DNA of 64,000 nucleotides from Acrocarpospora catenulata. GTDB lineage: Bacteria > Actinomycetota > Actinomycetes > Streptosporangiales > Streptosporangiaceae. Position numbers and translations under genes: made by a program. Below are positions 1 through 64,000 of the stretch, piece after piece; the first letter of the stretch is position 1; every line of letters starts with the position of its first letter. Location of the stretch: the NCBI RefSeq assembly GCF_018476525.1, contig NZ_JAHCST010000012.1:1-64000 (forward strand). The letters are read 5' to 3'. The notes below the pieces were generated by a model. It saw only the letters and a list, made by a program, of their open reading frames with translations, did not search any database and was not told the origin of the DNA.

Positions 1-264
1 ACGCCGGTGCTGTGGAACCAGGCCGTTGCCGTACGCGGGCTCGACCCCTGCCTGTTCGTTCAGGTCTCGGCGGAACGCGCCGCCAGAGCGCTCGGCCTGT
101 ACCCGCGCAAGGGCAGGATCGCGGTGGCCGCTGACGCCGACCTCGTCCTGTGGGACCCCGCCCACCCGTGGACCGGCGAAGACCTCCAGCCGGTCTCGCC
201 CGCGACCAGGTCCACGATCGGCCGCCGTCGGAGGCGGTTCGGCCTGCTCCGCTGTCCTGTCTGA
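1..264 (+). pseudogene. C-terminal remnant of a dihydropyrimidinase/hydantoinase-type amidohydrolase
   Basis: The reading frame is open at the window's left edge, so the start is not seen. The segment with GLYPRKG followed by ADADLVLWDP is the conserved C-terminal signature of D-hydantoinases/dihydropyrimidinases, cyclic-amide hydrolases of the amidohydrolase superfamily. After DPAHPWT the family's usual tail (another 40-60 residues) is replaced by an arginine-rich sequence ending at position 264. This suggests a deletion or rearrangement that removed the natural C-terminus. Calling it broken is inference; the catalytic part lies outside the window. Confidence 0.55.
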
Positions 265-860
265 TCCATCGTGGGCTGAATCTTCGCGCTGACCTGCGTT
301 CTCACAAGTTCGTTGAGACAGTCCACCGTCCTGGAGTTGGTCACCGCGAGAGCTGTGCTGCCGTCGGCCATCGCCGTCTCAGAATTCCGCGCTAGGTGGA
401 CCCCACTGAGCTGGGGCTCCGCACCTTCGTTGAGACAGACTCCAGAGTTGTCTCAACGAAGGCGTCGATTTCGCGGCGTTCCCGCGGCACGAAGCGGACA
501 CCCACCGGCCCTCCGATGCCTGCGGCGAGCGGCCGGGCGCTATGAGTTTCTAGGCGAAAAGCATGGTCAGCATGACTTCGGGACAGACGACCAGGGCGGC
601 GCTTTGTCTGGAGGACAGGTCTGGGTTGCCGTAACGATCTCGCCCTATGCATGATCGATTGAGACTTGCCACCTCAGATGGGGCGGTTTCGAAGGCGGGC
701 CGCACGCGTGCGTTGGTTCTACGGCAGTCGTGTTGGCGACAGGGTGATCGACAGGGATGTCGGCGGAGGGGGTGCAGCGATAGCTACCCGAACGGTCTGT
801 CCGTCGGCATCGGCGCGGACGATCCGTCGTGTGTCGCGCTCGCCACCTGCGGGGGTGTCT
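265..860. other. Gene-free stretch with three copies of a 13-14-bp repeat
   Basis: No reading frame here resembles a protein family I know, and codon-position GC bias looks weak. The only clear structure is the motif TTCGTTGAGACAG, direct at 309-321 and 426-438 and inverted at 449-460. The stretch lies between the truncated hydantoinase and the 3' end of the TetR gene and looks like a degraded intergenic or mobile-element scar. Confidence 0.5.
424..462. repeat. 14-bp perfect inverted repeat with a third direct copy at 309-321
   Basis: CCTTCGTTGAGACA (424-437) is followed after 11 bases by its exact reverse complement (449-462). A further direct copy of TTCGTTGAGACAG sits at 309-321. The arrangement could be the ends of a tiny non-autonomous element (309-460 bounded by inverted copies), a recombinase crossover site, or a strong hairpin. 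No neighbouring gene identifies its partner. Confidence 0.6.
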
Positions 861-1433
861 CTACGCGCGGAGCCCGTTGATCAGCACGGCGAGCATCCGC
901 GTGACCTGCTCCCTGTCCGGTGATCGCTGCGTGGCCCAGGCGATCCCGCTCGCCTGCGCGCACAGGTCGAGGATGTCGATGTCGGCGCGTAGCGTGCCGT
1001 CCTCCTGCGCCCGCCCAATCAGGCGAGTGGCCACGGAACGCATTGCCTTGCACGAGGCGTACAGCGCGGAGGTCTCGTCGTACGCGGCGGCGATGATCGG
1101 CTCGGGCAGATCGAGGTAGGTCTGCGAGTAGTTGATGAAGGCTCGTAGCCATCGGTCGACCGCGTCGATCGCGGGCGTCATGGTGGAGAGCTGTTCGGCT
1201 AGAGCGATCAGTTCACGGTAGACGTCGTGCAGGACTGCCTCTAGTAGCGCTTCCCGTGTGGGGAAGTGGCGGTACATCGTGGCGTTGCCGATGCCGGCGG
1301 CGCGGGCGATCTTGTCGAGCGGTGCATTCGCGCCCTCCTCGGCGAACACCGCGGCGGCCGCGGCGACCAGGCGTTCGCGGTTGCGGCGCGCGTCGGCGCG
1401 GCGCGGATGCGTTACCGCCGTCGTGGTGGTCAT
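861..1433 (-). CDS. TetR-family transcriptional regulator, divergent from an ABC uptake operon
   Basis: 190 aa with an N-terminal TetR helix-turn-helix (about residues 15-62; GIGNATMYRHFPTREALLEAV is the recognition-helix region) and a ligand-binding C-terminal half. It starts at ATG 1433, some 75 bp from a large palindrome that also lies upstream of the ABC operon on the other strand. The natural inference is that it represses itself and the transporter. Its N-terminus closely resembles the TetR at 10777-11331 (both carry RRADARRN before the helix-turn-helix), so the two are paralogues. The inducer is unknown. Confidence 0.9.
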   Translation of the reverse strand: MTTTTAVTHPRRADARRNRERLVAAAAAVFAEEGANAPLDKIARAAGIGNATMYRHFPTREALLEAVLHDVYRELIALAEQLSTMTPAIDAVDRWLRAFINYSQTYLDLPEPIIAAAYDETSALYASCKAMRSVATRLIGRAQEDGTLRADIDILDLCAQASGIAWATQRSPDREQVTRMLAVLINGLRA

Positions 1434-1506
1434 GACGTCTCCGTGTCACGCGGCCCGTTGGGTCCCCGGCAGTCTACCTGTCCACAATGTGGACGGCTCG
1501 ATATGT

Positions 1507-1543
1507 GGGGACTATCCCCACATAATATGTGGGGATAGTCCCC
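1507..1543. promoter_or_regulatory. Operator: 18-bp perfect inverted repeat between divergent TetR and ABC operon
   Basis: GGGGACTATCCCCACATA (1507-1524) and its exact reverse complement (1526-1543) are separated by one base. Each arm contains its own near-palindrome, GGGGACTATCCCC or GGGGATAGTCCCC, so this may hold two TetR dimers in opposite orientation. The AT-rich centre (CATAAT) could be the -10 element of the transporter promoter. A matching GGGGAGTATCCCC occurs at 11394-11406 beside the second TetR. Confidence 0.75.
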
Positions 1544-1651
1544 ATTATGGGGCTGTGCCATCGGACGATCGACCCGCTCACGGGTGAAGGTCGCGCCGTC
1601 GGCGGCGGCCTCGTCGTGCCCGTCGCCCCCGAACAGAGGAGTGTGTGGTCC

Positions 1652-3277
1652 GTGTTCCGACACCGGAGTGTTCGCCAGATAGCGGCCTCGGCTGCAGTGG
1701 GAGTCGCCCTCATTGCGGCGTTGGCGGCCTGTACCTCCTCTCCAGGGACGGAGCCGACAGACGGGGGGCCTATCAAGGGTGGCACGCTGACCTATCTGAT
1801 CAACCAGGCCACGATCACCCTCGACCCGGCGGTGAGCCCAGGTAACGCGACGGCGCTGATGACCCGGAACATCTTCGACTCGCTCGTGGTGCAGACCGAG
1901 CCGGGCACGTTCAAGCCGTGGCTTGCCACCTCCTGGACCATCTCGGAGGACGGGACGGTCTACACGTTCGAGCTGAAAGACGGGGTCAAGTTCCATGACG
2001 GGACCGCGTTTACAGCCGAGGCGGTGAAGGCGGCCCTTGATCACATCGTCGATCCTGAGACCAAGTCGCAGAACACCATACTTCTCGGAATCTACGAGCA
2101 CTCGAGGGTGATCGACGACCTGACCGTCGAGGTGACGCTGTCGCAGCCGTTCCGGCCTTTTCTCGAGACGCTGTCGGGGACTGAGCTTGCAATCCAGAGT
2201 CCCGCGCAGCTGGCGCTGCCTGCCGCGGACTATAAGCCGGTCGGCACGGGGCCGTTCTCGTACGTGTCCTGGGACCAGCAGAAGACGCTGGTGCTGGATC
2301 GCAATCCGGATTACAGCTCCCCGCCGACCGGCGCGGCACACGAGGGTCCCGCCTACCTGGAACAGTTGCGCTTCGACCTGGTCACCGAGGACGCGACCCG
2401 GTACGGGGCGCTGACCAACGGGGAAGCGCAGGCGATCGCGGCCGTCCCCGCCGCCGACGTGGAGACGCTGACCTCAACGGCCGGATTCCAGGTGTTGACG
2501 GCGTCGGTGCCGGGCGTCAACTACAGCCTCTTCTTCAACTCCTCGCGCGGACTCACGAGCGATCTGCGGATCCGACAGGCGCTCCAGGCCGCGACCGACG
2601 TCCCGGCGATCGTGAAGAACGTGTATTTCGGGACCTACGAGGTCGCGACCAATGTGCTCGGCCCGGCGACGGCCGGCTACGACGCCTCCGCAGCCAATTC
2701 CTTGCAGGGCTACGACCCTGACAAAGCGGTCCACCTGCTGGAGGAGGCCGGCTGGACCGAGACCAACGCCGATGGCTACCGGACCAAGGACGGGCAGGAG
2801 TTGGAGCTGGTCTGGCCCTCATACCCCGGTGCGAACACGATAGTCCCCGAGGCCGTCCAGGCGGACGCCAAGAAGGTCGGGATCAAGATCACGCGTCCCA
2901 ACCTCGACGTCGCCACGGTGATCTCGCGACTGGAAAGCGGCGACTACGACATCATGGACGGCAACATCAGCCGGTCCGATCCGGACGTCCTGCGGGACGC
3001 CTTCAACTCCGAGCGAACCTACGCCGTCGGAGGCTGGAACCTCTCCCGCGTCAACTCGGACGAGCTGGATCAGTGGCTCGACGCGGGCCTGACCACGAAC
3101 GATCAGGATGTCGCGGACAAGAGCTACGCGCAGGTCCAGAAGAAGGTGCTGGCCGACGCCCAGGTGCTGCCGATCTTCGTCTACCAGTACATCCTCGGCG
3201 CCTCCGATGCACTGCACGGCGTGACCTTCGGTGCGACGGCCCAGCCGCTGCTGTACGACGCGTGGCTGAGCGAGTGA
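1652..3277 (+). CDS. Peptide/nickel-type ABC transporter substrate-binding lipoprotein (SBP family 5)
   Basis: 541 aa. The N-terminus has a basic stretch, a hydrophobic core and the lipobox LAAC about 20 residues in, so it should be an anchored lipoprotein. The body has SBP_bac_5 hallmarks: GGTLTYL at the mature start, LATSWTISEDGTVYTFELKDGVKFHDGT and GTGPF. I chose GTG 1652 because AGAGGAG lies at 1635-1641; a longer frame begins at 1529 but would run through the operator. First gene of an operon whose genes all overlap by 4 bp. Ligand is not predictable; adjacent flavin monooxygenases suggest an organosulfur or aromatic compound. Confidence 0.9.
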   Translation: MFRHRSVRQIAASAAVGVALIAALAACTSSPGTEPTDGGPIKGGTLTYLINQATITLDPAVSPGNATALMTRNIFDSLVVQTEPGTFKPWLATSWTISEDGTVYTFELKDGVKFHDGTAFTAEAVKAALDHIVDPETKSQNTILLGIYEHSRVIDDLTVEVTLSQPFRPFLETLSGTELAIQSPAQLALPAADYKPVGTGPFSYVSWDQQKTLVLDRNPDYSSPPTGAAHEGPAYLEQLRFDLVTEDATRYGALTNGEAQAIAAVPAADVETLTSTAGFQVLTASVPGVNYSLFFNSSRGLTSDLRIRQALQAATDVPAIVKNVYFGTYEVATNVLGPATAGYDASAANSLQGYDPDKAVHLLEEAGWTETNADGYRTKDGQELELVWPSYPGANTIVPEAVQADAKKVGIKITRPNLDVATVISRLESGDYDIMDGNISRSDPDVLRDAFNSERTYAVGGWNLSRVNSDELDQWLDAGLTTNDQDVADKSYAQVQKKVLADAQVLPIFVYQYILGASDALHGVTFGATAQPLLYDAWLSE

Positions 3278-4230
3278 ATGAGCGCACACTCTCGCCGCAG
3301 GCCAGATGGTGGATTCGCCGAGGATTGCTCGGGATCGTCGTGGTCTGGGGCGCGGCGACGGTGACGTTCATCGGCATGCAACTACTGCCGGGCGACAAGG
3401 CGACGCTGATCGCCGGCGGCGGATCCCTCGGCGGCGCCACACCCGAGGTGTTGGCGGCGATCACCCGGGAGTACGGGCTGGACCGTCCCCTGATCGCGCA
3501 GTACGGCGACTTCCTGGCCCGGCTGATCCATGGTGATCTGGGGACCTCCTATCAGCGGGGCGCGCCGGTGGCGGAGCTGATCTGGTCGCAGCTGGGGTCC
3601 ACGGTGGTTCTCGCGCTGGGCGCGGCCGTGCTGGGCTTCGTCCTGGCGGTCGTGCTCGCCACCTCCACCGCGGCGCGCCCTCGCGGGCGCGCCGTCACCT
3701 CGACCGTCGAGCTCGTGCTCCTCTCCACGCCAAGCGCATGGGTGGGCATCCTCGCTCTGACGGTGTTCTCGTTCGAGCTGCGGATCTTCCCGGCCATCGG
3801 GAACGACGGGATCGCCTCGCTGGTCCTGCCGTGGGTGACTCTGGCCCTGCCGATCGCCGCGGCGCTCGCCCAGGTGATGCGGGACGGGCTGGAGCGTGCC
3901 TTGGAACAGCCGTTCGCGACGACGGTGCTCAGCCGGGGTGCCACGCACGGCCGACTGCGGTGGCGTCACCTCGCTCGGCACTCGCTGATCCCCGTGCTCA
4001 CCCTGTCGGGATGGTCGCTGGCGGAGCTGCTGGGCGGTGTTGTGATCGTGGAGACCGTATTCGCCCGGGCGGGCATCGGCCAGTTGCTGGTCACCGCTGT
4101 CACCAGCCGCGACTTCCCTGTCGTCGCCGGTGTCGTGATCCTCTCCGCCGTGGTGTTCGTGGTCGTCAACGTGATCGTGGACGCGTTGTACCGGGTCGTG
4201 GATCCTCGGCTGCGGGAGACGACGCCATGA
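3274..4230 (+). CDS. ABC transporter permease, DppB/OppB type
   Basis: 318 aa inner-membrane permease. It starts at GTG 3274 overlapping the lipoprotein stop (GTGA), so it is translationally coupled. It has the family's N-terminal membrane segment, a periplasmic stretch with LPGDKATLI and GLDRPLIAQYGDFL, and a C-terminal BPD_transp_1 domain ending in YRVVDPRLR. The expected EAA-type cytoplasmic loop lies around RGATHGRLRWRHLARHSL. It pairs with the next gene to form the channel. Confidence 0.9.
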   Translation: MNERTLSPQARWWIRRGLLGIVVVWGAATVTFIGMQLLPGDKATLIAGGGSLGGATPEVLAAITREYGLDRPLIAQYGDFLARLIHGDLGTSYQRGAPVAELIWSQLGSTVVLALGAAVLGFVLAVVLATSTAARPRGRAVTSTVELVLLSTPSAWVGILALTVFSFELRIFPAIGNDGIASLVLPWVTLALPIAAALAQVMRDGLERALEQPFATTVLSRGATHGRLRWRHLARHSLIPVLTLSGWSLAELLGGVVIVETVFARAGIGQLLVTAVTSRDFPVVAGVVILSAVVFVVVNVIVDALYRVVDPRLRETTP

Positions 4231-5117
4231 CCGCGCGGCTCCCGGCCACAGCCTCCCGTACGGAGTGTCCACCGACCCCCGCCGCGCCGCGATCGGCACC
4301 CGGACAGTGGGCGCGCCGGGGCGGGCTGCTGTGCGCGAGCGTGTTCCTGCTGTTGGTGGGCGTGGCCGCGGCCTGGCCGGGCCTGCTCAGCGTTCACACC
4401 CCCGATGTCACCGATCTGTCGGCCACACTGCAGGGCGCCAGCCCCGAGCACCTGCTGGGCACCGACCGGCTGGGGCGTGACACGCTCTCCCGCCTGATCT
4501 ACGGTGCCCGCATCTCGCTCCTGCTCGGACTGACCGCCACCGGGCTCGGATTCCTCGCGGGACTGGTGTGGGGGTTGACCGCGGGCTTGTCGGGGCGGGT
4601 GGTCGACGAGGTCGCGATGCGATCGGCGGACGTGTTCATGTCGGTCCCGAGCATGCTGATGGTTCTCCTGGTCATCGCCATCTTCGGCGCCGGCGAGCGG
4701 AACGCCGCCCTGGCCGTCGCCGTGGGGATCGCCCCGGGGTTCGCGCGACTGGTGCGGGGTCAGACGCTGGTGGTCAAGAACACCGGCTATGTCGCCGCCG
4801 CGGTCTCCCTCGGACTGCCGGCACGCGCGGTGATCCTCCGCCACATCGTGCCCAACGTGCTGCCGCCGCTGTTCGTGTACGCGACCATGACCCTCGGCCA
4901 GACGATCATCGTAGGCGCCTCGCTGAGTTTCCTCGGGCTCGGGCCGCAGCCGCCGACACCGGAGTGGGGGCTCATGCTCGCCGAGGCGCGCGGCTACTTG
5001 CAGCGGGCCCCCCTGCTCGGGGTCTACCCGGGACTGGCGATCACGCTCACCGTGCTCAGCATCGCCACCGTCGGTCGGGCACTGCAGCTCCGATTCGAAG
5101 GAAGGGATGCCCGGTGA
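4227..5117 (+). CDS. ABC transporter permease, DppC/OppC type
   Basis: 296 aa. ATG 4227 overlaps the preceding stop (ATGA). The N-terminal cytoplasmic tail is followed by a membrane helix (LLCASVFLLLVGVAAAWPG), then LLGTDRLGRDTLSRLIYGARISL, a highly conserved DppC/OppC signature. The BPD_transp_1 domain has the EAA loop region AVSLGLPARAVILRHIVPNVLPP. Length and order match dipeptide-type transporters. Confidence 0.92.
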   Translation: MTARLPATASRTECPPTPAAPRSAPGQWARRGGLLCASVFLLLVGVAAAWPGLLSVHTPDVTDLSATLQGASPEHLLGTDRLGRDTLSRLIYGARISLLLGLTATGLGFLAGLVWGLTAGLSGRVVDEVAMRSADVFMSVPSMLMVLLVIAIFGAGERNAALAVAVGIAPGFARLVRGQTLVVKNTGYVAAAVSLGLPARAVILRHIVPNVLPPLFVYATMTLGQTIIVGASLSFLGLGPQPPTPEWGLMLAEARGYLQRAPLLGVYPGLAITLTVLSIATVGRALQLRFEGRDAR

Positions 5118-6877
5118 GCGAGAATGGACCGGCACCGCTGTTGACCGCGAAGAATCTCACCGTCAGCTTCACCACGCCGCGGAACGAGGTGGTGGCCGCG
5201 GTGCGTGGCATCGACTTGGCCCTCGGAGCGGGCGAGTGCCTCGCTCTGGTCGGCGAGTCGGGCTCGGGAAAGAGCGCCACGGCCCGCGCCGTGCTGGGCC
5301 TGACAGGCAGTCGTGCGACCGTCGATGCCGAGGAGTTGACCTTCGCCGGCGAGCAGCTCCTGGGGTTGGCCGAGCGCGACTGGCGGAGGTTGCGCGGCGC
5401 CCGCATCGGCTTCGTCCTGCAAGACGCGCTGACCTCACTGGACCCCCTGCGCCGGGTGGGCGACGAGGTCGCAGAGCCCTTGGTCGTGCATGAGCTGGGC
5501 AGCCGCCGAGATCGCGACGAGCGGGTGATCTCGCTGCTGCAGGGCGTCGGGATCCCCGATCCGCGGGTGCGCGCCCGGCAGTATCCACACGAACTGTCCG
5601 GAGGGCTGCGGCAACGAGCACTGATCGCCTCGGCCATCGCGGCATCCCCGTCGCTGGTGATCGCCGATGAGCCGACCACGGCCCTGGACGCGACCGTCCA
5701 GCGGCAGGTCCTCGATCTGCTCTCGGACATGCGTGACGCAGGCACGGCCATACTGTTGATCAGCCACGACCTGTCCGTGGTGGCGCGCTTGGCCGATCGA
5801 ATCGCGGTGATGGCCGCGGGCCTGATCGTCGAGCAGGGCACCCCGGACGACATCCTGCTGCGGCCAGCGCACCCCTACACGCGCGAGTTGCTCGCCGCGG
5901 TACCCACGTTCGGCGCGCCGGGACGAATCTTCCGCGCCGCAGCGGACGTGGACACGTCTCCCCGGGACTCGCCGACACGTCTGGCCGCGCCGTCGCGCGC
6001 GGACCCGAGCGGACCGGGACGTTCCCACCCGATCGGACGGACCATTCTTGAGCTCGATGCCGTCTCCAAGCGCTTCCGGTCGCCGGACGGCACATGGCGG
6101 CAGGCCGTCGACGGCGTCACCTTCGGTCTGCATGCCGGAGAGGCCCTCGGAATCGTCGGCGAATCCGGCTCGGGCAAGAGCACGACCGCGCAGATCGCGA
6201 TGGCCATGCTCGCCCCCGATCACGGCGAGGTGCGCCTCGACGGGGCCGCGTGGAGCGGGCTGCGAGAGCGTGAACGCCAATCCGAGCGTCACCGGATCCA
6301 GCTGATCTCCCAGGATCCGCTGAGCGCGTTCGATCCACGGTTCACCGTCGAGCGCATCATCGCCGAAGCCCTCGGACGACCCGGCCGTCGCGGCGCGATC
6401 AAGGCCCGGGCCGAGGTCACCGCGCTGCTTCGCCGCGTCGGGCTCGACGATGATGTGCTGCACCGACGTGGTCGTGAGCTCTCCGGCGGACAGCGCCAGC
6501 GTGTCGCGATTGCCCGGGCGATCGCCCCGCGACCGGAGGTGCTTGTCTGCGACGAGCCGGTGTCCGCTCTGGATGTGTCCGTGCAGGCCCGGATCCTCGC
6601 CCTGCTCGCGCAGCTGCGCCACGAGCTGGGGGTGGCACTGCTGCTCATCTCCCACGACCTCGGCGTGATCCATGAGGTCTGCGACCGCGTGCTCGTCATG
6701 AAGGACGGCACCATCGTCGAGCACGGGACCGTGACCGAGGTGCTCACCGCTCCCCGGCACCCGTACACCCACTCGCTCCTGGACAGCATCGCCTCGGACC
6801 GGTCACCGTCGCCCGCCTCCGCAAACACTGACCAGCACGACCCAGCGCTCACCTACCCGGGAGGAAACCAGCGATGA
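5114..6877 (+). CDS. Fused double ATPase of a peptide/nickel-type ABC transporter (DppD-DppF fusion)
   Basis: 587 aa with two complete ATPase domains in tandem. The first has Walker A GESGSGKS near residue 47, signature LSGGLRQR and Walker B VIADEP. The second has Walker A GESGSGKS near residue 349, signature LSGGQRQR and Walker B VCDEP. Each is followed by the oligopeptide-ABC C-terminal motif with HPYT. GTG 5114 overlaps the permease stop. One gene supplies both nucleotide-binding subunits. The 3' end overlaps the next start at 6874. A homologous 43-residue ATPase tail recurs at 10526-10657. Confidence 0.93.
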   Translation: MSENGPAPLLTAKNLTVSFTTPRNEVVAAVRGIDLALGAGECLALVGESGSGKSATARAVLGLTGSRATVDAEELTFAGEQLLGLAERDWRRLRGARIGFVLQDALTSLDPLRRVGDEVAEPLVVHELGSRRDRDERVISLLQGVGIPDPRVRARQYPHELSGGLRQRALIASAIAASPSLVIADEPTTALDATVQRQVLDLLSDMRDAGTAILLISHDLSVVARLADRIAVMAAGLIVEQGTPDDILLRPAHPYTRELLAAVPTFGAPGRIFRAAADVDTSPRDSPTRLAAPSRADPSGPGRSHPIGRTILELDAVSKRFRSPDGTWRQAVDGVTFGLHAGEALGIVGESGSGKSTTAQIAMAMLAPDHGEVRLDGAAWSGLRERERQSERHRIQLISQDPLSAFDPRFTVERIIAEALGRPGRRGAIKARAEVTALLRRVGLDDDVLHRRGRELSGGQRQRVAIARAIAPRPEVLVCDEPVSALDVSVQARILALLAQLRHELGVALLLISHDLGVIHEVCDRVLVMKDGTIVEHGTVTEVLTAPRHPYTHSLLDSIASDRSPSPASANTDQHDPALTYPGGNQR

Positions 6878-6960
6878 CACCCGCCACAGACGCCGCACCA
6901 CTGGCGAGGCGGAGCGCGTCCGCATCCGGCTACAAGCGCGATATGGAGGATTTCGCATGA
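6874..6960 (+). CDS. 28-residue coupled small ORF, possibly a collapsed gene
   Basis: ATG 6874 overlaps the ATPase stop (ATGA) and its own stop overlaps the next start at 6957 (ATGA), so the translation chain continues through it. The product has no recognisable domain. It may be a real short linker ORF or the fused ends of a gene with a large in-frame deletion; its MTPATDAAPLARR start looks like an ordinary protein N-terminus. Function unknown. Confidence 0.4.
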   Translation: MTPATDAAPLARRSASASGYKRDMEDFA

Positions 6961-7046
6961 CCGCCCCGCGCAGGCTGCGGTTCTCGTCACTCGCCCTCCC
7001 GCCCGGCGGGCACCTCGCCGCGTGGCGGCATCCCCGGCGCAACCGG
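6957..7046 (+). pseudogene. N-terminal fragment of an LLM flavin-dependent monooxygenase (NtaA/SnaA/DszA-like)
   Basis: About 30 codons remain. RLRFSSLALPPGGHLAAWRHP is the typical N-terminus of the nitrilotriacetate/desulfurization monooxygenase family and resembles the starts of the intact genes at 12024 and 13151. The homology stops near 7046, where sequence from an ISL3-type transposase begins. It would have been the last coupled gene of the ABC operon. End coordinate is approximate. Confidence 0.65.
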
Positions 7047-7049
7047 ACG

Positions 7050-7270
7050 CGGAACTCAACCTGGCCGCGCCGCCGCGTACGCTCGACGAATCGAGGAGGC
7101 CGGGTTCCCTGCGGGCAGGTGGTGGCCAGGCACCGGAAGCGCTGGACCGACAAGTTGATCGTCATCCGGCGTCCGGTCAGCGCCATGTCGTCCAGTCTGC
7201 GGCGATACCGGCCATGCCGGTGCCGCGTCACGGTCTTGCAGGTTGGGCATCTGGCCTCGGTCGTGCGCGG
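7050..7270 (-). pseudogene. N-terminal fragment of an ISL3-family transposase
   Basis: On the minus strand, RCPTCKTVTRHRHGRYRRRL followed by a segment with RMTINLSVQRFRC and TTCPQ matches the N-terminal zinc-ribbon region of ISL3 transposases (paired CxxC, then RRF-C). The downstream catalytic part is missing. It is fused in frame to the end of the IS3 transposase frame, making an artificial long reading frame. Boundaries are approximate: one edge abuts the monooxygenase fragment, the other the IS3 terminus near 7273. Confidence 0.6.
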
Positions 7271-7282
7271 AAGTGGACACGC

Positions 7283-7782
7283 ATCGGGGTTGTCATGCGG
7301 CGAGCGTGATCGTATCGGACTGCTGCTGATGCCGATGTTCGTAGGCGATCGATAGCCGTTGGCCGAATGCCTGCGGTGGGTGTTGTAGCGGACCAGCCAC
7401 CGGAACACGGTGTTCCGGCAGATCGAAGGCCCTTCGTAGCGGTGAGCGCCGCGCAAGGTCTCCCGCTTGAGCGAGGCGTGGAAACTTTCGCACGCGGCAT
7501 TGTCGGCAGATGTGCCGACGGCCCCCATCGACTGGGTGATGCCCAACTCGGCGCACAGAGCGGCGAACTCCTTCGAGGTGTATTGAGCTCCATGATCGGT
7601 GTGAAAGGTCGCACCGGCCAGGCTTCCGCGCGTGTGGCAGGCCGCGAGTAAGGCGTCGCAGACCAGTTCGGTGCGCATGTGGGTGGCGATCGACCAGCCC
7701 ACGACCCGGCGGCTGAAACAGTCCAGGACAGTCGCCAGGTAGAGGAACTCACCATCGCCGACCGGCAGATACGTGATGTCGG
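7283..7782 (-). pseudogene. IS3 transposase orfB, C-terminal half (rve domain), separated by the group II intron
   Basis: Encodes the integrase core. The first catalytic Asp is in DITYLPVG immediately next to the intron junction, the second in FHTDHGAQY, and the Glu in NAACESFHASLK. The end has the usual IS3 motif RRHSANGYRSP. Joining 9711 to 7782 restores KYMG-DITYL in frame. No stop is present before the IS end, so the frame reads through the terminal repeat into the ISL3 fragment. Without an intron-free copy this transposase is inactive. Confidence 0.85.
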
Positions 7783-9710
7783 TGTGCCACGAACGCAGGA
7801 AGAGAGGTGCGGAATGTAGGTAGGCGCCTCTTGAAATGCGGTGCTGCGCGAATGATGAAGGTTGGCCCTTCGGAGTCGCCCTGCGGGGGGAGGCTTCAAA
7901 CCGCCACATGCTGCGTTGGCTGAAGACCGTCGTGGTGAGCGATGTGGAAAAGGCGTCGTGAGAGGCGTCAGGTGGGGATCAGGAAGGCGAGCGCAAGCGA
8001 ATCGCTGATGACGTGTCGAAAACGTATTCAGATGGCATCGAAACTGGAGGTGTAGATATGGCTCCAGGACAAGTCTGGCGGATACCCGTTTACTGGCCAG
8101 ATGGTGCCCGGCATGGAGGCGACGCGAGTCTGATCTGCTGCTTTCGCGTGGAACGTGGGAAGGCGAGTCCCGATAGTTCCGCCAGGTCGGCGGTGAAAGG
8201 AAGCATCCCGAGCGGCAGAAACCGTGAGGGATTGAGTACCGGTGCGGGACTCGTCGGCGGACCGGCCCGTAGTAGTGATGAAATCCCTGTAATGGGGGTG
8301 GAGCGAAGGGGCCGGGTCATCCGTGGCTGTGTTCGTTCGATCAACCAGGCGCTGTCCTGGGAGGAGTCGCGTGGGCGAGCTGAAATCAACAGACAAGTCG
8401 TTTGAGATCTCGAAGTGGGAAGTATGGGAGGCATGGGAGAAGGTCAAGGCCAATAAGGGTGCGCCGGGAGTGGACGGCTGCTCGATCGAGGAATTCGAGA
8501 AAGATCTGCGGAGCAACCTCTACAAGATCTGGAACCGGATGTCTTCGGGCAGCTACTTCCCGCCTCCGGTAAGAGCGGTGGAGATACCGAAATCGCATGG
8601 CGGAGGGACCAGAATTCTTGGCGTTCCTACTGTCGCGGACAGGATCGCGCAGACCGTGGTCGCGGTCCGGCTGGAGAAGGAATTGGAACCGAAGTTCCAT
8701 GCCGACTCCTACGGGTACCGGCCCAAACGGTCGGCCCTGGACGCGGTGGGAAAGTGCCGAGAGCGCTGCTTCAAGACCGACTGGGTTATCGATCTCGACA
8801 TCCAGAGATTCTTCGACAGCGTTCCCTGGGGCCTCATGGTCAAAGCGGTGGAGGCCAACACCGACCAGCGTTGGGTCGTGCTCTATGTGGAGCGATGGCT
8901 GCGTGCGCCGCTTCAAATGCCCGACGGAACCTTGCAACAGCGAGACCGTGGAACCCCACAGGGCTCAGCGGTCTCACCCGTGCTGGCAAATCTGTTCCTG
9001 CATTATGCGTTCGATATGTGGATGGCTCGGGAGTTCCCGACCGTGTCCTTCGAACGCTACGTGGATGACGCGGTCGTGCACTGCGTCAGTGAACGCCAAG
9101 CCATGAAAGTGGTGGAAGCGATAAGGGACAGGATGGAAGAAGTCGGGCTGCGATTACATCCCGACAAAACCCGGATCGTCTACTGCAAGGACGCAAATCG
9201 GCGCGGCTCGTATGAGCATACGTCGTTCACGTTTTTGGGTTTTACGTTCCGTGTCCGCGCGGCGCGTAGCAAGTACGGAGTGACTTTCTCGTGCTTCCTG
9301 CCCGCGATCAGCAAGGAAGCCCTTAAGAAGATCAGCGCCGAGATGCGTCGATGGCGCATCCATCGGCGTACGAGCCATACCTTCGCTCAACTCGCACGGG
9401 TCATCAATCCGATCGTGCGAGGGTGGATGCAATACTACGGAGCGTTCTACCACTCCGCGCTGAAACCACTCCTCCGGCGCATCAACGCCTACCTGGTGCG
9501 CTGGATCCGCAGAAAGTACAAACGACTGGCCGGGTTCAATAAAGCCAAGACGTGCTTCCAAGGAATCACGCAGCGATACCCAAGGATGTTCGCTCACTGG
9601 CGCTGGTCCCGCAATTTCTGGTGACAAGGATGGCAAGAGCCGTGTAATGGGAGACTATTACGCACGGTTCTGTGGGGGCCGGAGGGTGAGATTCCCTCCG
9701 GCTACCCGAC
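7783..9710 (+). mobile_element. Group II intron (retroelement) inserted antisense into the IS3 transposase gene
   Basis: The 5' end is GTGTG at 7783, fitting the GUGYG consensus. The 3' end is CTACCCGAC ending at 9710. A 34-nt domain V hairpin (9637-9670, starting GAGCCGTG, ending CACGGTTC) is followed by domain VI with a GC-rich stem and a candidate branch A at 9704. Removing 7783-9710 restores the IS3 orfB frame exactly (Met-Gly-Asp-Ile), which confirms both boundaries. The intron encodes a reverse transcriptase (8371-9624). It runs opposite to orfB, so RNA splicing cannot rescue the transposase. I could not identify EBS1/EBS2 by eye. Confidence 0.9.
8371..9624 (+). CDS. ltrA: Group II intron-encoded reverse transcriptase/maturase
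   Basis: 417 aa. GTG 8371 is preceded by GGGAGGAGTC and gives the common N-terminus VGELKSTDK; an upstream in-frame ATG at 8323 is less likely. RT motifs include NKGAPGVDG, GYRPKRSALDA, LDIQRFFDS, GTPQGSAVSPVLANLFL and the active-site YVDD at about residues 230-233. The group II maturase (X) domain covers the last ~90 residues (HTFAQLARVINPIVRGWMQYYG). There is no C-terminal HNH endonuclease, so mobility would rely on replication-fork priming, as in other En-minus introns. Confidence 0.95.
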   Translation: MGELKSTDKSFEISKWEVWEAWEKVKANKGAPGVDGCSIEEFEKDLRSNLYKIWNRMSSGSYFPPPVRAVEIPKSHGGGTRILGVPTVADRIAQTVVAVRLEKELEPKFHADSYGYRPKRSALDAVGKCRERCFKTDWVIDLDIQRFFDSVPWGLMVKAVEANTDQRWVVLYVERWLRAPLQMPDGTLQQRDRGTPQGSAVSPVLANLFLHYAFDMWMAREFPTVSFERYVDDAVVHCVSERQAMKVVEAIRDRMEEVGLRLHPDKTRIVYCKDANRRGSYEHTSFTFLGFTFRVRAARSKYGVTFSCFLPAISKEALKKISAEMRRWRIHRRTSHTFAQLARVINPIVRGWMQYYGAFYHSALKPLLRRINAYLVRWIRRKYKRLAGFNKAKTCFQGITQRYPRMFAHWRWSRNFW

Positions 9711-10114
9711 CCCATGTACTTGAGGCCGGGCGCGCCGACGGTGAAGTCCCGGCCGAACAGGTCGGGCACCGGCGTCGCCGAGGGTTCGCAGACGGTGGTG
9801 CGGACGCGTCGGCGCAGGCGGGTGCCGGTAATGGCGAACTTGCGCATCACCCGGACCACCCGCTTCTCGTTGATCTTCTGGCCGTCGGCGCGTAGTTCGG
9901 CGGTCACCCGCGGTGAGCCGTAGGCGCCGTCGGAGCCGGCGTGCACGACGCGGATCTCCTGTGCCGGCGCCTGGTCGGCCGCCTCACGCGCCGCGCGGGC
10001 CTGGGCGCCCTTGCGCCATGTGTAGTAGCTGGAGCGGTTCACGCTCAGCACCTGGCACAGCCGCTTCACGCCGAAGGCGCGGTGGTGGTCGTCAACGAAC
10101 TGGAAGCGGTTCAC
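9711..10114 (-). pseudogene. IS3 transposase orfB, N-terminal half
   Basis: Starts at GTG 10114, whose GTGA overlaps the orfA stop. It contains the HTH_21 region (YGSPRVTAELR, INEKRVVRVMR) typical of IS3 OrfB, and ends at FTVGAPGLKYMG where the intron begins. Together with 7283-7782 it makes a normal-length OrfB of about 300 residues. Confidence 0.88.
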
Positions 10115-10452
10115 CAGTTTGTCTCCCCGGCGAAATACTTGGCCGCCTTGCGAAGAATGTCGCGTTCGGTGGCCAGTTTCCGCTCGCTGGCCTCCAGCTG
10201 CCGTACCCGCTCCTCCAACTGGCGGATGCGCTCGGATGCCTGGTCGGCCTGTGCCGGTGACGAGTCGCGAGCGGGGGGCCGGGCGGCCCGCGCCCCGCCG
10301 TTCTTCTCACGCGCTCGCAGCACCCACTCGCGCAGGCTACCCCGGCTCACGCCCAGGTCGGCGGCGATGCCCTTGTAGGTCGCCCCTTCGGTGGACTCGT
10401 ACAAGGCCACGGCATCGGCCTTGAACTCCTCCGAGTAGTCCTTCAACGCCAT
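10111..10452 (-). CDS. IS3-family transposase OrfA (helix-turn-helix)
   Basis: 113 aa from ATG 10452 (MALKDYSEEFKADAV). It has the HTH_Tnp_1 start (YSEEFKADAVALYESTEG), a helix-turn-helix (YKGIAADLGVSRGSLREWV) and a C-terminal leucine-zipper-like coiled coil (ERIRQLEERVRQLEASERKL) used for multimerisation. Its stop overlaps the orfB start by 4 bases. The gene itself appears intact. Confidence 0.9.
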   Translation of the reverse strand: MALKDYSEEFKADAVALYESTEGATYKGIAADLGVSRGSLREWVLRAREKNGGARAARPPARDSSPAQADQASERIRQLEERVRQLEASERKLATERDILRKAAKYFAGETNW

Positions 10453-10525
10453 CGGCGGTCTTCTCGCTTCCTCTGAATCAAGCAAGATCCAGTATCAGCG
10501 TGTCCACCAACCGGGGGGAGGTCCC

Positions 10526-10657
10526 ATGAAGGATGGCTCCGTTGTCGAACGCGGCGCTGTGACCGATGTGCTCACCGCTCCCAGGCATCCGTACACCCGC
10601 TCCCTGTTGGAGAGCGCCTACGCCAGACGACCATCAGCTAACCGCCTCGTCCAGTGA
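10526..10657 (+). pseudogene. C-terminal remnant of a peptide-type ABC ATPase
   Basis: 43 codons beginning MKDGSVVERGAVTDVLTAPR followed by HPYTRSLLES. They align with the end of the double ATPase at 5114-6877 (MKDGTIVEHGTVTEVLTAPR, HPYTHSLLDS) but differ in many residues, so this is a paralogue, not a recent copy. It starts just inside the IS3 right end, so most of the gene was lost. It implies the second TetR/monooxygenase locus once had its own transporter. Confidence 0.75.
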
Positions 10658-10776
10658 ATCGGGGATGCTCGCCGGCGACCGGAATCAACCGTGCCCACGA
10701 CCCGGGCACCACGATCCGCGCCGACGCTGATGGCCCTGCCGAAGGCGCTCTCATAGTTGTGAGCGCGGCGCCGCGC

Positions 10777-11331
10777 TCATCGAGGGGCAAGCCCGGAATA
10801 CGCGAGGTCGAGGAACCGCTCGGCGTCTTGCGGATCGGTCTCGCAAGCACCGGCGATCGCGTTCGCGAGGGTCAGCAGCTCAGCAGCCGTGAGATCTGAA
10901 CGAGCGGTCTTGTGCTCCCAAGCATCGGTGAGCAAGACGTCCGCCGCCTCCTGCAGGTCCTCATGGAAAGTACAGGACAGCGCCGCGCTCTCCCCCGCCG
11001 TGCCCAGAGCAGCCGCCGCGAGCCCGCGGCATTCCGCGATCCGCGTGATCAAGAACAGCAGCCATTCGCGCAACGCGCCGCCGTCTTGACGCGCAGAGAG
11101 CAACCGGTGCCCCACTGCCGCATACTCCTCCGCAGCCCCGGAGTACGCCGCGACCAAGAGTGCGTAGCGCGTGGGAAAGTGCCGGTACAGCGTGCCGCTT
11201 CCCACACCTGCGCGTCGAGCGATCTCGTCCAGTGAGACATCGGACCCGCTCTCGGAGATCACTTCGCGCGCAGCACGAACGAGCAGGTTGTAGTTACGTC
11301 GTGCGTCTGCCCGCCGAACATGTGCGGCCAA
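10777..11331 (-). CDS. TetR-family regulator divergent from flavin reductase/monooxygenase genes
   Basis: 184 aa using a TTG start at 11331, supported by the purine-rich AAGGTGGAGGTGG just upstream. The frame extends to an ATG at 11484, but that start would lie inside the divergent flavin reductase and run through the operator. Helix-turn-helix: VSLDEIARRAGVGSGTLYRHFP. Paralogous to the TetR at 861-1433. Likely represses the 11425-14320 operon through the GGGGAGTATCCCC site. Confidence 0.85.
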   Translation of the reverse strand: MAAHVRRADARRNYNLLVRAAREVISESGSDVSLDEIARRAGVGSGTLYRHFPTRYALLVAAYSGAAEEYAAVGHRLLSARQDGGALREWLLFLITRIAECRGLAAAALGTAGESAALSCTFHEDLQEAADVLLTDAWEHKTARSDLTAAELLTLANAIAGACETDPQDAERFLDLAYSGLAPR

Positions 11332-11393
11332 CCTGCCACCTCCACCTTGAAAACCGGGGGACTCTCCGCTTAGAGTAGCAGCAGGACACAACC

Positions 11394-11406
11394 GGGGAGT
11401 ATCCCC
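11394..11406. promoter_or_regulatory. Operator-like palindrome GGGGAGTATCCCC
   Basis: A 13-bp near-palindrome midway between the divergent TetR (start 11331) and flavin reductase (start 11425). A degenerate half-related copy (GGGGACTCTCCGC) is at 11357-11369. It has the same GGGGA-N3-TCCCC pattern as the two units of the 1507-1543 palindrome, so both TetR proteins may recognise both loci. Confidence 0.65.
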
Positions 11407-11424
11407 ATTTCGAGGAGGCGACGG

Positions 11425-11925
11425 ATGACTGCGCAGCTCACACCAGTGGCGGCCGACGAGTTCCGCGAGCTCTTCCGCCGTCATCCCGGGGCCGTCACGA
11501 TCATCGGGGCGCGAGCGGCTGATGGTGCGTTAGCGGGTTTCACCTCCACATCGGTGATCTCAGTGTCAGCTGCGCCACCGCTCATCGCCTTCTCCGTGGC
11601 GACCACATCGTCGTCTTGGCCTGCGATCCGAGATGCTGATCAGGTCGTGGTGAGTTTCCTCACGGCGGAGCAGGCAGATATCGCTACTCGATTCGCAATG
11701 CACGGGATCGACCGTTTCGCGGAAGGCGGCTGGCGTTCGCTCGTCACCGGCGACCCCGTGATCGAGGAGGCTGCAGCGTGGCTCACGGCCCGGATCACGC
11801 AGCGTGTTGATGCGGGAAGCAGTCAGCTCATCGTCGCCGAGGTGTATGCCATCGATGCCCTTACAGAGTCTGCGGCGCCGCTGATCTACTTCGACAGGGC
11901 GTACCGGCGACCTGGTGACTGGTGA
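11425..11925 (+). CDS. Flavin reductase (FMN-binding, two-component monooxygenase partner)
   Basis: 166 aa of the flavin reductase-like (Flavin_Reduct/HpaC) family. The N-terminal FRRHPGAVTIIGARAADG, then GFTSTSVISVSAAPPLIAFSV and SSWPAI are characteristic of the FMN-binding barrel. It supplies reduced flavin to partner LLM monooxygenases, two of which follow in the same direction. RBS CGAGGAGG lies at 11411-11418. Downstream spacing of 98 bp leaves room for a second promoter. Confidence 0.9.
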   Translation: MTAQLTPVAADEFRELFRRHPGAVTIIGARAADGALAGFTSTSVISVSAAPPLIAFSVATTSSSWPAIRDADQVVVSFLTAEQADIATRFAMHGIDRFAEGGWRSLVTGDPVIEEAAAWLTARITQRVDAGSSQLIVAEVYAIDALTESAAPLIYFDRAYRRPGDW

Positions 11926-12023
11926 TGACCGAGTGCCTGAGGTCGGGACAACCACCTGCACCTCATTCCGGAGAGCAACGAACCATCGCCACAGACCCCT
12001 GGACACAGTAGTGAGGACTTGAT

Positions 12024-13154
12024 ATGCCTGCTCGACCCCCGCTGCGGTTCTCAACCGCCACGTTGCCGTGCAGCGAGCACACCGGCGAACAGCTGGACGC
12101 AGCGCTCGACGTGCACGTCATCGCTGGCCACGTCCGACGCGTGGAACGGGCCGGGTTCTCCGCACTCATCGTCACCGACGACGTTGCTACGAGCGCCGAG
12201 CAGCCTGACACGCCCGTGCTCGAGCCGCTGACGCTTCTCTCGGCACTCGCCATGCTCACCGACAAGATCGGACTCGTGGCCACGGTGACGACAGAAGCCA
12301 ACGAGCCATTCCACGTCGCCCGTCGACTTGCGAGTCTTGACCACGTCTCCGATGGCCGGGCGGGCTGGAACGTGGACACGAGATGCTCACATCGGGAAGC
12401 TGGCGGCTTTGCACGGGATGTAGGCGGTGCGCGAGGAGATCGCCATGAGCGGGCGGACGAGTTCCTGTCGGTAGCCCGAGGGCTCTGGGACAGCTACGCC
12501 GACGACGCGCTCGTCGCCGACAAGCGATCCGGTACGTACTTTCGTCCCGCGCGGAGGCGCTCGCTCGATCACAGGGGAACGTACTACGACGTCGCGGGAC
12601 CTCTAAACCTGTCGCGGTCACCGCAGGCGTATCCTGTGCTCTTCGTCACCGCCGACGATGAGGACAGCATAGCGTTTGCCGCTAGGCAAGCCGATGTCGT
12701 ACTCACGGACGCGCGCTCGATCGACGACGTCCTCATCCTCCGGACACGACTCGACCACTCACACGACGCTGCCGAGCGAACGCAGGAGCCCGTCCAGATC
12801 TGGCCGGGCGTCACTCCTGTCGTGGCCCCAAGCCAGGAGGAAGCAGTAAGCCGTCGGGAGGAACTGCAGGCCGCACTCCGTGGCCGCTCCCAGAGCACGA
12901 GCCTCAGAGAGCACCCGACCGGCCTGATCATCGCCGGCACCCCCCGACAGGTCGCCGATCGGATCACGGAATGGCACGAGGCAGGTGCTGCCGACGGGTT
13001 CGCGGTCAGGTTCCTGCAGACTCCCACCGACGCAGATCTCTTCCTCGATGGGGTACTGCCGATACTCGCCCAGCGCGGCGTCTTCGTCCCACCAGAAGGT
13101 GGAACCCTCCGCGAACAGCTGGGTCTTCCCCGACCGAACCGGAGCGCAGCATGA
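12024..13154 (+). CDS. LLM-class flavin-dependent monooxygenase
   Basis: 376 aa, bacterial luciferase-like fold of the NtaA/SnaA/DszA branch. Visible family motifs: a conserved segment LASLDHVSDGRAGWNVDT near residue 105-122, DHRGTYYDVAGPLNLSRSPQ, and the C-terminal GTPRQVADRITEWHEAGAADGF. It uses FMNH2 from the reductase encoded upstream and probably oxidises a sulfur, amine or aromatic substrate. Stop overlaps the next gene (ATGA). It lacks the usual N-terminal W-R-H-P segment seen in the neighbouring paralogue. Confidence 0.88.
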   Translation: MPARPPLRFSTATLPCSEHTGEQLDAALDVHVIAGHVRRVERAGFSALIVTDDVATSAEQPDTPVLEPLTLLSALAMLTDKIGLVATVTTEANEPFHVARRLASLDHVSDGRAGWNVDTRCSHREAGGFARDVGGARGDRHERADEFLSVARGLWDSYADDALVADKRSGTYFRPARRRSLDHRGTYYDVAGPLNLSRSPQAYPVLFVTADDEDSIAFAARQADVVLTDARSIDDVLILRTRLDHSHDAAERTQEPVQIWPGVTPVVAPSQEEAVSRREELQAALRGRSQSTSLREHPTGLIIAGTPRQVADRITEWHEAGAADGFAVRFLQTPTDADLFLDGVLPILAQRGVFVPPEGGTLREQLGLPRPNRSAA

Positions 13155-14320
13155 GCGAGAAGAAGCACGCGCATCTGGTGGCGCTGACCCACTCGACGGG
13201 TTCCCATCTGCGTGGGTGGCGCCACCCGAACACTCCCGCCCGTCCCGCCACGGACGTGAAAGCGTTCGTCGAGGTCGCGCAGGAACTGGAGCGCGGCTTC
13301 TTCGACGCGCTGTTCCTCTCCGAGACAACGGGAGTTATGCCCGGTCCTCCCGAGATGCATCAGTACGATTCCATGGTGAACGAGTCGTTGGACCCGACAC
13401 TGCTCCTGTCAGCGATCGCAGCAGCGACAGAACACCTCGGCCTCATCACGACCGCCTCGACAAGCCTGACCCAGCCCTACACGCTCGCGAGGTTACTGGG
13501 ATCGCTCGATCATCTGTCGGACGGACGAGCCGGCTGGAACGTCGTCACCTCCCGATTCGAGACGGAGGCGCGGAACTTCGGGATAGACCCGCGACAACTG
13601 CGCTCACCTGTACGGTATGAGGTCGCCTCGGAGTTCGTGGACATCGTCAAGCGACTCTGGGACAGCGGCGACGACGTGCTCGCCCCTCGGGGCGCAAGCG
13701 CGCAGGCACGGGAAGCGACTCAGGCCCAACTAGTCGATCATCGAGGCACGCACTTCCGGGTAACCGGCGCGCTCGGCCTCGCACGCCCGCCTCAGGGCCA
13801 TCCCGTCATCCTGCAGGCGGGGATGAGCGAAGATGGCCGGGAGCTCACTGCGCGCGAGGCCGACCTCGCACTCGGCCCCGGGGGCGGATTGCAGGCCAGG
13901 GAGGCCCGACAGGACCTCCGCCGACGAGCCGCCGCGTTCGGAAGAGACCCCGACTCGATCCTCGTACTCGCCGTGCTCCCGCCCGTCCTCGTGGCAGAGA
14001 CGCGCGTGGAGGCGGAGGCCCAATTACGCGAGTTCGCCGAACTCCTGGGCCCAGTTGAACGCCAGAATCCCGGCGTGATCGCCGGGCCCGCGATCGGCCT
14101 CGCGGACATCATGGAGAGCTGGCTCGACGAGGGTGCCGCCGATGGCTTCGTCGTGCCCTTCCCCTATCTCCAAGGCCCTGTCGCCGCATTCACGCGCCTT
14201 GTCATCCCGGAACTGCAGAAGCGCGGCCGATTCCGGACCGCATATGCAGGCAGAACATTGCGCGAGAATCTCGGTTTGCCGCGACCTGCACCGCGGAATC
14301 GTCCAACGACCACTCCATGA
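13151..14320 (+). CDS. LLM-class flavin-dependent monooxygenase (NtaA/SnaA/DszA family)
   Basis: 389 aa; ATG 13151 overlaps the previous stop. The N-terminus HLVALTHSTGSHLRGWRHP, central SLDHLSDGRAGWNVVTSR, DHRGTHFRVTGALGLARPPQ and HPVILQAGMSEDGRELT are all family signatures. The C-terminus ends in LRENLGLPRP, as in characterised NtaA-type enzymes. Coupling to 12024-13154 suggests the two act on related substrates or consecutive steps. Confidence 0.92.
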   Translation: MSEKKHAHLVALTHSTGSHLRGWRHPNTPARPATDVKAFVEVAQELERGFFDALFLSETTGVMPGPPEMHQYDSMVNESLDPTLLLSAIAAATEHLGLITTASTSLTQPYTLARLLGSLDHLSDGRAGWNVVTSRFETEARNFGIDPRQLRSPVRYEVASEFVDIVKRLWDSGDDVLAPRGASAQAREATQAQLVDHRGTHFRVTGALGLARPPQGHPVILQAGMSEDGRELTAREADLALGPGGGLQAREARQDLRRRAAAFGRDPDSILVLAVLPPVLVAETRVEAEAQLREFAELLGPVERQNPGVIAGPAIGLADIMESWLDEGAADGFVVPFPYLQGPVAAFTRLVIPELQKRGRFRTAYAGRTLRENLGLPRPAPRNRPTTTP

Positions 14321-14522
14321 GCGTCCACGACGAGGACATTAGCGAGGTTCGCCGCCTAACCTCGATGTTTCGTGAGTCTGAGCGGGTCGCGTAGCGAGCC
14401 GACCAACCGAGACTTTTCAGTCGCTGATCAGCCCGGCGGCCCGACTTTCGCGCCGGGTGAGCGGGGTTCCACAGGCCCGGCCGAGTGCTCCTTCCTGGGA
14501 TTGCCGGGACGATTGCCGATGG

Positions 14523-15902
14523 TCAGGGTGCGGGCAGGGTCTGCAAGCGGGTGACCCCGGAGGCGATCAGACCGGCCCACCGCCACTGCCGGTCCAGGCG
14601 GAGCCGGATCCTTCTACCACCCCTGACCAGGCGTCCGGCGACCGAGAACAGCCGTAGCCGCAGCCGTTTGGGTTCCCACCGGCGGGCCGGGCCACCGTGA
14701 AAAGCCAGTAACTGGGTCCAGGCGGTCAGCTCGCAGGCCAGAGCGACCAGTTCCAGCCAGACCTGGTTGTGGGCGAAGCCGTGCAGCGGCAGGTTGCGCA
14801 GCCCGGTGTCCTTGGCGGAGCGGATGCGGTCCTCGCAGCGGGCCCGCCGCCGGTGCCGCAGTTCCAGGTCGGCGAGCTGGCCACGGCCGCCGCCCGGGCG
14901 GGTGCCGGTGACGAAACACGTGAACCGGTGCCCGTCGATGTCGGTAAACCGCAACTGAGCGCCCGGGTGCGGGCGTTCCTTGCGGACGATGACCCGCATC
15001 CCCTCCGGCCAGCCGGTCAGGTCCAGCATTCCGGTCAGCTCCGCCACCCACGCCCCGTCCCGGACCTGCCCGCCGGCGTCGTAGGCGATTTCCCACATGT
15101 CTTTCGGCAAGGCCAGGATCGCCGCGCAGATGTCCTCGGTCAGGTTGAAGCCGATCGAGTACTTCAGGCGGCGGGCGTTCACCCAGTTCAGGAACTCGTG
15201 GGTGCCGCCTCCGCAGTCGGTGCGGATGAGAACTTGTCTGTGCAGGCGCGCGGGGATTTGGTTAAGGGCCAGGCGGCCGGCGGTGATGTGATCGGCGGCG
15301 GTGTTGGCACCGGCGTTGCCTTTGCGCAGCAGCAGCGCCGCGGCCTCGCCGGTCCCGCCCGTGCCGTGATCGATGAACGCGGTCATCGGATGGAACCCGA
15401 AACTCTTCTTCCAGGTCGGCGCCGCTGATTCCTTCTCCGAATGCGCGATCACGATGGTGGCGTCCAGGTCCACCGGGATCAGCGCGCCGCCCGCGCCCGG
15501 GGCATGTTCTCCCGCCAGCTTCCAGACCTGTTCCCGCGCCGCCGCCCGCGCTGCGCGGATCAGGCGTCATGCTGTCGGTCCGGCCTCGGCCAGCGCGGCG
15601 ACCAGGCGGGAGACCGTGGGGTCGGAGGCCACCGGCCCGAACAGCTCCGGTGAGGAGCGCAGCACCGCCACATCGGCCAGGCAGTCCCCGCCCAGCGCGA
15701 GGGCGACCGCCAGATCCGTGATGATCTTTCCGGGGTCGTGCACCGACCTTGGCTTACGCCATCGGGACAGAGCCTGCGACATGCCCTGTCCCAGCCCGCT
15801 GACGCGCAGGGTCTCGATCAGCAGCAGTCCGCCGGCCTGGCTGAGGATTCCCCGCCCGTCCGATGACACGACGATCTTCTGGCTGGAAGCGATAGTCTGC
15901 AC
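14523..15902 (-). pseudogene. IS1380-family transposase with one in-frame premature stop
   Basis: Read from ATG 15902, the first 111 codons (SSDGRGILSQAGGLLLIETL, DLAVALALGGDCLADVAVLR) match the IS1380 N-terminus. A TGA at 15567-15569 then interrupts, and the same frame continues with IRAARAAAREQVWKLAGEHA and the DDE core (VDLDATIVIAHSEKESA, LIRTDCGGG, HRRRARCEDRIRSAKDTG) to 14523. The full length of 459 codons is normal for the family. The interrupted codon could be CGA to TGA by a single transition. Confidence 0.88.
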
Positions 15903-15905
15903 GGG

Positions 15906-15977
15906 AAAAGTGCTCCGGAACTCGGCGCGGACAGGACCTTCGACAAGCCCTATCCTCCCAGTTCAGAGAGCACTTTT
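15906..15977. repeat. 10-bp inverted repeat upstream of the IS1380 transposase
   Basis: AAAAGTGCTC (15906-15915) and GAGCACTTTT (15968-15977) are exact reverse complements separated by 52 bp, just upstream of the transposase start. They may be part of the element's end structure or a regulatory hairpin. I could not match a left-end partner, so the IS1380 boundaries stay undefined. Confidence 0.45.
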
Positions 15978-16278
15978 CTTATGTAAACGATCAGATCCCA
16001 CGCCGCCCAGGCGAAAGCCCGAGGCTAATGACTCGGGACACTTAATCGCATGAGTAGCTATGAGCCTCCCTCGCCGCACGGCAACGACGATGAAAGAGCC
16101 CTCTGTAGATGAGGATCGACCAACCTCGTGCTGCACACGGGTAGCTCGGTCTTGCTCACGGCGGTTGAGTCAGGACGGATGCGTCCCACGAACCGAACTG
16201 TCTTCGCCCACGCCAACATCATGTACATCCATGAGGGCCGTGCGGAAGAGGAGACAGCGACAGGCGGCACGACCTAGG
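15978..16278. other. Inter-IS stretch with a short unidentified protein remnant
   Basis: Between the IS1380 and IS1182 elements. On the plus strand, about 16112-16278, an open stretch reads NLVLHTGSSVLLTAVESG then a segment with FAHANIMYIHEG before a stop. It has no plausible start and looks like a gene fragment. I do not recognise the family with confidence. The rest shows no structure. Confidence 0.3.
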
Positions 16279-17987
16279 CTAGAAGTCCACTGAAGATCTT
16301 GTGTTCTGGCCTCGTCCTACCTGAGATGAGGCCAGAGTGGTTGATGTGCAGGGTGAGTGGGCCGGAGAACTGGTCGGGCCGGATGTGTGGCAGAGCTGCC
16401 GGGAGTTGATTCCGGTGGGGAGCGTGTTCGCGTTCTTGGCCGAGCATCGTCAGGCGCTGTTTCCCGCGGAGATGTTCGCGGACATGTACCCTTCGCGCAA
16501 CGGGCGTCCGAGCATGCCGCCGCAGGTCCTGGCGGTTGCGGTGGTGTTGCAGACGCTGCACGGGCTGCCGGACGTCGACACCGTGCAGGCGTTGCGGTGT
16601 GACCTGCGGTGGAAGGCGGCCTGCGGGCTGGGACTGTATGACACCGCCTTCGATCCGTCGCTGCTGACCTACTTCCGGCGGCGGCTGGCCCGCTCCCGCC
16701 GCCCGAACCGCCTGTTCGAGGCCGTCGGCGAGGTGGTCGCCGCCACAGGGGTGCTCAAGGGCAGGCAGCGTCGGGCATTGGACTCGGCGGTGCTGGACGA
16801 CGCGGTGGCCACCCAGGACACCGTCACCCAGTTGATCGCCGCCATCCGGCGGGTGATCCGCCACGTGCCCGGCGCCGTCCAGGTCGCGGCCACATCCTGC
16901 ACCGCCCATGACTACGCCGATCCGGGCAAGCCGCGCATCGCCTGGGATGACGAGCAGGCCCGGGCCGCGCTGGTGGACGCCCTGGTCACCGACGCCATCC
17001 GCCTGCTGGCCGGCCTGCCCGCCCAGCCCTTGGAGGAGCAGGCGGCCAACGCGGTGGGCCTGCCGGCCCTGGTCGCCGGCCAGGACGTCGAACCGGCCGA
17101 CGACTCCGACGGCCGCGACGGGCGCTGGCGCATCGCCCGGCGCACCGTCCCCGACCGGGTGATCTCCACCGTCGCCCCCGAATCGCGGCACGTGCACAAA
17201 ACCCGCACCCACCGCCAGGACGGCTTCAAGGCCCACGTGGCGGTCGAACCCGAGACCGGCCTGTTCACCGCCGTGACGTTGCGGCCCGGATCAGGCGCCG
17301 CCCATCACGAGGCCGTCCTCGCCCTGGACCTGCTCGCCGAGGAGGACGGCCCTGTGGAGGTCTTCGGCGATACCGCCTACTCCTCCGGGTCCTGTCGTCG
17401 GGCGCTCATTGACGCAGGGCATCGCGCCGTGATCAAACCCGCGCCGTTGCGCCCGGCCGTGCCCGGCGGGTTCGACCTGGATGACTTCGCCATCGACACC
17501 GCCGGCGGCACCGTGACCTGCCCGGCTGGGCACCAGGTCCCGCTGGCGGCGCCGTCAGGCCGCAATCTGCAGCGCAAGGCGTTCTTCACCGGCCAGTGCA
17601 CCGGCTGCCCGCTGCGCTCGCGCTGCACCAAGGCCAAAGCCGGGCGTATCCTCACCATTCGCCCGCACCACGACGAGCTTGCCGCCGCCCGCCGGCAAGC
17701 CGCCACCAACCTGGTCTGGCGGGACGATTACCGGCGTTGGCGGCCCCCCGTCGAACGCGCCATCGCCTGGATCGTCGCACGGGGCAACCGGCGATTACGG
17801 TATGTCGGCACTATCAAGAACAACGCCTGGCTCCACATCCGCGCCGCCGCGCTTAACCTGCGAACCCTGATCAACCTTGGGCTTACCCGCACGAGTGGGA
17901 CCTGGACGCTGGTCTCCAAACCCGTCTGAGAAACCGAGGACTGCACCGGAGTACCCCGTGCGAACAAGATCTTCAGTGCTCTTCTAG
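16279..17987 (+). mobile_element. IS1182-family insertion sequence with CTAG target duplication
   Basis: The ends carry near-perfect inverted repeats: AAG-TC-CACTGAAGATCTTGT after CTAG on the left (16279-16302), and ACAAGATCTTCAGTG-CT-CTT before CTAG on the right (17964-17987). The palindromic CTAG at both edges is the likely 4-bp target duplication, typical of IS1182. The element proper is 16283-17983 (1.7 kb) with one intact transposase gene. Confidence 0.85.
16337..17929 (+). CDS. IS1182-family transposase
   Basis: 530 aa from GTG 16337. The N-terminal DUF772-type domain (MFADMYPSRNGRPSMPPQVLAVAVVLQTL) and the DDE region (a first Asp in RRALDSAVLDDAV, FGDTAYSSGS, C-terminal VERAIAWIVARGNRRLRYVG) identify an IS1182/IS5-like transposase. 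A cysteine cluster (CTGCPLRSRC) precedes the last catalytic segment, as in other IS1182 proteins. No frameshift seen; probably functional. Confidence 0.92.
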   Translation: MVDVQGEWAGELVGPDVWQSCRELIPVGSVFAFLAEHRQALFPAEMFADMYPSRNGRPSMPPQVLAVAVVLQTLHGLPDVDTVQALRCDLRWKAACGLGLYDTAFDPSLLTYFRRRLARSRRPNRLFEAVGEVVAATGVLKGRQRRALDSAVLDDAVATQDTVTQLIAAIRRVIRHVPGAVQVAATSCTAHDYADPGKPRIAWDDEQARAALVDALVTDAIRLLAGLPAQPLEEQAANAVGLPALVAGQDVEPADDSDGRDGRWRIARRTVPDRVISTVAPESRHVHKTRTHRQDGFKAHVAVEPETGLFTAVTLRPGSGAAHHEAVLALDLLAEEDGPVEVFGDTAYSSGSCRRALIDAGHRAVIKPAPLRPAVPGGFDLDDFAIDTAGGTVTCPAGHQVPLAAPSGRNLQRKAFFTGQCTGCPLRSRCTKAKAGRILTIRPHHDELAAARRQAATNLVWRDDYRRWRPPVERAIAWIVARGNRRLRYVGTIKNNAWLHIRAAALNLRTLINLGLTRTSGTWTLVSKPV

Positions 17988-17990
17988 ACC

Positions 17991-19495
17991 CAACGCCGTT
18001 CAGTTAGGCGGGGTTGAGCGGTGTCAAGGGTCGGTTGTGAGCATGGTGACGTTGATGGTGGCTTTGTAGGTGGCCCGGTCGATGGCGGGTCCGCGAGCGT
18101 TGTATTTGGAGATCGCTCGCTTGACGATGCGGTCTTTGGTGCGGACTCGCCGTTCGGGCAGAAGTTGGGCCAGCACGTGGCTGCCGATGACTCCGACCAG
18201 GTCGACCACGGTGTCGGCGATGATGCCCGCCGCCAGGATCAGCTGATCGCGGGCGGCCGACAGCGCGATGGTGAAGCCCGCCCGGTCCGGATCGGTGCCC
18301 GCGACACTGTCGGTGGCATCCGTCATCGCGGTCCGCAGAGCCTGGTAGGCGACCAGCAGCGCCCAGACCTCCTGCTCGACCCCGGCCGGGGTGCGGGCAC
18401 GCAGGACCCGCCCGCCCAGGATCGTGGATTTCAGCTCCGCGTAGGCGGTCTCGATCTCCCAACGCTCGTGGTAGAGCCGGATCAGTTCGGCGGCCGGGTG
18501 CGCCGACGGGTCGGTGAGGGTGGTCAGCAGCCGGTAGTGGCCGGTGCGGGTTCCCCGCGCCGACGCGAGGCTGATCTCGGCGTCGATAACCCGGACGGTC
18601 AGTGCGCCGATCCGGGCCAGAAACGAGCCGTCGCCGCACCGGGCCACCGGCGGCAACCTCCGCCCGGACTTGCACCGGACCAGCAGATGCGCGCCGGTGG
18701 CGGCCAGGCGGTTCAGCAGGTCGGCCGCGGCGAAGTTCCGATCGCCCAGCAGCAGCATCCCGGGCCGCAGATCACCCGCCAGCCGACCGGCGTACTCCAG
18801 TTCGCCGGTGGTGGCCGGGCCGAACGCCGCCCCGATCAGCGCCCGCGTCCCGCAGGCCACCAGTGCCGCCAGCCGGATCTGCGGATAGCCCCCGGCCCCG
18901 TTGTTGCATCGCTGCTTGGCGAACATCGCGAGGTTGTCCGGGGCGTCCGGTACCGGCAGCAGGGTGCCGTCGACCGCGACGACCAGCAGCCCGCGCCATC
19001 GTGTCGCGGCCGCGGACGTGGCCACCGGACCGCGAACCAGGTCGAACAGGGCCTTCAACGGCGTGGCCCCCAGACGTTGACGGGCCTGGCGTAACGCGCT
19101 GCCGCTCGGTCTGGAGGGCGCCAGACCCGCCAGACCGGCGCACAACCGGTCGAAGACCTGCCGATAGCCCAGTTCGGCGAACAATGCCCCGGCCAGCAGC
19201 AGGTACACGGTGACCCGTGCCGGCACCAGCCGAACCCGCCGCTGGGCAGCCCTGGTCACCGCCAGCACATCATCGACCATCTCGAACGGCACGATCCGGG
19301 TCAACTCACCGATATGACCCGGCGCGAATACCCCGGCCGCTACCTTGACCATCCGCGTTATGGCAGTCTGTTCCAACAGCGGAGCTCCCGTGGTGAGGAT
19401 GTCTTGGAGTGACAGACCTCTTCTACGGCGGCTCCGCTGTTTTGCCTACTGGCAACCCTTGACTGACAGGCCCCACACCTAACTGAACGGCGTTG
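17991..19495 (-). mobile_element. IS4-family insertion sequence with 18-bp perfect ends and 10-bp target duplication
   Basis: CAACGCCGTTCAGTTAGG at 17991-18008 is repeated exactly in inverted form at 19478-19495. CTTCTAGACC flanks both sides (17981-17990 and 19496-19505) as a 10-bp target duplication. Both are complete, so this is a recent, probably mobile 1.5-kb element. The duplicated target contains the right edge of the neighbouring IS1182. Confidence 0.93.
18024..19376 (-). CDS. IS4-family transposase
   Basis: 450 aa. The N-terminal domain (FEMVDDVLAVTRAAQRRVRLVPARVTVYLLLAGALF) is the IS4 transposase N-terminal region. The DDE core shows AVDGTLLPVPD, LLLGDRNFAAADLL and the family's Y-2-R-3-E-6-K signature YHERWEIETAYAELK. 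Intact frame, one gene per element. Confidence 0.95.
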   Translation of the reverse strand: MEQTAITRMVKVAAGVFAPGHIGELTRIVPFEMVDDVLAVTRAAQRRVRLVPARVTVYLLLAGALFAELGYRQVFDRLCAGLAGLAPSRPSGSALRQARQRLGATPLKALFDLVRGPVATSAAATRWRGLLVVAVDGTLLPVPDAPDNLAMFAKQRCNNGAGGYPQIRLAALVACGTRALIGAAFGPATTGELEYAGRLAGDLRPGMLLLGDRNFAAADLLNRLAATGAHLLVRCKSGRRLPPVARCGDGSFLARIGALTVRVIDAEISLASARGTRTGHYRLLTTLTDPSAHPAAELIRLYHERWEIETAYAELKSTILGGRVLRARTPAGVEQEVWALLVAYQALRTAMTDATDSVAGTDPDRAGFTIALSAARDQLILAAGIIADTVVDLVGVIGSHVLAQLLPERRVRTKDRIVKRAISKYNARGPAIDRATYKATINVTMLTTDP

Positions 19496-19631
19496 CTTCT
19501 AGACCACCCGTGGTTCGGGGCCCGTGGCGCGGGTGCTTTGGAAGGCTGGAGTGGTTCAGGTGTTGAGCACGGAAATCCCGTAGCCACTAAGCGAGTCCGA
19601 CTACATCGAGCTGCTCCCGGTGACCTGGCGA

Positions 19632-19662
19632 GGGCGGCGCCGTGTCGTCAGTGGCGCCGCCC
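19632..19662. terminator. Hairpin downstream of the amylase gene
   Basis: GGGCGGCGCC (19632-19641) and GGCGCCGCCC (19653-19662) form a perfect 10-bp stem with an 11-base loop, 21 bp past the amylase stop on the minus strand. There is no U-tract, as usual for actinomycete terminators. Confidence 0.7.
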
Positions 19663-19682
19663 ACGGCGGGTCCTACGGGTGG

Positions 19683-22409
19683 TTACCTCCAGGTGTCGTT
19701 GTTGGTGTGTGTGCCGGCGGGTGGGGTGGTGAAGGTGCGATTGCTACCGGACTCCCAGGTGACGGCGCCGTCGGGGTTCTTCTTGATGTACTTGTACTCG
19801 ACCGCGGTGTTGGGGGGCAGGTTGAGCGACGCGCGCCAGATGGGGTAGTCGGCCGAGGACAGGGCGACCGCCTGGTTGGTGTTCCATCCACCGAGGGCGG
19901 CGATGTTGCCGACGACGTACACGTTCTGGCCGTACCAGGTGGTGACGTTGGCGTTGAAGTAGGTGGCGATCTGGGAGGAGGTGTCACCGCGGAAGGACTC
20001 GGTCACTGAGTGGGTTCCGCTAGCGGGGGTGGTGAGGCTCCGGTCGGCGCCCGACTCCCAGGTCACCGCGCCAGCCACGGTCTTCTTGATGTACTTGTAC
20101 TTCACCGTGGTCGACTTGGGCAGCTCGACGACGCCGCTGAACGAGGTTCCGCCCTGAGCGGGCAGCTTGATCGCGGCGGCCGGATTCCACGCGCCCAGCG
20201 CTGCGTTGTCCCCGACCACGTAGACGTCCTGGTCGGCGGCCGCGTTGGCGGTGACCGTGAACGTTGTGGCGATCTTATCGCTGACCGGCGGCGGGATGAA
20301 GGTGTCAGTGCGGGTGACGGTGCCCGTGGCGGAGGTGGTGAAAGTGCGGTTGGCGATCTCGGCCTGGGCGACCGCCGAGCCCTCCTTGATCAGGTACTTG
20401 TAGGAGATCGCGGTCGAGACCGGAAGCTGGATCTCGGCGGTGTAGCCGCCGCCCGAGGCGGAGCTGAGCGCGACCGAGGAGGCGTTGTCGCCGCTGCCGA
20501 GGGCGGGGACGTTGCCGACGATGTGCAGGGTCTGGCCGGCGGTGAGGTCTGCGGAGACATTGAAAGTCGCGGTGACCTTCTCCTCGATCGGCGGTGGGAT
20601 GTAGGTGTCGGTCCGGGTGACGGTGCCGGAGGCCGGGGTGGTGAAGGTCCGGTTGGCGGCCTCCTGCTCCACCACCGAGGACCCGTTCTTGATCAGGTAC
20701 TTGTAGGAGATCGTGGTGGAGGCGGGCAGGTCGGTGGTGGTGCTGTAGGTGCCGTCGCCATTGGCGGCCAGCGCGACCGAGTTCGCGGTGCCGCCGCCGC
20801 CCAGGGCCGCCGTGTTGCCGACGATGTGCAGGGTCTGGCCGGCGGTGAGGTTGGCGGAGACGTTGAAGGTCGTCGCGACCTTGACGGTGTTGACCTTCGA
20901 GTTGATGTGGAACGCGACCGCGTTGTTGGCTGGGATGGTCACGGTGGCCTTGCCGCCGGAGACCGTGATCTTCGTGCCGGTGCAGCCGGACGGCGAGACG
21001 GCGCCGGAGATGACGTCGCAGTAGTCTCCGTCGGCCAGGCCAGTGGTGAATTCAGCGGTGGAGGAGCTGCCGGAGTCGTTGATGCCGATCCAGGCGCGGT
21101 CGCCCCGGCGGAAGCCGATCACGTTGCTGTTGACGGCCTTGAAGTCCGAGACGGTCTTGACGCTCTTGGCGGCGTTGGCCCAGCCAACCATTCCCTTGAT
21201 GCCCGTGGTCTGGGTGAGGCAGTTCCAAGCGGCGCCGCACGCGGTGTCGGTGACGAAACCGCTGCCGTTGGCGGGCGGGGACTGGTGGCGGTTAGTGTAG
21301 GTGAAGCTGTCGTAGACCGACGGCTTGCCGTGCGGATGGGCGAGGATGAAGTAGTTCGCGAGCGTGTAGTCGGTGCCGTCGCGCCAGGACAGCGTGACGC
21401 CGTCGCGTTCGAGGTCGTGGTTGGTGACCATGGCGAAGACGTTGGCGCTGGGCGCGTCGAGGTTCCAGTTTCCGATGTTCGCGAGGTTGGAGATCGATCC
21501 TTGGAACTGGGCCTTGATGCCCTTGGCGTAGGCGAAGTCCAGGACGTCGCCGTTGCCGATGAACGCCCGTGCTTTCAGTGCGTCGTTGCTGGCGCCGTCG
21601 AAGATCTCCTGGGCCACGTACGGCCGCTTGTTCTCCGCGGTCGTGTTGTTGAGCCTGCTCAGGATCGCGGCGAAGTCATCTTTTTTGATGTGCTTGACGG
21701 CGTCCACCCGGAACCCGTCGACGCCAAGTCCGATCAGGTCGTTGAGGAAGGCCGCGATCTTGCCGCGGACGTCGTCCTTCTCGGTGTACAGGTCCGACAG
21801 GGACAGCAGTTCGCAGCTCGTCACCTGTGACTCGTTGTTCCAGTCGTTGATCGCGCCGCCGGTCGGGCAATTGTCGCCGGGGTGGTGGAAGTCGCCGTGG
21901 CCGTAGGGGACGGCCGGGTAGCTGTAGCCGGTGAAGGAGGTGCCGGCGTATCCCTGGACGCCGTCGGCGTTGTTCGTGCCGGCCATGTGGTTGACGACCG
22001 CATCGACGTAGACGCGGACGCCCGCGTTGTGGCAGGCCGTCACCATTGAGGCGAACTGGGCGCGGTTTCCGAATCGGGAGTCGAGCTTGTAGGAGACCGG
22101 CTGGTACACCTCCCACCACGGGTGGACCCCGTCACGGTGGTTGGGCAGGCTGACCGACTCCTGCGGCGGCGCCACCTGCACCGCGCCGAATCCCGCCGGG
22201 CCCAGGTGGTTGGTGCAGGCCGCGGCGACGGAAGGCCAGTTCCATTCCCACAGGTTGGCCGTCACCTCGCTGTCGTTGAGGGTGACGGCGGCGCTGGCGG
22301 GGGTCGCGGCGACCGTCGCGGCGACCGGGGTGAGACCGCACGCAGCGACCGCAGCGGTGAGGAGGGCAGTTCGAACCCTGCTGCGCAGGGATGGCCGAGC
22401 TCGTTCCAT
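19683..22409 (-). CDS. Secreted alpha-amylase (GH13) with four C-terminal starch-binding CBM20 domains
   Basis: 908 aa. A Sec signal peptide (residues ~1-40, ending ASA-A) precedes the GH13 barrel, which has VNHMAG, FRVDAVKH (nucleophile Asp236), QEIFDG (acid/base Glu268) and TNHD (Asp332). The all-beta C domain is followed by four CBM20-like modules of about 100 residues (starting near 508, 609, 710 and 811), each with the HIVG/YVVG-N-ALG and YKYxKK motifs. Modules 1/2 and 3/4 are the closest pairs. Most actinomycete amylases have one CBM20, so four is unusual. It degrades raw starch outside the cell. Confidence 0.95.
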   Translation of the reverse strand: MERARPSLRSRVRTALLTAAVAACGLTPVAATVAATPASAAVTLNDSEVTANLWEWNWPSVAAACTNHLGPAGFGAVQVAPPQESVSLPNHRDGVHPWWEVYQPVSYKLDSRFGNRAQFASMVTACHNAGVRVYVDAVVNHMAGTNNADGVQGYAGTSFTGYSYPAVPYGHGDFHHPGDNCPTGGAINDWNNESQVTSCELLSLSDLYTEKDDVRGKIAAFLNDLIGLGVDGFRVDAVKHIKKDDFAAILSRLNNTTAENKRPYVAQEIFDGASNDALKARAFIGNGDVLDFAYAKGIKAQFQGSISNLANIGNWNLDAPSANVFAMVTNHDLERDGVTLSWRDGTDYTLANYFILAHPHGKPSVYDSFTYTNRHQSPPANGSGFVTDTACGAAWNCLTQTTGIKGMVGWANAAKSVKTVSDFKAVNSNVIGFRRGDRAWIGINDSGSSSTAEFTTGLADGDYCDVISGAVSPSGCTGTKITVSGGKATVTIPANNAVAFHINSKVNTVKVATTFNVSANLTAGQTLHIVGNTAALGGGGTANSVALAANGDGTYSTTTDLPASTTISYKYLIKNGSSVVEQEAANRTFTTPASGTVTRTDTYIPPPIEEKVTATFNVSADLTAGQTLHIVGNVPALGSGDNASSVALSSASGGGYTAEIQLPVSTAISYKYLIKEGSAVAQAEIANRTFTTSATGTVTRTDTFIPPPVSDKIATTFTVTANAAADQDVYVVGDNAALGAWNPAAAIKLPAQGGTSFSGVVELPKSTTVKYKYIKKTVAGAVTWESGADRSLTTPASGTHSVTESFRGDTSSQIATYFNANVTTWYGQNVYVVGNIAALGGWNTNQAVALSSADYPIWRASLNLPPNTAVEYKYIKKNPDGAVTWESGSNRTFTTPPAGTHTNNDTWR

Positions 22410-22905
22410 GGGGGGATGGACCTACTTCCCGTGACTGTGGCGTGTTCGGGTTGGGGACGGCCGTCCGCGTAGCAGAACAATCTTTGATTTCCGCAAAGAC
22501 TGCAAGAGTTTGCAGAATGTTTCTGAAACCCGTTGGTAACAGGACCGCCGTCCGAGGTTCATCCGCCCAGGTAGGCCGCAGTATTGCACCATGCGCGCCC
22601 CCGCCGGGCTTGCCGGTGCCAATTCCGGGCCACCCGCACCCGAGACGCCGAGTGTTCCCTCTGTCACTTAACGGCATGAACGGCACAACCGCACCACTCT
22701 GGAATGGGTACGGCTACCGGTGCCGAACCAGAGCAGCCGGTCGGCGGCGGTGTGGACGAGCCCGCCGCCTCAGGAAGCAATGCTGCAGGCGGCGGCCACC
22801 GCGGTGCAACTGGCCGCGAACGGGACGATCATTCCCGGCGGCACGCTCGGCCCGGCGCTACAACCGGCTCCACACTGGCGGTAAGGCGGCGCGCGTGGGG
22901 ACCGT
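22410..22905. other. Amylase upstream region and gene-free segment
   Basis: The first ~120 bp hold the amylase promoter and operator. From about 22560 to 22905 I see no convincing gene. CTTAACGGCA occurs at 22667-22676 and again at 31642-31651, each near a serine recombinase sequence. Confidence 0.45.
22500..22515. promoter_or_regulatory. Candidate LacI-type (MalR-like) operator upstream of amylase
   Basis: CTGCAA-GAGT-TTGCAG is a palindrome about 90 bp upstream of the amylase start, with extra TGCAA/GCAAA half sites around it (22492-22520). Streptomyces amylase and maltose genes are controlled by the LacI-family MalR/Reg1 at TTGCAG-type repeats, so the same control is inferred here. Confidence 0.55.
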
Positions 22906-23532
22906 TCAGCCCATGGCAGGCGCCGCTGCCGCGTCGGCGTCGTGTTCGCGCAGCATGCGCAGGACGGTGGCCGGGGAGGGGTGCTGGCCCTTCTTCTTGC
23001 CCTTGGTGATGACGAGCCGGGCGGCGATGTCGCGCAGGCTGAGGTTCTGCTGGCGCAGGTGCAGGGCCATGGACAGCATGGCGTCGTCGGTGACGGCGGC
23101 GCCGCCGATGGTCTTGCCGCGGCTGCGGGCGGATTCGTGGCCTTCCAGGGTGCGGTCGCGGATGTACTCGCGTTCCATTCCCGACAAGGCCGCGAGCACG
23201 GTGAACACTACGCCGGAGGGGCCGTGGGAGCCCTGCAGTTCGCCGGTGAGGAACTCGAGGCCGATGCCGGCGGCGCGCAGCTGCTCGGCCAGGGCGGCCA
23301 GGTCGAGGCCGCGGCCGAGCCGCTTGTGCTCGTGCACCACGAGGGTGACCGCGACGCCCGCCGAGCGGAACTCGCGGGCCAGGGTGACGGCCTTGTCGAG
23401 CTCGGGGCGGGTGGTGGCGCGGGTGGAGATCTTCTCGGAGAAGACGCGGGTGACGCCGCCGCCCTGGAGCGCGTCGAACTGGGTGTCCAGGGACTGCCGG
23501 ACGGTGGAGGCGCGGGCGTACCCGATCCGCAC
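22906..23532 (-). CDS. Serine recombinase (resolvase/invertase family)
   Basis: 208 aa from GTG 23532, giving VRIGYARASTVRQSLDTQFD, the canonical catalytic N-terminus with the nucleophilic Ser in the AST motif. Further family motifs: FSEKISTRATTRPELDKAV, VVHEHKRLGRGLDLAALAEQL, LTGELQGSHGPSG and GMEREYIRDRTLEGHESAR. The C-terminal helix-turn-helix (LSLRDIAARLVIT, HPSPATVLRMLREHD) binds the crossover site. A longer upstream frame exists but has no family similarity. Relatives are often resolvases of Tn3-type transposons; no tnpA is in the window. Confidence 0.88.
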   Translation of the reverse strand: MRIGYARASTVRQSLDTQFDALQGGGVTRVFSEKISTRATTRPELDKAVTLAREFRSAGVAVTLVVHEHKRLGRGLDLAALAEQLRAAGIGLEFLTGELQGSHGPSGVVFTVLAALSGMEREYIRDRTLEGHESARSRGKTIGGAAVTDDAMLSMALHLRQQNLSLRDIAARLVITKGKKKGQHPSPATVLRMLREHDADAAAAPAMG

Positions 23533-23662
23533 GTGTCCGGCCGGTTCAGCGCCGGCTGCGGCGGGGCGGGGCAACTCGATCCAGAGCGTGCCCGGCTTGC
23601 GGAGGGCCGGGGTGGCCACGGTGAGCGCCTTGGCGAGCGCGGGCTCGAGCCGGAAGTGTGGT

Positions 23663-23896
23663 ATTGGACGGCGACCTTGCCCTTTCCGGTCCGGCAGGGC
23701 GATCCGGCGCCGCAGCTGCTTCTGTTCGGACTGCTCATCCACCCTCGTGGCGGTGGCGTCGGACTCGTGCTGGGCATCGGCACGCGCCAAGACGTGGTTC
23801 GCGCGCAAGCCCCAGCGTCTCGACCGGCTGGGCGCCACCGGCGGCGTGATGATCGGGCTGGGCGCGACGCTCTCCACCACCGGTCGCCACGCCTGA
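23663..23896 (+). pseudogene. LysE/RhtB-type exporter, 5'-truncated and frameshifted
   Basis: Two plus-strand frames carry successive LysE-like pieces: LPFPVRQGDPAPQLLLFGLL (about 23670-23730), then, in another frame, WFARKPQRLDRLGATGGVMI and GLGATLSTTGRHA up to a stop at 23896. The first resembles the FLPQFV-to-LGLLF segment, the second the C-terminal loop and last helix of LysE transporters. The N-terminal half is missing, next to the recombinase, which suggests insertion damage. Confidence 0.5.
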
Positions 23897-24086
23897 CCTT
23901 CGGCGACCGCGACCGGCCGCGACGTGAGCGTGCTCGACGTGCTGCGGCCTGCCCTCGTGAGGGGTGTCCCGTGGTCCAGCACGGTCGGGGGGCGCAGTCT
24001 GCCCCATATTGACTTGACAGCATGTCCGGCTAACCTCCATGCTCCATTTAACCGTACGCAGTGTCTTCTGAAAAGGGTTCACCGAC

Positions 24087-25601
24087 ATGGCTCACCGCAC
24101 TACCCGGTCGCACGACCACGACGTCGTGGTCGTTGGCGCCGGACCGGCCGGCCTGGTCGCCGCCACGCAGCTGGCCCGCCACGGCCTCGACGTGCTCGTG
24201 CTCGACAAACGGGCCGAGGTGTCCGCGCTGCCCCGGGCTGTGGGGGTGACCGTCCGACAGATGGAGATCTTCCGCGGCTGGGGGTTGGAGGAGGAGTTGC
24301 GGGCCGGGGCCGACGAGGTCGACCTCGCCCTGCTGCAGACCCGCACCGTCGCCGAGGCCGGGGACGGCACCCGGGTGCCGATCAACGTGCCCGACCTGGC
24401 GCAGAGCTCCGTGGTCAGCCCGACGGCCTCTGCCCGGGTGCCGCAGGACCACCTCGAGCAGGTACTCGCCGACCACCTCGCCCGCATGAGCGGCCGCCCG
24501 GTCCGCCGGGGCGTGGAGGTCGTCGGGATCGGCCAGGACGAGGGGGGCGTGCGGCTCTCGGTCCGGGGCGCCGGCAGCCGCGGCAGCGAGGCGGTCGAAG
24601 AGCTCAGCGCGGCGTACGTCGTCGCGGCGGACGGCGCCCACAGCCCGACCCGCGAGCGTCTGGGCATCGAGTCCGTGGGGGAGGATGGGCTGATGCGCGG
24701 GATCAGCGCCGAGTTCCGTGCCCCGCTGTGGCCGGTCCTCGGTCCGCACCGCTACGCGCTCTACTCGATCAGCCTCCCGGACGGCGCCGGTGTGCTCATC
24801 CCTTCCGGCGGCGGTACCCGGTGGCAGTTCGGCGTGGTCCTCGGGCCCGACGACGACGTGGAAGCGCTCGCGCAGCCCGAGGCCCTCGCGGACCGGATCC
24901 GGCTCGCTTCGGGTGTGCCCGATCTGGCCGTCGACATCGTGCGTCAAAGCGCCTTCACGGCCGGTGCCAAGCTGGCGACGACCTTTTCGTCCGGCCGTGT
25001 GTTCCTGGCCGGCGACGCCGCACACCGGGTCACGCCGCGGGGCGGCAACGGCCTGGCCATGGCCGTGCGCGACGGGATCGCGATCGGATGGCGCCTCGCG
25101 TGGGTCGTCCGGGGCTGGGCGCCGGCCCACTTCCTCGACGCCTACGAGGCGGAGATGCGGCCGCTGGCGGCCGCCGACGTCGCCCGCGCCGCCGACCCGC
25201 AGGGACGCTGCCACGCCGTCCTCACCGAGCTCCTCCACGACCTCGGCGGGCGCCTCCAGCACGCCTGGGTCGCGCCGGGTGCGCCCGGCCGGTCGCCGGT
25301 CTCGACGCTGGACCTGGTCGGCGACGGGCTGACCCTCTTCGCCGGCGACGACGACTCCGCCTGGCCGACAGCCGCCGCCCGCCTCAAGCCCGGCGTGCCG
25401 GTCGACGTCGCGACGCTGCCCCCGGCCACCGCTCACGCGCTCGGCCTCCACACCGGCGGCGCTCTGCTGGTACGTCCGGACGCCGTCCCGATCGCCAGGT
25501 GGTACCGCGTGACCGACGTGCCCCGGGCCGTGGCCGAGCTCCAGCGCGCGATCGACGACGTCCTCGACCAGCGGGCCACGACGGTGGCGGGTGCGGCATG
25601 A
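24087..25601 (+). CDS. FAD-dependent aromatic hydroxylase (class A flavoprotein monooxygenase)
   Basis: 504 aa. The N-terminal Rossmann motif VVVVGAGPAGLVAATQLARHG binds FAD, the DG motif VVAADGAHSPTRERLG follows, and GDAAHRVTPRGGNGLAMAVRD is the FAD/substrate motif. About 120 residues of thioredoxin-like C-terminal domain follow, as in phenol and polyketide/rifampicin-type hydroxylases. It likely hydroxylates an aromatic or polyketide substrate with NAD(P)H and O2. Stop overlaps the methyltransferase start, indicating joint function. Confidence 0.92.
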   Translation: MAHRTTRSHDHDVVVVGAGPAGLVAATQLARHGLDVLVLDKRAEVSALPRAVGVTVRQMEIFRGWGLEEELRAGADEVDLALLQTRTVAEAGDGTRVPINVPDLAQSSVVSPTASARVPQDHLEQVLADHLARMSGRPVRRGVEVVGIGQDEGGVRLSVRGAGSRGSEAVEELSAAYVVAADGAHSPTRERLGIESVGEDGLMRGISAEFRAPLWPVLGPHRYALYSISLPDGAGVLIPSGGGTRWQFGVVLGPDDDVEALAQPEALADRIRLASGVPDLAVDIVRQSAFTAGAKLATTFSSGRVFLAGDAAHRVTPRGGNGLAMAVRDGIAIGWRLAWVVRGWAPAHFLDAYEAEMRPLAAADVARAADPQGRCHAVLTELLHDLGGRLQHAWVAPGAPGRSPVSTLDLVGDGLTLFAGDDDSAWPTAAARLKPGVPVDVATLPPATAHALGLHTGGALLVRPDAVPIARWYRVTDVPRAVAELQRAIDDVLDQRATTVAGAA

Positions 25602-26410
25602 CGTCCCGTCCCGGCTCCCTCGACTCGCCGCGGTTCCCGCGCTCGTCCCGCTACCACCCCGACTGGATCCGCTCCAGCGTCAGCGGCGGAGCCAACTCGC
25701 TCTGGCTGACCGAATGGCTCACCCAGGCGATGACGTTACAGAGCGGGATGCGGGTGCTGGATCTGGGTTGCGGCCGTGGCGCATCATCGATCTTCCTGCA
25801 CCGCGAGTTCGACGTCCAGGTCTGGGCAACGGACCTGTGGTTTGGCGCGGACGAGCGGCTGCACCGCATCCGCGACGCCGGCGCCGACCACGCGGTGTTC
25901 CCGATCCACGCCGACGCCCGATCCCTGCCGTTTGCGGCGGGCTTCTTCGACGCCGTCATCAGCATCGACTCCTTCGTCTACTACGGCACCGACGATCTGT
26001 ACCTCAACTATCTGGCCCGGTTCGTCCGGCCGGGCGGCCAGATCGGCATCGCCGGCGCGGGACTGACCCAGGAGATCGACGGACCGGTCCCCGAGCATCT
26101 GCGGGGCTGGTGGGAGCCGAGCATGGCCTGCCTGCACTCGGCCCACTGGTGGCACCGCCACTGGGAACGCAGCGGCATCGCCCGCGTGGACCTCGCCGAC
26201 ACCATGACGGACGGCTGGAAGCACTGGCTGGAATGGCAACGGGCGATCGCACCGGACAACGAGGCGGAAATCAACGTTCTCAACGCCGATCGCGGACGCC
26301 ATCTCGGGTATGTGCGCGCGGTCGCCCGGCGTAGATCGGACACCGTACTCGACGAACCCATCTACTCCATCCCCGTCACCTATACAAAGCAGCCCCTGTA
26401 TCGCACCTGA
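25598..26410 (+). CDS. SAM-dependent class I methyltransferase
   Basis: 270 aa starting at ATG 25598 inside the monooxygenase stop (ATGA). Motif I is VLDLGCGRGASSIFL (about residues 53-67); the post-I acidic region is ATDLWFGADERL, and DAVISIDSFVYYGTDDLYLN and FVRPGGQIGIAG follow. Resembles small-molecule methyltransferases. Coupling with the hydroxylase suggests hydroxylation followed by O-methylation, or inactivation of a phenolic compound. Confidence 0.9.
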   Translation: MTSRPGSLDSPRFPRSSRYHPDWIRSSVSGGANSLWLTEWLTQAMTLQSGMRVLDLGCGRGASSIFLHREFDVQVWATDLWFGADERLHRIRDAGADHAVFPIHADARSLPFAAGFFDAVISIDSFVYYGTDDLYLNYLARFVRPGGQIGIAGAGLTQEIDGPVPEHLRGWWEPSMACLHSAHWWHRHWERSGIARVDLADTMTDGWKHWLEWQRAIAPDNEAEINVLNADRGRHLGYVRAVARRRSDTVLDEPIYSIPVTYTKQPLYRT

Positions 26411-26446
26411 ACGGCGACGGCAGAGGAAATCTGATGAGGAATTGCT

Positions 26447-27034
26447 GTGCGTAAACTCGTCTATCTGATAAACGCCACGATTGATGGCTATATCGCAGGA
26501 CCGGCAGGCCAGTCGGACTTCTTTCTTCTCGAAGGCGACCATCAGGAGGAGTTGTCGGCCGAATTCCCCGAGACCGTGCCGCGGCCGCTGCGGCCCCAAC
26601 TCGGATTGAATGGCGCGCCGAACCGGCGTTTCGACACCGTCATCATGGGACGGAGCAGCTACCAGCCGGCGATGGCCGCAGGAGTGACCAGTCCCTTCCC
26701 CCACCTGCGGCAATATGTCATCTCCCGCACGCTGGCGGATGCGGATCCCGAGCTGATCGTCGATGGCGACCCCCTTGATCTTGTACGCCGGCTCAAAAGA
26801 GACCATGGCCTGGACATCTGGCTGTCCGGCGGAGGCCGCCTGGCCGGTGCCCTTCTGTCCGAGATCGACGAGCTGATCGTCAAGCAGCACCCGATCGTCG
26901 CCGGCGCAGGCATCCCACTGTTCACCGGTCCGTTTCACCCGACCCGCTTCACCCCGGCCGCGGAACGGACATTCCGCAGCGGCGTGCGCCTGCTGAGGCA
27001 TGTAGCCCACGTACACCGCCGAGATGAGCCATGA
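26447..27034 (+). CDS. RibD C-terminal/dihydrofolate reductase-like protein
   Basis: 195 aa from GTG 26447 with GATGAGGA at 26433-26440. The start RKLVYLINATIDGYIAGP, VIMGRSSYQ and WLSGGGRLAGALLSEIDELI are typical of the RibD_C/DHFR-like family (YyaP/YwjB type). These NADPH-binding proteins mostly have no known substrate. The 3' end overlaps the sigma factor gene, so it belongs to the same coupled unit. Confidence 0.88.
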   Translation: MRKLVYLINATIDGYIAGPAGQSDFFLLEGDHQEELSAEFPETVPRPLRPQLGLNGAPNRRFDTVIMGRSSYQPAMAAGVTSPFPHLRQYVISRTLADADPELIVDGDPLDLVRRLKRDHGLDIWLSGGGRLAGALLSEIDELIVKQHPIVAGAGIPLFTGPFHPTRFTPAAERTFRSGVRLLRHVAHVHRRDEP

Positions 27035-27561
27035 AGACTCCCACCCATCCTTCGCTGGGAGAGCGCTTCAGAAACGGCAGCGAAGACGCCCTGGCAGAGA
27101 TGTACCGCCGGTACTCGACCTCTCTGTTCTCCCTCGCGTTGCACCTGCTGGACGACAGGGACATGGCGGCCGAGACCGTACAACTCTCCTTCGTTCGAGC
27201 CTGGCAGGCGGCCAAGGTCTTCGACGTGGGGCGGGAACTTCTGCCGTGGCTCTACTCAATCACCCGGCGCACGGCTGTCGATATATGGCGGCGCGAAGCC
27301 CGGCACCATGGCGGCCTCACGCTCGGCGAGAACCTGCCGATGGAGGAACCGTCCCTGGATTCGGCCTGGCAGGCATGGCAGGTCAGGCAAGCGCTGGACA
27401 GGCTTCCCGTCGATGAGCGCGATGTGGTGCGACTGGCGTACTTCGAAGATCTGACACAAAGAGAGATCGCCGCCAGGTTGAAGATCCCGCTGGGCACGGT
27501 CTATAGCCGGACCGCACGCGCCAAGCGCCGGCTCGCCGTACTCCTCGCCCATGTCGGCTGA
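27031..27561 (+). CDS. ECF-family RNA polymerase sigma factor
   Basis: 176 aa. Region 2 runs from ALAEMYRRYSTSLFSLALHL to LPWLYSITRRTAVDIWRR; region 4 has LDRLPVDERDVVRLAYFEDL and TQREIAARLKIPLGTVYSRT. No anti-sigma gene follows, and the start overlaps the RibD-like gene (ATGA). The unusual link to an enzyme operon suggests control by transcription level or by the upstream enzymes rather than by a membrane anti-sigma. Confidence 0.9.
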   Translation: MKTPTHPSLGERFRNGSEDALAEMYRRYSTSLFSLALHLLDDRDMAAETVQLSFVRAWQAAKVFDVGRELLPWLYSITRRTAVDIWRREARHHGGLTLGENLPMEEPSLDSAWQAWQVRQALDRLPVDERDVVRLAYFEDLTQREIAARLKIPLGTVYSRTARAKRRLAVLLAHVG

Positions 27562-27757
27562 GAAACCGAAACGGAATGCAGCGCACCCGTCTTCTCCTCG
27601 GCATCGCCATCGGCGGACAGGCTTGTGTGTATTTCGACCGGTTATGAGGTGACGGGCCTGCACCGCTCGTACTGTCCAGTGAATTCGTCCTTTCCAGTTG
27701 TGAGGCCAACCGGCCTGCACAAGACAGAGAAAACAGAAAGAGAAAGGGAACACGGTA

Positions 27758-28315
27758 ATGACGACCGTTTCGCTCCACAAGCGCTCCTGGTTGGCCGCCC
27801 GGATCGGCGGCGCGGCCCTGGCGGCCGGCACCGTCCTGCTTTCCGGTGTGGCTCTGGCCGCCCCGGCGCACGCCGCCACCTGCGTGGGCATCCTGGCGGC
27901 TGACGGGCCGGCGAACCGCGACATGGGCCGCGGCGCCGACAACGGCCCTCTCGCCAACCTGAACTCGGCCGACCTGCGGGACCAGGAGCGGTGGGAAGTC
28001 ATCCAGGTGGGCAACTTCGTGGTGTTGCGCAGCAACCTGCACAATGCCGACGGCGGGCTCGCCGCCGCGGCCGTGACGAGCAAGGCGAGCGGAACCGCGG
28101 TGGTGAGCCGCCCGCTGAACGTCAACGACACCCGCCAGCAGTGGCGCCGCGTCAACCAGGCAGGAAAGATCACCTACACGAACAGGTTCAGCGGCCTGGA
28201 GATCACGCGCAGATCCATGGACGACCCGGAATTCTTCAACACGCCCATCCTGCAGACCATCGGAGTGACGGGAGGAAACACCTGGACTGAGAAGTCCGTG
28301 GCCTGCCTCGGCTGA
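27758..28315 (+). CDS. Secreted protein, lectin-like (ricin-type beta-trefoil suspected)
   Basis: 185 aa with a clear signal peptide (KRSWLAARIGGAALAAGTVL to AHAA, about residues 8-40). The mature part has two Cys (near the start and end) and repeated motifs such as QERWEVIQVGNFVVLRS and RQQWRRVNQAGKITYTNRFS, the spacing of carbohydrate-binding beta-trefoils. RBS AAAGGGA upstream. It could be a target of the ECF sigma factor just before it. Family assignment is moderate. Confidence 0.7.
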   Translation: MTTVSLHKRSWLAARIGGAALAAGTVLLSGVALAAPAHAATCVGILAADGPANRDMGRGADNGPLANLNSADLRDQERWEVIQVGNFVVLRSNLHNADGGLAAAAVTSKASGTAVVSRPLNVNDTRQQWRRVNQAGKITYTNRFSGLEITRRSMDDPEFFNTPILQTIGVTGGNTWTEKSVACLG

Positions 28316-28322
28316 TCGATCC

Positions 28323-28368
28323 CGTCCGGACCAGCGACCCAAAGGGCGCCAGCTCGCTGGTCCGGACG
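28323..28368. terminator. 15-bp perfect stem terminator after the secreted protein gene
   Basis: CGTCCGGACCAGCGA (28323-28337) and its exact complement (28354-28368) with a 16-base loop, 8 bp past the stop at 28315. No T-run. Confidence 0.8.
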
Positions 28369-28439
28369 AACGCTATGGAACCCACTGCAACGACCCTTCC
28401 GATTTGCCGCGGCACCCAGCCGCTAGCCGAGTTTTCCGC

Positions 28440-28642
28440 AGGTTGAGATACGCCGCCGCCCTCTCCGGCTTCGACCTCGTCGCGCGCGCGTCCCGATGCG
28501 GGACGACGTCCACCACTGGGCCGACCACCTGGCCGCGATCGACCAGAAGCACGGCGGCATCGTCCCCGGCCACCGCGGCGGCGCCGTCCTCGTCGGCCTG
28601 CACGACCCCGACGGCATCGAGCTCCGCCTCTACGCCGGCTGA
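28440..28642 (+). pseudogene. VOC/glyoxalase-family gene with internal deletion and frameshift
   Basis: A short N-terminal-like piece (RYAAALSGFDLVARA, 28446-28490) is followed in another frame by a typical VOC C-terminus from ATG 28496: MRDDVHHWADHLAAIDQKHG, then HDPDGIELRLYAG and a stop at 28642. The ~50 residues that should separate them are missing. The gene directly precedes the alpha/beta hydrolase and may once have been co-transcribed with it. Confidence 0.55.
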
Positions 28643-28676
28643 CCCGACCCACAGACCGAGAACAGGAGAATCTCCC

Positions 28677-29471
28677 ATGCAACACACCGATTCCGGCGGC
28701 GACGGCAAGCCGCTGGTCCTCATCCACGCGAGCGTCTTCGCCGACTGGTTCGTCCCGCTCGAGCGCGAGCCGGCCGTCGCCGACCTGCGCCGGATCCGCG
28801 TGACCCGCACGGGGTACGCGGACCCCGCACCCGCCGAGCCGCTGTCGGTGGCTGACCACGCCGCCGAGTGCGCGGATCTGTTGCGCCGTCTGGGGATCGG
28901 GCGGGCGCGGGTACTCGCGCACTCCTCCGGCACCGTGGTCGCACTGCAGCTGGCGCTCGACCACCCGGAGCTGGTCGGCGAGCTCGTCCTGGTCGAGCCG
29001 CCGCTGATCAACCCGCTCCTGCCGCCGGAGGACCAGGCGACCGTCGCCGCCGCGATCGGCCCTGCTTTGAGCGCGGCGATGGGCGCCGCCGCCCAGGGCG
29101 ACCTGCGCACCGCCTTCGACACCTTCCTGGCGGCGGTGTGCGGACCGCAGCACCGGACCGTGATCGAGTCCGCGCTCGGCCGAGACGGCCTGGAACGCGC
29201 CGAACGCGACTGCGGCTACTGCTTCACCGGCGAGGTGCCCGCGCTCGCCGCGTGGCACTTCGACGAAGAGCTGGCGCGCCGGATCGAGCAGCCGGTCCAT
29301 CTCCTCGCCGGCGGCGACAGCCCGCCCTTCACGCACCGGCTGGTCGACCACCTCGCCAGGATGTTGCCCGACGCCCGCACCACCATCGTCACCGGTCACA
29401 ACCACCTCCTCCCCCTCACCGCCCCTGCCCGCCTGGCCGATCTGTTCCGGAACCCGGCCGTCGCGGCCTGA
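28677..29471 (+). CDS. Alpha/beta-fold hydrolase
   Basis: 264 aa from ATG 28677 with AACAGGAG at 28661-28668. LVLIHASVFADWFVPL contains the oxyanion region, LAHSSGTVVALQLALDHPEL the nucleophile elbow (Ser in SSG), and VTGHNHLLPLTAP the catalytic His. Substrate unknown. Reads in the same direction as the broken VOC gene. Confidence 0.85.
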   Translation: MQHTDSGGDGKPLVLIHASVFADWFVPLEREPAVADLRRIRVTRTGYADPAPAEPLSVADHAAECADLLRRLGIGRARVLAHSSGTVVALQLALDHPELVGELVLVEPPLINPLLPPEDQATVAAAIGPALSAAMGAAAQGDLRTAFDTFLAAVCGPQHRTVIESALGRDGLERAERDCGYCFTGEVPALAAWHFDEELARRIEQPVHLLAGGDSPPFTHRLVDHLARMLPDARTTIVTGHNHLLPLTAPARLADLFRNPAVAA

Positions 29472-29916
29472 TCGCGGTCGCCCCGGCGGGGCTGCGGCGT
29501 CCGGCGGCGGGCAGGCCGCACGTTCGGGCAGACGTTTGGGCGGGCGTTGCCCGGGGGTGGCGGTGCGCCCCTACCGTGGGAACGTCCACGGCCGCGCGAT
29601 TGTCCTCATGGGACACCGAATGATCAGGCGGTGGCCGCCGAATGGCGACACCGCGATAGATGGCCTCTCTAAACGACGCAGCCCTGGCTTCGCGCGGGCA
29701 GCCCCGCCTGCACGAAGGTCGATGCCAACACAGCCCGTTGCCCCAGTGGGATGATCAGCAACCTCCAGATCGTCACGGGGGACAACGGCGACTACGTTGT
29801 CAACAATGCGGCGCTGCCGTCGAGGGTCTTCCTCAACCGAGGCCACGACACCCCAGCACCCCGACCCGCTGCCGTTCAGCCTCGTGGTGGTCTGCTGACC
29901 CCGGCCCGACTGGACG
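29472..29916. other. Gene-free stretch between convergent hydrolase and TetR genes
   Basis: No recognisable gene. A short plus-strand piece at 29751-29840 (SNLQIVTGDNGDYVVNNAAL) has protein-like composition but no family match. No strong hairpin noticed. Confidence 0.4.
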
Positions 29917-30567
29917 TCAGGCGCCCCGGCTGCGTGCAGCCAGGGCGCCCGGCGTCCGGCACACGGCTCGCTCGGCCATATCCACCAGGATGTCGATCGC
30001 CTCGTCGACTGTGTGGCTGCGGCCGGTCACCAGCAGGTCGAGGCTCTCGAAGCTCGTCAGCACCCACAGTGCGTCGATCGCCTGGTCGACGGTGAGTCCC
30101 TCGCGCAGCTCGCCCTCCCGCTCGAGGTGCTCGGCCAGGCTCTGCATGCCGGCCCGCCGGTCGGTCTCCATGTGGCGTACGGCGCCGCCGGCGGACTCGG
30201 GGTCAAACCGGTCCATGGCGTGGAGCACGCGGTAGACCGCCAACTCCTTGCCCTTCATCCAGCTGGCCGCCCGGATGCCCTCGCGCAGGTGGTCGCGCGC
30301 GCTGGCGGCGTCCACCGCCCTGCCGAGCTCACCCAGACCGGTGCGCTCCCAGAGGTCGACCACGAACGCGTCGAACAGGCCCGACCGCGAGCCGAAGTCG
30401 GCGTAGATCGTCGACCTCGACACCTTGGCCAGCTCGGCCACCCGCCCCAGGCTGGGCTGCTCGGTCGGCGCCTCACGCAGGCACTGGCCGACCGCGTTCA
30501 GGATCCGACGCCTTGTCTCCTCCGCGGCCTCGGCGCGGAGCACCTGCTCGTACTTGCGGGGTGCCAT
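29917..30567 (-). CDS. TetR-family transcriptional regulator
   Basis: 216 aa from ATG 30567 (MAPRKYEQVLRAEAAEETRR). The helix-turn-helix is VAELAKVSRSTIYADFGSRS near residues 35-55, and the ligand domain is about 150 residues. An earlier in-frame ATG at 30597 is possible. The target is unclear because the sequence upstream is IS110 debris; its original divergent partner may have been lost. Confidence 0.88.
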   Translation of the reverse strand: MAPRKYEQVLRAEAAEETRRRILNAVGQCLREAPTEQPSLGRVAELAKVSRSTIYADFGSRSGLFDAFVVDLWERTGLGELGRAVDAASARDHLREGIRAASWMKGKELAVYRVLHAMDRFDPESAGGAVRHMETDRRAGMQSLAEHLEREGELREGLTVDQAIDALWVLTSFESLDLLVTGRSHTVDEAIDILVDMAERAVCRTPGALAARSRGA

Positions 30568-30599
30568 GCCCCTTATCATGCCATATTCATCCGACAAAC

Positions 30600-31050
30600 A
30601 GTCCGCTCAATGGCTCACCCATACCGAGGCCGTCGACCAGTTGCTCCTTGGTGCGATAGCGCAGCACATCACGGGCGGCCTTGACCTCGGCGCTGGGGAT
30701 GAAGTGGGCATTTAGCAGCCCGCATTCCAGCAGCTGGGCCAGCCATTCGGCATCGGCGTGGTCGGTCTTGCGGCCCGGCGTGTTCTTGACGTGCGCGGGA
30801 TTGCAAACCAGCACCTGCTCAAACTGCCCATGCTTGATCATCGCGTGATAGACCGGCATGCTGTAGATGCCTGTGGCCTCCATCGCCACGTGCGAGACCT
30901 GCATGCTGGTCAGCCAGCGAGCGGCCTCCTTGAGCACGCCGTAGAACGTCTTGTAGGTGCATTGACCGTGATCCACCCCTGAGGGCATTCGCCGGGAACA
31001 CGGACCGCAACCGCGATCTCGTTCTTGCCGACATCGATCGCGGTGCATCA
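30600..31050 (-). pseudogene. IS110-family transposase N-terminal fragment, frameshifted
   Basis: Minus-strand sequence near 31020-30960 reads IDVGKNEIAVAVRVPGE in one frame. A second frame continues with FYGVLKEAARWLTSMQVSHV, AMEATGIYSMPVYHAM and the DEDD-domain segment KNTPGRKTDHADAEWLAQLL up to RYRTKEQLV. The C-terminal Tnp_20 domain is absent. One frameshift near 30960 and truncation near 30610 make it inactive. Confidence 0.8.
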
Positions 31051-31279
31051 CTGGTAGAGAACTGGCATACCCTCCCGCCTTTCACCGGGACTGACGATCC
31101 AGACAGGCATGCCACCCGCGGAGCCCCAGAAGTGACAAAGAAACTGACACTCGCGTTCGCGACGCGACCGGGGGACACCCGCAGGTGAGGGCTCCAGCGT
31201 CAATCTAACCCACGGTCTCAACGAGCCAAGGCGGATCGACGTCGGCGGGCGACACACTCACCGATTTCATCCACGCGAG

Positions 31280-31605
31280 CGCGCCTCAACCTGGAGATCC
31301 TCACCGGGATCTGCGCTGGCCTCCACCGCCCCAACGGGCAGACCATCGCCGACAAGATGCTCTTCATGGTCGCCGCCATGGCCGCCGAGATGGAACGCGA
31401 ACTCATCCACGAACGCACCATGGATGGCCTGGCAACAGCCAATGCCCAAGGCCGTTATGGCGGCCGCCCCGGCAAAGTCGATGACGACACCCTCGCCATC
31501 GCCCGCGCCCGTCAGGCCCGCGGCGAATCAGTCACCTCGATCGCACGCCACCTAAAGATCGGCCGCTCCACCCTGTACCGCGCCCTCCAACCCCAAGCCG
31601 AATAG
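31280..31605 (+). pseudogene. Serine recombinase C-terminal remnant
   Basis: The frame from about 31280 reads LNLEILTGICAGLHRPNGQT then KMLFMVAAMAAEMERELIHE and the C-terminal helix-turn-helix ESVTSIARHLKIGRSTLYRAL. This is the second half of a small serine recombinase, distinct from the one at 22906-23532. The catalytic N-terminus is missing; upstream sequence is IS110 debris. Confidence 0.75.
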
Positions 31606-31952
31606 AGCCGACGGAGCCACTTCGCCCCCGGTGCTCCAGTCCTTAACGGCACCCCATCGTGGGCCAAGATCGGCGAGACCCTACACAGGGACAACAGCGC
31701 CAGATCTGAGGGCCGACGGTCAGGCTCGGGTACGTCCGCCACAGCGTCGCTGTGTCATTAAAGCGGCGTCTGCAGTGACAGAAAATCGGCGCTCAACAAC
31801 CGGGACAACCTGGTTGGTGACGAGGGGGCCCGGCTCGGTCACCCCCTCCCACATAACGCGGATTATGTTGGATCCTCGTCGCAGCCCTGATGGAACGAAT
31901 CGCCTTTTTTGAATTTCTGGAAATAGAAAATCGAAAGTGCTAAGATGATCTT
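31606..31952. other. Intergenic stretch with an AT-rich promoter at its end
   Basis: No gene seen. CTTAACGGCA is at 31642-31651. The last 60 bp are strikingly AT-rich for this genome and contain TGGAAA (31918-31923) and, 17 bp on, TAAGAT (31941-31946), a plausible -35/-10 pair for the next gene. Confidence 0.5.
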
Positions 31953-31955
31953 GTG
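31941..31955 (+). promoter_or_regulatory. -10 box placed for leaderless transcription of the coiled-coil gene
   Basis: TAAGAT ends 6 bases before GTG 31953. A start of transcription 6-8 bases past the -10 would fall on the start codon, with no room for a ribosome-binding site. Leaderless mRNAs are common in actinomycetes. ATGs at 31956 and 31959 are alternatives. Confidence 0.45.
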
Positions 31956-33107
31956 ATGATGACGGCGTGCAAGCACTGCGGGAACCCGATTGAGCAGCGG
32001 AACGGGCGGGGGAGGCCGAAGGAGTACTGCCCGGAGAAGGACTGTCAGGCGATGGCCAAGCGGGAGCGGGAGGTGCGGCGGGCCAGTCCGGGGCTGGATG
32101 GGACGTTGGCTCGGGCGGAGGAGCTGTACGAGCGGATGGAGAAGGGGCTCGTGGCGGCGATCGCCCCGCTGGCGCAGGTGCTGGCGGAGGAGTTGAGTCC
32201 GGCGGGGGTGGAGGCCAAGGTGAGCGCGATCCAGGCGGAGGCGCACACCCGGGTCGCGGTCGCCCGTACCGAACGGGAACAGGCCTTGGAGCAGGTACGG
32301 CTCTCGCGGGAGGCCGCCGAGGCGGCGCGTCAGGAGGCGATGGAGGCCCGGCGGCTGGCGGAGGAGGCCTCGGCCGAAAGGGACACCGCGTTCGCCGACG
32401 CCGAGAACGCCCGGGAGCAGGCGCTGGCCGCGCTGCGGGAGGCGGCGGCCACCGAGCGGGTGGCCCGGCAGGAGGCGGAGGAGGCGGGACGGCGGGCCGA
32501 GCGCGCCGTGGCCGAGCGTGACCAGGCCGTCGCCGCGGCGGCCGAGCGGGTCAGGGAGTCGGAGGCTCGGGTGCGGGATGCGGAGGCGGTGGCCGTACAG
32601 GCCGAAGCGGAGGCGGCGCGGGCGGTACAACGTGCGGAGCGGGCCGCGGGGGAGGCCGAGGAGTCCCGGCAGGAGCGGGCGGCGGCTGAGCGGGAGGCCG
32701 CCGCGGCCACGGCGCGGGCGGCGGCGGCCGAGGGGGAGCGGGACCGGGCGGTGGCCAGGGCCGAGACCGCCGAGGCGGCGCGTGGGCAGGCGCTGGCGGA
32801 CGTGGCGGCGGCGGTGCAGGCCCGCAAGCAGGCCGAACGGGAGGCCAGAGACGGCCTCGAAGCCGCCGGCCAGCGGGCACGGCTGGCCGAGCAGACGCTC
32901 ACCCGCGAACGGGAGGCGGCGGCGGGGGTCACGGCCGAGCGCGACAGCGTACGCGCCGAGCTGGTCGTCGAACGGGCCCGCCTCATCGACCTGCGCGCGG
33001 AACTCGAATCCGCCCGGGCCGAAGTGGAACGCCTCCGCGAACGAGCCCTCACCGCCGAGCTCCGGCTGTCCCGCGCGGAGGACAGCGATACATCCGACCT
33101 CACATAA
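31953..33107 (+). CDS. Zinc-ribbon plus long coiled-coil protein (KfrA-like architecture), function unknown
   Basis: 384 aa. Residues 6-32 hold C-x2-C and a C-x4-C separated by a basic loop (CKHCGNPIEQRNGRGRPKEY, then CPEKDC), a likely zinc-binding nucleic-acid module. From about residue 90 to 375 the protein is almost entirely A/E/R/Q heptads, a ~280-residue coiled coil. Similar layouts occur in actinomycete KfrA-type DNA-binding/partition-associated proteins, but I cannot assign it firmly. It stands alone, in a debris-rich zone. Confidence 0.7.
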   Translation: MMMTACKHCGNPIEQRNGRGRPKEYCPEKDCQAMAKREREVRRASPGLDGTLARAEELYERMEKGLVAAIAPLAQVLAEELSPAGVEAKVSAIQAEAHTRVAVARTEREQALEQVRLSREAAEAARQEAMEARRLAEEASAERDTAFADAENAREQALAALREAAATERVARQEAEEAGRRAERAVAERDQAVAAAAERVRESEARVRDAEAVAVQAEAEAARAVQRAERAAGEAEESRQERAAAEREAAAATARAAAAEGERDRAVARAETAEAARGQALADVAAAVQARKQAEREARDGLEAAGQRARLAEQTLTREREAAAGVTAERDSVRAELVVERARLIDLRAELESARAEVERLRERALTAELRLSRAEDSDTSDLT

Positions 33108-33297
33108 TCACAGCTCCACGGCCTCGAGCGCGCCCGGCGATCAACTCTCCAGTGGTGCTGCGCTACATCCGCGCCGTGGACCGCGTCGTGCCCGGCGACG
33201 ACCGCTCAACCGTTCATGGCATTCACCATCGCCGACCGCTCTGATACGGAGCCGTTGCCGTGCTGACACGACACCGCATGTCAGCAGAGCCCCGGGC

Positions 33298-34224
33298 TCA
33301 GCGGCTCACCGTGGTCTCCCGCTCCATTCGCGACAGCTTCTCGGGATTGCGTACGGCGTAGAGCCCGGTGATGAGGCCCTCGTCGACGCGCAACGCCACG
33401 ACGGTGTTGATCTCACCATCGATCCGGATGATCAGTGCCGGGTGGCCGTTGACCTGCGCCGGCTGCAGCGACGCCGTGGGAGCGATCCTGCCCAGCACCT
33501 GCGCCACCTGGCCGGCACCCACGACGGGCTCCAGCGAGGCCGGCACGACTCCGCCGCCGTCACCCAACAGGACGACGTCCGGCGAGAGGATGTCGAGCAG
33601 GCGTTGTAGATCGCCCGTTTCGATGGCCCGCTTGAACGCCTCCAGCGCGTCGCGGGTCTGGGCCGGGGAGACGGCCTCGCGCGGCCGGCGGGCGGCGACG
33701 TGTGCCCGTGCCCGGTGGGCGATCTGGCGGACCGCGGCCGGGTTCTTGTCGACGGCTTCGGCGATCTCGTCGTAGCCCAGATCGAACACCTCGCGCAGCA
33801 CGAACACCGCCCGCTCGGTCGGCGTGAGCGTCTCCAGCACCAGGAGCATCGCCATCGAGACACTGTCGGCCAACTCAACGTCCTCGGCCACGTCGGGCGT
33901 GGTCAGCAGCGGCTCAGGCAGCCAGGGCCCGACGTAGGACTCCTTGCGCCGGCGGAGCGTACGCAGCCGTTGCAGCGCCTGCCGGGTGGTGATCCGGATC
34001 AGGTACGCACGCTGATCCAGCACTGTGCCGAAGTCGACACCGACCCACCGCAGCCAGGTCTCCTGCAGGACGTCCTCGGCGTCGGCGGCCGAGCCGAGCA
34101 TCTCGTAGGCGACCGTGAACAGCAGGTTGCGGTGGGCGAGGAACGCCTCGGTGGCCGAGTCCATGCGATCGCCACGAGCGAGGGGCCCGGCTGTGTCCGT
34201 CGGTTGCTCGCTGCGTTCGCTCAT
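33298..34224 (-). CDS. ECF41-type sigma factor with SnoaL-like C-terminal domain
   Basis: 308 aa. Sigma region 2 (FLAHRNLLFTVAYEMLGSAA to EDVLQETWLRW) and region 4 (LTPTERAVFVLREVFDLGYD, IAEAVDKNPAAVRQIAHRAR) are followed by a ~110-residue SnoaL/NTF2-like domain. The linker WLPEPL and the C-terminal NPEKL are ECF41 hallmarks; in that group the C-terminal domain acts as a built-in anti-sigma. ECF41 factors usually control a neighbouring oxidoreductase, here probably the divergent FAD oxidase. Start could also be ATG 34164. Confidence 0.9.
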   Translation of the reverse strand: MSERSEQPTDTAGPLARGDRMDSATEAFLAHRNLLFTVAYEMLGSAADAEDVLQETWLRWVGVDFGTVLDQRAYLIRITTRQALQRLRTLRRRKESYVGPWLPEPLLTTPDVAEDVELADSVSMAMLLVLETLTPTERAVFVLREVFDLGYDEIAEAVDKNPAAVRQIAHRARAHVAARRPREAVSPAQTRDALEAFKRAIETGDLQRLLDILSPDVVLLGDGGGVVPASLEPVVGAGQVAQVLGRIAPTASLQPAQVNGHPALIIRIDGEINTVVALRVDEGLITGLYAVRNPEKLSRMERETTVSR

Positions 34225-34286
34225 TGCCGCTTCCTACCTGTTCGTTCTCCACCCTGCCATGCATTCGATCCCGGTCCTCACCGCTT

Positions 34287-34334
34287 TGTGACACCCAGGA
34301 TCAGTGACACACGTCACACCTTCGCACTGTCACA
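34287..34334. promoter_or_regulatory. ECF41-like -35 boxes in the divergent intergenic region
   Basis: TGTCACA occurs on the plus strand at 34328-34334 and as its complement at 34287-34293, facing the FAD oxidase and the sigma gene respectively. ECF41 promoters are described as TGTCACA-N16-CGTC; a perfectly spaced CGTC is not present on either side. GTGAC/GTCAC repeats lie between. Confidence 0.45.
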
Positions 34335-34385
34335 AGGATCGGGTCGCCGGGATCTCTTGCTCGTCGGATAACTGGAAGGAACGTC

Positions 34386-35720
34386 ATGCGCTTTGAAACC
34401 CTTCGCCGTGACTTCGGCGGCGACATCATCGAACCGGGAGCGGCGGAGTACGCATCGGCCAGTCGCTCGGTATTGGCTTCGGGCAGTCCGGCCTATGTTC
34501 TGCGGCCCAAGAGCGTCGGGGACGTGCAAGCAGGTGTCAGATTCGCCGCCGACGCAGGGCTGGTGTTGTCCGTACGAGGCGGCGGCCACGCCTTTCCGGG
34601 CTTCGGCACCAACGACGACGGCGTCGTGATCGACCTCAGCAGGCTCGCGAACGTCGAGATCATCGACAAGGAACGGCACCTCGTACGGATCGGCGGCGGC
34701 GCCACCTGGGGCCAGGTCGCGACCGCCCTGGCCCCCCACGGACTGGCGATCTCCTCGGGCGACACCAAGAGCGTCGGCGTCGGTGGGCTGACGTTGTCCG
34801 GCGGCATCGGCTGGAAAGTAAGGAAGTACGGCCTCGCGCTGGACAACGTGGTCGCCGCAGAGGTGGTCACCTCCGACGGAGAGGTCGTACGGGCGAGTGC
34901 GGGGGAGAACCCGGAGCTGTTCTGGGCGATTCGCGGTGGCGGCGGCAATTTCGGGATCGTGACCGCCTTCGAGTTCGCGGCACACCCGACGACGGACGTC
35001 TTCTACGGAAAAATCGCCTTCCCGGCAGCAGAAGCGGCCACCGTACTCCAGGGTTGGGCGGACTACCTCCGCACCGCCCCCGAAGAGCTCACCTCCATCG
35101 TGAGCTTCGCCAATCCCTTCGCCGGCGGCCCCGAAGCGCCGGTCGAGATCCAGGTCGCCTTCGACGGCGATGACCCGGAACTCGCGGCGCAGGCCATCGA
35201 CCCGATCCGCCGGCTCGGCACGATGATCGACGACGATGTCGCGCTGAAGCCCTACACGGACACGCTGGTGGACGGCGCCACCCCGCCGCCGGGCATCCAG
35301 CTCGTCACCCGAAGCGCCTTTGCCGACAAGGAATCGGTACCCGAGGTCCTTCGGATCCTTGCCCAGGTTGGGGCATCGGCAGGGTCACCGTTCATCGCCG
35401 TTCGCAGCGTCGGCGGTGCGGTGTCCCGCGTCCCCGGCGATGCCACTGCCTACGCGCATCGCCAGGCGGAGTTGATGTTCCTGACCACCGTCGCGGGTCC
35501 GCACCTGGTCGTCGAGGCCGCGCGTCCTGCGCTGGAAGCGATCTGGGCGAGACTCGCGCCCCACGTCAACGGCGCCTACGCCAACTTCCTCGCTACTGCC
35601 ACCGAGGAGGATGTCGCCGCGATCTATCCAAGGCAGACCTACGAGCGGCTCGCGGCGGTCAAGCGTCAGTACGACCCCGCCAATCTGTTCGCCAGCAACC
35701 ACAACATCCGGCCTCAGTAG
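34386..35720 (+). CDS. FAD-linked oxidase, BBE/PCMH family
   Basis: 444 aa. The PCMH FAD-binding domain contains VRGGGHAFPG with His68, the residue that attaches FAD covalently. In many relatives a Cys about 60 residues later makes a second bond (GTC motif); here the stretch is SSGDTKSVGVGGLTLSGGIG, with no Cys, so only single attachment is expected. The BBE domain ends with YDPANLFASNHNI. It probably oxidises an alcohol, sugar or specialised metabolite. Divergent from the ECF41 sigma gene. Confidence 0.92.
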   Translation: MRFETLRRDFGGDIIEPGAAEYASASRSVLASGSPAYVLRPKSVGDVQAGVRFAADAGLVLSVRGGGHAFPGFGTNDDGVVIDLSRLANVEIIDKERHLVRIGGGATWGQVATALAPHGLAISSGDTKSVGVGGLTLSGGIGWKVRKYGLALDNVVAAEVVTSDGEVVRASAGENPELFWAIRGGGGNFGIVTAFEFAAHPTTDVFYGKIAFPAAEAATVLQGWADYLRTAPEELTSIVSFANPFAGGPEAPVEIQVAFDGDDPELAAQAIDPIRRLGTMIDDDVALKPYTDTLVDGATPPPGIQLVTRSAFADKESVPEVLRILAQVGASAGSPFIAVRSVGGAVSRVPGDATAYAHRQAELMFLTTVAGPHLVVEAARPALEAIWARLAPHVNGAYANFLATATEEDVAAIYPRQTYERLAAVKRQYDPANLFASNHNIRPQ

Positions 35721-35863
35721 ACCTTGCGGACAAGGGAAAACCGTCCGAGGTGCCCCAGCCAAAATATCCGCGGTCGGCGGGCAGGGCCCTGACCTGCCGT
35801 GCAGCCAGCCATATATGCAGGTCGTGCGGCCCGATCCGGGGTGCGCCGTGGCAGTATCGGAGC

Positions 35864-36331
35864 GTGCAGGAGCAGCACTACACCGCCGAGAGCCAGCCGG
35901 GCGGACAAGGACGCATGTTCGTCCCCGTGCCGTTCGACCCGGACGCGGTCTGGACAGCCAAACCGGTCCATCACGTGACGGGCACGCTCAACGGGATGGG
36001 CATCCGCGCGGTGATCACCGAGCACCACGGGCAACGCGGTTTCCTGCTCGGCCCGGCCTGGCTGCGCTGCGGCCTGGAACCGGGCACGCAGGTGAACGTG
36101 GTGCTGGCGCCGGAGGGGCCACAGCGGGCCGATCTTGCCGAGGACCTCGCCGCCGCTCTGGAGGCCAGCCCGGCGGCGGGCGCCTTCTTCGACTCCCTCG
36201 CCCAGTTCTATCGGCGGGCCTATCTGCGCTGGATCGATGCCACCAAGGGCCGCCCCGAGGTGCGGGCGCAGCGGATCGCCGAGGTGGTCGGCCTGCTGGA
36301 GGCGGGGATCAAGCAGCGCCCCAGGACCTGA
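35864..36331 (+). CDS. YdeI/OmpD-associated family protein (DUF1905 plus bacteriocin-protection-like domain)
   Basis: 155 aa from GTG 35864. The N-terminal half (GTLNGMGIRAVITEHHGQRG to FLLGPAWLRCGLEPGTQVNV) fits DUF1905. The C-terminal half (FFDSLAQFYRRAYLRWIDAT, KGRPEVRAQRIAEVVGLLEAG) is the YdeI-type helical tail. Cytoplasmic; biochemical role unknown. Confidence 0.8.
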   Translation: MQEQHYTAESQPGGQGRMFVPVPFDPDAVWTAKPVHHVTGTLNGMGIRAVITEHHGQRGFLLGPAWLRCGLEPGTQVNVVLAPEGPQRADLAEDLAAALEASPAAGAFFDSLAQFYRRAYLRWIDATKGRPEVRAQRIAEVVGLLEAGIKQRPRT

Positions 36332-36822
36332 ACGGGGCTGAGAAGGTTATCGTGGGCGCCGATCATGCGCCGTCGTCGGCGATGTGCTGCAGCAGGTGCA
36401 GCGTCAAAAAGATGCGGTCCGTCACCGAACCCACCTTCCTAGCGCCAATTCCTGCACTCAGCCTCCTCAAAGGCCGGTCCACGCCGCTGTCCGGCCTACG
36501 CGGCATCTGCAAGGCCGCAGATTCCTGACCTGAAATATTCACGGTTCGGCGAGACATTCATACAGTTCGCCTGCTCGCCGGCCCGCCTCGTGCTTGACCC
36601 CTGCCGAGGGCCGGAACCACACTCCGCCGGAGTGTCACCCCTCCGCGCACCACGCGGTCGTCGCACCCGCGTGCCGGTCCATGCGAGCAATTGTTAACGC
36701 AAACAATCATGGGAGTAGCTCAAAGCCGAAAATGTTACCGATAACACGATCAAGGCCGACGCCGGAGACCGGTGCCGGGACCGAGAAGGCGCGGATCAGT
36801 ACCAGAGCCAAGAGGAGGAGAC
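36332..36822. other. Intergenic region with the xylanase promoter and operators
   Basis: No firm gene. On the minus strand a 20-codon ORF (36363-36425, VTDRIFLTLHLLQHIADDGA) with GGAAGGTGG upstream has a good start but no family. The right part carries two palindromes (36690-36707 and 36733-36746) upstream of the GH30 gene. Confidence 0.5.
36690..36746. promoter_or_regulatory. Two LacI/GntR-type operator palindromes upstream of the GH30 xylanase
   Basis: ATTGTTAACGCAAACAAT (36690-36707, arms ATTGTT/AACAAT) and TGTTACCGATAACA (36733-36746, arms TGTTA/TAACA) lie 77-133 bp before ATG 36823. Paired TGTTA/TAACA sites are typical of sugar-responsive repressors, consistent with induction by xylan products. 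Confidence 0.6.
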
Positions 36823-38508
36823 ATGACGCAAGATCAGAATAGGCCCGTGAGCAGTGAGCGAACACTGCTGAGCCGCAGAGCCGTCCTGACCACGATGGGG
36901 GCACTGCCGATCCTCACGGCCACGACCGCGGTCGTGGGTGCCCCGGGAGCCGCGGCCGCGACGGCGGTCATCGATCCCTCGGCGCTGCGGCAGACGATCC
37001 GAGGCTTCGGCGGCATGACCCACTCGGCCTGGATCGGCGACCTGACAGCCGCCCAGCGGGACACGGCGTTCGGCACCGGCGAGGGCCGAATGGGATTTTC
37101 CGTGCTGAGGATTCCCGTCCCGGAGAACCAGGCGGACTGGAGCCGTGATCTGGCGACGGCGCGGCGCGCGGTCGAACTCGGGGCGACCGTCATCGCGTCG
37201 CCGTGGAATCCCCCCGCCAGCATGGTCGAGACCTTCGTCCGCGGCAGCCAGACCAACGCGAGACGCCTCAGGTACAACATGTACGGCGCCTACGCCCAGC
37301 ACCTGAACGACTTCACCACGTTCCTGCGGAACAACGGGGTGAACCTCTACGGCATATCTGTGCAGAACGAGCCCGATTACGCGCAAGACTGGACGTGGTG
37401 GACTCCCGCCGAAATGGTCCGGTTCCTGCGGGAGAACGCCGGCTCGATCGGCACCAAGGTCATCGCTCCTGAGTCCTTCCAGTACCTGAAGAACATGTCG
37501 GACCCGATCCTCAACGACTCCGTAGCGCTCGCCAACGTGGACATCATCGGGGCTCACCTCTACGGCACGTCGTACGCGAACTTCCCCTATCCGCTGTTCA
37601 AGCAGAAGGGCGCGGGCAAAGAACTCTGGATGACCGAGGTCTACTACCCCAACAGCAGCGATTCGGCCGACCTCTGGCCCCAGGCGCTCGACGTGGGGGA
37701 GCACATCCACCGCGCCATGGTGGAGGCCGAGTTCCAGGCGTACATCTGGTGGTACATCCGGCGCAGCTACGGCCCCATGCGGGAGGACGGCCAGATCAGC
37801 AAGCGCGGCGCCATGATGGCGCACTTCGCCAGGTTCGTCCGCCCCGGATATGTGCGGATCGAGGCGACGGCGAACCCGGCCTCGAACGTCTACGTCTCGG
37901 CGTACAGGGGCGGTAACTCCACGATCGTCATCGTTGCGATCAACAAGGGGACCTCCGCGGTGAGCCAGCAGTTCACCCTGGCCAACAGCACCGCATCCAG
38001 TGTCACGTCCTGGCTGACCGACGCGACCAGGAACGTCGCGCCTCAGGGAACGACCAGCGTGTCGAACGGCTCCCTTACCGTCACGCTGCCCGCTCGAAGC
38101 GTGACGACCTTCGTGACCGGGTTGGGCAACAACCCCTCACCCACTCCTACGCCTACCCCCACGCCCACCCCGTCACCCAGCGGCGGCACCGGGACGTGCC
38201 GGGTCACCTACACGATGAACTCCTGGAACAACGGCTTCACCACCAACATCAGCATCACCAACATCGGGAACTCGACGATCAACGGCTGGACGCTGGTCTT
38301 CACCCTGCCCTCCGGCCAGAGCATCACCGGAGGCTGGAACGCCACCTACTCGCCCTCCAGTGGCCAGGTGAGCGCTCGCAACGTCAGCCACAACGCCACG
38401 CTCGCCCCGGGGGCCACCATCGACATCGGCTTCCAGGCCACTCACACCGGCAATACCGCCAAACCGACCGCCTTCACCCTTAACGGCATCCCCTGCATCG
38501 TGGCCTGA
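36823..38508 (+). CDS. Secreted GH30 glucuronoxylanase with CBM2 cellulose-binding domain
   Basis: 561 aa from ATG 36823 (GAGGAGGAGA just upstream). A Tat-type signal (LLSRRAVLTTMGALPILTAT) is followed by the GH30 barrel. RGFGGMTHSAW is the family's start, SVQNEPDY gives acid/base Glu183, and LWMTEVYYP gives nucleophile Glu272. A beta domain, a Pro/Thr linker (PTPTPTPTPTPSPS) and a ~100-residue CBM2 follow (CRVTYTMNSWNNGFTTNISI, paired Cys). Length and motifs fit subfamily 8 xylanases cutting glucuronoxylan. Confidence 0.93.
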   Translation: MTQDQNRPVSSERTLLSRRAVLTTMGALPILTATTAVVGAPGAAAATAVIDPSALRQTIRGFGGMTHSAWIGDLTAAQRDTAFGTGEGRMGFSVLRIPVPENQADWSRDLATARRAVELGATVIASPWNPPASMVETFVRGSQTNARRLRYNMYGAYAQHLNDFTTFLRNNGVNLYGISVQNEPDYAQDWTWWTPAEMVRFLRENAGSIGTKVIAPESFQYLKNMSDPILNDSVALANVDIIGAHLYGTSYANFPYPLFKQKGAGKELWMTEVYYPNSSDSADLWPQALDVGEHIHRAMVEAEFQAYIWWYIRRSYGPMREDGQISKRGAMMAHFARFVRPGYVRIEATANPASNVYVSAYRGGNSTIVIVAINKGTSAVSQQFTLANSTASSVTSWLTDATRNVAPQGTTSVSNGSLTVTLPARSVTTFVTGLGNNPSPTPTPTPTPTPSPSGGTGTCRVTYTMNSWNNGFTTNISITNIGNSTINGWTLVFTLPSGQSITGGWNATYSPSSGQVSARNVSHNATLAPGATIDIGFQATHTGNTAKPTAFTLNGIPCIVA

Positions 38509-38548
38509 CCGACAAGTACAACAACCGCGATCGGCGAAGCGCCAGGCG

Positions 38549-38574
38549 TGGCCCCTCCGACGACGGAGGGGCCA
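38549..38574. terminator. 11-bp perfect stem with ACGA loop after the xylanase gene
   Basis: TGGCCCCTCCG (38549-38559) and CGGAGGGGCCA (38564-38574), 40 bp past the stop; a strong terminator shape with no T-run. Confidence 0.82.
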
Positions 38575-38589
38575 CATCCGGAAAGAGGA

Positions 38590-39156
38590 ACTTTCTTGTC
38601 AGGGCCCGGCCGAGAAAGGCCAGTACTCTCTCCCAGGCGTCCCGGATCGCCGTGTCGTTCCCCTCGTGGGCCTCGTCGAAGAACCCGTGCGGAGCGCCAG
38701 GGTAGGTCACCAGTTCGTGGGGTACTCCCGCCTCGGTCAGCGCCGCGTCGAACAGGGCCACCTCGCTGGCTGGGACGCCCTCGTCCGCGCCTCCGAACAG
38801 GCCGAGGATCGGCGCCGCGAGTTCGGCCGCGTGCCGGGCACCCAGGTGGTGACGATCCAGGGGCGCGGAAACCGCGCGGAGGGCTCGCCGAGGCGCTGCG
38901 GGACGGGAACCGGCAGCGGAAGGCGCGGGGCGAGGGCGGGCAGCCAGGTGTGCTCCTTGCGCAGCAGCGCGTCGGCGGACTGCGTCGCCCAGGGCAACCG
39001 GACGGCGAGGTCGTCGCCGAGTCGCCATAGCTGGTTGTCCCAGCCGCGTGCGCCGAGCCTCACAGGATAATCGGCCAGGTCGGGGTGCTGGTCGCGCAGT
39101 AGATCCCGCACCAGCTCGGCGGTGATCTCGATCTCGGTGTGGGTCATGCGGATCAA
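38590..39156 (-). pseudogene. Chimeric remnant: aminoglycoside-phosphotransferase N-terminus joined to dienelactone-hydrolase C-terminus
   Basis: From ATG 39156 the frame encodes an APH-family N-lobe (ELVRDLLRDQHPDLADYPVR, WDNQLWRLGDDLAVRLPW, WIVTTWVPG). Near 38825 homology switches, in another frame, to a DLH C-terminus (ELAAPILGLFGGADEGVPAS, ELVTYPGAPHGFFDEAHEGN, DAWERVLAFLGRAL). Two unrelated genes appear fused by a deletion that removed the kinase catalytic loop and the DLH nucleophile. Neither half can be active. Confidence 0.75.
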
Positions 39157-39233
39157 CAGTAGTCAGATGACGACCGCCCATTCGTGATCTTGAGAAAGAT
39201 CCCCAGATCGAGGCGTCCGGAAGCCGTCGTGGT

Positions 39234-39905
39234 TCAGGTGTCCTTCAGGTGTGCCAGCGCACCGATCATGCGTTCGGCGATGTCCTCCGGCCATGGGAAG
39301 GCGCGGGTCACGGCGCGTTGGTGGGCCAGGCCGTGCAGGCCCAGCCACAGCGCGACCGCGTCGCTGAAGAGGTCGGTGCTGGTGGCTTGACCCGCGGTGA
39401 CGCAGTCGCCGAGGGCGTCGACGATGACCTGCATGGCCTCCATGCCCAGCCCGGTCATGTCGTCCTGGGTGACCGAGCCTTCGCTCAGGTTCGGGATCCA
39501 CAGGCCGCCGAACATGATGCGGTAGCGCCCGGGGTGCGTCTGGGCCAGGTCGAGGTAGGCCTGGCAGGCGGCGAGCAGCCGTTGCCGGGGGTCCTGGCCG
39601 CTGTCTTCCGCGGCCGCGCGCAGAGTTGTCGCGAGTTGGTCGAACTCCTGGCGTACGACGGCCAGCATGATGGCCGGTTGGTCCGGGAAGTGTGGGTAGA
39701 TCGAGGGTGCGGCGATCCCGATCCGGCGAGCGACTGAACGCAGGGTGATGGCGCGTTCGTCGCCTTCCTCGTCGAGCAGTTCCACCGCGGCGGCGATGAT
39801 CTCGTCGCGGAGCTTGCTCCCTTCGCCACGGCGGTTGCGTTTCCGGGTGGGTCCCGGTGCGGAGGACTCCGCCGTTTCGATGCTCTTCACACTGTAACCA
39901 TACAT
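39234..39905 (-). CDS. TetR-family regulator (WHG-type C-terminal domain)
   Basis: 223 aa from ATG 39905. The helix-turn-helix is LRSVARRIGIAAPSIYPHFP, and the C-terminal WHG-like domain contains HPGRYRIMFGG and ALWLGLHGLAHQRAV. It diverges from the oxidoreductase at 40000 across a 28-bp near-palindrome. The regulator just after that oxidoreductase (41048-41683) is a close paralogue, sharing RNRRGEG, ALWLGLHGLAHQ and related motifs. Confidence 0.92.
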   Translation of the reverse strand: MYGYSVKSIETAESSAPGPTRKRNRRGEGSKLRDEIIAAAVELLDEEGDERAITLRSVARRIGIAAPSIYPHFPDQPAIMLAVVRQEFDQLATTLRAAAEDSGQDPRQRLLAACQAYLDLAQTHPGRYRIMFGGLWIPNLSEGSVTQDDMTGLGMEAMQVIVDALGDCVTAGQATSTDLFSDAVALWLGLHGLAHQRAVTRAFPWPEDIAERMIGALAHLKDT

Positions 39906-39942
39906 CGCGAAGTTTATGGGTGTTACCTCTTGCGTCAGTAGA

Positions 39943-39970
39943 CTTACAGCCGTTACGTTACGGCAGTAAG
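39943..39970. promoter_or_regulatory. 28-bp near-perfect palindrome, TetR operator
   Basis: CTTAC-N-GCCGT-N-AC followed by its mirror GT-N-ACGGC-N-GTAAG; only four positions break symmetry. It is centred between the divergent TetR (39905) and MDR oxidoreductase (40000), the expected place for a TetR-type repressor site. Confidence 0.8.
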
Positions 39971-39999
39971 CAAACAGGCGAAGCCTTAGGAGGTACGTC

Positions 40000-41043
40000 A
40001 TGAACAGCACTGTCACCACCCGTGCCACGGAGATCGTCCTGCCCGGCGAGGTCGAGCCGGACGGCCTGCAGGTCCGGGTCCGCGATCTTCCGGCTCCCGC
40101 CGAGGGCCAGGTCGTCCTGCGCATGGACGCCACCGGCGTGTCCTTCGCCGAGCAGCAGATGCGCCTGGGCAAGTACTACGACCAGCCGCCGTTCCCGTTC
40201 GTACCGGGCTACGACGTCGTGGGCACGGTCACCGCCACCGGACCCGGTGTGGACCCGGCATTAAAGGGCCGCCGCTTCGCCGCGGTCATCAAGATCGGTG
40301 GGTGGGCCAGTCACCTGCTCGTCGAGGCCGGGGACCTGGTGCCGGTGCCGGACGAGGTGGACGCGGCCGCCGCGGAGACCGTGGCCGTCAACGGCGTCAC
40401 CGCCTGGCAGATGCTGCACCGCACGGCCAAGGTTCGCGCCGGCGGAACCATCGTGGTGCTGGGGGCCAACGGCGGTGTCGGCTCCATTCTCGTACAGCTG
40501 GCCCGGCACGCCGGGATCACGGTGATCGGCACGGCCTCGGCGCGCCACCACGAGACCGTGCGCGAGCTGGGCGCGATCCCCATCGACTACCGCCACCCGG
40601 ACATGTACCAGCAGATCCGCGAGCTCGCTCCCGAGGGCGTGGACGCGGTCTTCGACCACGTCGGCGGACCTGGGCTGGTGGAGTCGTGGCGGTTGCTGCG
40701 GCGGGGCGGCACGCTGGTCAACTACGGTACGGCGTCGAGCAAGAATGACAAGGGCAATGCCGCCCTGCCGGTGCTCAAGCTGTTCGGACGGTTGCTGGTG
40801 TGGAACTACCTGCCCAACGGCAAGAGCGCGCACTTCTACAACTTCTGGGCGGGCCGGCGCCGCCTGGCGGCCTTCCGCGCCCGGCTGAGCAGCGACCTCG
40901 CCCAGGTGCTGCGACTGGTGGCCGACGGCATCGTGACCCCGCGGATCGCCGCGCGGGTTCCGCTCACCGACGCGGCCGGCGCGCTCGCGCTCGCCGAGTC
41001 CCGTACCGTCTTCGGCAAGGTCGTCATCGTCCCCGAGGCGTGA
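40000..41043 (+). CDS. Medium-chain zinc-independent NAD(P)H oxidoreductase (quinone oxidoreductase-like)
   Basis: 347 aa from ATG 40000 with TTAGGAGG upstream. The GroES-like N-terminal domain has FPFVPGYDVVGTV; the Rossmann domain has VVLGANGGVGSILVQLARHA (about residues 150-169) and DAVFDHVGGPGLVESWRLLR. The Cys/His/Glu zinc ligands of alcohol dehydrogenases are absent, so it fits the quinone-oxidoreductase branch. Probably induced by electrophilic or quinone-like compounds via the flanking TetRs. Confidence 0.9.
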   Translation: MNSTVTTRATEIVLPGEVEPDGLQVRVRDLPAPAEGQVVLRMDATGVSFAEQQMRLGKYYDQPPFPFVPGYDVVGTVTATGPGVDPALKGRRFAAVIKIGGWASHLLVEAGDLVPVPDEVDAAAAETVAVNGVTAWQMLHRTAKVRAGGTIVVLGANGGVGSILVQLARHAGITVIGTASARHHETVRELGAIPIDYRHPDMYQQIRELAPEGVDAVFDHVGGPGLVESWRLLRRGGTLVNYGTASSKNDKGNAALPVLKLFGRLLVWNYLPNGKSAHFYNFWAGRRRLAAFRARLSSDLAQVLRLVADGIVTPRIAARVPLTDAAGALALAESRTVFGKVVIVPEA

Positions 41044-41047
41044 GGCC

Positions 41048-41683
41048 ATGCGCCGTGCCGGCGCGTCGGCGCCGGCCCACCGGGCACGCAACCGCCGGGG
41101 TGAGGGCGCCCGCTTGCAAGCTGACATCCTGACGGCGGCGACCGGCCTGCTCGACCGGGACGGCGAGCGCGCCGTGACCCTGCGGGCCGTAGCCCGCGAG
41201 GCCGGGATCACCGCCCCCTCGATCTACCTGCACTTCCCCGACCAGCCGGCCCTCCTGCTCGCCGTGGTCCGCGCGGCCTTCGCCGAACTGGCCCGTCGGC
41301 TCGAGGCGGCCGCCGTGGGGGAGGATCCCCGGCAGCGCCTGTACGCCGCCGGCCACGCCTACCTCGACTTCGCCGCCGCCCACCCTCGCCGCTACCGCGC
41401 CATGTTCGACGCGGCATGCCGCCCGATCGACCTCGATGCGCGCATCCTGCGACTCTTCATCGGTCTCCTCACCGACTGTGCCGACGCCGGGCACTCGACC
41501 AGCACCAACCCCAGCGCCGACACGATCGCGCTGTGGCTGGGCCTGCACGGCCTGGCCCACCAGCAAAGCGTGATCCCCGGCTTCCCCTGGACAACCGAAC
41601 TCGTGCCGCGCGTCGTGGCCTCGCTGGCACACCTCACCCCGAACCACCCACCTGACCCGATCCTTCGGAGGTCTCCACCATGA
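41048..41683 (+). CDS. TetR-family regulator paralogous to the one at 39234-39905
   Basis: 211 aa, 4 bp after the oxidoreductase stop, so co-transcribed with it. The helix-turn-helix LRAVAREAGITAPSIYLHFP differs by few residues from its paralogue's. The C-terminal domain again has HPRRYRAMFDA and ALWLGLHGLAHQQSV. Two related repressors bracketing one enzyme gene suggests dual or cross-regulation. Confidence 0.92.
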   Translation: MRRAGASAPAHRARNRRGEGARLQADILTAATGLLDRDGERAVTLRAVAREAGITAPSIYLHFPDQPALLLAVVRAAFAELARRLEAAAVGEDPRQRLYAAGHAYLDFAAAHPRRYRAMFDAACRPIDLDARILRLFIGLLTDCADAGHSTSTNPSADTIALWLGLHGLAHQQSVIPGFPWTTELVPRVVASLAHLTPNHPPDPILRRSPP

Positions 41684-41806
41684 ACACCACCGCGGGCGAG
41701 GTCGACAACCGCTCCGATCCGGTCCCACCTCATGTGTTCGGTGTCAGTAATGCCAGCAGTGCCGTGATGAGGGCGATTCCGGCGGCGACGGTCAAGGCGA
41801 CGTTAT
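41681..41806 (+). CDS. Short ORF at the 3' end of the TetR gene, probably the 5' stub of a lost gene
   Basis: ATG 41681 overlaps the TetR stop region and starts MNTTAGEVDNRSDPVP, a plausible protein N-terminus. After about position 41729 it runs antisense through the MFS gene and soon stops. The natural reading is that the third gene of the TetR/MDR operon was cut off where the MFS module joined. Confidence 0.3.
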
Positions 41807-43121
41807 AGCCGTGTACGACGTCGACCCCGTGGCTGGTGGTGGCCGCTACGGTTGCCAGCGCGGCGAGGCCGATCGCGCCACCCACCTGGCGGGACATGTT
41901 CACCAGCCCGGAGGCTAGACCCGCGTGAGCGGGCTCGATTCCCGCAGTGGCAATGTGGGCGACAGGCATGGTCATGACACTGATTCCGGCAGCCCACAGC
42001 ACAGTCGGCCCAAGGATGTGCATGACGTATTCGGCCTGCACGGGCAGCGTCGCCATCCACAGCAGCCCGGCCGTAGTCGTCACCGCCCCGCCGATGAGCA
42101 CTGTTCGTGCGCCGAGCTTGGCCAGCATCGTCTTCGATGCGATGGCACCCGAGGTCACGACCACGCTCATCGGTAGCAGCGCCAGCCCGGTCAGCAGCGG
42201 GCCGTAGCCCAGCACCTGCTGCTGGTAGACCGAGAGGAAGAACAGCGTCGCGGTCATGACCGCGCCGATGAGTGCCATGATCGCGTTTGCGATGATGACG
42301 TTCCGGCGCTTGAAGACGGCGAGCGGGATCAGCGGGACGCGGCTGCGTCCTTCGATGACGACGAAGAGGCCGAGCAGTGCCGCGGCGGCAACCAGTGCGG
42401 TCACCACCGGTGGCGATCCCCACCCGTGGGTGGTGACCTGCGAGATTCCGTACACAAGCGACCCGGTGCCGAGTGTCACGGTGCCGGCGCCACGAAGGTC
42501 GAAACCGGTTCGACCAGCGGTGGGGGCCGGTTGCAGCAAGCCTGCCGCGGCAGTGAACAGGGCGACTCCGACAGGGACGTTGACGAGCAGCACCCAGCGC
42601 CACCCCAGCGTGTCGGTCAGTATTCCGCCGAGCACCAAACCCAAGGCACCCGCGGATCCCGATGTGGCGCTCCAGATCGACAACGCATGCGTCCTACGGC
42701 GAACGTCGGTGTGCGTCAATGTGATCAAGCTCAGGCTGCATGGCGCGATGGCCGCTGCTCCCACGCCCTGGAGCGTGCGTGCCGCCAGCAGCAGCCAGCC
42801 CTGATGGGCAAGCCCACCGACCAGGCTGGCCAGGGTGAACACGGCGAGCCCGGCCAGGAACACCCGCCGGTGTCCGAGCTGGTCGGCCATGCGCGCCGCG
42901 ACGAGCAGCAGGCCGCCGAAGGTGATGAGGTAACAGTTGACCAGCCACTGCTGATCGGCGGCCGACAGTCCGAGCCCTGTCTTCATCTGCGGCAGGGCCA
43001 CATTGACGATCAGGCTGTCCAGCACGACCATGACCTGCGCGCCGCACGCGACAGCGAGAACCGAACCCAAGCGACTGCCAGGTCTGGCGACCGGGGGCAC
43101 CTCGTGGTAAACAGTGTTCAC
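41730..43121 (-). CDS. MFS drug efflux transporter, DHA2 (EmrB/QacA) type
   Basis: 463 aa from GTG 43121; the frame extends further upstream but without similarity. Motif A-like loop RMADQLGHRRVFLAG, QWLVNCYLITFGGLLLVAAR, motif C region GLVLGGILTDTLGWRWVLLVNVPVG and about 14 hydrophobic helices match DHA2 proton antiporters. Divergent from a TetR at 43232, which likely represses it. Confidence 0.92.
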   Translation of the reverse strand: MNTVYHEVPPVARPGSRLGSVLAVACGAQVMVVLDSLIVNVALPQMKTGLGLSAADQQWLVNCYLITFGGLLLVAARMADQLGHRRVFLAGLAVFTLASLVGGLAHQGWLLLAARTLQGVGAAAIAPCSLSLITLTHTDVRRRTHALSIWSATSGSAGALGLVLGGILTDTLGWRWVLLVNVPVGVALFTAAAGLLQPAPTAGRTGFDLRGAGTVTLGTGSLVYGISQVTTHGWGSPPVVTALVAAAALLGLFVVIEGRSRVPLIPLAVFKRRNVIIANAIMALIGAVMTATLFFLSVYQQQVLGYGPLLTGLALLPMSVVVTSGAIASKTMLAKLGARTVLIGGAVTTTAGLLWMATLPVQAEYVMHILGPTVLWAAGISVMTMPVAHIATAGIEPAHAGLASGLVNMSRQVGGAIGLAALATVAATTSHGVDVVHGYNVALTVAAGIALITALLALLTPNT

Positions 43122-43231
43122 CACGGGAACGGTAGGCGTCCTCGCTCCTCCCGTCAATCGGACGCTCTGGTGCTCTGGACAACGGACATCGCCGCGTCGG
43201 CCTGCGGCTGATCGCTGCGGCACTAGGCTCG

Positions 43232-43867
43232 ATGTCGATGGTGAAACGTGGATTGAGCCGAGATCGGTTGGTGGAACTCGCTCACGAGTACGTCGCGGCA
43301 CATGGGCTGGACGCTCTCACCATGCGCCGGCTGGCCGCGGCGGCCGAGGTGACTCCGGGTGCGCTGTACAAGCACTTTCGCGACAGGAAAGATCTGCGGC
43401 GCGCGATGGCCGATGCGATCTTCCAGACGGTTGATCTCGCTGACATCGACCCGGGTAGTGCGGGTGTCGATGGGGTGATCGCGTGCTGTGAGCGCATGCG
43501 TCAAGCGATGCTGCGGTTCTGCGACGGTGGACGTATCGTGGCCGGGTCGTACGCGCCGTTCGCCGCGACCGTGGAGCTGTCGGCCACCCTGCGGGCACTG
43601 CTGCGTGTCGTCGCCCTGCCGCATATCGATGCCGGAGATCTCGCCTTCGTGCTGCGTTCGTACACGACGGGCTTTGTGATCGAAGAGCAGGCGTACCTTG
43701 CGCTGCAAAGCAGTGGGGAGTGGGACACCTTGGTGGGTACGGTGTCGGCCCACTCCCGGGTGGGCGAGCCCGCAGACGTTATCGCGATCATGACCGGTGA
43801 CCGCGACCGGCGATTCAGGGCAGGGCTCATGGCGATCCTCGTCGGATCGGCCAGAACCGCTTCGTGA
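43232..43867 (+). CDS. TetR-family regulator (TetR_C_1 type) of the divergent MFS pump
   Basis: 211 aa from ATG 43232. The helix-turn-helix is MRRLAAAAEVTPGALYKHFR, and the C-terminal half resembles tetracycline-repressor-type ligand domains (YTTGFVIEEQAYL). Genetic arrangement is the classic pump/repressor pair. No obvious operator palindrome was found in the 110-bp gap. Confidence 0.9.
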   Translation: MSMVKRGLSRDRLVELAHEYVAAHGLDALTMRRLAAAAEVTPGALYKHFRDRKDLRRAMADAIFQTVDLADIDPGSAGVDGVIACCERMRQAMLRFCDGGRIVAGSYAPFAATVELSATLRALLRVVALPHIDAGDLAFVLRSYTTGFVIEEQAYLALQSSGEWDTLVGTVSAHSRVGEPADVIAIMTGDRDRRFRAGLMAILVGSARTAS

Positions 43868-43998
43868 CAAGCCTGGACACCGCGGCTCTGCTATCCGACG
43901 GGACGTGTTCGGGAGAACACCGCTCACTCCGCCAACGCACGCGAACCCGCTGCGGCACGCCGTCCGTCTTCACATGAATATCGGGCGGTCGATGGCTT

Positions 43999-44778
43999 TC
44001 ACAGCCGCCGGACGCGCAGCACGCCGGTCAGCATCGGGAGGGTGAAGTCTCCACGGGCGGTCTCCGGTCTGCTTGCGAGGAAAGCGCGGATCCGGCCGAG
44101 CGTGACCTCCTGTTCCTGTTCTGGCATGACCAGCATCCCCGCGCGCGTCGCGATTGTCGCGACGAGGGAGTCGGCGGTGCGGCGCTGCCCGTGCGGGAAC
44201 TCCGCCTGCTCCGGCGAGCCGAAACGGGCGGCCACGCCCGTCTTGGGAAGGTGCATGTCGGCCGTCTCTGCGCGCCAGCCGGTGGGTGTGTCGCGTGGGC
44301 CGACAGCCGCGCTCCCGCTGATCCGCGCGAGTCCGGCTACCCAGTCGACCCGGTCGTCGAGGAGGTTCCACAGGCCGGCCAGGATGCCGCCGGGTGTGAG
44401 GACCCTGGCTATCTCGGGTCCCGCGACGGCCATGTCGAACCAGTGCATGGCGTTGCCGGCCAGCACGGCATCGACGGACGCGTCCGGCAGGGGTATCGCC
44501 TCAGCGCTGCCCGGCAGGGCATGGACAGCCGGCAGCGCGCGGCGAAGTTCGGTCAGCATCGCCGGGTCGGGCTCGACCGCGATGACTTCGGCGCCCAGCG
44601 CGACCAGCGTGGCGGTCAGTTTGCCGGTTCCGGCGCCGAGGTCGAGCACTCTCGGGCCGGGCGCGGGCTCGAGCGCCCAATGTACCGCGGCGTGCGCGTA
44701 GTCCGGGCGGTGCTCGGCGTATGCGGCCGCCGCTGCGCCGAATGACGAGCCGTGAAGTAGCCGTTCGTCCTGTTCCAC
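43999..44778 (-). CDS. SAM-dependent class I methyltransferase (Methyltransf_11 type)
   Basis: 259 aa from GTG 44778. SFGAAAAAYAEHRPDYAHAA precedes motif I VLDLGAGTGKLTATLVALG; VIAVEPDPAML and ALPGSAEAIPLPDASVDAVL complete the SAM site, with NAMHWFD after it. This subgroup methylates small molecules; substrate not predictable. Convergent with the TetR at 43232. Confidence 0.88.
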   Translation of the reverse strand: MEQDERLLHGSSFGAAAAAYAEHRPDYAHAAVHWALEPAPGPRVLDLGAGTGKLTATLVALGAEVIAVEPDPAMLTELRRALPAVHALPGSAEAIPLPDASVDAVLAGNAMHWFDMAVAGPEIARVLTPGGILAGLWNLLDDRVDWVAGLARISGSAAVGPRDTPTGWRAETADMHLPKTGVAARFGSPEQAEFPHGQRRTADSLVATIATRAGMLVMPEQEQEVTLGRIRAFLASRPETARGDFTLPMLTGVLRVRRL

Positions 44779-44895
44779 GCGGTTACCCCAATCTGTGCCG
44801 CTGCAACGCCTCACCAACTCGCCGACGAGCGTCCGATAAAGCGCTACGTGGGACAGGTGGCCTTTTCGGGCCAGTTGGCGAGCGCAAATCCGGTC

Positions 44896-45600
44896 CTAGA
44901 AGGATGCCAGGCCGAGGCCGAACGCCACGATGCCCACGGCTGCGACCATGGCCTCGGTGAGCGGCAGGGAGACTCGCATGAGCCGCAAGGCCGTCAGGTT
45001 CACTGCCGTGTGGACGGGCATGGCGGCCAGGACCAGCCAGGGCTGCCAGGCGAGCAGCAGAGTGAAGCCGATGTGCAGCAGGCTCGCGCTGAGGCGTTCC
45101 AGGGCGGCCCAGTACGGAGTATCGAGGCGAAGCAGGCCCTGAGCCTCCAGCATGCGCCGGGCCTCCAGGGATTTCTCGTCGGTCTTACCCAGCAGGCCGC
45201 GGATGCCCAGCGCCTGGACCACGGTGAAGACGATCTCGATGGCGGCCCATCCGAAGCCTGCCCACAGTACCGAGGAGAAGCCGGACACCAGGAAGAGAAC
45301 CAGCAGCAGCCGGACGGTCTCCTCACAGGGGCCCGAGGCGGCGGCCACGACGAGGGACGCACGTTCCTTGGGCAGCTTGGCGACCAGGGCCGCCACGGGA
45401 GCACGCAGGACGAGCGCGACCATCCATCCGGCGGCGCCCAGGCCCACGGCCCGCCAGTCCGGCGCGGCCTGCCAGAGGGCGAGTACGCCACCGAGCAGGA
45501 CCGCCACGGCGACGAGGCCGGGCACCGTCCACAAGGCGGCCCCGCGCAACCGCTCGGTGTGACGATCGTCGCCGGTCATGTCGGGCGCGGGAGATGCCAT
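44896..45600 (-). CDS. YhfC-family integral membrane protein (intramembrane protease-like)
   Basis: 234 aa with 6-7 predicted helices. The conserved GPCEETVRLLL (Glu-Glu-x3-Arg) after helix 3 and the His residues in LLHIGFTLLLAWQ and PVHTAVNLTALRL match the YhfC/CPBP-like metalloprotease layout. It starts 6 bp after the HTH regulator stop; the two form an operon in the minus direction. Substrate unknown. Confidence 0.8.
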   Translation of the reverse strand: MASPAPDMTGDDRHTERLRGAALWTVPGLVAVAVLLGGVLALWQAAPDWRAVGLGAAGWMVALVLRAPVAALVAKLPKERASLVVAAASGPCEETVRLLLVLFLVSGFSSVLWAGFGWAAIEIVFTVVQALGIRGLLGKTDEKSLEARRMLEAQGLLRLDTPYWAALERLSASLLHIGFTLLLAWQPWLVLAAMPVHTAVNLTALRLMRVSLPLTEAMVAAVGIVAFGLGLASF

Positions 45601-45606
45601 GGGGGA

Positions 45607-46140
45607 TCAGTCCTTTTCATCCAGCGGAACGATGATCCGGGAGAACGCGCGGCGGCGGCGGCCCGGAGCTTCGGGGTTGGCGGTGGCCTCGGCGACCAGT
45701 CGGTTGAGCGTGGTCATGAAGGTCTCGAACTCCTCGTCGGTCAGGTTGAGCGTGGCCGTGCGGTAGCCGACGCCGTCAGCGGCCAGGTCGATTCGAGGAC
45801 GGCCGAGGTAGTGGGTGAACTCGGCCTGGAGGGCGGCGAGAAAGGCCGCGAAGTAGCGGAGGTGGTCAGCCGGGGTGGCGCCCTCCAGATCCGCCGTGAC
45901 CAGGGCGGTCGAGGCGTCCGGCAGCCGGTAGATCCGCTCCACCGCGCCCCGGACCCGGCGCTCCTCGGCGACGCGCAGCACACCGGCGTCGCTCAGGGTG
46001 TTCAGGTGGCGGTAGAGCGTGGCTTGGGGGACATCGGACAGCCGCTCGGCCACGTCCTTGACGGTCATCGTCTCCTGTCCGATGAACGCCTGCAGGATCC
46101 GCAGGCGTACGGGATGGAGAACCACGTCAACCTTTCTCAT
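45607..46140 (-). CDS. ArsR-like winged-helix regulator (HTH_20 family) of the YhfC operon
   Basis: 177 aa from ATG 46140. LHPVRLRILQAFIGQETMTV, VAERLSDVPQATLYRHLNTL and LSDAGVLRVAEERRVRG form the winged helix. About 90 residues of C-terminal domain follow. Upstream are direct repeats GAGAATGC (46145-46152 and 46169-46176) that may be its binding site. Confidence 0.85.
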   Translation of the reverse strand: MRKVDVVLHPVRLRILQAFIGQETMTVKDVAERLSDVPQATLYRHLNTLSDAGVLRVAEERRVRGAVERIYRLPDASTALVTADLEGATPADHLRYFAAFLAALQAEFTHYLGRPRIDLAADGVGYRTATLNLTDEEFETFMTTLNRLVAEATANPEAPGRRRRAFSRIIVPLDEKD

Positions 46141-46144
46141 AGTC

Positions 46145-46176
46145 GAGAATGCTAATGGTCTCACTAATGAGAATGC
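46145..46176. promoter_or_regulatory. Direct repeat GAGAATGC, 24-bp period
   Basis: Two exact copies immediately upstream of the regulator start, each near CTAATG. Position right at the start codon suits autorepression or a leaderless promoter region. Confidence 0.45.
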
Positions 46177-46264
46177 AACGTGGCTTCGTCAGCTCGTCGC
46201 CTTCCGACGGTGGAGCTGGAGTGGTGGCGCCGGCGTCTCGTCCCAGTTCCCGAGGGGGAAGTTG

Positions 46265-47194
46265 TCACGCGGCGCGGTGGTGGCTGGGGGACACCCCGCG
46301 GACCCGTTTGAAGGCAACGCTCAGCGCGAACGCGTTGGCGTAGCCGACCTGCCGGGCCACTGAGTCGATCGTGATGTCGGAGTGACGCAGCAGGTCGGCG
46401 GCGAGTGCGATCCGCCAGCCGGTCAGGTACGTCAGTGGCGGCTCGCCCACGAGGTCGGCGAAGCGGCGTGCGAAGGTCGCCCGCGAGGCACCCACCTTCT
46501 CGGCCATCGAGGCCACCGTCCACGGATGAGCCGGCGCATCATGGATCAGCCGCAGCGCCGGCCCGATCAGCGGGTCGCTCTGCGCTCGGTACCAGCCCGG
46601 CGCCCGCGCCTCGGGGCGGGCGAACCAGGTGCGCAGGGTCGCGATCAGCGCCAGGTCCAGGAGCCGGTCCAGGACGATCTGCTGCCCGGGCCCTTCGCCG
46701 CTGACCTCCTGCGCGAGCAGTTCCATGATCGGTGACGGTGCGTCGGACCGGCGCACCAGCACGATGTCCGGCAGGGCGTTCAGCAGCCGGTCGCTGACCT
46801 CGCCGTCGACCTGGTAGGTGCCGCTCGCCAGGGTCGTCGACCCGTCGAGGGAGTGCCCGCTGGTGCGCGGTGCCAGGCGTAGTTGGTCGGTGACGTCGGC
46901 GCCGTCGAGCGTCGTCAGCCGGTTGCCTGGGTTGACGACGATGTCGGGCGCCGTGGCCGGGTCGTCGCCGACGGTGTAGGGGGCGGGGCCCTTGACGATG
47001 GCGACGTCGCCGGTGCCCAGCAGCACCGGTTCCCCGTGGTCGGGCACGATCCAGGCGTGCCCGCGCAGGGCGGAGGCCAGGGCGAGCCTGGCCCCGTCGG
47101 CGATGCGCAGTGCCCACGGCGGCTGCAGGATCGCCTGGCAGAAGGCCGCACTGTGGGCGCGTACGCCTTGGAGGAGGTCTGCGAGCGGATCCAC
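46265..47194 (-). CDS. AraC-family regulator (cupin N-terminal domain)
   Basis: 309 aa. The N-terminal AraC_binding_2/cupin_6 domain (VRAHSAAFCQAILQPPWALR, GTGDVAIVKGPAPYTVGDDP) is followed by two AraC helix-turn-helices (WTVASMAEKVGASRATFARR, DSVARQVGYANAFALSVAFK ending GVSPSHHR). Divergent from an NmrA-like gene that it probably activates. Confidence 0.92.
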   Translation of the reverse strand: MDPLADLLQGVRAHSAAFCQAILQPPWALRIADGARLALASALRGHAWIVPDHGEPVLLGTGDVAIVKGPAPYTVGDDPATAPDIVVNPGNRLTTLDGADVTDQLRLAPRTSGHSLDGSTTLASGTYQVDGEVSDRLLNALPDIVLVRRSDAPSPIMELLAQEVSGEGPGQQIVLDRLLDLALIATLRTWFARPEARAPGWYRAQSDPLIGPALRLIHDAPAHPWTVASMAEKVGASRATFARRFADLVGEPPLTYLTGWRIALAADLLRHSDITIDSVARQVGYANAFALSVAFKRVRGVSPSHHRAA

Positions 47195-47206
47195 GTCTTC
47201 AGATTA

Positions 47207-47244
47207 GACGAACAGACATGGATTCAAGCGTGACGAACATGGAT
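47207..47244. promoter_or_regulatory. Direct repeat in the AraC/NmrA intergenic region
   Basis: GACGAACAGACATGGAT (47207-47223) and GACGAACATGGAT (47232-47244) share both halves, with an extra AGAC in the first copy; spacing 25 bp. AraC-family activators commonly bind such direct repeats. Confidence 0.55.
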
Positions 47245-47306
47245 CGTCTCATCGGATCCGCGTGTACTGGTCGTACCGACACGAGGACGACCTGACGGAG
47301 GTTCCG

Positions 47307-48179
47307 ATGTACGCGATCATGGGAGTGACCGGCCACGTGGGCGGTGCGGCGGCGCGTGAGCTGCTGCGCCGAGGGGAGCCGGTACGGGCGGTGGTCCGCG
47401 ATCCGGCCAAGGGCGCCGACTGGGCGGCCGCGGGGGCGCGGGTGGCCGTGGCCGACTTCGGCCACCGGGAGACGCTGGCGGAGGCGTTGCGCGGCTGCGC
47501 GGGGGCGTTCGTCCTGCTGCCGACCGACGTGGCCGCGGCCGACCCGGACGCCGCCCATCGCGCCATGGCCGACACGATCGCCGGTGCGGTGCGGGAAAGC
47601 CAGGTGCCCCACGTGGTGGTGTTGTCCTCGATCGGTGCCGACCTGGCCGACGGCACCGGTCCCATCCGCTGGCTGCACCACCTGGAGAACGCGCTGCGCG
47701 CAGCGGGCACCCAGGTCACCGCGGTCCGTTCCGGCCACTTCCAGGAGAAGGTTGAACTACTCCTTGGCGCCGTGCTCGACGCGGGCCTCTATCCCGTCTT
47801 CGCCGAGTCGGCCGATGTGCCCACGCCGATGATCGCGACCCGAGACATCGGCGGTGTGGTCGCCGACCTCCTCCGCACCCCCGCCCACGCCTCCGAGGTC
47901 GTCGATCTGGACGGCCCTATCTACACCGAGCGCCAGGTGGCCGAGGAACTGTCGGCGGTCCTTGGCCGGCCGCTCCAGGTGGTCACCATCGCGCGGCCGG
48001 GCTGGGCCGCCGCGATGGTGGACGGCGGCCTCCCGCCGCAGCTCGCGGAGGAGCTGGTGGGCCTGTACGACGCCGAGCAGCGAGGCATCCTCCAGCTCAG
48101 GGGCGACCGCCACCTGACCGGCCGGACCGAGCTGCCGGAGACCCTCCGCCACCTGGCGAAGTCCATCAGCACGATCTGA
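47307..48179 (+). CDS. NmrA-like NAD(P)-binding protein (azoreductase/quinone-reductase-like)
   Basis: 290 aa from ATG 47307 with ACGGAGG upstream. MYAIMGVTGHVGGAAARELL is the NmrA-type Rossmann motif, and LRRGEPVRAVVRDP is the adenine-binding part. The central VVVLSSIGADLADGTGPIRW and the C-terminal substrate lid fit the atypical SDR (SDR_a5) group. Likely a redox sensor or reductase; regulated by the divergent AraC protein. Confidence 0.9.
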   Translation: MYAIMGVTGHVGGAAARELLRRGEPVRAVVRDPAKGADWAAAGARVAVADFGHRETLAEALRGCAGAFVLLPTDVAAADPDAAHRAMADTIAGAVRESQVPHVVVLSSIGADLADGTGPIRWLHHLENALRAAGTQVTAVRSGHFQEKVELLLGAVLDAGLYPVFAESADVPTPMIATRDIGGVVADLLRTPAHASEVVDLDGPIYTERQVAEELSAVLGRPLQVVTIARPGWAAAMVDGGLPPQLAEELVGLYDAEQRGILQLRGDRHLTGRTELPETLRHLAKSISTI

Positions 48180-48195
48180 ACCGGGCGGCGGCGGC

Positions 48196-48214
48196 CCCCG
48201 TCACGACGACGGGG
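48196..48214. terminator. Bidirectional hairpin between convergent NmrA and nitrilase genes
   Basis: CCCCGTC (48196-48202) / GACGGGG (48208-48214), loop ACGAC, extendable with one bulged C to a 9-bp stem. It sits 16 bp after one stop and 20 bp before the other. Confidence 0.65.
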
Positions 48215-48233
48215 CCCGCCGGACGGCTCGTCA

Positions 48234-49187
48234 TCAAAGGGTCGGGGGCGGCTCCTCGATGGAGCGGATGGGGGTTCGAGGGCGGAGGTCCACCGACAGC
48301 TGGAAGATGTCGGGCCGGTTGTAGTGGCCGGTCGGGTCGAACTTGCGGCGGGCCGCGTGCACGCGGGCGAGGTCGAGGTCGGCGTACAGGATGGTCTCCT
48401 CGTGCCGGGACGGGCCCGCGAGGATGGTTCCGGCGGGGTCGATGATGACGCTGTTGCCGCTGTCCACCCACTCGCCGTTGGCCTCACGGCTCCACAGCCG
48501 GTCGCGGTCCGGGAAGTCCGCCGGGATCTGGTCCATGTGCACGCAGGGGTTGACCCCGATGACGTAGCAGCGGCCTTCGAGTGCGACGTGCCGCATGGTG
48601 GCGATCCAGCCGTCGCTGGGGGCGAGGGTGGGGGCGGCCCAGATGTCCACGCCCTGGCCGTACAGGTAGTAGCGGGCCAGCGGCATGTAGTTCTCCCAGC
48701 AGGTCAGCCCGGAGAGCCGGCCGAAGGGAGTGTCCAGGACCGGCAGGGTGGAGCCGTCGCCCATGCCCCACACCGTGCGTTCCGATCCGGTTGGCATCAG
48801 CTTGCGGTGCTTGCCGAGGAGGGTGCCGTCGGGGCCGAAGTACAGGGTGGTGTTGTAGATGGTGGCGCCGTGCGGCTCGCGTTCCTGCACGCCGATCACG
48901 AGATAGGCGCCGGTGTCGCGGGCGGCGCCGCCGAGGGCGTCGGTGACCGGGCCCGGCACCACCACGGCCTGGTCGACCAGCAGCGCGTACCAGTCCTCGT
49001 CGCCGTCCCAGATGCGCCGGGTGTCGGCCCAGATCGGGCTGCCCGGGATGAACACCTCGGGCAGCACGACGATCCGGGCGCCCGCGGCGACCGCCCGGTG
49101 CAGCAGTTCGATGCTCCTGTCCAGGCAGGCCTTCTGGTCCATCAGCACGTACGCCGCCTGCACGGCGGCCACTTTCACCGTGGTCAT
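48234..49187 (-). CDS. Nitrilase (carbon-nitrogen hydrolase)
   Basis: 317 aa from ATG 49187. The catalytic triad is visible: Glu44 in VLPEVFIPG, Lys129 in KHRKLMPTGSERT and Cys163 in LTCWENYMP. These motifs, and the RTVWGMGDGSTL segment after the Lys, match true nitrilases (nitrile to acid plus ammonia) rather than amidases. Starts 8 bp after the methyltransferase stop, so one operon with it. Confidence 0.93.
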   Translation of the reverse strand: MTTVKVAAVQAAYVLMDQKACLDRSIELLHRAVAAGARIVVLPEVFIPGSPIWADTRRIWDGDEDWYALLVDQAVVVPGPVTDALGGAARDTGAYLVIGVQEREPHGATIYNTTLYFGPDGTLLGKHRKLMPTGSERTVWGMGDGSTLPVLDTPFGRLSGLTCWENYMPLARYYLYGQGVDIWAAPTLAPSDGWIATMRHVALEGRCYVIGVNPCVHMDQIPADFPDRDRLWSREANGEWVDSGNSVIIDPAGTILAGPSRHEETILYADLDLARVHAARRKFDPTGHYNRPDIFQLSVDLRPRTPIRSIEEPPPTL

Positions 49188-49195
49188 GGCGCGCC

Positions 49196-50047
49196 TCACC
49201 GCACACCCGAGACGACGAGCATCTCGCACGGGCCGACGAATCCCTCGGGGTCCTCGAACTGGGCGAGGGCCTGGCCGATCTCGGCCCAGGTGTCCTCCCG
49301 TTCCGCCTCCGACAGGCCGGACATCATCTGGTGCAACGCCCCGAACGACTCCCGCTCGAAGCGTACGCAGTCGGCGGCGTGGCGCATCCGCACCGGGGAC
49401 GGCACCGTCTCGACCGTGACCCGCTTGAACCCGGCGGTGGCCAGGACCTCCTCCGCCACGCCCGGAGTGCCGAGGCTGAACGGGCCCGGCTGGCCGGGCG
49501 CGGGCGGCGGCAGCTGGGCGCGGCGGCGGATGATCCCGACGGGGATGGAGAAGAACCCGTTGCGGTCGGCGGTGGAGTAGACCACGGCGGAGAGCTTCCC
49601 ACCGGGGCGCAGGGCGGCGCGCATGCCGGCCAGCGCGGCCTGCTGGTCCGGGAAGTAGATCAGCCCGACGCGGGAGATGACCGCGTCGTAGCCGCTCGGG
49701 ATGACGTCGAGATGCTCGCCGTCGAGTTCACGGGTGGCGATGGTGGCGATCCCGGCGTCCGCGGCGGCCTTGGCCGCGTATTTGAGTATGGCCGGCGAGA
49801 TGTCGGTGGCCAGCACGTGCCCGCTCTGACCGGCCCGCCGCGCGGCGGCCACGCTCTGACCGCCGGCGCCGGCGGCCACGTCGAGCACCCGGCTGCCGGT
49901 CGTGATCCCGGCGGCGTCGAGCATGCGCCGCGTGGCCTGGCCGAGCCAGTTCTCGATGAACGGGCCCCACCGGTCCCACGCCTCGGCGGCGTCCTCCCAC
50001 TGTGCCCGTGTCGTGCTCTTGTACTGCTGCGCGTTGAATGTCGTCAC
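49196..50047 (-). CDS. SAM-dependent methyltransferase (UbiE/COQ5-like), in operon with nitrilase
   Basis: 283 aa from GTG 50047 (VTTFNAQQYKSTTRAQWEDA). Motif I VLDVAAGAGGQSVAAARRAG, ATDISPAIL, ISRVGLIYFPDQQAALAGMR and LRPGGKLSAVVY are standard. An upstream in-frame start at 50137 is less likely because it would overlap the divergent gene. Product of methylation unknown; coupling to nitrilase hints at modification of a nitrile- or cyanide-derived metabolite. Confidence 0.88.
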   Translation of the reverse strand: MTTFNAQQYKSTTRAQWEDAAEAWDRWGPFIENWLGQATRRMLDAAGITTGSRVLDVAAGAGGQSVAAARRAGQSGHVLATDISPAILKYAAKAAADAGIATIATRELDGEHLDVIPSGYDAVISRVGLIYFPDQQAALAGMRAALRPGGKLSAVVYSTADRNGFFSIPVGIIRRRAQLPPPAPGQPGPFSLGTPGVAEEVLATAGFKRVTVETVPSPVRMRHAADCVRFERESFGALHQMMSGLSEAEREDTWAEIGQALAQFEDPEGFVGPCEMLVVSGVR

Positions 50048-50123
50048 GATCCCGTACGCGCCAGAAAGGGGGTGGCGCTCGCCAGAAACCGACTGGCACT
50101 TCACGCGGGGGGATAATTCAAGG

Positions 50124-53100
50124 ATGCCAGTCTTCATCGGCCGTGCCGAGCCGCTGGGCCGGCTGACCGCCGCCTACCAGGCCGTCACCGCCACCCCGGG
50201 TGGCGCGATCCCCGGCTGGGCGGGGCTGGTCCTGGTCACCGGCGAGGCCGGGATCGGCAAGACCGCGCTGCTGACCGAGTTCACCAACCAGGTCGTCGCC
50301 GCCGGCGGCACGGTCGTGTGGGGCACCTGCTGGGACGGCGACCAGGCCCCCGCGTGGTGGCCGTGGACCCAGGCGTTGCGGGCGCTGATCGAGCAGCGCC
50401 CGGACCTGACGGCCCCCGAGCTGGGGGCGATCCTGCCGGAACTGCCCGGCACCGACGGGACCGTGAGCCGGGTCAGAATCTTCGACGCGGCCGGGCGGCT
50501 GCTGCGCCGCGCCGCGCCCGTGGTGGTGATCCTCGACGACCTGCAGTGGGCCGACGAGTCCACCGTCGACCTACTGCGGTTCCTGGCCGGCGCGCCGCAG
50601 CGGGGGGCGGTCCTGCTGGTCGGCGCCTACCGTCCGCACGAACCGCCGCCCGGCGTCACCGCCGCCCTGGCCGAGCTGGCGGGCGGCGCGGAACTGGTGA
50701 CACTGCGCGGGCTGTCCGCCGGCGAGGTGGCCGACCTCGCCCAGACCGTCACCGGTACGGCCGCGCCGGACGAGTGGGTGCGGATCGTGCGCGAGCGCAG
50801 CGGCGGCCACCCGTTCTACGCCCGCGAGCTGTGCCGGCTGCTGGCCACCGGGGGCACCGCGGCGGACGTGCCCGTGGCCGTCCGCGACGTGATCGGCCGC
50901 CGGCTGGCCCGCCTGTCCCCGGAGTGCGCCGCGCTGCTGGACGCGGCGGCGGTGGCCGGCATGACGCTGCTGCCCGACGTGCTCGCCGAGGTCACCGGCG
51001 AGGACGGCACCCGGATCGCCGTGCTGGTGGCCGAGGCGGCGGGGGCCGGGATCCTCGCCCCGGCCGGGCGGTTCGCCCACGACCTGTACCGGGAGACCAT
51101 CGTCACCACCCTCGAACCGGCGCGCCGGCTGGACCTGCACCACCGGATCGCGCTCGCCCTGCTGGACCGGTACGACCGGGGCGGCCCGGTGTTCGAGGCC
51201 GAGCTGGCCCACCACTTCACCGCCGCCCTCCCGGTGGCGGACACCGCCTCCGCCGTGGCCTGGACGCACGCCGCCGCCCGCGCCGACACCGCCAGGTTCG
51301 CCTTCGCCGAGGCCGCCGGTCATGTCACCCGGCTGCGCGCCGCGGTCGCCGCCGCCGGCCTCCGCCTGTCCGACACCGACCTGGTCGGCCTGCTCACCAC
51401 CGAGGCCGACCTGCGCCTACGGGCCGGTGACGCGGTGCGGGCCAGGGAGCTGCTGGACACCGCGTGGGCCAGGGCGGCCGTCACCGGCAGGGCCGACCTG
51501 CTCGGCGCGGTGGCCCTGGGCCTGGACCGCGTCGACGCCCGCTTCGCCATGCCCCGCGCCGACCTCCTCTCCGTGCTCGCCACCGCCCGAGAGGCGCTGG
51601 ACGGCACCGGTACGACCACCGAGGCGACGGTGACCGCGGCCCTGGCCCGCCAGCTCCAGCACTCCGTGCCCGCCGATCGGCCGCAGGCCCGCCCGCTGGC
51701 CGAACGCGCGGTCACCATCGCCCGTACGCTGGACGACCCCGCCACGCTGGCCAGCTGCCTGCTTGCCCAGCACGACACCCTGTGGACCCCGGGCACCGCC
51801 GTCACCAGGGCCGCCATCGCGGCCGAGATCACCGGCCTGGCCAGGCGCGCCGGCGACCGGGAACGGCACGCCCAGGCCCTGCTGCTGTCGGCGACCGCCC
51901 AGCTGGAGAACGCCTCGGCGGCCTTCCGCGCGACCTTCACCGAGTACGCGCACGTGACCCGGCGTCTGCGCCAGCCCCGCCACGACTACCTGCTGCGCAC
52001 CCGGGAGGCCGCGATCGCGCTGCTCGACGGCGACATCGCCACCGGCGAGCGGCTCTCCGCCGAGGCCGCCGCCCTCGGGGAGAGCGTCGGCGACAGCGAC
52101 ACCGGCAACGTACGCATGTCCCAGCGCCTGGAGGTGGTCCGCGCCCGCAACCGTCCGGCCGAGCTGCGGGAGATGGCCGACGAGGCGGTCGCCTGGTGGA
52201 TCGGCGCCCCGGCGCACGCCCACGCCGTCGCGGCCGGGTTCCGCGCGCGGGCCGGCGACCTGGACGCGGCCCGCCGGGAGCTGGACACCGTGCTCGCGCT
52301 GGAGGACTGGCGCAGCGACCGCTCCTATCTGTGGTCCATCTTCATCGGCGAGATGGTCACGGCCGCCATCGCCGTACGCGATCTCCCGCTCTGCCGGCAG
52401 CTCCTCGGCGACCTGCTTCCCCTCGCGGAGACCTGCGCGGTCAACGCGGCCCTCGTCTGCTTCATGGGCGCCCACGCCCACCGGGTCGGACTCCTGTACG
52501 CCGCCCTCGACGAGCCCGAACCCGCCCGCCACTGGCTGCACCACGCCCTGCAAACCCACCGCCGCCTCGGCGCCCGCACCTGGGAGGCCGAAACCGACCA
52601 AGCGCTCACCGCACTCGACACTGGGGCCGCGGAAACCAGCCAGTCGCTCACTGACCTTCGCGAATCCGTCGCCCCGAACCCGGACATTCCCCTACTGCAC
52701 CGGGTTGGCGACATGTGGCAGGCCACCTACCGCGGCCACACCGCCTACCTCCGCGACACCAAGGGTTTACGCGACCTCGCCACCCTGCTCGCCCATCCGG
52801 ACACCGACCTGCCCGCCCTCGACCTCGCCGCGACCGACCACTCCACCGCCGCCCCTGCCTCCGCCGGCCGCACCACGGTCACCCGCCCTGACCCCGTGCT
52901 CGACCGCACAGCGCTGGCCGCCTACCGCCGCCGCCTGGCCGAACTCGACGACGAAATCACCACCGCCAAGACCCTCGGGGACTTGGCCCGCCACCAACGC
53001 GCCACCGACGAACGCGAACAGGTCCTCTCCGAACTCCGCCGCGCCACCCGTCCGGACGGCGCCTCCCGCCCTCTCGGCCCCACTCCCGCCGAACGCGCCC

Positions 53101-53234
53101 GCAAGGCCGTCACCGCTCGCATCCGCGACGCCATCCGCCGCATCTCCGACGCCCACCCCGAACTCGGCACCCACCTCAACCGCAGCATCCGCACCGGAAC
53201 AACCTGCCGCTACGAAGCGGGACAGCAAAGTTGA
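50124..53234 (+). CDS. Large STAND-type ATPase regulator with TPR-like repeats and a conserved C-terminal domain
   Basis: 1036 aa from ATG 50124; the frame is open from 49902 but without family similarity. The N-terminal AAA/STAND ATPase begins MPVFIGRAEPLGRL, with Walker A LVTGEAGIGKTALL and Walker B VVVILDDLQWADESTVDLLR. Helical repeats with TPR character follow to about residue 830. The last ~180 residues (YRGHTAYLRDTKGLRDLATL to ARKAVTARIRDAIRRISDAH and GTHLNRSIRTGTTCRYE) form a conserved tail in place of the LuxR helix-turn-helix normal in LAL regulators. It diverges from the methyltransferase/nitrilase operon. Confidence 0.88.
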   Translation: MPVFIGRAEPLGRLTAAYQAVTATPGGAIPGWAGLVLVTGEAGIGKTALLTEFTNQVVAAGGTVVWGTCWDGDQAPAWWPWTQALRALIEQRPDLTAPELGAILPELPGTDGTVSRVRIFDAAGRLLRRAAPVVVILDDLQWADESTVDLLRFLAGAPQRGAVLLVGAYRPHEPPPGVTAALAELAGGAELVTLRGLSAGEVADLAQTVTGTAAPDEWVRIVRERSGGHPFYARELCRLLATGGTAADVPVAVRDVIGRRLARLSPECAALLDAAAVAGMTLLPDVLAEVTGEDGTRIAVLVAEAAGAGILAPAGRFAHDLYRETIVTTLEPARRLDLHHRIALALLDRYDRGGPVFEAELAHHFTAALPVADTASAVAWTHAAARADTARFAFAEAAGHVTRLRAAVAAAGLRLSDTDLVGLLTTEADLRLRAGDAVRARELLDTAWARAAVTGRADLLGAVALGLDRVDARFAMPRADLLSVLATAREALDGTGTTTEATVTAALARQLQHSVPADRPQARPLAERAVTIARTLDDPATLASCLLAQHDTLWTPGTAVTRAAIAAEITGLARRAGDRERHAQALLLSATAQLENASAAFRATFTEYAHVTRRLRQPRHDYLLRTREAAIALLDGDIATGERLSAEAAALGESVGDSDTGNVRMSQRLEVVRARNRPAELREMADEAVAWWIGAPAHAHAVAAGFRARAGDLDAARRELDTVLALEDWRSDRSYLWSIFIGEMVTAAIAVRDLPLCRQLLGDLLPLAETCAVNAALVCFMGAHAHRVGLLYAALDEPEPARHWLHHALQTHRRLGARTWEAETDQALTALDTGAAETSQSLTDLRESVAPNPDIPLLHRVGDMWQATYRGHTAYLRDTKGLRDLATLLAHPDTDLPALDLAATDHSTAAPASAGRTTVTRPDPVLDRTALAAYRRRLAELDDEITTAKTLGDLARHQRATDEREQVLSELRRATRPDGASRPLGPTPAERARKAVTARIRDAIRRISDAHPELGTHLNRSIRTGTTCRYEAGQQS

Positions 53235-53266
53235 GAGTCGCGCTTGAGCACCTCTCCAGCGCGAAG

Positions 53267-53301
53267 AGGCGGCTCGCCGGGCTGACCCCGGCGAGCCGCC
53301 T
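53267..53301. terminator. 15-bp perfect stem bidirectional terminator
   Basis: AGGCGGCTCGCCGGG (53267-53281) and CCCGGCGAGCCGCCT (53287-53301), loop CTGAC, between the convergent ATPase (stop 53234) and secreted-protein gene (stop 53332). Confidence 0.88.
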
Positions 53302-53331
53302 GCTCCCGCACGCTCGTCGTCTTGATCGGCT

Positions 53332-53835
53332 TTAGTCGAAGTCGAGATACCACTTGTCGGCGCACTGCAATATGCCATTGATCCGCAGGCACGGGCGCAC
53401 CGCGTGGTGTGACCCATCGATTCTGGGCGTCTCGACATAGGCGGAAGCGCCGGCGTGGTACTTCTCGCAGTAGTCGTAACCGCCGCTGTTCGCGACCTCC
53501 GCGTTGGTACGCCAGCCGTGCCCGTTGTTGCGCTCCGTGGCGTCCTTCGGTTCGAACCTGGCTATGGAACGGTCGATGGAGATGTAGGAGCCGTTCGGGA
53601 GCCATGCCCTGGCGTAGGCGGCCGCCGAGGTTTTTCCGGTGTAGAGATACGTCGTGGTCAGGCGCAGCGTCACGGGGTAGGGAGATCCGACCTGCCCCCA
53701 CGCGATCAATTCCGTGCCACCCACGCATTTTGCGGCCGCCTGCGCCGGCGCCGCCCCGGCGAGCACAGTCAGCGGTACAGCCACCAGCATCGCCGCCATC
53801 GCGGACAGCACACGTCGTCCCCGTTTGAACCTCAT
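53332..53835 (-). CDS. Secreted protein of unknown function
   Basis: 167 aa. Signal peptide MRFKRGRRVLSAMAAMLVAV to AQAAA (about residues 1-35). The mature ~130-residue protein has four Cys (in AKCVGG, YDYCEKY, RPCLRI and LQCADK), likely two disulfides. No family recognised. Confidence 0.75.
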   Translation of the reverse strand: MRFKRGRRVLSAMAAMLVAVPLTVLAGAAPAQAAAKCVGGTELIAWGQVGSPYPVTLRLTTTYLYTGKTSAAAYARAWLPNGSYISIDRSIARFEPKDATERNNGHGWRTNAEVANSGGYDYCEKYHAGASAYVETPRIDGSHHAVRPCLRINGILQCADKWYLDFD

Positions 53836-54019
53836 CGATCTCCTCCAGATCGCTCAACCCGCCCCGCCAGCCACTGCTCACACCTGGACGGACGGGCCAC
53901 CCCGGCCGTACAAATCGCCCGGAACGGATGATGGATACGAGAAGAGTCTCCAGGTCGTCCGTATATTCCGCGTATAACCGGGGCTGCCATGCCCGATCTA
54001 GCTCCCGCTGGAGGAGGCT

Positions 54020-54550
54020 TCACCGTACGGGCGTGCCCGTGGTCCCCGTGGGGAACTCCTCGATGCCGAGTACCCGCAGCAGTTCCAGTCGCTCGCGGGT
54101 TTCGGCGTCCGCCGGGGTGAGTACCAGCAGTTGCTGGCCCTGGTCGGGGGCCGCCCGGTTCTGGGCCAGGACCTCGCTCAGGTCGGACAGCACCAGGGCC
54201 GGGGTGTCGCCGAGCAGGTCGAGCATGCGCATCAGGCCGGCGCGGGCCAGGCGGGCCACCCCGTCGGCGGGCGGGGGGCGGTGGCCGGTCAGATGGAACA
54301 GGTGATCGCGCTCGTCGTCGGAGAGGCGCAATGCCCGGGCCAGCGCGCTCAGCAGCTGGGTCGAGGGCTGACTGCTGCGGCCCTGCTCCAGGCGTACGAC
54401 ATAGTCCACCGACATGCCGGCGAGCATCGCCACCTCTTCCCGGCGCAGGCCCGTGGTGCGGCGGCGAGGGCTGTCGGCGAAGCCCACCTCGGACGGCCGG
54501 ATCGCCTGACGGCGGCGGCGTAGGAAGTCGGCGAGCTGGTCACGTTGCAT
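54020..54550 (-). CDS. XRE-family regulator with shortened MmyB-like ligand domain
   Basis: 176 aa. The N-terminal helix-turn-helix (RRTTGLRREEVAMLAGMSVD, YVVRLEQGRSSQPSTQLLSA) and the start of the MmyB-like ligand domain (LMRMLDLLGDTPALVLSDLS) are normal. After LAQNRAA the sequence jumps to a C-terminal tail (QQLLVLTPADAETRERLELL). Relatives are about 280 aa, so ~100 residues of the ligand pocket are missing in frame. It may still bind DNA but not its usual ligand. Divergent from an aldo/keto reductase, its probable target. Confidence 0.82.
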   Translation of the reverse strand: MQRDQLADFLRRRRQAIRPSEVGFADSPRRRTTGLRREEVAMLAGMSVDYVVRLEQGRSSQPSTQLLSALARALRLSDDERDHLFHLTGHRPPPADGVARLARAGLMRMLDLLGDTPALVLSDLSEVLAQNRAAPDQGQQLLVLTPADAETRERLELLRVLGIEEFPTGTTGTPVR

Positions 54551-54677
54551 ATTTCATACTGCCTCGCGGTCGGCGAGCCGAGCCAGGGAGCGGCTCTCCC
54601 ACGATGAACGCTCCGCTTCCGCCCGCCACGACCCGGGCCCAGGGTTGAGGGACGACATCGACAAGAGGGAGACCGTG

Positions 54678-55673
54678 ATGCAGACACGAACCCTGGGCCG
54701 CACCGGACCGGCCGTTTCCGCACTGGGCCTGGGCGCGATGGGCATGTCGGGCGCTTACGGCGCGGCCGACCGCGCGGAGAGCATCGCCACCGTGCACGCC
54801 GCGCTGGAGGCCGGCGTCACCCTGATCGACACCGGCGACTTCTACGCCATGGGCCACAACGAGTTGCTGCTCGCCGAGGCGCTGCGCGGCCGGGATCGCG
54901 ACAGCTACCGGTTGAGCGTCAAGTTCGGCATGCTGCGCGGCCCGGGCGTCGGGTTCGGCGGGCATGACGCCCGTCCCGAGGCGGTGAAGAACTTCTTGGC
55001 CTACTCGCTGACCCGGCTGGGCACCGACCACATCGACATCTACCGTCCCGCCCGGCTGGACCCGGCGGTACCGATCGAGGAGACGGTGGGCGCGATCAAG
55101 GAGATGGTCGACGCCGGGTACGTGCGGCACATCGGGCTCTCGGAGGTCGACGCGGCGACGATCCGCCGGGCGCACGCCGTACACCCGATCGCCGACCTGC
55201 AGATCGAGTACTCGCTGATCTCCCGCGCGGTGGAGGCGGACATTCTGCCCACGCTGCGGGAGCTCGGCATCGGCCTGACCGCGTACGGCGTGCTCAGCCG
55301 CGGCCTCATCTCCGGGCACTGGACCGCCGGCCACACCGCCGGCCCCGGCGACGGCCGCGGCCTCAGCCCGCGGTTCTCCAGCGAGAACGTGGAACACAAC
55401 CTCGCCCTCGTGGACGCTCTGCGCCGGGTCGCCGACGCGAAGGGCCGCACCGTCGCCCAGCTGGCCATCGCCTGGGTGGCCGCACAGGGCGAGAACATCG
55501 TGCCGCTGGTCGGTGCTCGCACCCGCGAGCGGCTGGCCGAGGCGCTGCCCGCGATGGATCTGAACCTCACCGCGGACGACCTCGCCGAAATCGAGAAGGC
55601 GGTGCCGCCGGGCGCGGCACGCGGCGACCGATACCCGTCCGCGTTCATGTCCAACCTCGGCGCGGGCAACTGA
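54678..55673 (+). CDS. Aldo/keto reductase
   Basis: 331 aa from ATG 54678 (GAGGGAGACC upstream). MQTRTLGRTGPAVSALGLGA, LIDTGDFYAMGHNE (catalytic Asp and Tyr) and SVKFGML (Lys) fit the AKR barrel. At the usual catalytic His the motif is DIYRPARLDP, with Ala instead of His (Q-P-H-R-V-D-P in many relatives). LSEVDAATIRRAHAVHPIAD and YGVLSRGLISG are conserved. NADPH-dependent carbonyl reduction expected. Confidence 0.92.
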   Translation: MQTRTLGRTGPAVSALGLGAMGMSGAYGAADRAESIATVHAALEAGVTLIDTGDFYAMGHNELLLAEALRGRDRDSYRLSVKFGMLRGPGVGFGGHDARPEAVKNFLAYSLTRLGTDHIDIYRPARLDPAVPIEETVGAIKEMVDAGYVRHIGLSEVDAATIRRAHAVHPIADLQIEYSLISRAVEADILPTLRELGIGLTAYGVLSRGLISGHWTAGHTAGPGDGRGLSPRFSSENVEHNLALVDALRRVADAKGRTVAQLAIAWVAAQGENIVPLVGARTRERLAEALPAMDLNLTADDLAEIEKAVPPGAARGDRYPSAFMSNLGAGN

Positions 55674-55696
55674 GCCAGGCTCGCCAGTGCCATGGG

Positions 55697-56350
55697 TCAA
55701 GTGGCGGCCCGGCGGGCTTCGAGCGCATCCAGAATCAGGTCCAGGCCGTAGCTGAACTCGCTCGCGTAGTCGTAGCCCGGTCGCAGGGCGTGGTCGACGA
55801 TCATTTCCCTGAGGTATGGCAGCTCGCCCGCCGGCAGGCGCTCGAAGATGTCGCCGGCCACTTCCTCGACGTCTTCCGGCGTCGTCATCGGCAGGTTCGC
55901 CTCCTGGAGGACGAACCCGCCGATGTAGCTGTCGATGAGCGAGACCGCGTGCGCGGCCATCGGCAGCGTGAACCCCGCCTCCCGGAGGACGCCGAGGACG
56001 GCGTCGTGGTGGCGGAGCGTCGCCGGCCCCGGGTTGCGACGGGAGTCCATGAGGCCGAGAGCCCAGCTGTGCTGCGACAGGACCGTACGCGCGGAGGAAG
56101 CTCGCGCACGGATCGCCTCGCGCCAATCGTCGCGCCCGGCGCCGGGCAGCTCGATCGCCGCGAACACCATGTCGACCACGCCGTCGAGGATCGCGTCCTT
56201 GTTCGGTACGTGGTGGTAGAGCGACATCGCCTCCACGCCCAGTTCCTGCGCCACCCGTCGCATCGTGATCGCCTCCACACCGCCGCGATCAGCGACTCGG
56301 ATCGCGGCTTCCAGCACGCGGCCTCTGCTGAGCGGTTGCGGTGGTGACAC
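55697..56350 (-). CDS. TetR-family regulator (TetR_C_1-like) with a triple operator
   Basis: 217 aa from GTG 56350, with GGGAG about 8 bases upstream. The frame reaches an ATG at 56395, but that would place one operator copy in the gene. The helix-turn-helix is MRRVAQELGVEAMSLYHHVP; the C-terminal domain is like tetracycline-type repressors (SLIDSYIGGFVLQEANL). Divergent from the F420-type reductase at 56449. Confidence 0.9.
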   Translation of the reverse strand: MSPPQPLSRGRVLEAAIRVADRGGVEAITMRRVAQELGVEAMSLYHHVPNKDAILDGVVDMVFAAIELPGAGRDDWREAIRARASSARTVLSQHSWALGLMDSRRNPGPATLRHHDAVLGVLREAGFTLPMAAHAVSLIDSYIGGFVLQEANLPMTTPEDVEEVAGDIFERLPAGELPYLREMIVDHALRPGYDYASEFSYGLDLILDALEARRAAT

Positions 56351-56378
56351 GACGGCTCCCGTGGGCAAGTTGACAACC

Positions 56379-56429
56379 TTACGAGCGTAAGCCAACCTTA
56401 CGACCGTAAGGCACCTTACCGGTGTAAGG
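56379..56429. promoter_or_regulatory. Three tandem operator palindromes CTTACG-NN-CGTAAG
   Basis: CTTACGAGCGTAAG (56379-56392), CTTACGACCGTAAG (56398-56411) and CTTACCGGTGTAAG (56416-56429), starting 19 and 18 bp apart, fill the gap between the TetR and the divergent reductase. The near-constant spacing suggests cooperative repressor dimers. Confidence 0.85.
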
Positions 56430-56448
56430 GCGAGAGAAGGAGATCCCG

Positions 56449-56823
56449 ATGCCGATGCCGAAGTGGTGGGGGCACGTGAACAAGAGGGTGTTCAACCCTC
56501 GCGCGATCGCGGGCGGGAAGTGGCCGGTCCTGATCCACGTCGGTCGCGCGTCCGGCGCGACGTACCGCACACCGCTCGACGCGCACCCCGTCGACGGCGG
56601 CTACCTGTTCGTCCTGGTGTACGGATCACGCTCGGACTGGGTGCAGAACGTCCTGGCGGCCGACGGCGCGCGACTCCGGGTCGATGGGAGGGAGATGGAA
56701 CTCACCGCCCCACGCCTCGTCGGGCAGGACGAGGCGTTCCAGGTCCTCCCCGACGGGGTGGCGCGCCCACCGAGGCTGCTCCGCATCACCGAGTTCCTCC
56801 GCATGGACCTGGTCACAGGCTGA
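56449..56823 (+). CDS. Nitroreductase/quinone reductase family protein (DDN-like, deazaflavin F420-type)
   Basis: 124 aa from ATG 56449 with AGAAGGAG upstream. WPVLIHVGRASGATYRTPLD, YLFVLVYGSRSDWVQNVLAA and ARLRVDGREMELTAPRLV are hallmarks of the split-barrel F420-binding DDN family. Likely reduces quinones or nitro compounds with F420H2 (cofactor inferred from family). Controlled by the TetR through the triple operator. Confidence 0.9.
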   Translation: MPMPKWWGHVNKRVFNPRAIAGGKWPVLIHVGRASGATYRTPLDAHPVDGGYLFVLVYGSRSDWVQNVLAADGARLRVDGREMELTAPRLVGQDEAFQVLPDGVARPPRLLRITEFLRMDLVTG

Positions 56824-56918
56824 CGATCGCGCCATTGGCCCCAGGAAGCACCTCAATATGTATTCGTTCTTGAGGCTTTCCCTGCCTTATCGAAGAGGGC
56901 TGAGGGCACCACTGTTCC

Positions 56919-58721
56919 ATGGCAGACCTTCCCTTTCAGGATCAGGCGGATTTCGAGGACGCCGACCGTGGCTTCGTCGCGAAACTGACCCCAGGGGTGG
57001 TAGAGGCGGCCGACGGCACGGTCATCTGGGATAACGACGCCTACGACTTCCTCGGCGATAACTGTCCGGAGACCGCGCACCCGAGCCTGTGGCGTCAGGC
57101 GCGGCTCTGCGCCAAGCAGGGCCTGTACGAGGTGACGAACGGCATCTACCAGGTACGCGGCCTGGACCTGTCCAACATGACCCTCGTCGAGGGCCGCAGC
57201 GGCGTCATCGTCATCGACCCGCTGCTGTCGGTCGAGTGCGCCGCCGCCGCGCTGCGCCTCTACCGGGAGCACCGGGGTGACCGCCCGGTCACCGGTCTGA
57301 TCTACACCCACTCCCACGCCGACCACTTCGGCGGCGCCCGCGGCGTCACCGACGGGGTGGACCTGCCCATCATCGCCCCGGCCGGTTTTCTCGAACACGC
57401 CGTCGCCGAGAACGTCTACGCCGGCACCGCCATGAACCGCCGCGCCTCGTACATGTACGGCCAACTCCTCCCGCGTTCCCCCGAAGGCCAGCTCGGCTGC
57501 GGGCTGGGCATGGCCACCTCGGCCGGCACCGTCTCCCTCATCCCGCCCACCCTCGACATCACCCGTACCGGTCAGGAGGAGACGGTCGACGGCGTCCGCA
57601 TCGTCTTCCAGCTCACCCCCGGCACCGAGGCGCCGGCGGAGATGAACTTCCTGTTCCCCGACCACCGCGCGTTGTGCCTGGCCGAGAACGCCACCCACAA
57701 CCTGCACAACGTGCTCACCCTGCGCGGCGCGCTGGTGCGCGACAGCCGCCGCTGGGCCCGGTACCTGACCGAGGCCATCGCGCTGTTCGCCGACCAGGCG
57801 GATGTGGCCTTCGCCTCCCACCACTGGCCCACCTGGGGCAGGGACGAGATCGTCACCTTCCTGTCCCAGCAGCGCGACCTGTACGCCTACCTGCACGACC
57901 AGACCGTACGCCTGCTCAATCGCGGCCTGACCGGCAGCGAGATCGCCGAGGCCATGCAGTTGCCGCCCGCCCTGGAGCAGGCCTGGCACACCCACGGCTA
58001 CTACGGGTCGGTCAGCCACAACGTCAAGGCGATCTACCAGCGGTACCTGGGCTGGTTCGACGGCAACCCGGCCCATCTGTGGGAGCACCCGCCCGTCCAG
58101 CTGGCCCGCCGCTACGTCGAGTGCCTGGGCGGCACCTCCGCCGTGGTCGGCCTGGCCAAACGCTATTTCCAGGAGGGCGACCTGCGCTTCGCTGCGACCC
58201 TGCTCAACCACGTGGTGTTCGCCGACGAGAAGGCCGCCGCGGCCCGTCGGCTCCTGGCGCAGGTCTACACGCGGATGGGCCACGGCGCCGAGAACGCCAC
58301 CTGGCGCAACTTCTTCCTCACCGGCGCCACCGAGCTGACCGGCCAGGCCTCAGCCGCCACGGTCAGCACGACCGGCCCTGACCTGCTCCGTGCGCTCACC
58401 GTGGAGCAGATCTTCGACTCCGTCGCCATCCGCGTGCACGGGCCCAACGCCTGGAACGAGCGCCTCGCCATCGACTGGCACCTCACCGACCTGGGCGAAC
58501 GCCATCGCACCACGCTGTCCAACGGCGTCCTGATCCATCAGCTCGCGCCGCCGGACGGCCAAGTGGAGCTGACCCTGCGGCTGACCAAACAGCGCCTGCT
58601 CGACCTGCTCGCCGGGGAGGACGCCGACGACATCGACCACGACGGCGACCTGACCGTCCTGCGACGGCTGACCGCCGTACTGGAAGAGCTCGCGCCGGAC
58701 TTCGCCATCGTCACGCCCTGA
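56919..58721 (+). CDS. Alkyl sulfatase (SdsA1-type, metallo-beta-lactamase fold)
   Basis: 600 aa. The metal motif is T130-H131-S-H133-A-D135-H136 in YTHSHADHFGGARG; FLFPDHRALCLAENATHNLH and ASHHWPTWGRDEI are further metal or active-site signatures of SDS hydrolases. The middle dimerisation domain (YLHDQTVRLLNRGLTGSEIA) and the C-terminal SCP2-like domain complete the three-domain layout. It hydrolyses primary alkyl sulfates to alcohol and sulfate. No signal peptide, so cytoplasmic. Convergent with the aldehyde dehydrogenase. Confidence 0.95.
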   Translation: MADLPFQDQADFEDADRGFVAKLTPGVVEAADGTVIWDNDAYDFLGDNCPETAHPSLWRQARLCAKQGLYEVTNGIYQVRGLDLSNMTLVEGRSGVIVIDPLLSVECAAAALRLYREHRGDRPVTGLIYTHSHADHFGGARGVTDGVDLPIIAPAGFLEHAVAENVYAGTAMNRRASYMYGQLLPRSPEGQLGCGLGMATSAGTVSLIPPTLDITRTGQEETVDGVRIVFQLTPGTEAPAEMNFLFPDHRALCLAENATHNLHNVLTLRGALVRDSRRWARYLTEAIALFADQADVAFASHHWPTWGRDEIVTFLSQQRDLYAYLHDQTVRLLNRGLTGSEIAEAMQLPPALEQAWHTHGYYGSVSHNVKAIYQRYLGWFDGNPAHLWEHPPVQLARRYVECLGGTSAVVGLAKRYFQEGDLRFAATLLNHVVFADEKAAAARRLLAQVYTRMGHGAENATWRNFFLTGATELTGQASAATVSTTGPDLLRALTVEQIFDSVAIRVHGPNAWNERLAIDWHLTDLGERHRTTLSNGVLIHQLAPPDGQVELTLRLTKQRLLDLLAGEDADDIDHDGDLTVLRRLTAVLEELAPDFAIVTP

Positions 58722-58732
58722 CGCCCCCGGCC

Positions 58733-60235
58733 TCAGAAGGGGAAGGTCCGGTCCTGGTCGCGTACGGTGACCCACTGGAGTTCGCAGAACTCCTCGGCGG
58801 CGAAGCCGAGACCGAAGCGTCCCCAGCCGCTGTCCTTGACGCCGCCGAACGGCATGTGCGGTTCGTCGTTGACGGGCTGGTCGTTCACGTGGACGATGCC
58901 GACGTCCAGTTTCGCCGCCAGTCGCAGGCCGCGGCGGCTGTCACCGGTGATGATCGAGGCGGCCAGGCCCAGATCCGACCGGTTGGCCCGGGCGACCGCC
59001 TCCTCGGCCGAGTCGACGGCCTCCAGGACCACGACCGGCCCGAAGGTCTCGCCGTGGGCGATCTCGGCCTCGTCGGGGACGTCGGTGAGCACGGTGGCCG
59101 GATAGCACGGCGGCCGGGGGACCCCGCCGGCCAGGACCCGGGCGCCGAGTTCGACGGCCTCGTTGACGCGGCGGTCGAGCAGGGCCAGGGCCCACTCGTT
59201 GATGACCGGCCCGACGACCGTCGCCGGATCGCCCGGGTCGCCCGTCGGCAGCGCCGCCACCTTGGCCGCGAACCGCTCGGCGAACTCCTCGGCCAGCGGG
59301 CGTTCGACGTAGACCCGCCGTGCGCACATGCACACCTGTCCCTGGTGGATGAAGGCGCCGTAGGCCGCGGCGTCCACCGCGTACCCGACCTCGGCGTCGC
59401 GGGCGACGATGAGCGGGTTCTGCCCGCTGAGCTGGAGCACGACGCGCTTGAGGTGCCTGCCCGCCTTCTCGGCGAGGCGCCGTCCCGTCGGCGTCGACCC
59501 GGTGAAGTTGATCCGTTTGACCAGGGGGCTGGTGAGCATCGCGTCGCCGATGCCGCCGGCCTCGCCGGGGGCGTGGGTGACGACGTTGAGCGCGCCGGAG
59601 GGCAGGCCGGCCTCCTGGAGGAGCTCCGCCCAGAGCGCGCCGCCGGTGTAGGGGGACTCCTCCGAGGGTTTCAGCACCACCGTGTTGCCGAGGGCGAGCG
59701 GCCCGATGACCGCCCGTCCGCCCAGGGCGAGTGAGGCGTTCCAGGGCGCTATCGCGCCGACCACGCCGACCGGGCGGCGTACGGCCATCGCCTGGGTGCC
59801 CTCCACGTCCGACGGGAGCAGTTCCCCGGCCGGCCGGTACGCCAGGGTCGCGGCCTGGCGGAGGAGCTTGAGGGCGAAGTCGACCTGGACGCTGCCGAAG
59901 TGGCGTCCGCACCCGGTCTCCACCGCGAGGGCGTCGAGGATCTCGGCGCGGCGCCCCTCCAGGAGGTCGGCCGCGCGCAGGAAGATCTGCTGGCGTCGCC
60001 AGGGCGCCTCTCCGGCCCAGCCGCCGAACGCCGCATGGGCGGCCTCGATCGCCCGGTGCGCGTCCTCGCCGTCACCGGCGGCGATCTCGCCGAGCACCTC
60101 GCCGGACCAGGGGGAGCGGTTCGGATACCAGCGCCCTGAGCCGGCCGGCGCCCAGTCGCCACCCACGAAGTGCCCGACCTGCGCCTTCTGCCAGCCTCTC
60201 GCTGGACGGGTCGAGGCGCGCCCCGCTCCGGCCAT
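58733..60235 (-). CDS. Aldehyde dehydrogenase family protein with Gln at the Glu268 position
   Basis: 500 aa from ATG 60235. NAD-binding APWNASLALGGRAVIGPLAL, VVLKPSEESPYTGGALWAEL, FTGSTPTGRRLA and the catalytic Cys302 in GQVCMCARRVYVERP are clear. The general-base motif usually ELGGK is QLSGQ here, so residue 268 is Gln. PFGGVKDSGWGRFGL closes the C-terminus. The family resembles benzaldehyde/salicylaldehyde dehydrogenases. Loss of the base could slow deacylation or mark a different activity. Divergent from the IclR gene. Confidence 0.92.
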   Translation of the reverse strand: MAGAGRASTRPARGWQKAQVGHFVGGDWAPAGSGRWYPNRSPWSGEVLGEIAAGDGEDAHRAIEAAHAAFGGWAGEAPWRRQQIFLRAADLLEGRRAEILDALAVETGCGRHFGSVQVDFALKLLRQAATLAYRPAGELLPSDVEGTQAMAVRRPVGVVGAIAPWNASLALGGRAVIGPLALGNTVVLKPSEESPYTGGALWAELLQEAGLPSGALNVVTHAPGEAGGIGDAMLTSPLVKRINFTGSTPTGRRLAEKAGRHLKRVVLQLSGQNPLIVARDAEVGYAVDAAAYGAFIHQGQVCMCARRVYVERPLAEEFAERFAAKVAALPTGDPGDPATVVGPVINEWALALLDRRVNEAVELGARVLAGGVPRPPCYPATVLTDVPDEAEIAHGETFGPVVVLEAVDSAEEAVARANRSDLGLAASIITGDSRRGLRLAAKLDVGIVHVNDQPVNDEPHMPFGGVKDSGWGRFGLGFAAEEFCELQWVTVRDQDRTFPF

Positions 60236-60355
60236 ATGACGTGATCCTCTCTTGCCCCTCGTTTCGTACGGCCGCACCGCCGGACGCCCGGATGGCAGGC
60301 TACATGTGCCACCCGGTCCAGAAGCGTTCACCCTGATCGAGCCCGTAGTCAAAAA

Positions 60356-60374
60356 GGTTCGAATAGTTGGAACC
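60356..60374. promoter_or_regulatory. IclR-type operator GGTTCGAATAGTTGGAACC
   Basis: Imperfect palindrome with GGTTC/GAACC ends, 22 bp before the IclR start and 121 bp before the divergent aldehyde dehydrogenase. GTTCGAA-N4-TGGAAC recurs at 61259-61275 ahead of the uptake operon. Confidence 0.75.
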
Positions 60375-60395
60375 AGGCCACCATATGCTGACCCC

Positions 60396-61235
60396 GTGAC
60401 CGATGACGAGTCCCCCCGCCCGCGCGGCCGCGCGACCTCCGACCCTTCCGGTTCCTTCTCCGTGTCCCTGGAGCGGGGGCTGAGCATCCTGTCCGCCTTC
60501 ACCGGGAACCGCTCGGTGCTGGGCATCGCCGACCTGGCGAGGGCCGTCGGCCTCAACAAGAGCACCACGCACCGGTACGTCGCCACCCTGACCAAGCTGG
60601 AGTACATCCAGCAGGACCCGGAGACCAAGAAGTACTTCCTCGGCCCGCGGGCGGCCGACCTCGGGTTCGCGGCGATCGACTCCATGGAGCTCACCCGCGT
60701 CGCCGGGCCCCTGCTCCAGGCCCTGGCCGACGAGACGGGGTTCACGGCCAGCATGGGCCTGTGCGACGGATCGGACGTCGTCTACGTGGACCGCAGGCGG
60801 AGCGGCCGGCGCAGTTCCCTGGCCATGGACCTCAACCTGCACGTGGGCTCCCGGCTGCCCGCCTACTGCACCTCGATGGGCAAGGTGCTGCTGGCGTACC
60901 GGGATCCGGCGGCGCTCAGGCAGATCCTCGACCGCACGGACATGGCGCGCCGGGGGCCGAAGACGATCACCAACCGGGAGCAGCTGACCGCCGCCCTCGC
61001 CAAGGTGCGCCAGAGCGGCGTCGCGATGAACGACGAGGAACTGGCCCCGGGGCTGCGCTCGTTCGCGGCGCCGGTGCGCGACAGGTCGGGCGAGGTCGTC
61101 GCGGCGGTCAACGTCGCCGTTCACCTGACCGTCGCGCCGACCACCGTGGAAGCCCTGGCGGGGCGGATCGAGCCGCCGCTCCGGCGCGCCGCCGCCGAGA
61201 TCTCCAAGCGCCTCGGATACCGTCCGCAGGCCTGA
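60396..61235 (+). CDS. IclR-family transcriptional regulator
   Basis: 279 aa from GTG 60396. The winged helix is LERGLSILSAFTGNRSVLGI, ADLARAVGLNKSTTHRYVAT; the effector domain has AYCTSMGKVLLAYRDPAAL and LAPGLRSFAAPVRDRSGEVV. IclR proteins typically sense aromatic or short-chain acids and control catabolic genes. Here the shared operator implicates the divergent aldehyde dehydrogenase and the downstream ABC operon. Confidence 0.93.
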   Translation: MTDDESPRPRGRATSDPSGSFSVSLERGLSILSAFTGNRSVLGIADLARAVGLNKSTTHRYVATLTKLEYIQQDPETKKYFLGPRAADLGFAAIDSMELTRVAGPLLQALADETGFTASMGLCDGSDVVYVDRRRSGRRSSLAMDLNLHVGSRLPAYCTSMGKVLLAYRDPAALRQILDRTDMARRGPKTITNREQLTAALAKVRQSGVAMNDEELAPGLRSFAAPVRDRSGEVVAAVNVAVHLTVAPTTVEALAGRIEPPLRRAAAEISKRLGYRPQA

Positions 61236-61258
61236 GTCGTTCCAATCACGCAAATCGC

Positions 61259-61275
61259 GTTCGAACTTCTGGAAC
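61259..61275. promoter_or_regulatory. Second IclR-type operator GTTCGAACTTCTGGAAC upstream of the ABC uptake operon
   Basis: Matches the 60357-60373 site at all positions of GTTCGAA and TGGAAC with the same 4-bp spacer length. A partial third copy (GTTCCAATCACG) is at 61239-61250. Confidence 0.75.
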
Positions 61276-61453
61276 AGAGTGTTGCTCTGGTGTTAACGGG
61301 ACCGTACGGTCGGCTCAACTTTCCGCCACCCGGACCCAAGTGCCATCTCCCGGCCACGAGGTGGCCGAACGAGTTCCCCCCAAGGCAACACAGAGCAAGG
61401 CGGTGTCCGCCAAGAGCGCCTCCGCTCGGACACCGTCGAAGAAGGAGTTTGGC

Positions 61454-62761
61454 GTGAGCGACACCTTTATGGACGGCATGGGCCGCCGTTCCTTCCTCAG
61501 GGCGGTCGGACTCGGTGCCGCGGCCCTCGGCGGCGGCTCGCTGGTGAGCGCGTGCGGCGGGCTGAAGGGCACGGGCGCCTCCTCGTCCGACGTGCTCAAA
61601 ATCGGATACGTCAGCCCCCAGACGGGCCCGCTGGCCGGCTTCGCCACCGCCGACAACTTCGTGGTCAAGCAGATCCAGGAGGCGTTGCGGAACGGGTTCA
61701 CCTCCGGCGGCAAGAAGCGCACGATCGAGATCGTCGTCAAGGACACCCAGTCCAACCCCAACCGCGCCACCGAGGTCACCCGGCAGCTGATCAACAGCGA
61801 CAGGGTCGACCTCATCGTCGGCTCCTCCACGCCCGACACCACCAACCCCGTGGCCGACCAGTGCGAGGCCAACGGCATCCCCAACGTCACCACGATCGCT
61901 CCCTGGGAGGCGTGGTTCCACGGCCGGGGCGGCAAGCCGGGCGAGGGCTTCAAGTACACGACGCTGTTCTTCTTCGGCATGCAGGAGTTCGCCGACTGCT
62001 TCTTCCCCATGTGGGAGCGCATGGAGGTCGCCAACAAGAACGTGGCCTCCCTGTGGCCCAACGACACCGACGCCAACGCCTTCCGCCAGGGGCTCGGCCC
62101 GATGATGGAGAAGTCCGGCTACACCGTGGTCGACGGCGGCGCCTATCAGGACGGCGCGACCGACTTCACCGCGCAGATCGCGAAGTTCAAGGAGTCGGAC
62201 GCCGAGCTGTTCACCTGCACCCCGATCCCCCCGGACTTCCAGACCTTCTGGAAGCAGGCGCAGCAGCAGGGCTTCCGGCCGAAGCTGGCCACCGTCGCGA
62301 AGGTCATGCTGTTCCCCTCGGAGGCCGAGGCCCTCGGTCGGCTCGCCGACAACATCGCCACCGACTTCTGGTGGAGCCCCGCCCACCCCTACACCTCCAC
62401 CCTGGACGGCAAGAGCGCCAAGCAACTCGCCGACGACTTCGCCGCCGACACCGGCAAGCAGTGGACCCAGGCCCTCGGCTCGGTCTACTCGCTGTTCGAG
62501 ATCGCGGTCCAGGCCTTCAAGGACGCGGGCGACCCCAAGGACCGCGACGAGGTGGCCGCCAAGCTGCGCGGCATGAAGATCAACTGCATGAGCGGGAACC
62601 TCGACTTCACCGCGGGCCCGCAGCCGGGCATCGCCATCCAGCACCCGGTCGGCGGTCAGTGGCGTCAGGGCGAGCGCTTCCCCTGGGACGTCGTCATCGT
62701 CGACAACACCGCCAACAAGGACGTCCCCGTCGGCGGCGACCTGAAGCCCACCAACGCCTGA
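61454..62761 (+). CDS. Branched-chain-type ABC transporter substrate-binding lipoprotein (periplasmic-binding family Peripla_BP_6)
   Basis: 435 aa from GTG 61454 (AAGAAGGAG at 61439-61447). A Tat/lipoprotein signal GRRSFLRAVGLGAAALGGGS ends in the lipobox SAC. VLKIGYVSPQTGPLAGFATA begins the Leu/Ile/Val-type domain; LIVGSSTPDTTNPVADQCEA and GATDFTAQIAKFKESDAELF are typical. Homologues bind amides, urea, aromatic acids and amino acids. Stop overlaps the ATPase start (TGATG). Confidence 0.92.
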   Translation: MSDTFMDGMGRRSFLRAVGLGAAALGGGSLVSACGGLKGTGASSSDVLKIGYVSPQTGPLAGFATADNFVVKQIQEALRNGFTSGGKKRTIEIVVKDTQSNPNRATEVTRQLINSDRVDLIVGSSTPDTTNPVADQCEANGIPNVTTIAPWEAWFHGRGGKPGEGFKYTTLFFFGMQEFADCFFPMWERMEVANKNVASLWPNDTDANAFRQGLGPMMEKSGYTVVDGGAYQDGATDFTAQIAKFKESDAELFTCTPIPPDFQTFWKQAQQQGFRPKLATVAKVMLFPSEAEALGRLADNIATDFWWSPAHPYTSTLDGKSAKQLADDFAADTGKQWTQALGSVYSLFEIAVQAFKDAGDPKDRDEVAAKLRGMKINCMSGNLDFTAGPQPGIAIQHPVGGQWRQGERFPWDVVIVDNTANKDVPVGGDLKPTNA

Positions 62762-63516
62762 TGGCCCCGCCACTGCTGCACCTGGACGGCGTCACCAAGA
62801 GCTTCGGCAAGGTGACCGTCGCCAGGGAGCTGACGCTTTCTGTCCAGCCGGGGGAGGCGCTCGGGATCGTGGGCCCGAACGGAGCCGGCAAGTCCAGCCT
62901 GTTCGCCATGATCTCCGGTGACCTGCGCCCCGACAGCGGCGCGGTGTGGCTGGCGGGGCGGGAGGTCACCGCCGTCCCGGCGCACGCCCGCACCCGGGCC
63001 GGCGTCGGCCGTACCTACCAGGTGCCCCGCCCCTTCGAGCACCTGACCGTGTTCGAGAACGTGCTGGTGTGCGCCCACCAGGGCGCCGGGCTCAAGGGCA
63101 GGCAGGCCTGGACGCACAGCATGGACGTGCTCGACGGCACCGGCCTGGCCGCCCTCGCCAACACCCCCGCGGGACGGCTCACCCTGCTCCAGCGCAAGCG
63201 CCTGGAGGTGGCCCGCGCCATCGGCACCGCACCCCGGCTGCTGCTGCTGGACGAGGTCGCCGGCGGGCTGACCGAGCCGGAGGTGCTCGAACTGGTCGAG
63301 GTGGTGCGACGGCTGCACGCCGAGGGCCTCGGCATCGTCTGGATCGAGCACGTCGTGCACGCGCTGGTGCGAACGGTCGGCCGGATGGTCTGCCTGGCCG
63401 GCGGCGACGTGGTCGCGGACGGCGAGCCGATCGCGGTGCTCGCCGACCCGAAGGTACGCGAGCTCTACCTGGGCGGCGGCCCGGAGACCGGCCTGCTCGA
63501 CGAGGAGGGCTCATGA
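62761..63516 (+). CDS. livG: Branched-chain-type ABC transporter ATPase, LivG
   Basis: 251 aa. Walker A GPNGAGKSSLF, GVGRTYQVPRPFEHLTVFEN (LivG-specific Q-loop region), Walker B LLLLDEVAGGL and the LivG tail YLGGGPETG. The ABC signature is degenerate (LTLLQRKRLEVARA instead of LSGGQ), as in a known subset of LivG proteins. Coupled to its neighbours by overlapping starts and stops. Confidence 0.92.
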   Translation: MAPPLLHLDGVTKSFGKVTVARELTLSVQPGEALGIVGPNGAGKSSLFAMISGDLRPDSGAVWLAGREVTAVPAHARTRAGVGRTYQVPRPFEHLTVFENVLVCAHQGAGLKGRQAWTHSMDVLDGTGLAALANTPAGRLTLLQRKRLEVARAIGTAPRLLLLDEVAGGLTEPEVLELVEVVRRLHAEGLGIVWIEHVVHALVRTVGRMVCLAGGDVVADGEPIAVLADPKVRELYLGGGPETGLLDEEGS

Positions 63517-64000
63517 CGCTGCTGTCGATCCGCGACCTCACCGTGCACCACGGCCAGCTCCGCGCCGTGGACGGCCTCAGCCTGGACCTGGCCGAGGGCG
63601 AGGTGCTCGCGATCATCGGCGCCAACGGCGCGGGCAAGTCCACGCTGCTGCGCGCCCTGGCCGGGCTCAACCCGCCGACGTCGGGGAGCGTCCACCTCAA
63701 GGGCCGCGACATCACCCGCTTCCCCGCCTACATGCGGGTGTCGGAGGGGATCGCCCTGGTGCCGGAGGGGCGGCGGCTGTTCTCCTCCCTCACGGTGGAG
63801 GAGAACCTGCTGACCGGCGCGTACCGCAGGCGTCCCGGGCCCTGGAGTCTGGCCCGGGTCTATGAGTTGTTCCCCTGGATGGCCGATCGGCGCAGGCAGC
63901 GGGCCGCGCAGTTGTCGGGCGGCGAGCAGCAGTCGGTGGCCATCGGCAGGGCGCTGCTGTCCAACCCCGATCTGCTGCTCATCGACGAGCTGTCGCTGGG
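63513..64000 (+). CDS. livF: Branched-chain-type ABC transporter ATPase, LivF (3' end outside window)
   Basis: 162 codons present, from ATG 63513 overlapping the livG stop. Walker A GANGAGKSTLL, GIALVPEGRRLFSSLTVEEN (LivF Q-loop), signature LSGGEQQSVAIGRALL and the beginning of Walker B LLLIDE. LivH/LivM permeases have not appeared in the operon yet and would be expected beyond the window. Confidence 0.93.
   Translation, partial: MTLLSIRDLTVHHGQLRAVDGLSLDLAEGEVLAIIGANGAGKSTLLRALAGLNPPTSGSVHLKGRDITRFPAYMRVSEGIALVPEGRRLFSSLTVEENLLTGAYRRRPGPWSLARVYELFPWMADRRRQRAAQLSGGEQQSVAIGRALLSNPDLLLIDELSL

Follow-up and report, generated by a model that had tools for sequence, protein, structure and literature searches.

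Dai and Zimmerly reportedly described, in 2003, nested group II introns that home to conserved sites of mobile elements. In the literature, group II introns that lie inside other introns, with conserved mobile-element sites as their targets, occur in Methanosarcina and as twintrons in T. elongatus (PMC2882425), and homing of group II introns to insertion sequences (IS), IS3-like transposases included, is already described (PMC5894124, PMC3522654). RmInt1 is a class D intron residing in the IS630-type ISRm2011-2 of Sinorhizobium meliloti (PMC5894124), which splices, though poorly (PMC4238363), and whose mobility is tied to the replication fork (PMC8914252), and the class A intron E.c.I4 of Escherichia coli (PMC3552965) homes to specific positions of IS3-like transposases (PMC3522654). 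Our own search for the position of E.c.I4 in IS911, made in the CP4-6 region of MG1655, did not find it.

We have analysed a stretch of 64,000 nucleotides from Acrocarpospora catenulata (hereafter the window), in which a reading of the letters (the original prediction) had placed a full-length group II intron antisense at the catalytic motif of an IS3 transposase. It is highly probable, in our judgement, that the element is a mobile class D intron that homes to the antisense of the IS3 first-Asp codons, where all members of its lineage found so far lie; such an intron seems built to prey on IS3 elements.

Results

Intron anatomy and insertion site

The intron comprises the following features.

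7782..9710, + strand: group II intron, full length, 1929 bases (GTGTG start, Rfam matches, empty-site comparison)
7857..7973, + strand: part of domain I (Rfam group-II-D1D4-2, 106.8 bits, gathering threshold 36)
8371..9624, + strand: RT/maturase, 417 aa, RT active-site motif YVDD (TIGR04416, RVT_1, GIIM; no En domain matched)
9635..9710, + strand: domains V and VI with the intron 3' end (Rfam Intron_gpII RF00029, 63.3 bits, gathering threshold 40)

The intron starts with GTGTGCCACGAACG at base 7782, one base before the start at 7783 given originally, and ends with CTACCCGAC at base 9710, in keeping with the end rule of mobile group II introns (GUGYG / AY; here GTGTG and AC, respectively). Its RT/maturase frame is located between the domain I match and domain V, which is the position of domain IV. 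A fold had been expected in the 5' part (7782-8370); folded alone, this part was no better than its shuffles (z -0.82), an energy that by itself is uninformative, whereas Rfam group-II-D1D4-2 did match within the stretch, so that the ribozyme claim rests on Rfam and on the EBS tests described below.

The RT frame scores 405 bits with TIGR04416 and also matches RVT_1 and GIIM, and no endonuclease domain is present among its profile matches (8371-9624), as had been predicted. A copy on pSymB of S. meliloti 2011 (locus L130) shows 50.6% identity with it over 99% of the RT length; this copy lies within a DDE_3-domain transposase, in a part of the record that carries no annotation, and is very probably RmInt1. 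On sequence grounds, that is, the lack of an En domain and the RT identity to the S. meliloti copy, we provisionally assign the window intron to class D, RmInt1-like, the S. meliloti copy being included in an RT tree that holds no reference set of other intron classes. The two other RTs of the A. catenulata genome are 32 and 34% identical to the intron RT.

The surrounding element is laid out as follows.

7274..10506 (about), no strand assigned: IS3 element with the intron, ends TGGACACGC and GCGTGTCCA, 9 bp matched (plasmid alignment and sequence)
7295..7780, - strand: IS3 OrfB, part from DITY on (translation; tblastn matches in 24 of 30 vacant-site loci)
7768..7781, + strand: target (5' exon), with IBS2 at 7768-7773 and IBS1 at 7776-7781 (sequence, pairing)
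9713..10114, - strand: IS3 OrfB, part before the first catalytic Asp (NF033516 transpos_IS3, 101 bits; HTH_21 above cut-off)
10111..10485, - strand: IS3 OrfA (HTH_Tnp_1 above cut-off; NF033516, 41.9 bits, below cut-off)

The NF033516 match of the OrfB N-terminal part is a fragment and falls below the cut-off of 160, yet this is its best model. The second D (HTDHG) and the E (CESF) are present in the OrfB part at 7295..7780 and, by their motifs, we take DITY, HTDHG and CESF to be the catalytic residues of the window OrfB. The OrfA/OrfB arrangement, the DDE triad and the likeness to annotated IS3 elements indicate that the host is a member of the IS3 family.

Read on the - strand, the joined flanks give KYM-G-DITY with no frame shift, and the target at 7768..7781 is the antisense of the D-I-T-Y-L codon region plus the last Gly base. 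The cut thus falls within the Gly codon (GG|C), one base ahead of the first catalytic Asp codon, and not at the codon boundary as first proposed. A Streptomyces plasmid carries an uninterrupted IS3 whose alignment with the joined flanks runs through the junction without a break, the junction lying within 26 identical bases, and the alignment identity of the joined flanks to a plasmid locus annotated as IS3 family transposase is 77.6%. The junction query matched 73 plasmid records, none of which covers more than 80% of it; among the 30 matches listed, 29 end at query base 91 or 92 (window 7780-7781), and the remaining one (H116) extends eight bases further past the intron boundary. The Rfam matches, the junctions and this empty-site alignment uphold the full-length group II intron and its antisense orientation (intron on the + strand, OrfB on the - strand).

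No target duplication was seen beside the IS ends in the window. Within 6803-7400 the OrfB frame overruns the IS end and another frame resembles the usual OrfB tail; a frameshift near the OrfB C-terminus is probable. The interruption of the OrfB frame by the intron suggests that the IS3 would have lost transposition, the "disarming" of the earlier reading.

Relatives at the same codon

Relatives were taken from the best 80 of 136 contig loci, from genome searches and from plasmid records, and their junctions were read. The genome searches, whose counts include the own genome, matched 29 of 345, 6 of 394 and 5 of 396 genomes at the cut-offs applied; the 5' end was readable in 94 of 119 loci and missing in 25, and 11 matches of the 345-genome search are not among the loci read. 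A search of viral contigs found nothing, and three one-mismatch junction matches (L123, L124, L126) were set aside since they lack an RT.

Four introns interrupt the identical IS3 codon in antisense, namely those of the window, L004 (Micromonospora), L005 (Streptomyces) and L007 (Kineosporia), and they constitute a single RT clade with an SH-aLRT of 96 in a tree of 106 rows that was built by a quick method, without bootstrap. No fifth member was seen in the scans of 345, 394 and 396 genomes, in which unread loci remain. Between the window and L004, intron DNA identity is 89%, as against 59 and 63% for the host OrfB before and after the junction; for L005 the values are 84% versus 66 and 74%, and for L007, whose OrfB is open for just 49 and 81 residues on either side of the junction, 76% versus 49% (49 residues) and 41% (78 residues). 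Host IS3 proteins are therefore 41-74% identical to that of the window and intron DNA 76-89%, and such a far greater divergence of the hosts implies that the intron has passed from one IS3 element to others, at this same codon.

A shared site and a single clade would also be seen if there had been one entry into an ancestral IS3, the four copies representing the same intron-bearing element spread by transposition or gene transfer. We consider this very improbable, given how much more the host OrfBs differ than the introns do (59-63% as against 89% at the DNA level for the window and L004) and given that an interrupted IS3 makes no intact OrfB, an antisense intron not being spliceable from its message. 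Homing to the IS3 motif, as originally put forward, is instead supported by this clade, all four rows of which occupy the same codon in different IS3s, and by the EBS pairing. Relatives at non-IS3 sites, named at the outset as a finding that would count against it, exist outside the four-member clade and not within; out there relatives sit at other sites, many of which could not be placed.

Of 342 genomes of the order, 48, that of A. catenulata among them, contain a vacant site, against 0 matches for the reversed-pattern control columns in the same genomes; IS3 OrfB was matched in 24 of the 30 vacant-site loci retrieved and not in the other 6 (tblastn, mostly 60-75% identity). The anticipated supply of IS3 targets is thus found in genomes of the order and in these 24 of 30 loci, and the anticipated spread through many IS3 copies of the own genome is not, A. 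catenulata having one occupied intron copy and one exact vacant site. We regard it as unlikely, if by no means negligible, that homing belongs to the past and that the window copy is now dead: the single copy in the genome and a C-terminal OrfB frame that overruns the IS end, so that the IS itself looks decayed, speak for such a history, and an open RT with YVDD, its RT and maturase domains, domain V/VI and the EBS, all of them present, speak against it.

Pairing of the guides with the target

Both guides sought in the 5' part were found, and both pair with the site.

8023..8028, + strand: EBS2, CGTATT (pairs with GATACG at 7768-7773, score 5.5 of 6)
8054..8059, + strand: EBS1, AGATAT, in a hairpin loop (pairs with ATGTCG at 7776-7781, score 4.5 of 6)

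EBS1 pairs imperfectly (mismatch at -1, wobble at -4), and EBS2 has a single wobble, on a first codon base. At -10, EBS2 tracks the host in the window (G against C) and in L004 and L007 (C against G), and in L005 an A against G breaks this match. A first guess for EBS1, TGGCATCG (8034-8041), was dropped, since introns aimed at other targets largely share this stretch.

Among the 81 introns with loops found (8 others failed, and the anchor failed in L007), EBS1 scores 5.33 of 6 with its own exon versus 4.16 with the exons of others, EBS2 scores 4.02 of 5 versus 3.24, and 0 of 10000 permutations were as good as the own-exon pairing. In the four loci of the clade the true site ranks 1 of 3172, 1 of 2478, 1 of 2200 and 3 of 3172 positions, with a guide register picked when the site was already known; that of the window is the best of 3172 positions around its IS3, and in L007 another nearby position outscores the true one. 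The window EBS1 is weak: 15 of the 81 introns score 4.5 of 6 or less, and, counting its own, 41 of the 81 exons match it to at least the same score. Such an imperfect EBS1, mismatched at -1, and the use of other sites by the next relatives would fit a window copy that had strayed from another preferred site into IS3 by low-specificity retrotransposition, to which we give hardly any credence, since three relatives share its codon and orientation and it is at third codon positions that EBS1 departs from perfect pairing.

Under the homing reading, the intron RNA and its RT/maturase would recognise the antisense strand of the IS3 first-Asp codons via EBS2 and EBS1, and the intron would reverse-splice into the recognised strand and then be copied by its own RT; with no endonuclease, it would probably use the replication fork, as described for RmInt1. 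Present activity of the intron, like the use of the fork, we infer.

Target sites of other class D introns

We take the catalytic residues of the target enzymes below to be those indicated by sequence motifs, the sites lying at most six codons away; target genes were identified partly by eye. Such sites are, in addition to the IS3 first-Asp site DITY (antisense; window, L004, L005, L007), the IS3 DNA..E site (antisense; L111, L113), the FIDE site of IS630 (L130), the WHLDE site of IS6 (L056, L060, L063), the HADE site of IS66 (L066), the WNKI|E site of ISAzo13 (L061) and, in a second set of introns, an rve-type WDI|T, sense (L178), and HWGIE of ISAs1 (L180, family assigned by eye and from neighbouring annotation). 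The L130 junction, FIDE|T, lies at what we presume to be the first catalytic Asp, like the window site. YADD of reverse transcriptases accounts for 12 introns in the first set and 2 in the second; those in sense at or beside it are L051, L053, L055, L057, L059, L064, L067, L070, L071, L072, L077 and L109 and, in the second set, L170 and L171. L111, L113 and L129, with RTs about 57-58% identical, are antisense insertions into IS3 that precede the DDE Glu by a few codons, and this location is a second antisense IS3 site.

Other sites are away from catalytic residues, several of their family names being given by eye: two IS5-type transposase sites (L076, L177 and L179; L027), the starts of IS21 (L128) and IS1595 (L052), IS110 (L042), an IS91 type (L073), an integrase-like gene (L020), KYADH of IS66 (L175, L181), a point in IS3 some ten codons beyond the Glu (L167, L169) and a position near an IS4/5-type gene start (L046). 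The end of IS3 OrfA (EFLKK, EVMGK and alike) is occupied in sense by L022, L026, L029, L038, L048, L082, L116 and L118, where the sequence is rich in A and similar to the frameshift signal of IS3. For the unplaced loci, 183 candidate flank peptides were collected, of which 141 were scanned against Pfam, 30 of them again singly. L101 (IS30), labelled as a catalytic site in the tree, was then dropped, its right flank being another transposase.

Introns of L117, L120 and L122, from one genome, and of L013 lie at a ..LDTGQ.R.N.YH[HR]|PE motif of related genes, which by eye we presume to be like HNH/13E12-type repeat proteins. Those of L010, L023 and L128 are, by eye, nested introns, beside or within domain I of a second group II intron. 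L019, L020, L021 and L054 of Streptomyces sp. NBC_00154 have identical RTs at four different sites; in three of them CTGGTAGCC precedes the junction, suggestive of a homing motif with low specificity.

Third codon positions in EBS1

The wobble test was confined to EBS1 and to exon bases T or G, where the guide may use Watson-Crick or wobble pairing. In the window clade, 16 of 16 first- and second-base pairs are Watson-Crick and the 8 third bases all show a wobble (-4) or a mismatch (-1). Over the eight coding target groups of the first set (24 introns), wobble occurs at 19 of 21 third positions versus 1 of 40 others; adding the IS3 OrfA-end and HNH-type groups weakens the contrast to 20 of 22 versus 8 of 54 (2 and 46 Watson-Crick, respectively). 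The second set consists of 16 plasmid introns gathered after the rule was formed, 12 of them with a readable coding target (left out were L176, with an uncertain 5' end, and L166, L173 and L174, with no coding target placed); it gave wobble at 10 of 12 third positions versus 0 of 21 others, in a reading that was not blind, frames and pairs coming from one output, and on targets that partly repeat those of the first set (YADD, IS6, IS5). The Fisher values treat related introns as independent; by target group they are 0.007 and 0.005. Contrary third positions are those of L061, L113, L177 and L179. The automatic best-6-mer choice differed from the hairpin loop for the window, L004, L005, L007, L055, L057, L070 and L072; the loop 6-mer was used for all of these but L072, which was excluded because its junction is shifted by two bases.

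The guide may accordingly spare itself the third base and tolerate synonymous codons of its target; drift of the host at silent positions, once the intron is in place, could also produce this pattern with no selection acting on the guide.

Discussion

We tentatively advance, with rather less than even confidence, a wider reading in which class D introns are specialised on mobile elements via the codons of catalytic residues, on either strand, their EBS1 being strict at bases 1-2 and slack (G-U or mismatch) at the third, so that one guide fits synonymous active sites. The residues that we assume to be catalytic here are the first Asp of IS3, IS630, IS6 and IS66, the Glu of ISAzo13, ISAs1 and IS3, and YADD. 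If true, the third-base rule would explain how a guide of roughly 12 bases keeps its targets among diverged transposases, and it would predict the target ranges of such introns. No report of an active-site or third-base pattern was found in the literature searched, in which subscription journals are sparsely covered, and the pattern is a more interesting lead than the single element.

Set against the systems described before, the window intron is most like RmInt1 (class D, IIB3), with which it has in common the lack of an En domain, an RT 50.6% identical to that of L130 and an IS transposase as target (PMC5894124, PMC4238363); RmInt1 differs in its sense orientation and in its IS family (IS630), whereas the window intron is antisense in IS3. 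E.c.I4 is of class A (PMC3552965), in contrast to the class D to which the window intron appears to belong. The nested introns of Methanosarcina and T. elongatus likewise use conserved mobile-element sites, but their target is another intron and not IS3. The present locus would carry the IS homing of RmInt1-like introns over to actinobacteria, and there to the antisense strand of the codons for the IS3 active site, with one intron lineage that keeps its IS3 aim across divergent IS3 elements.
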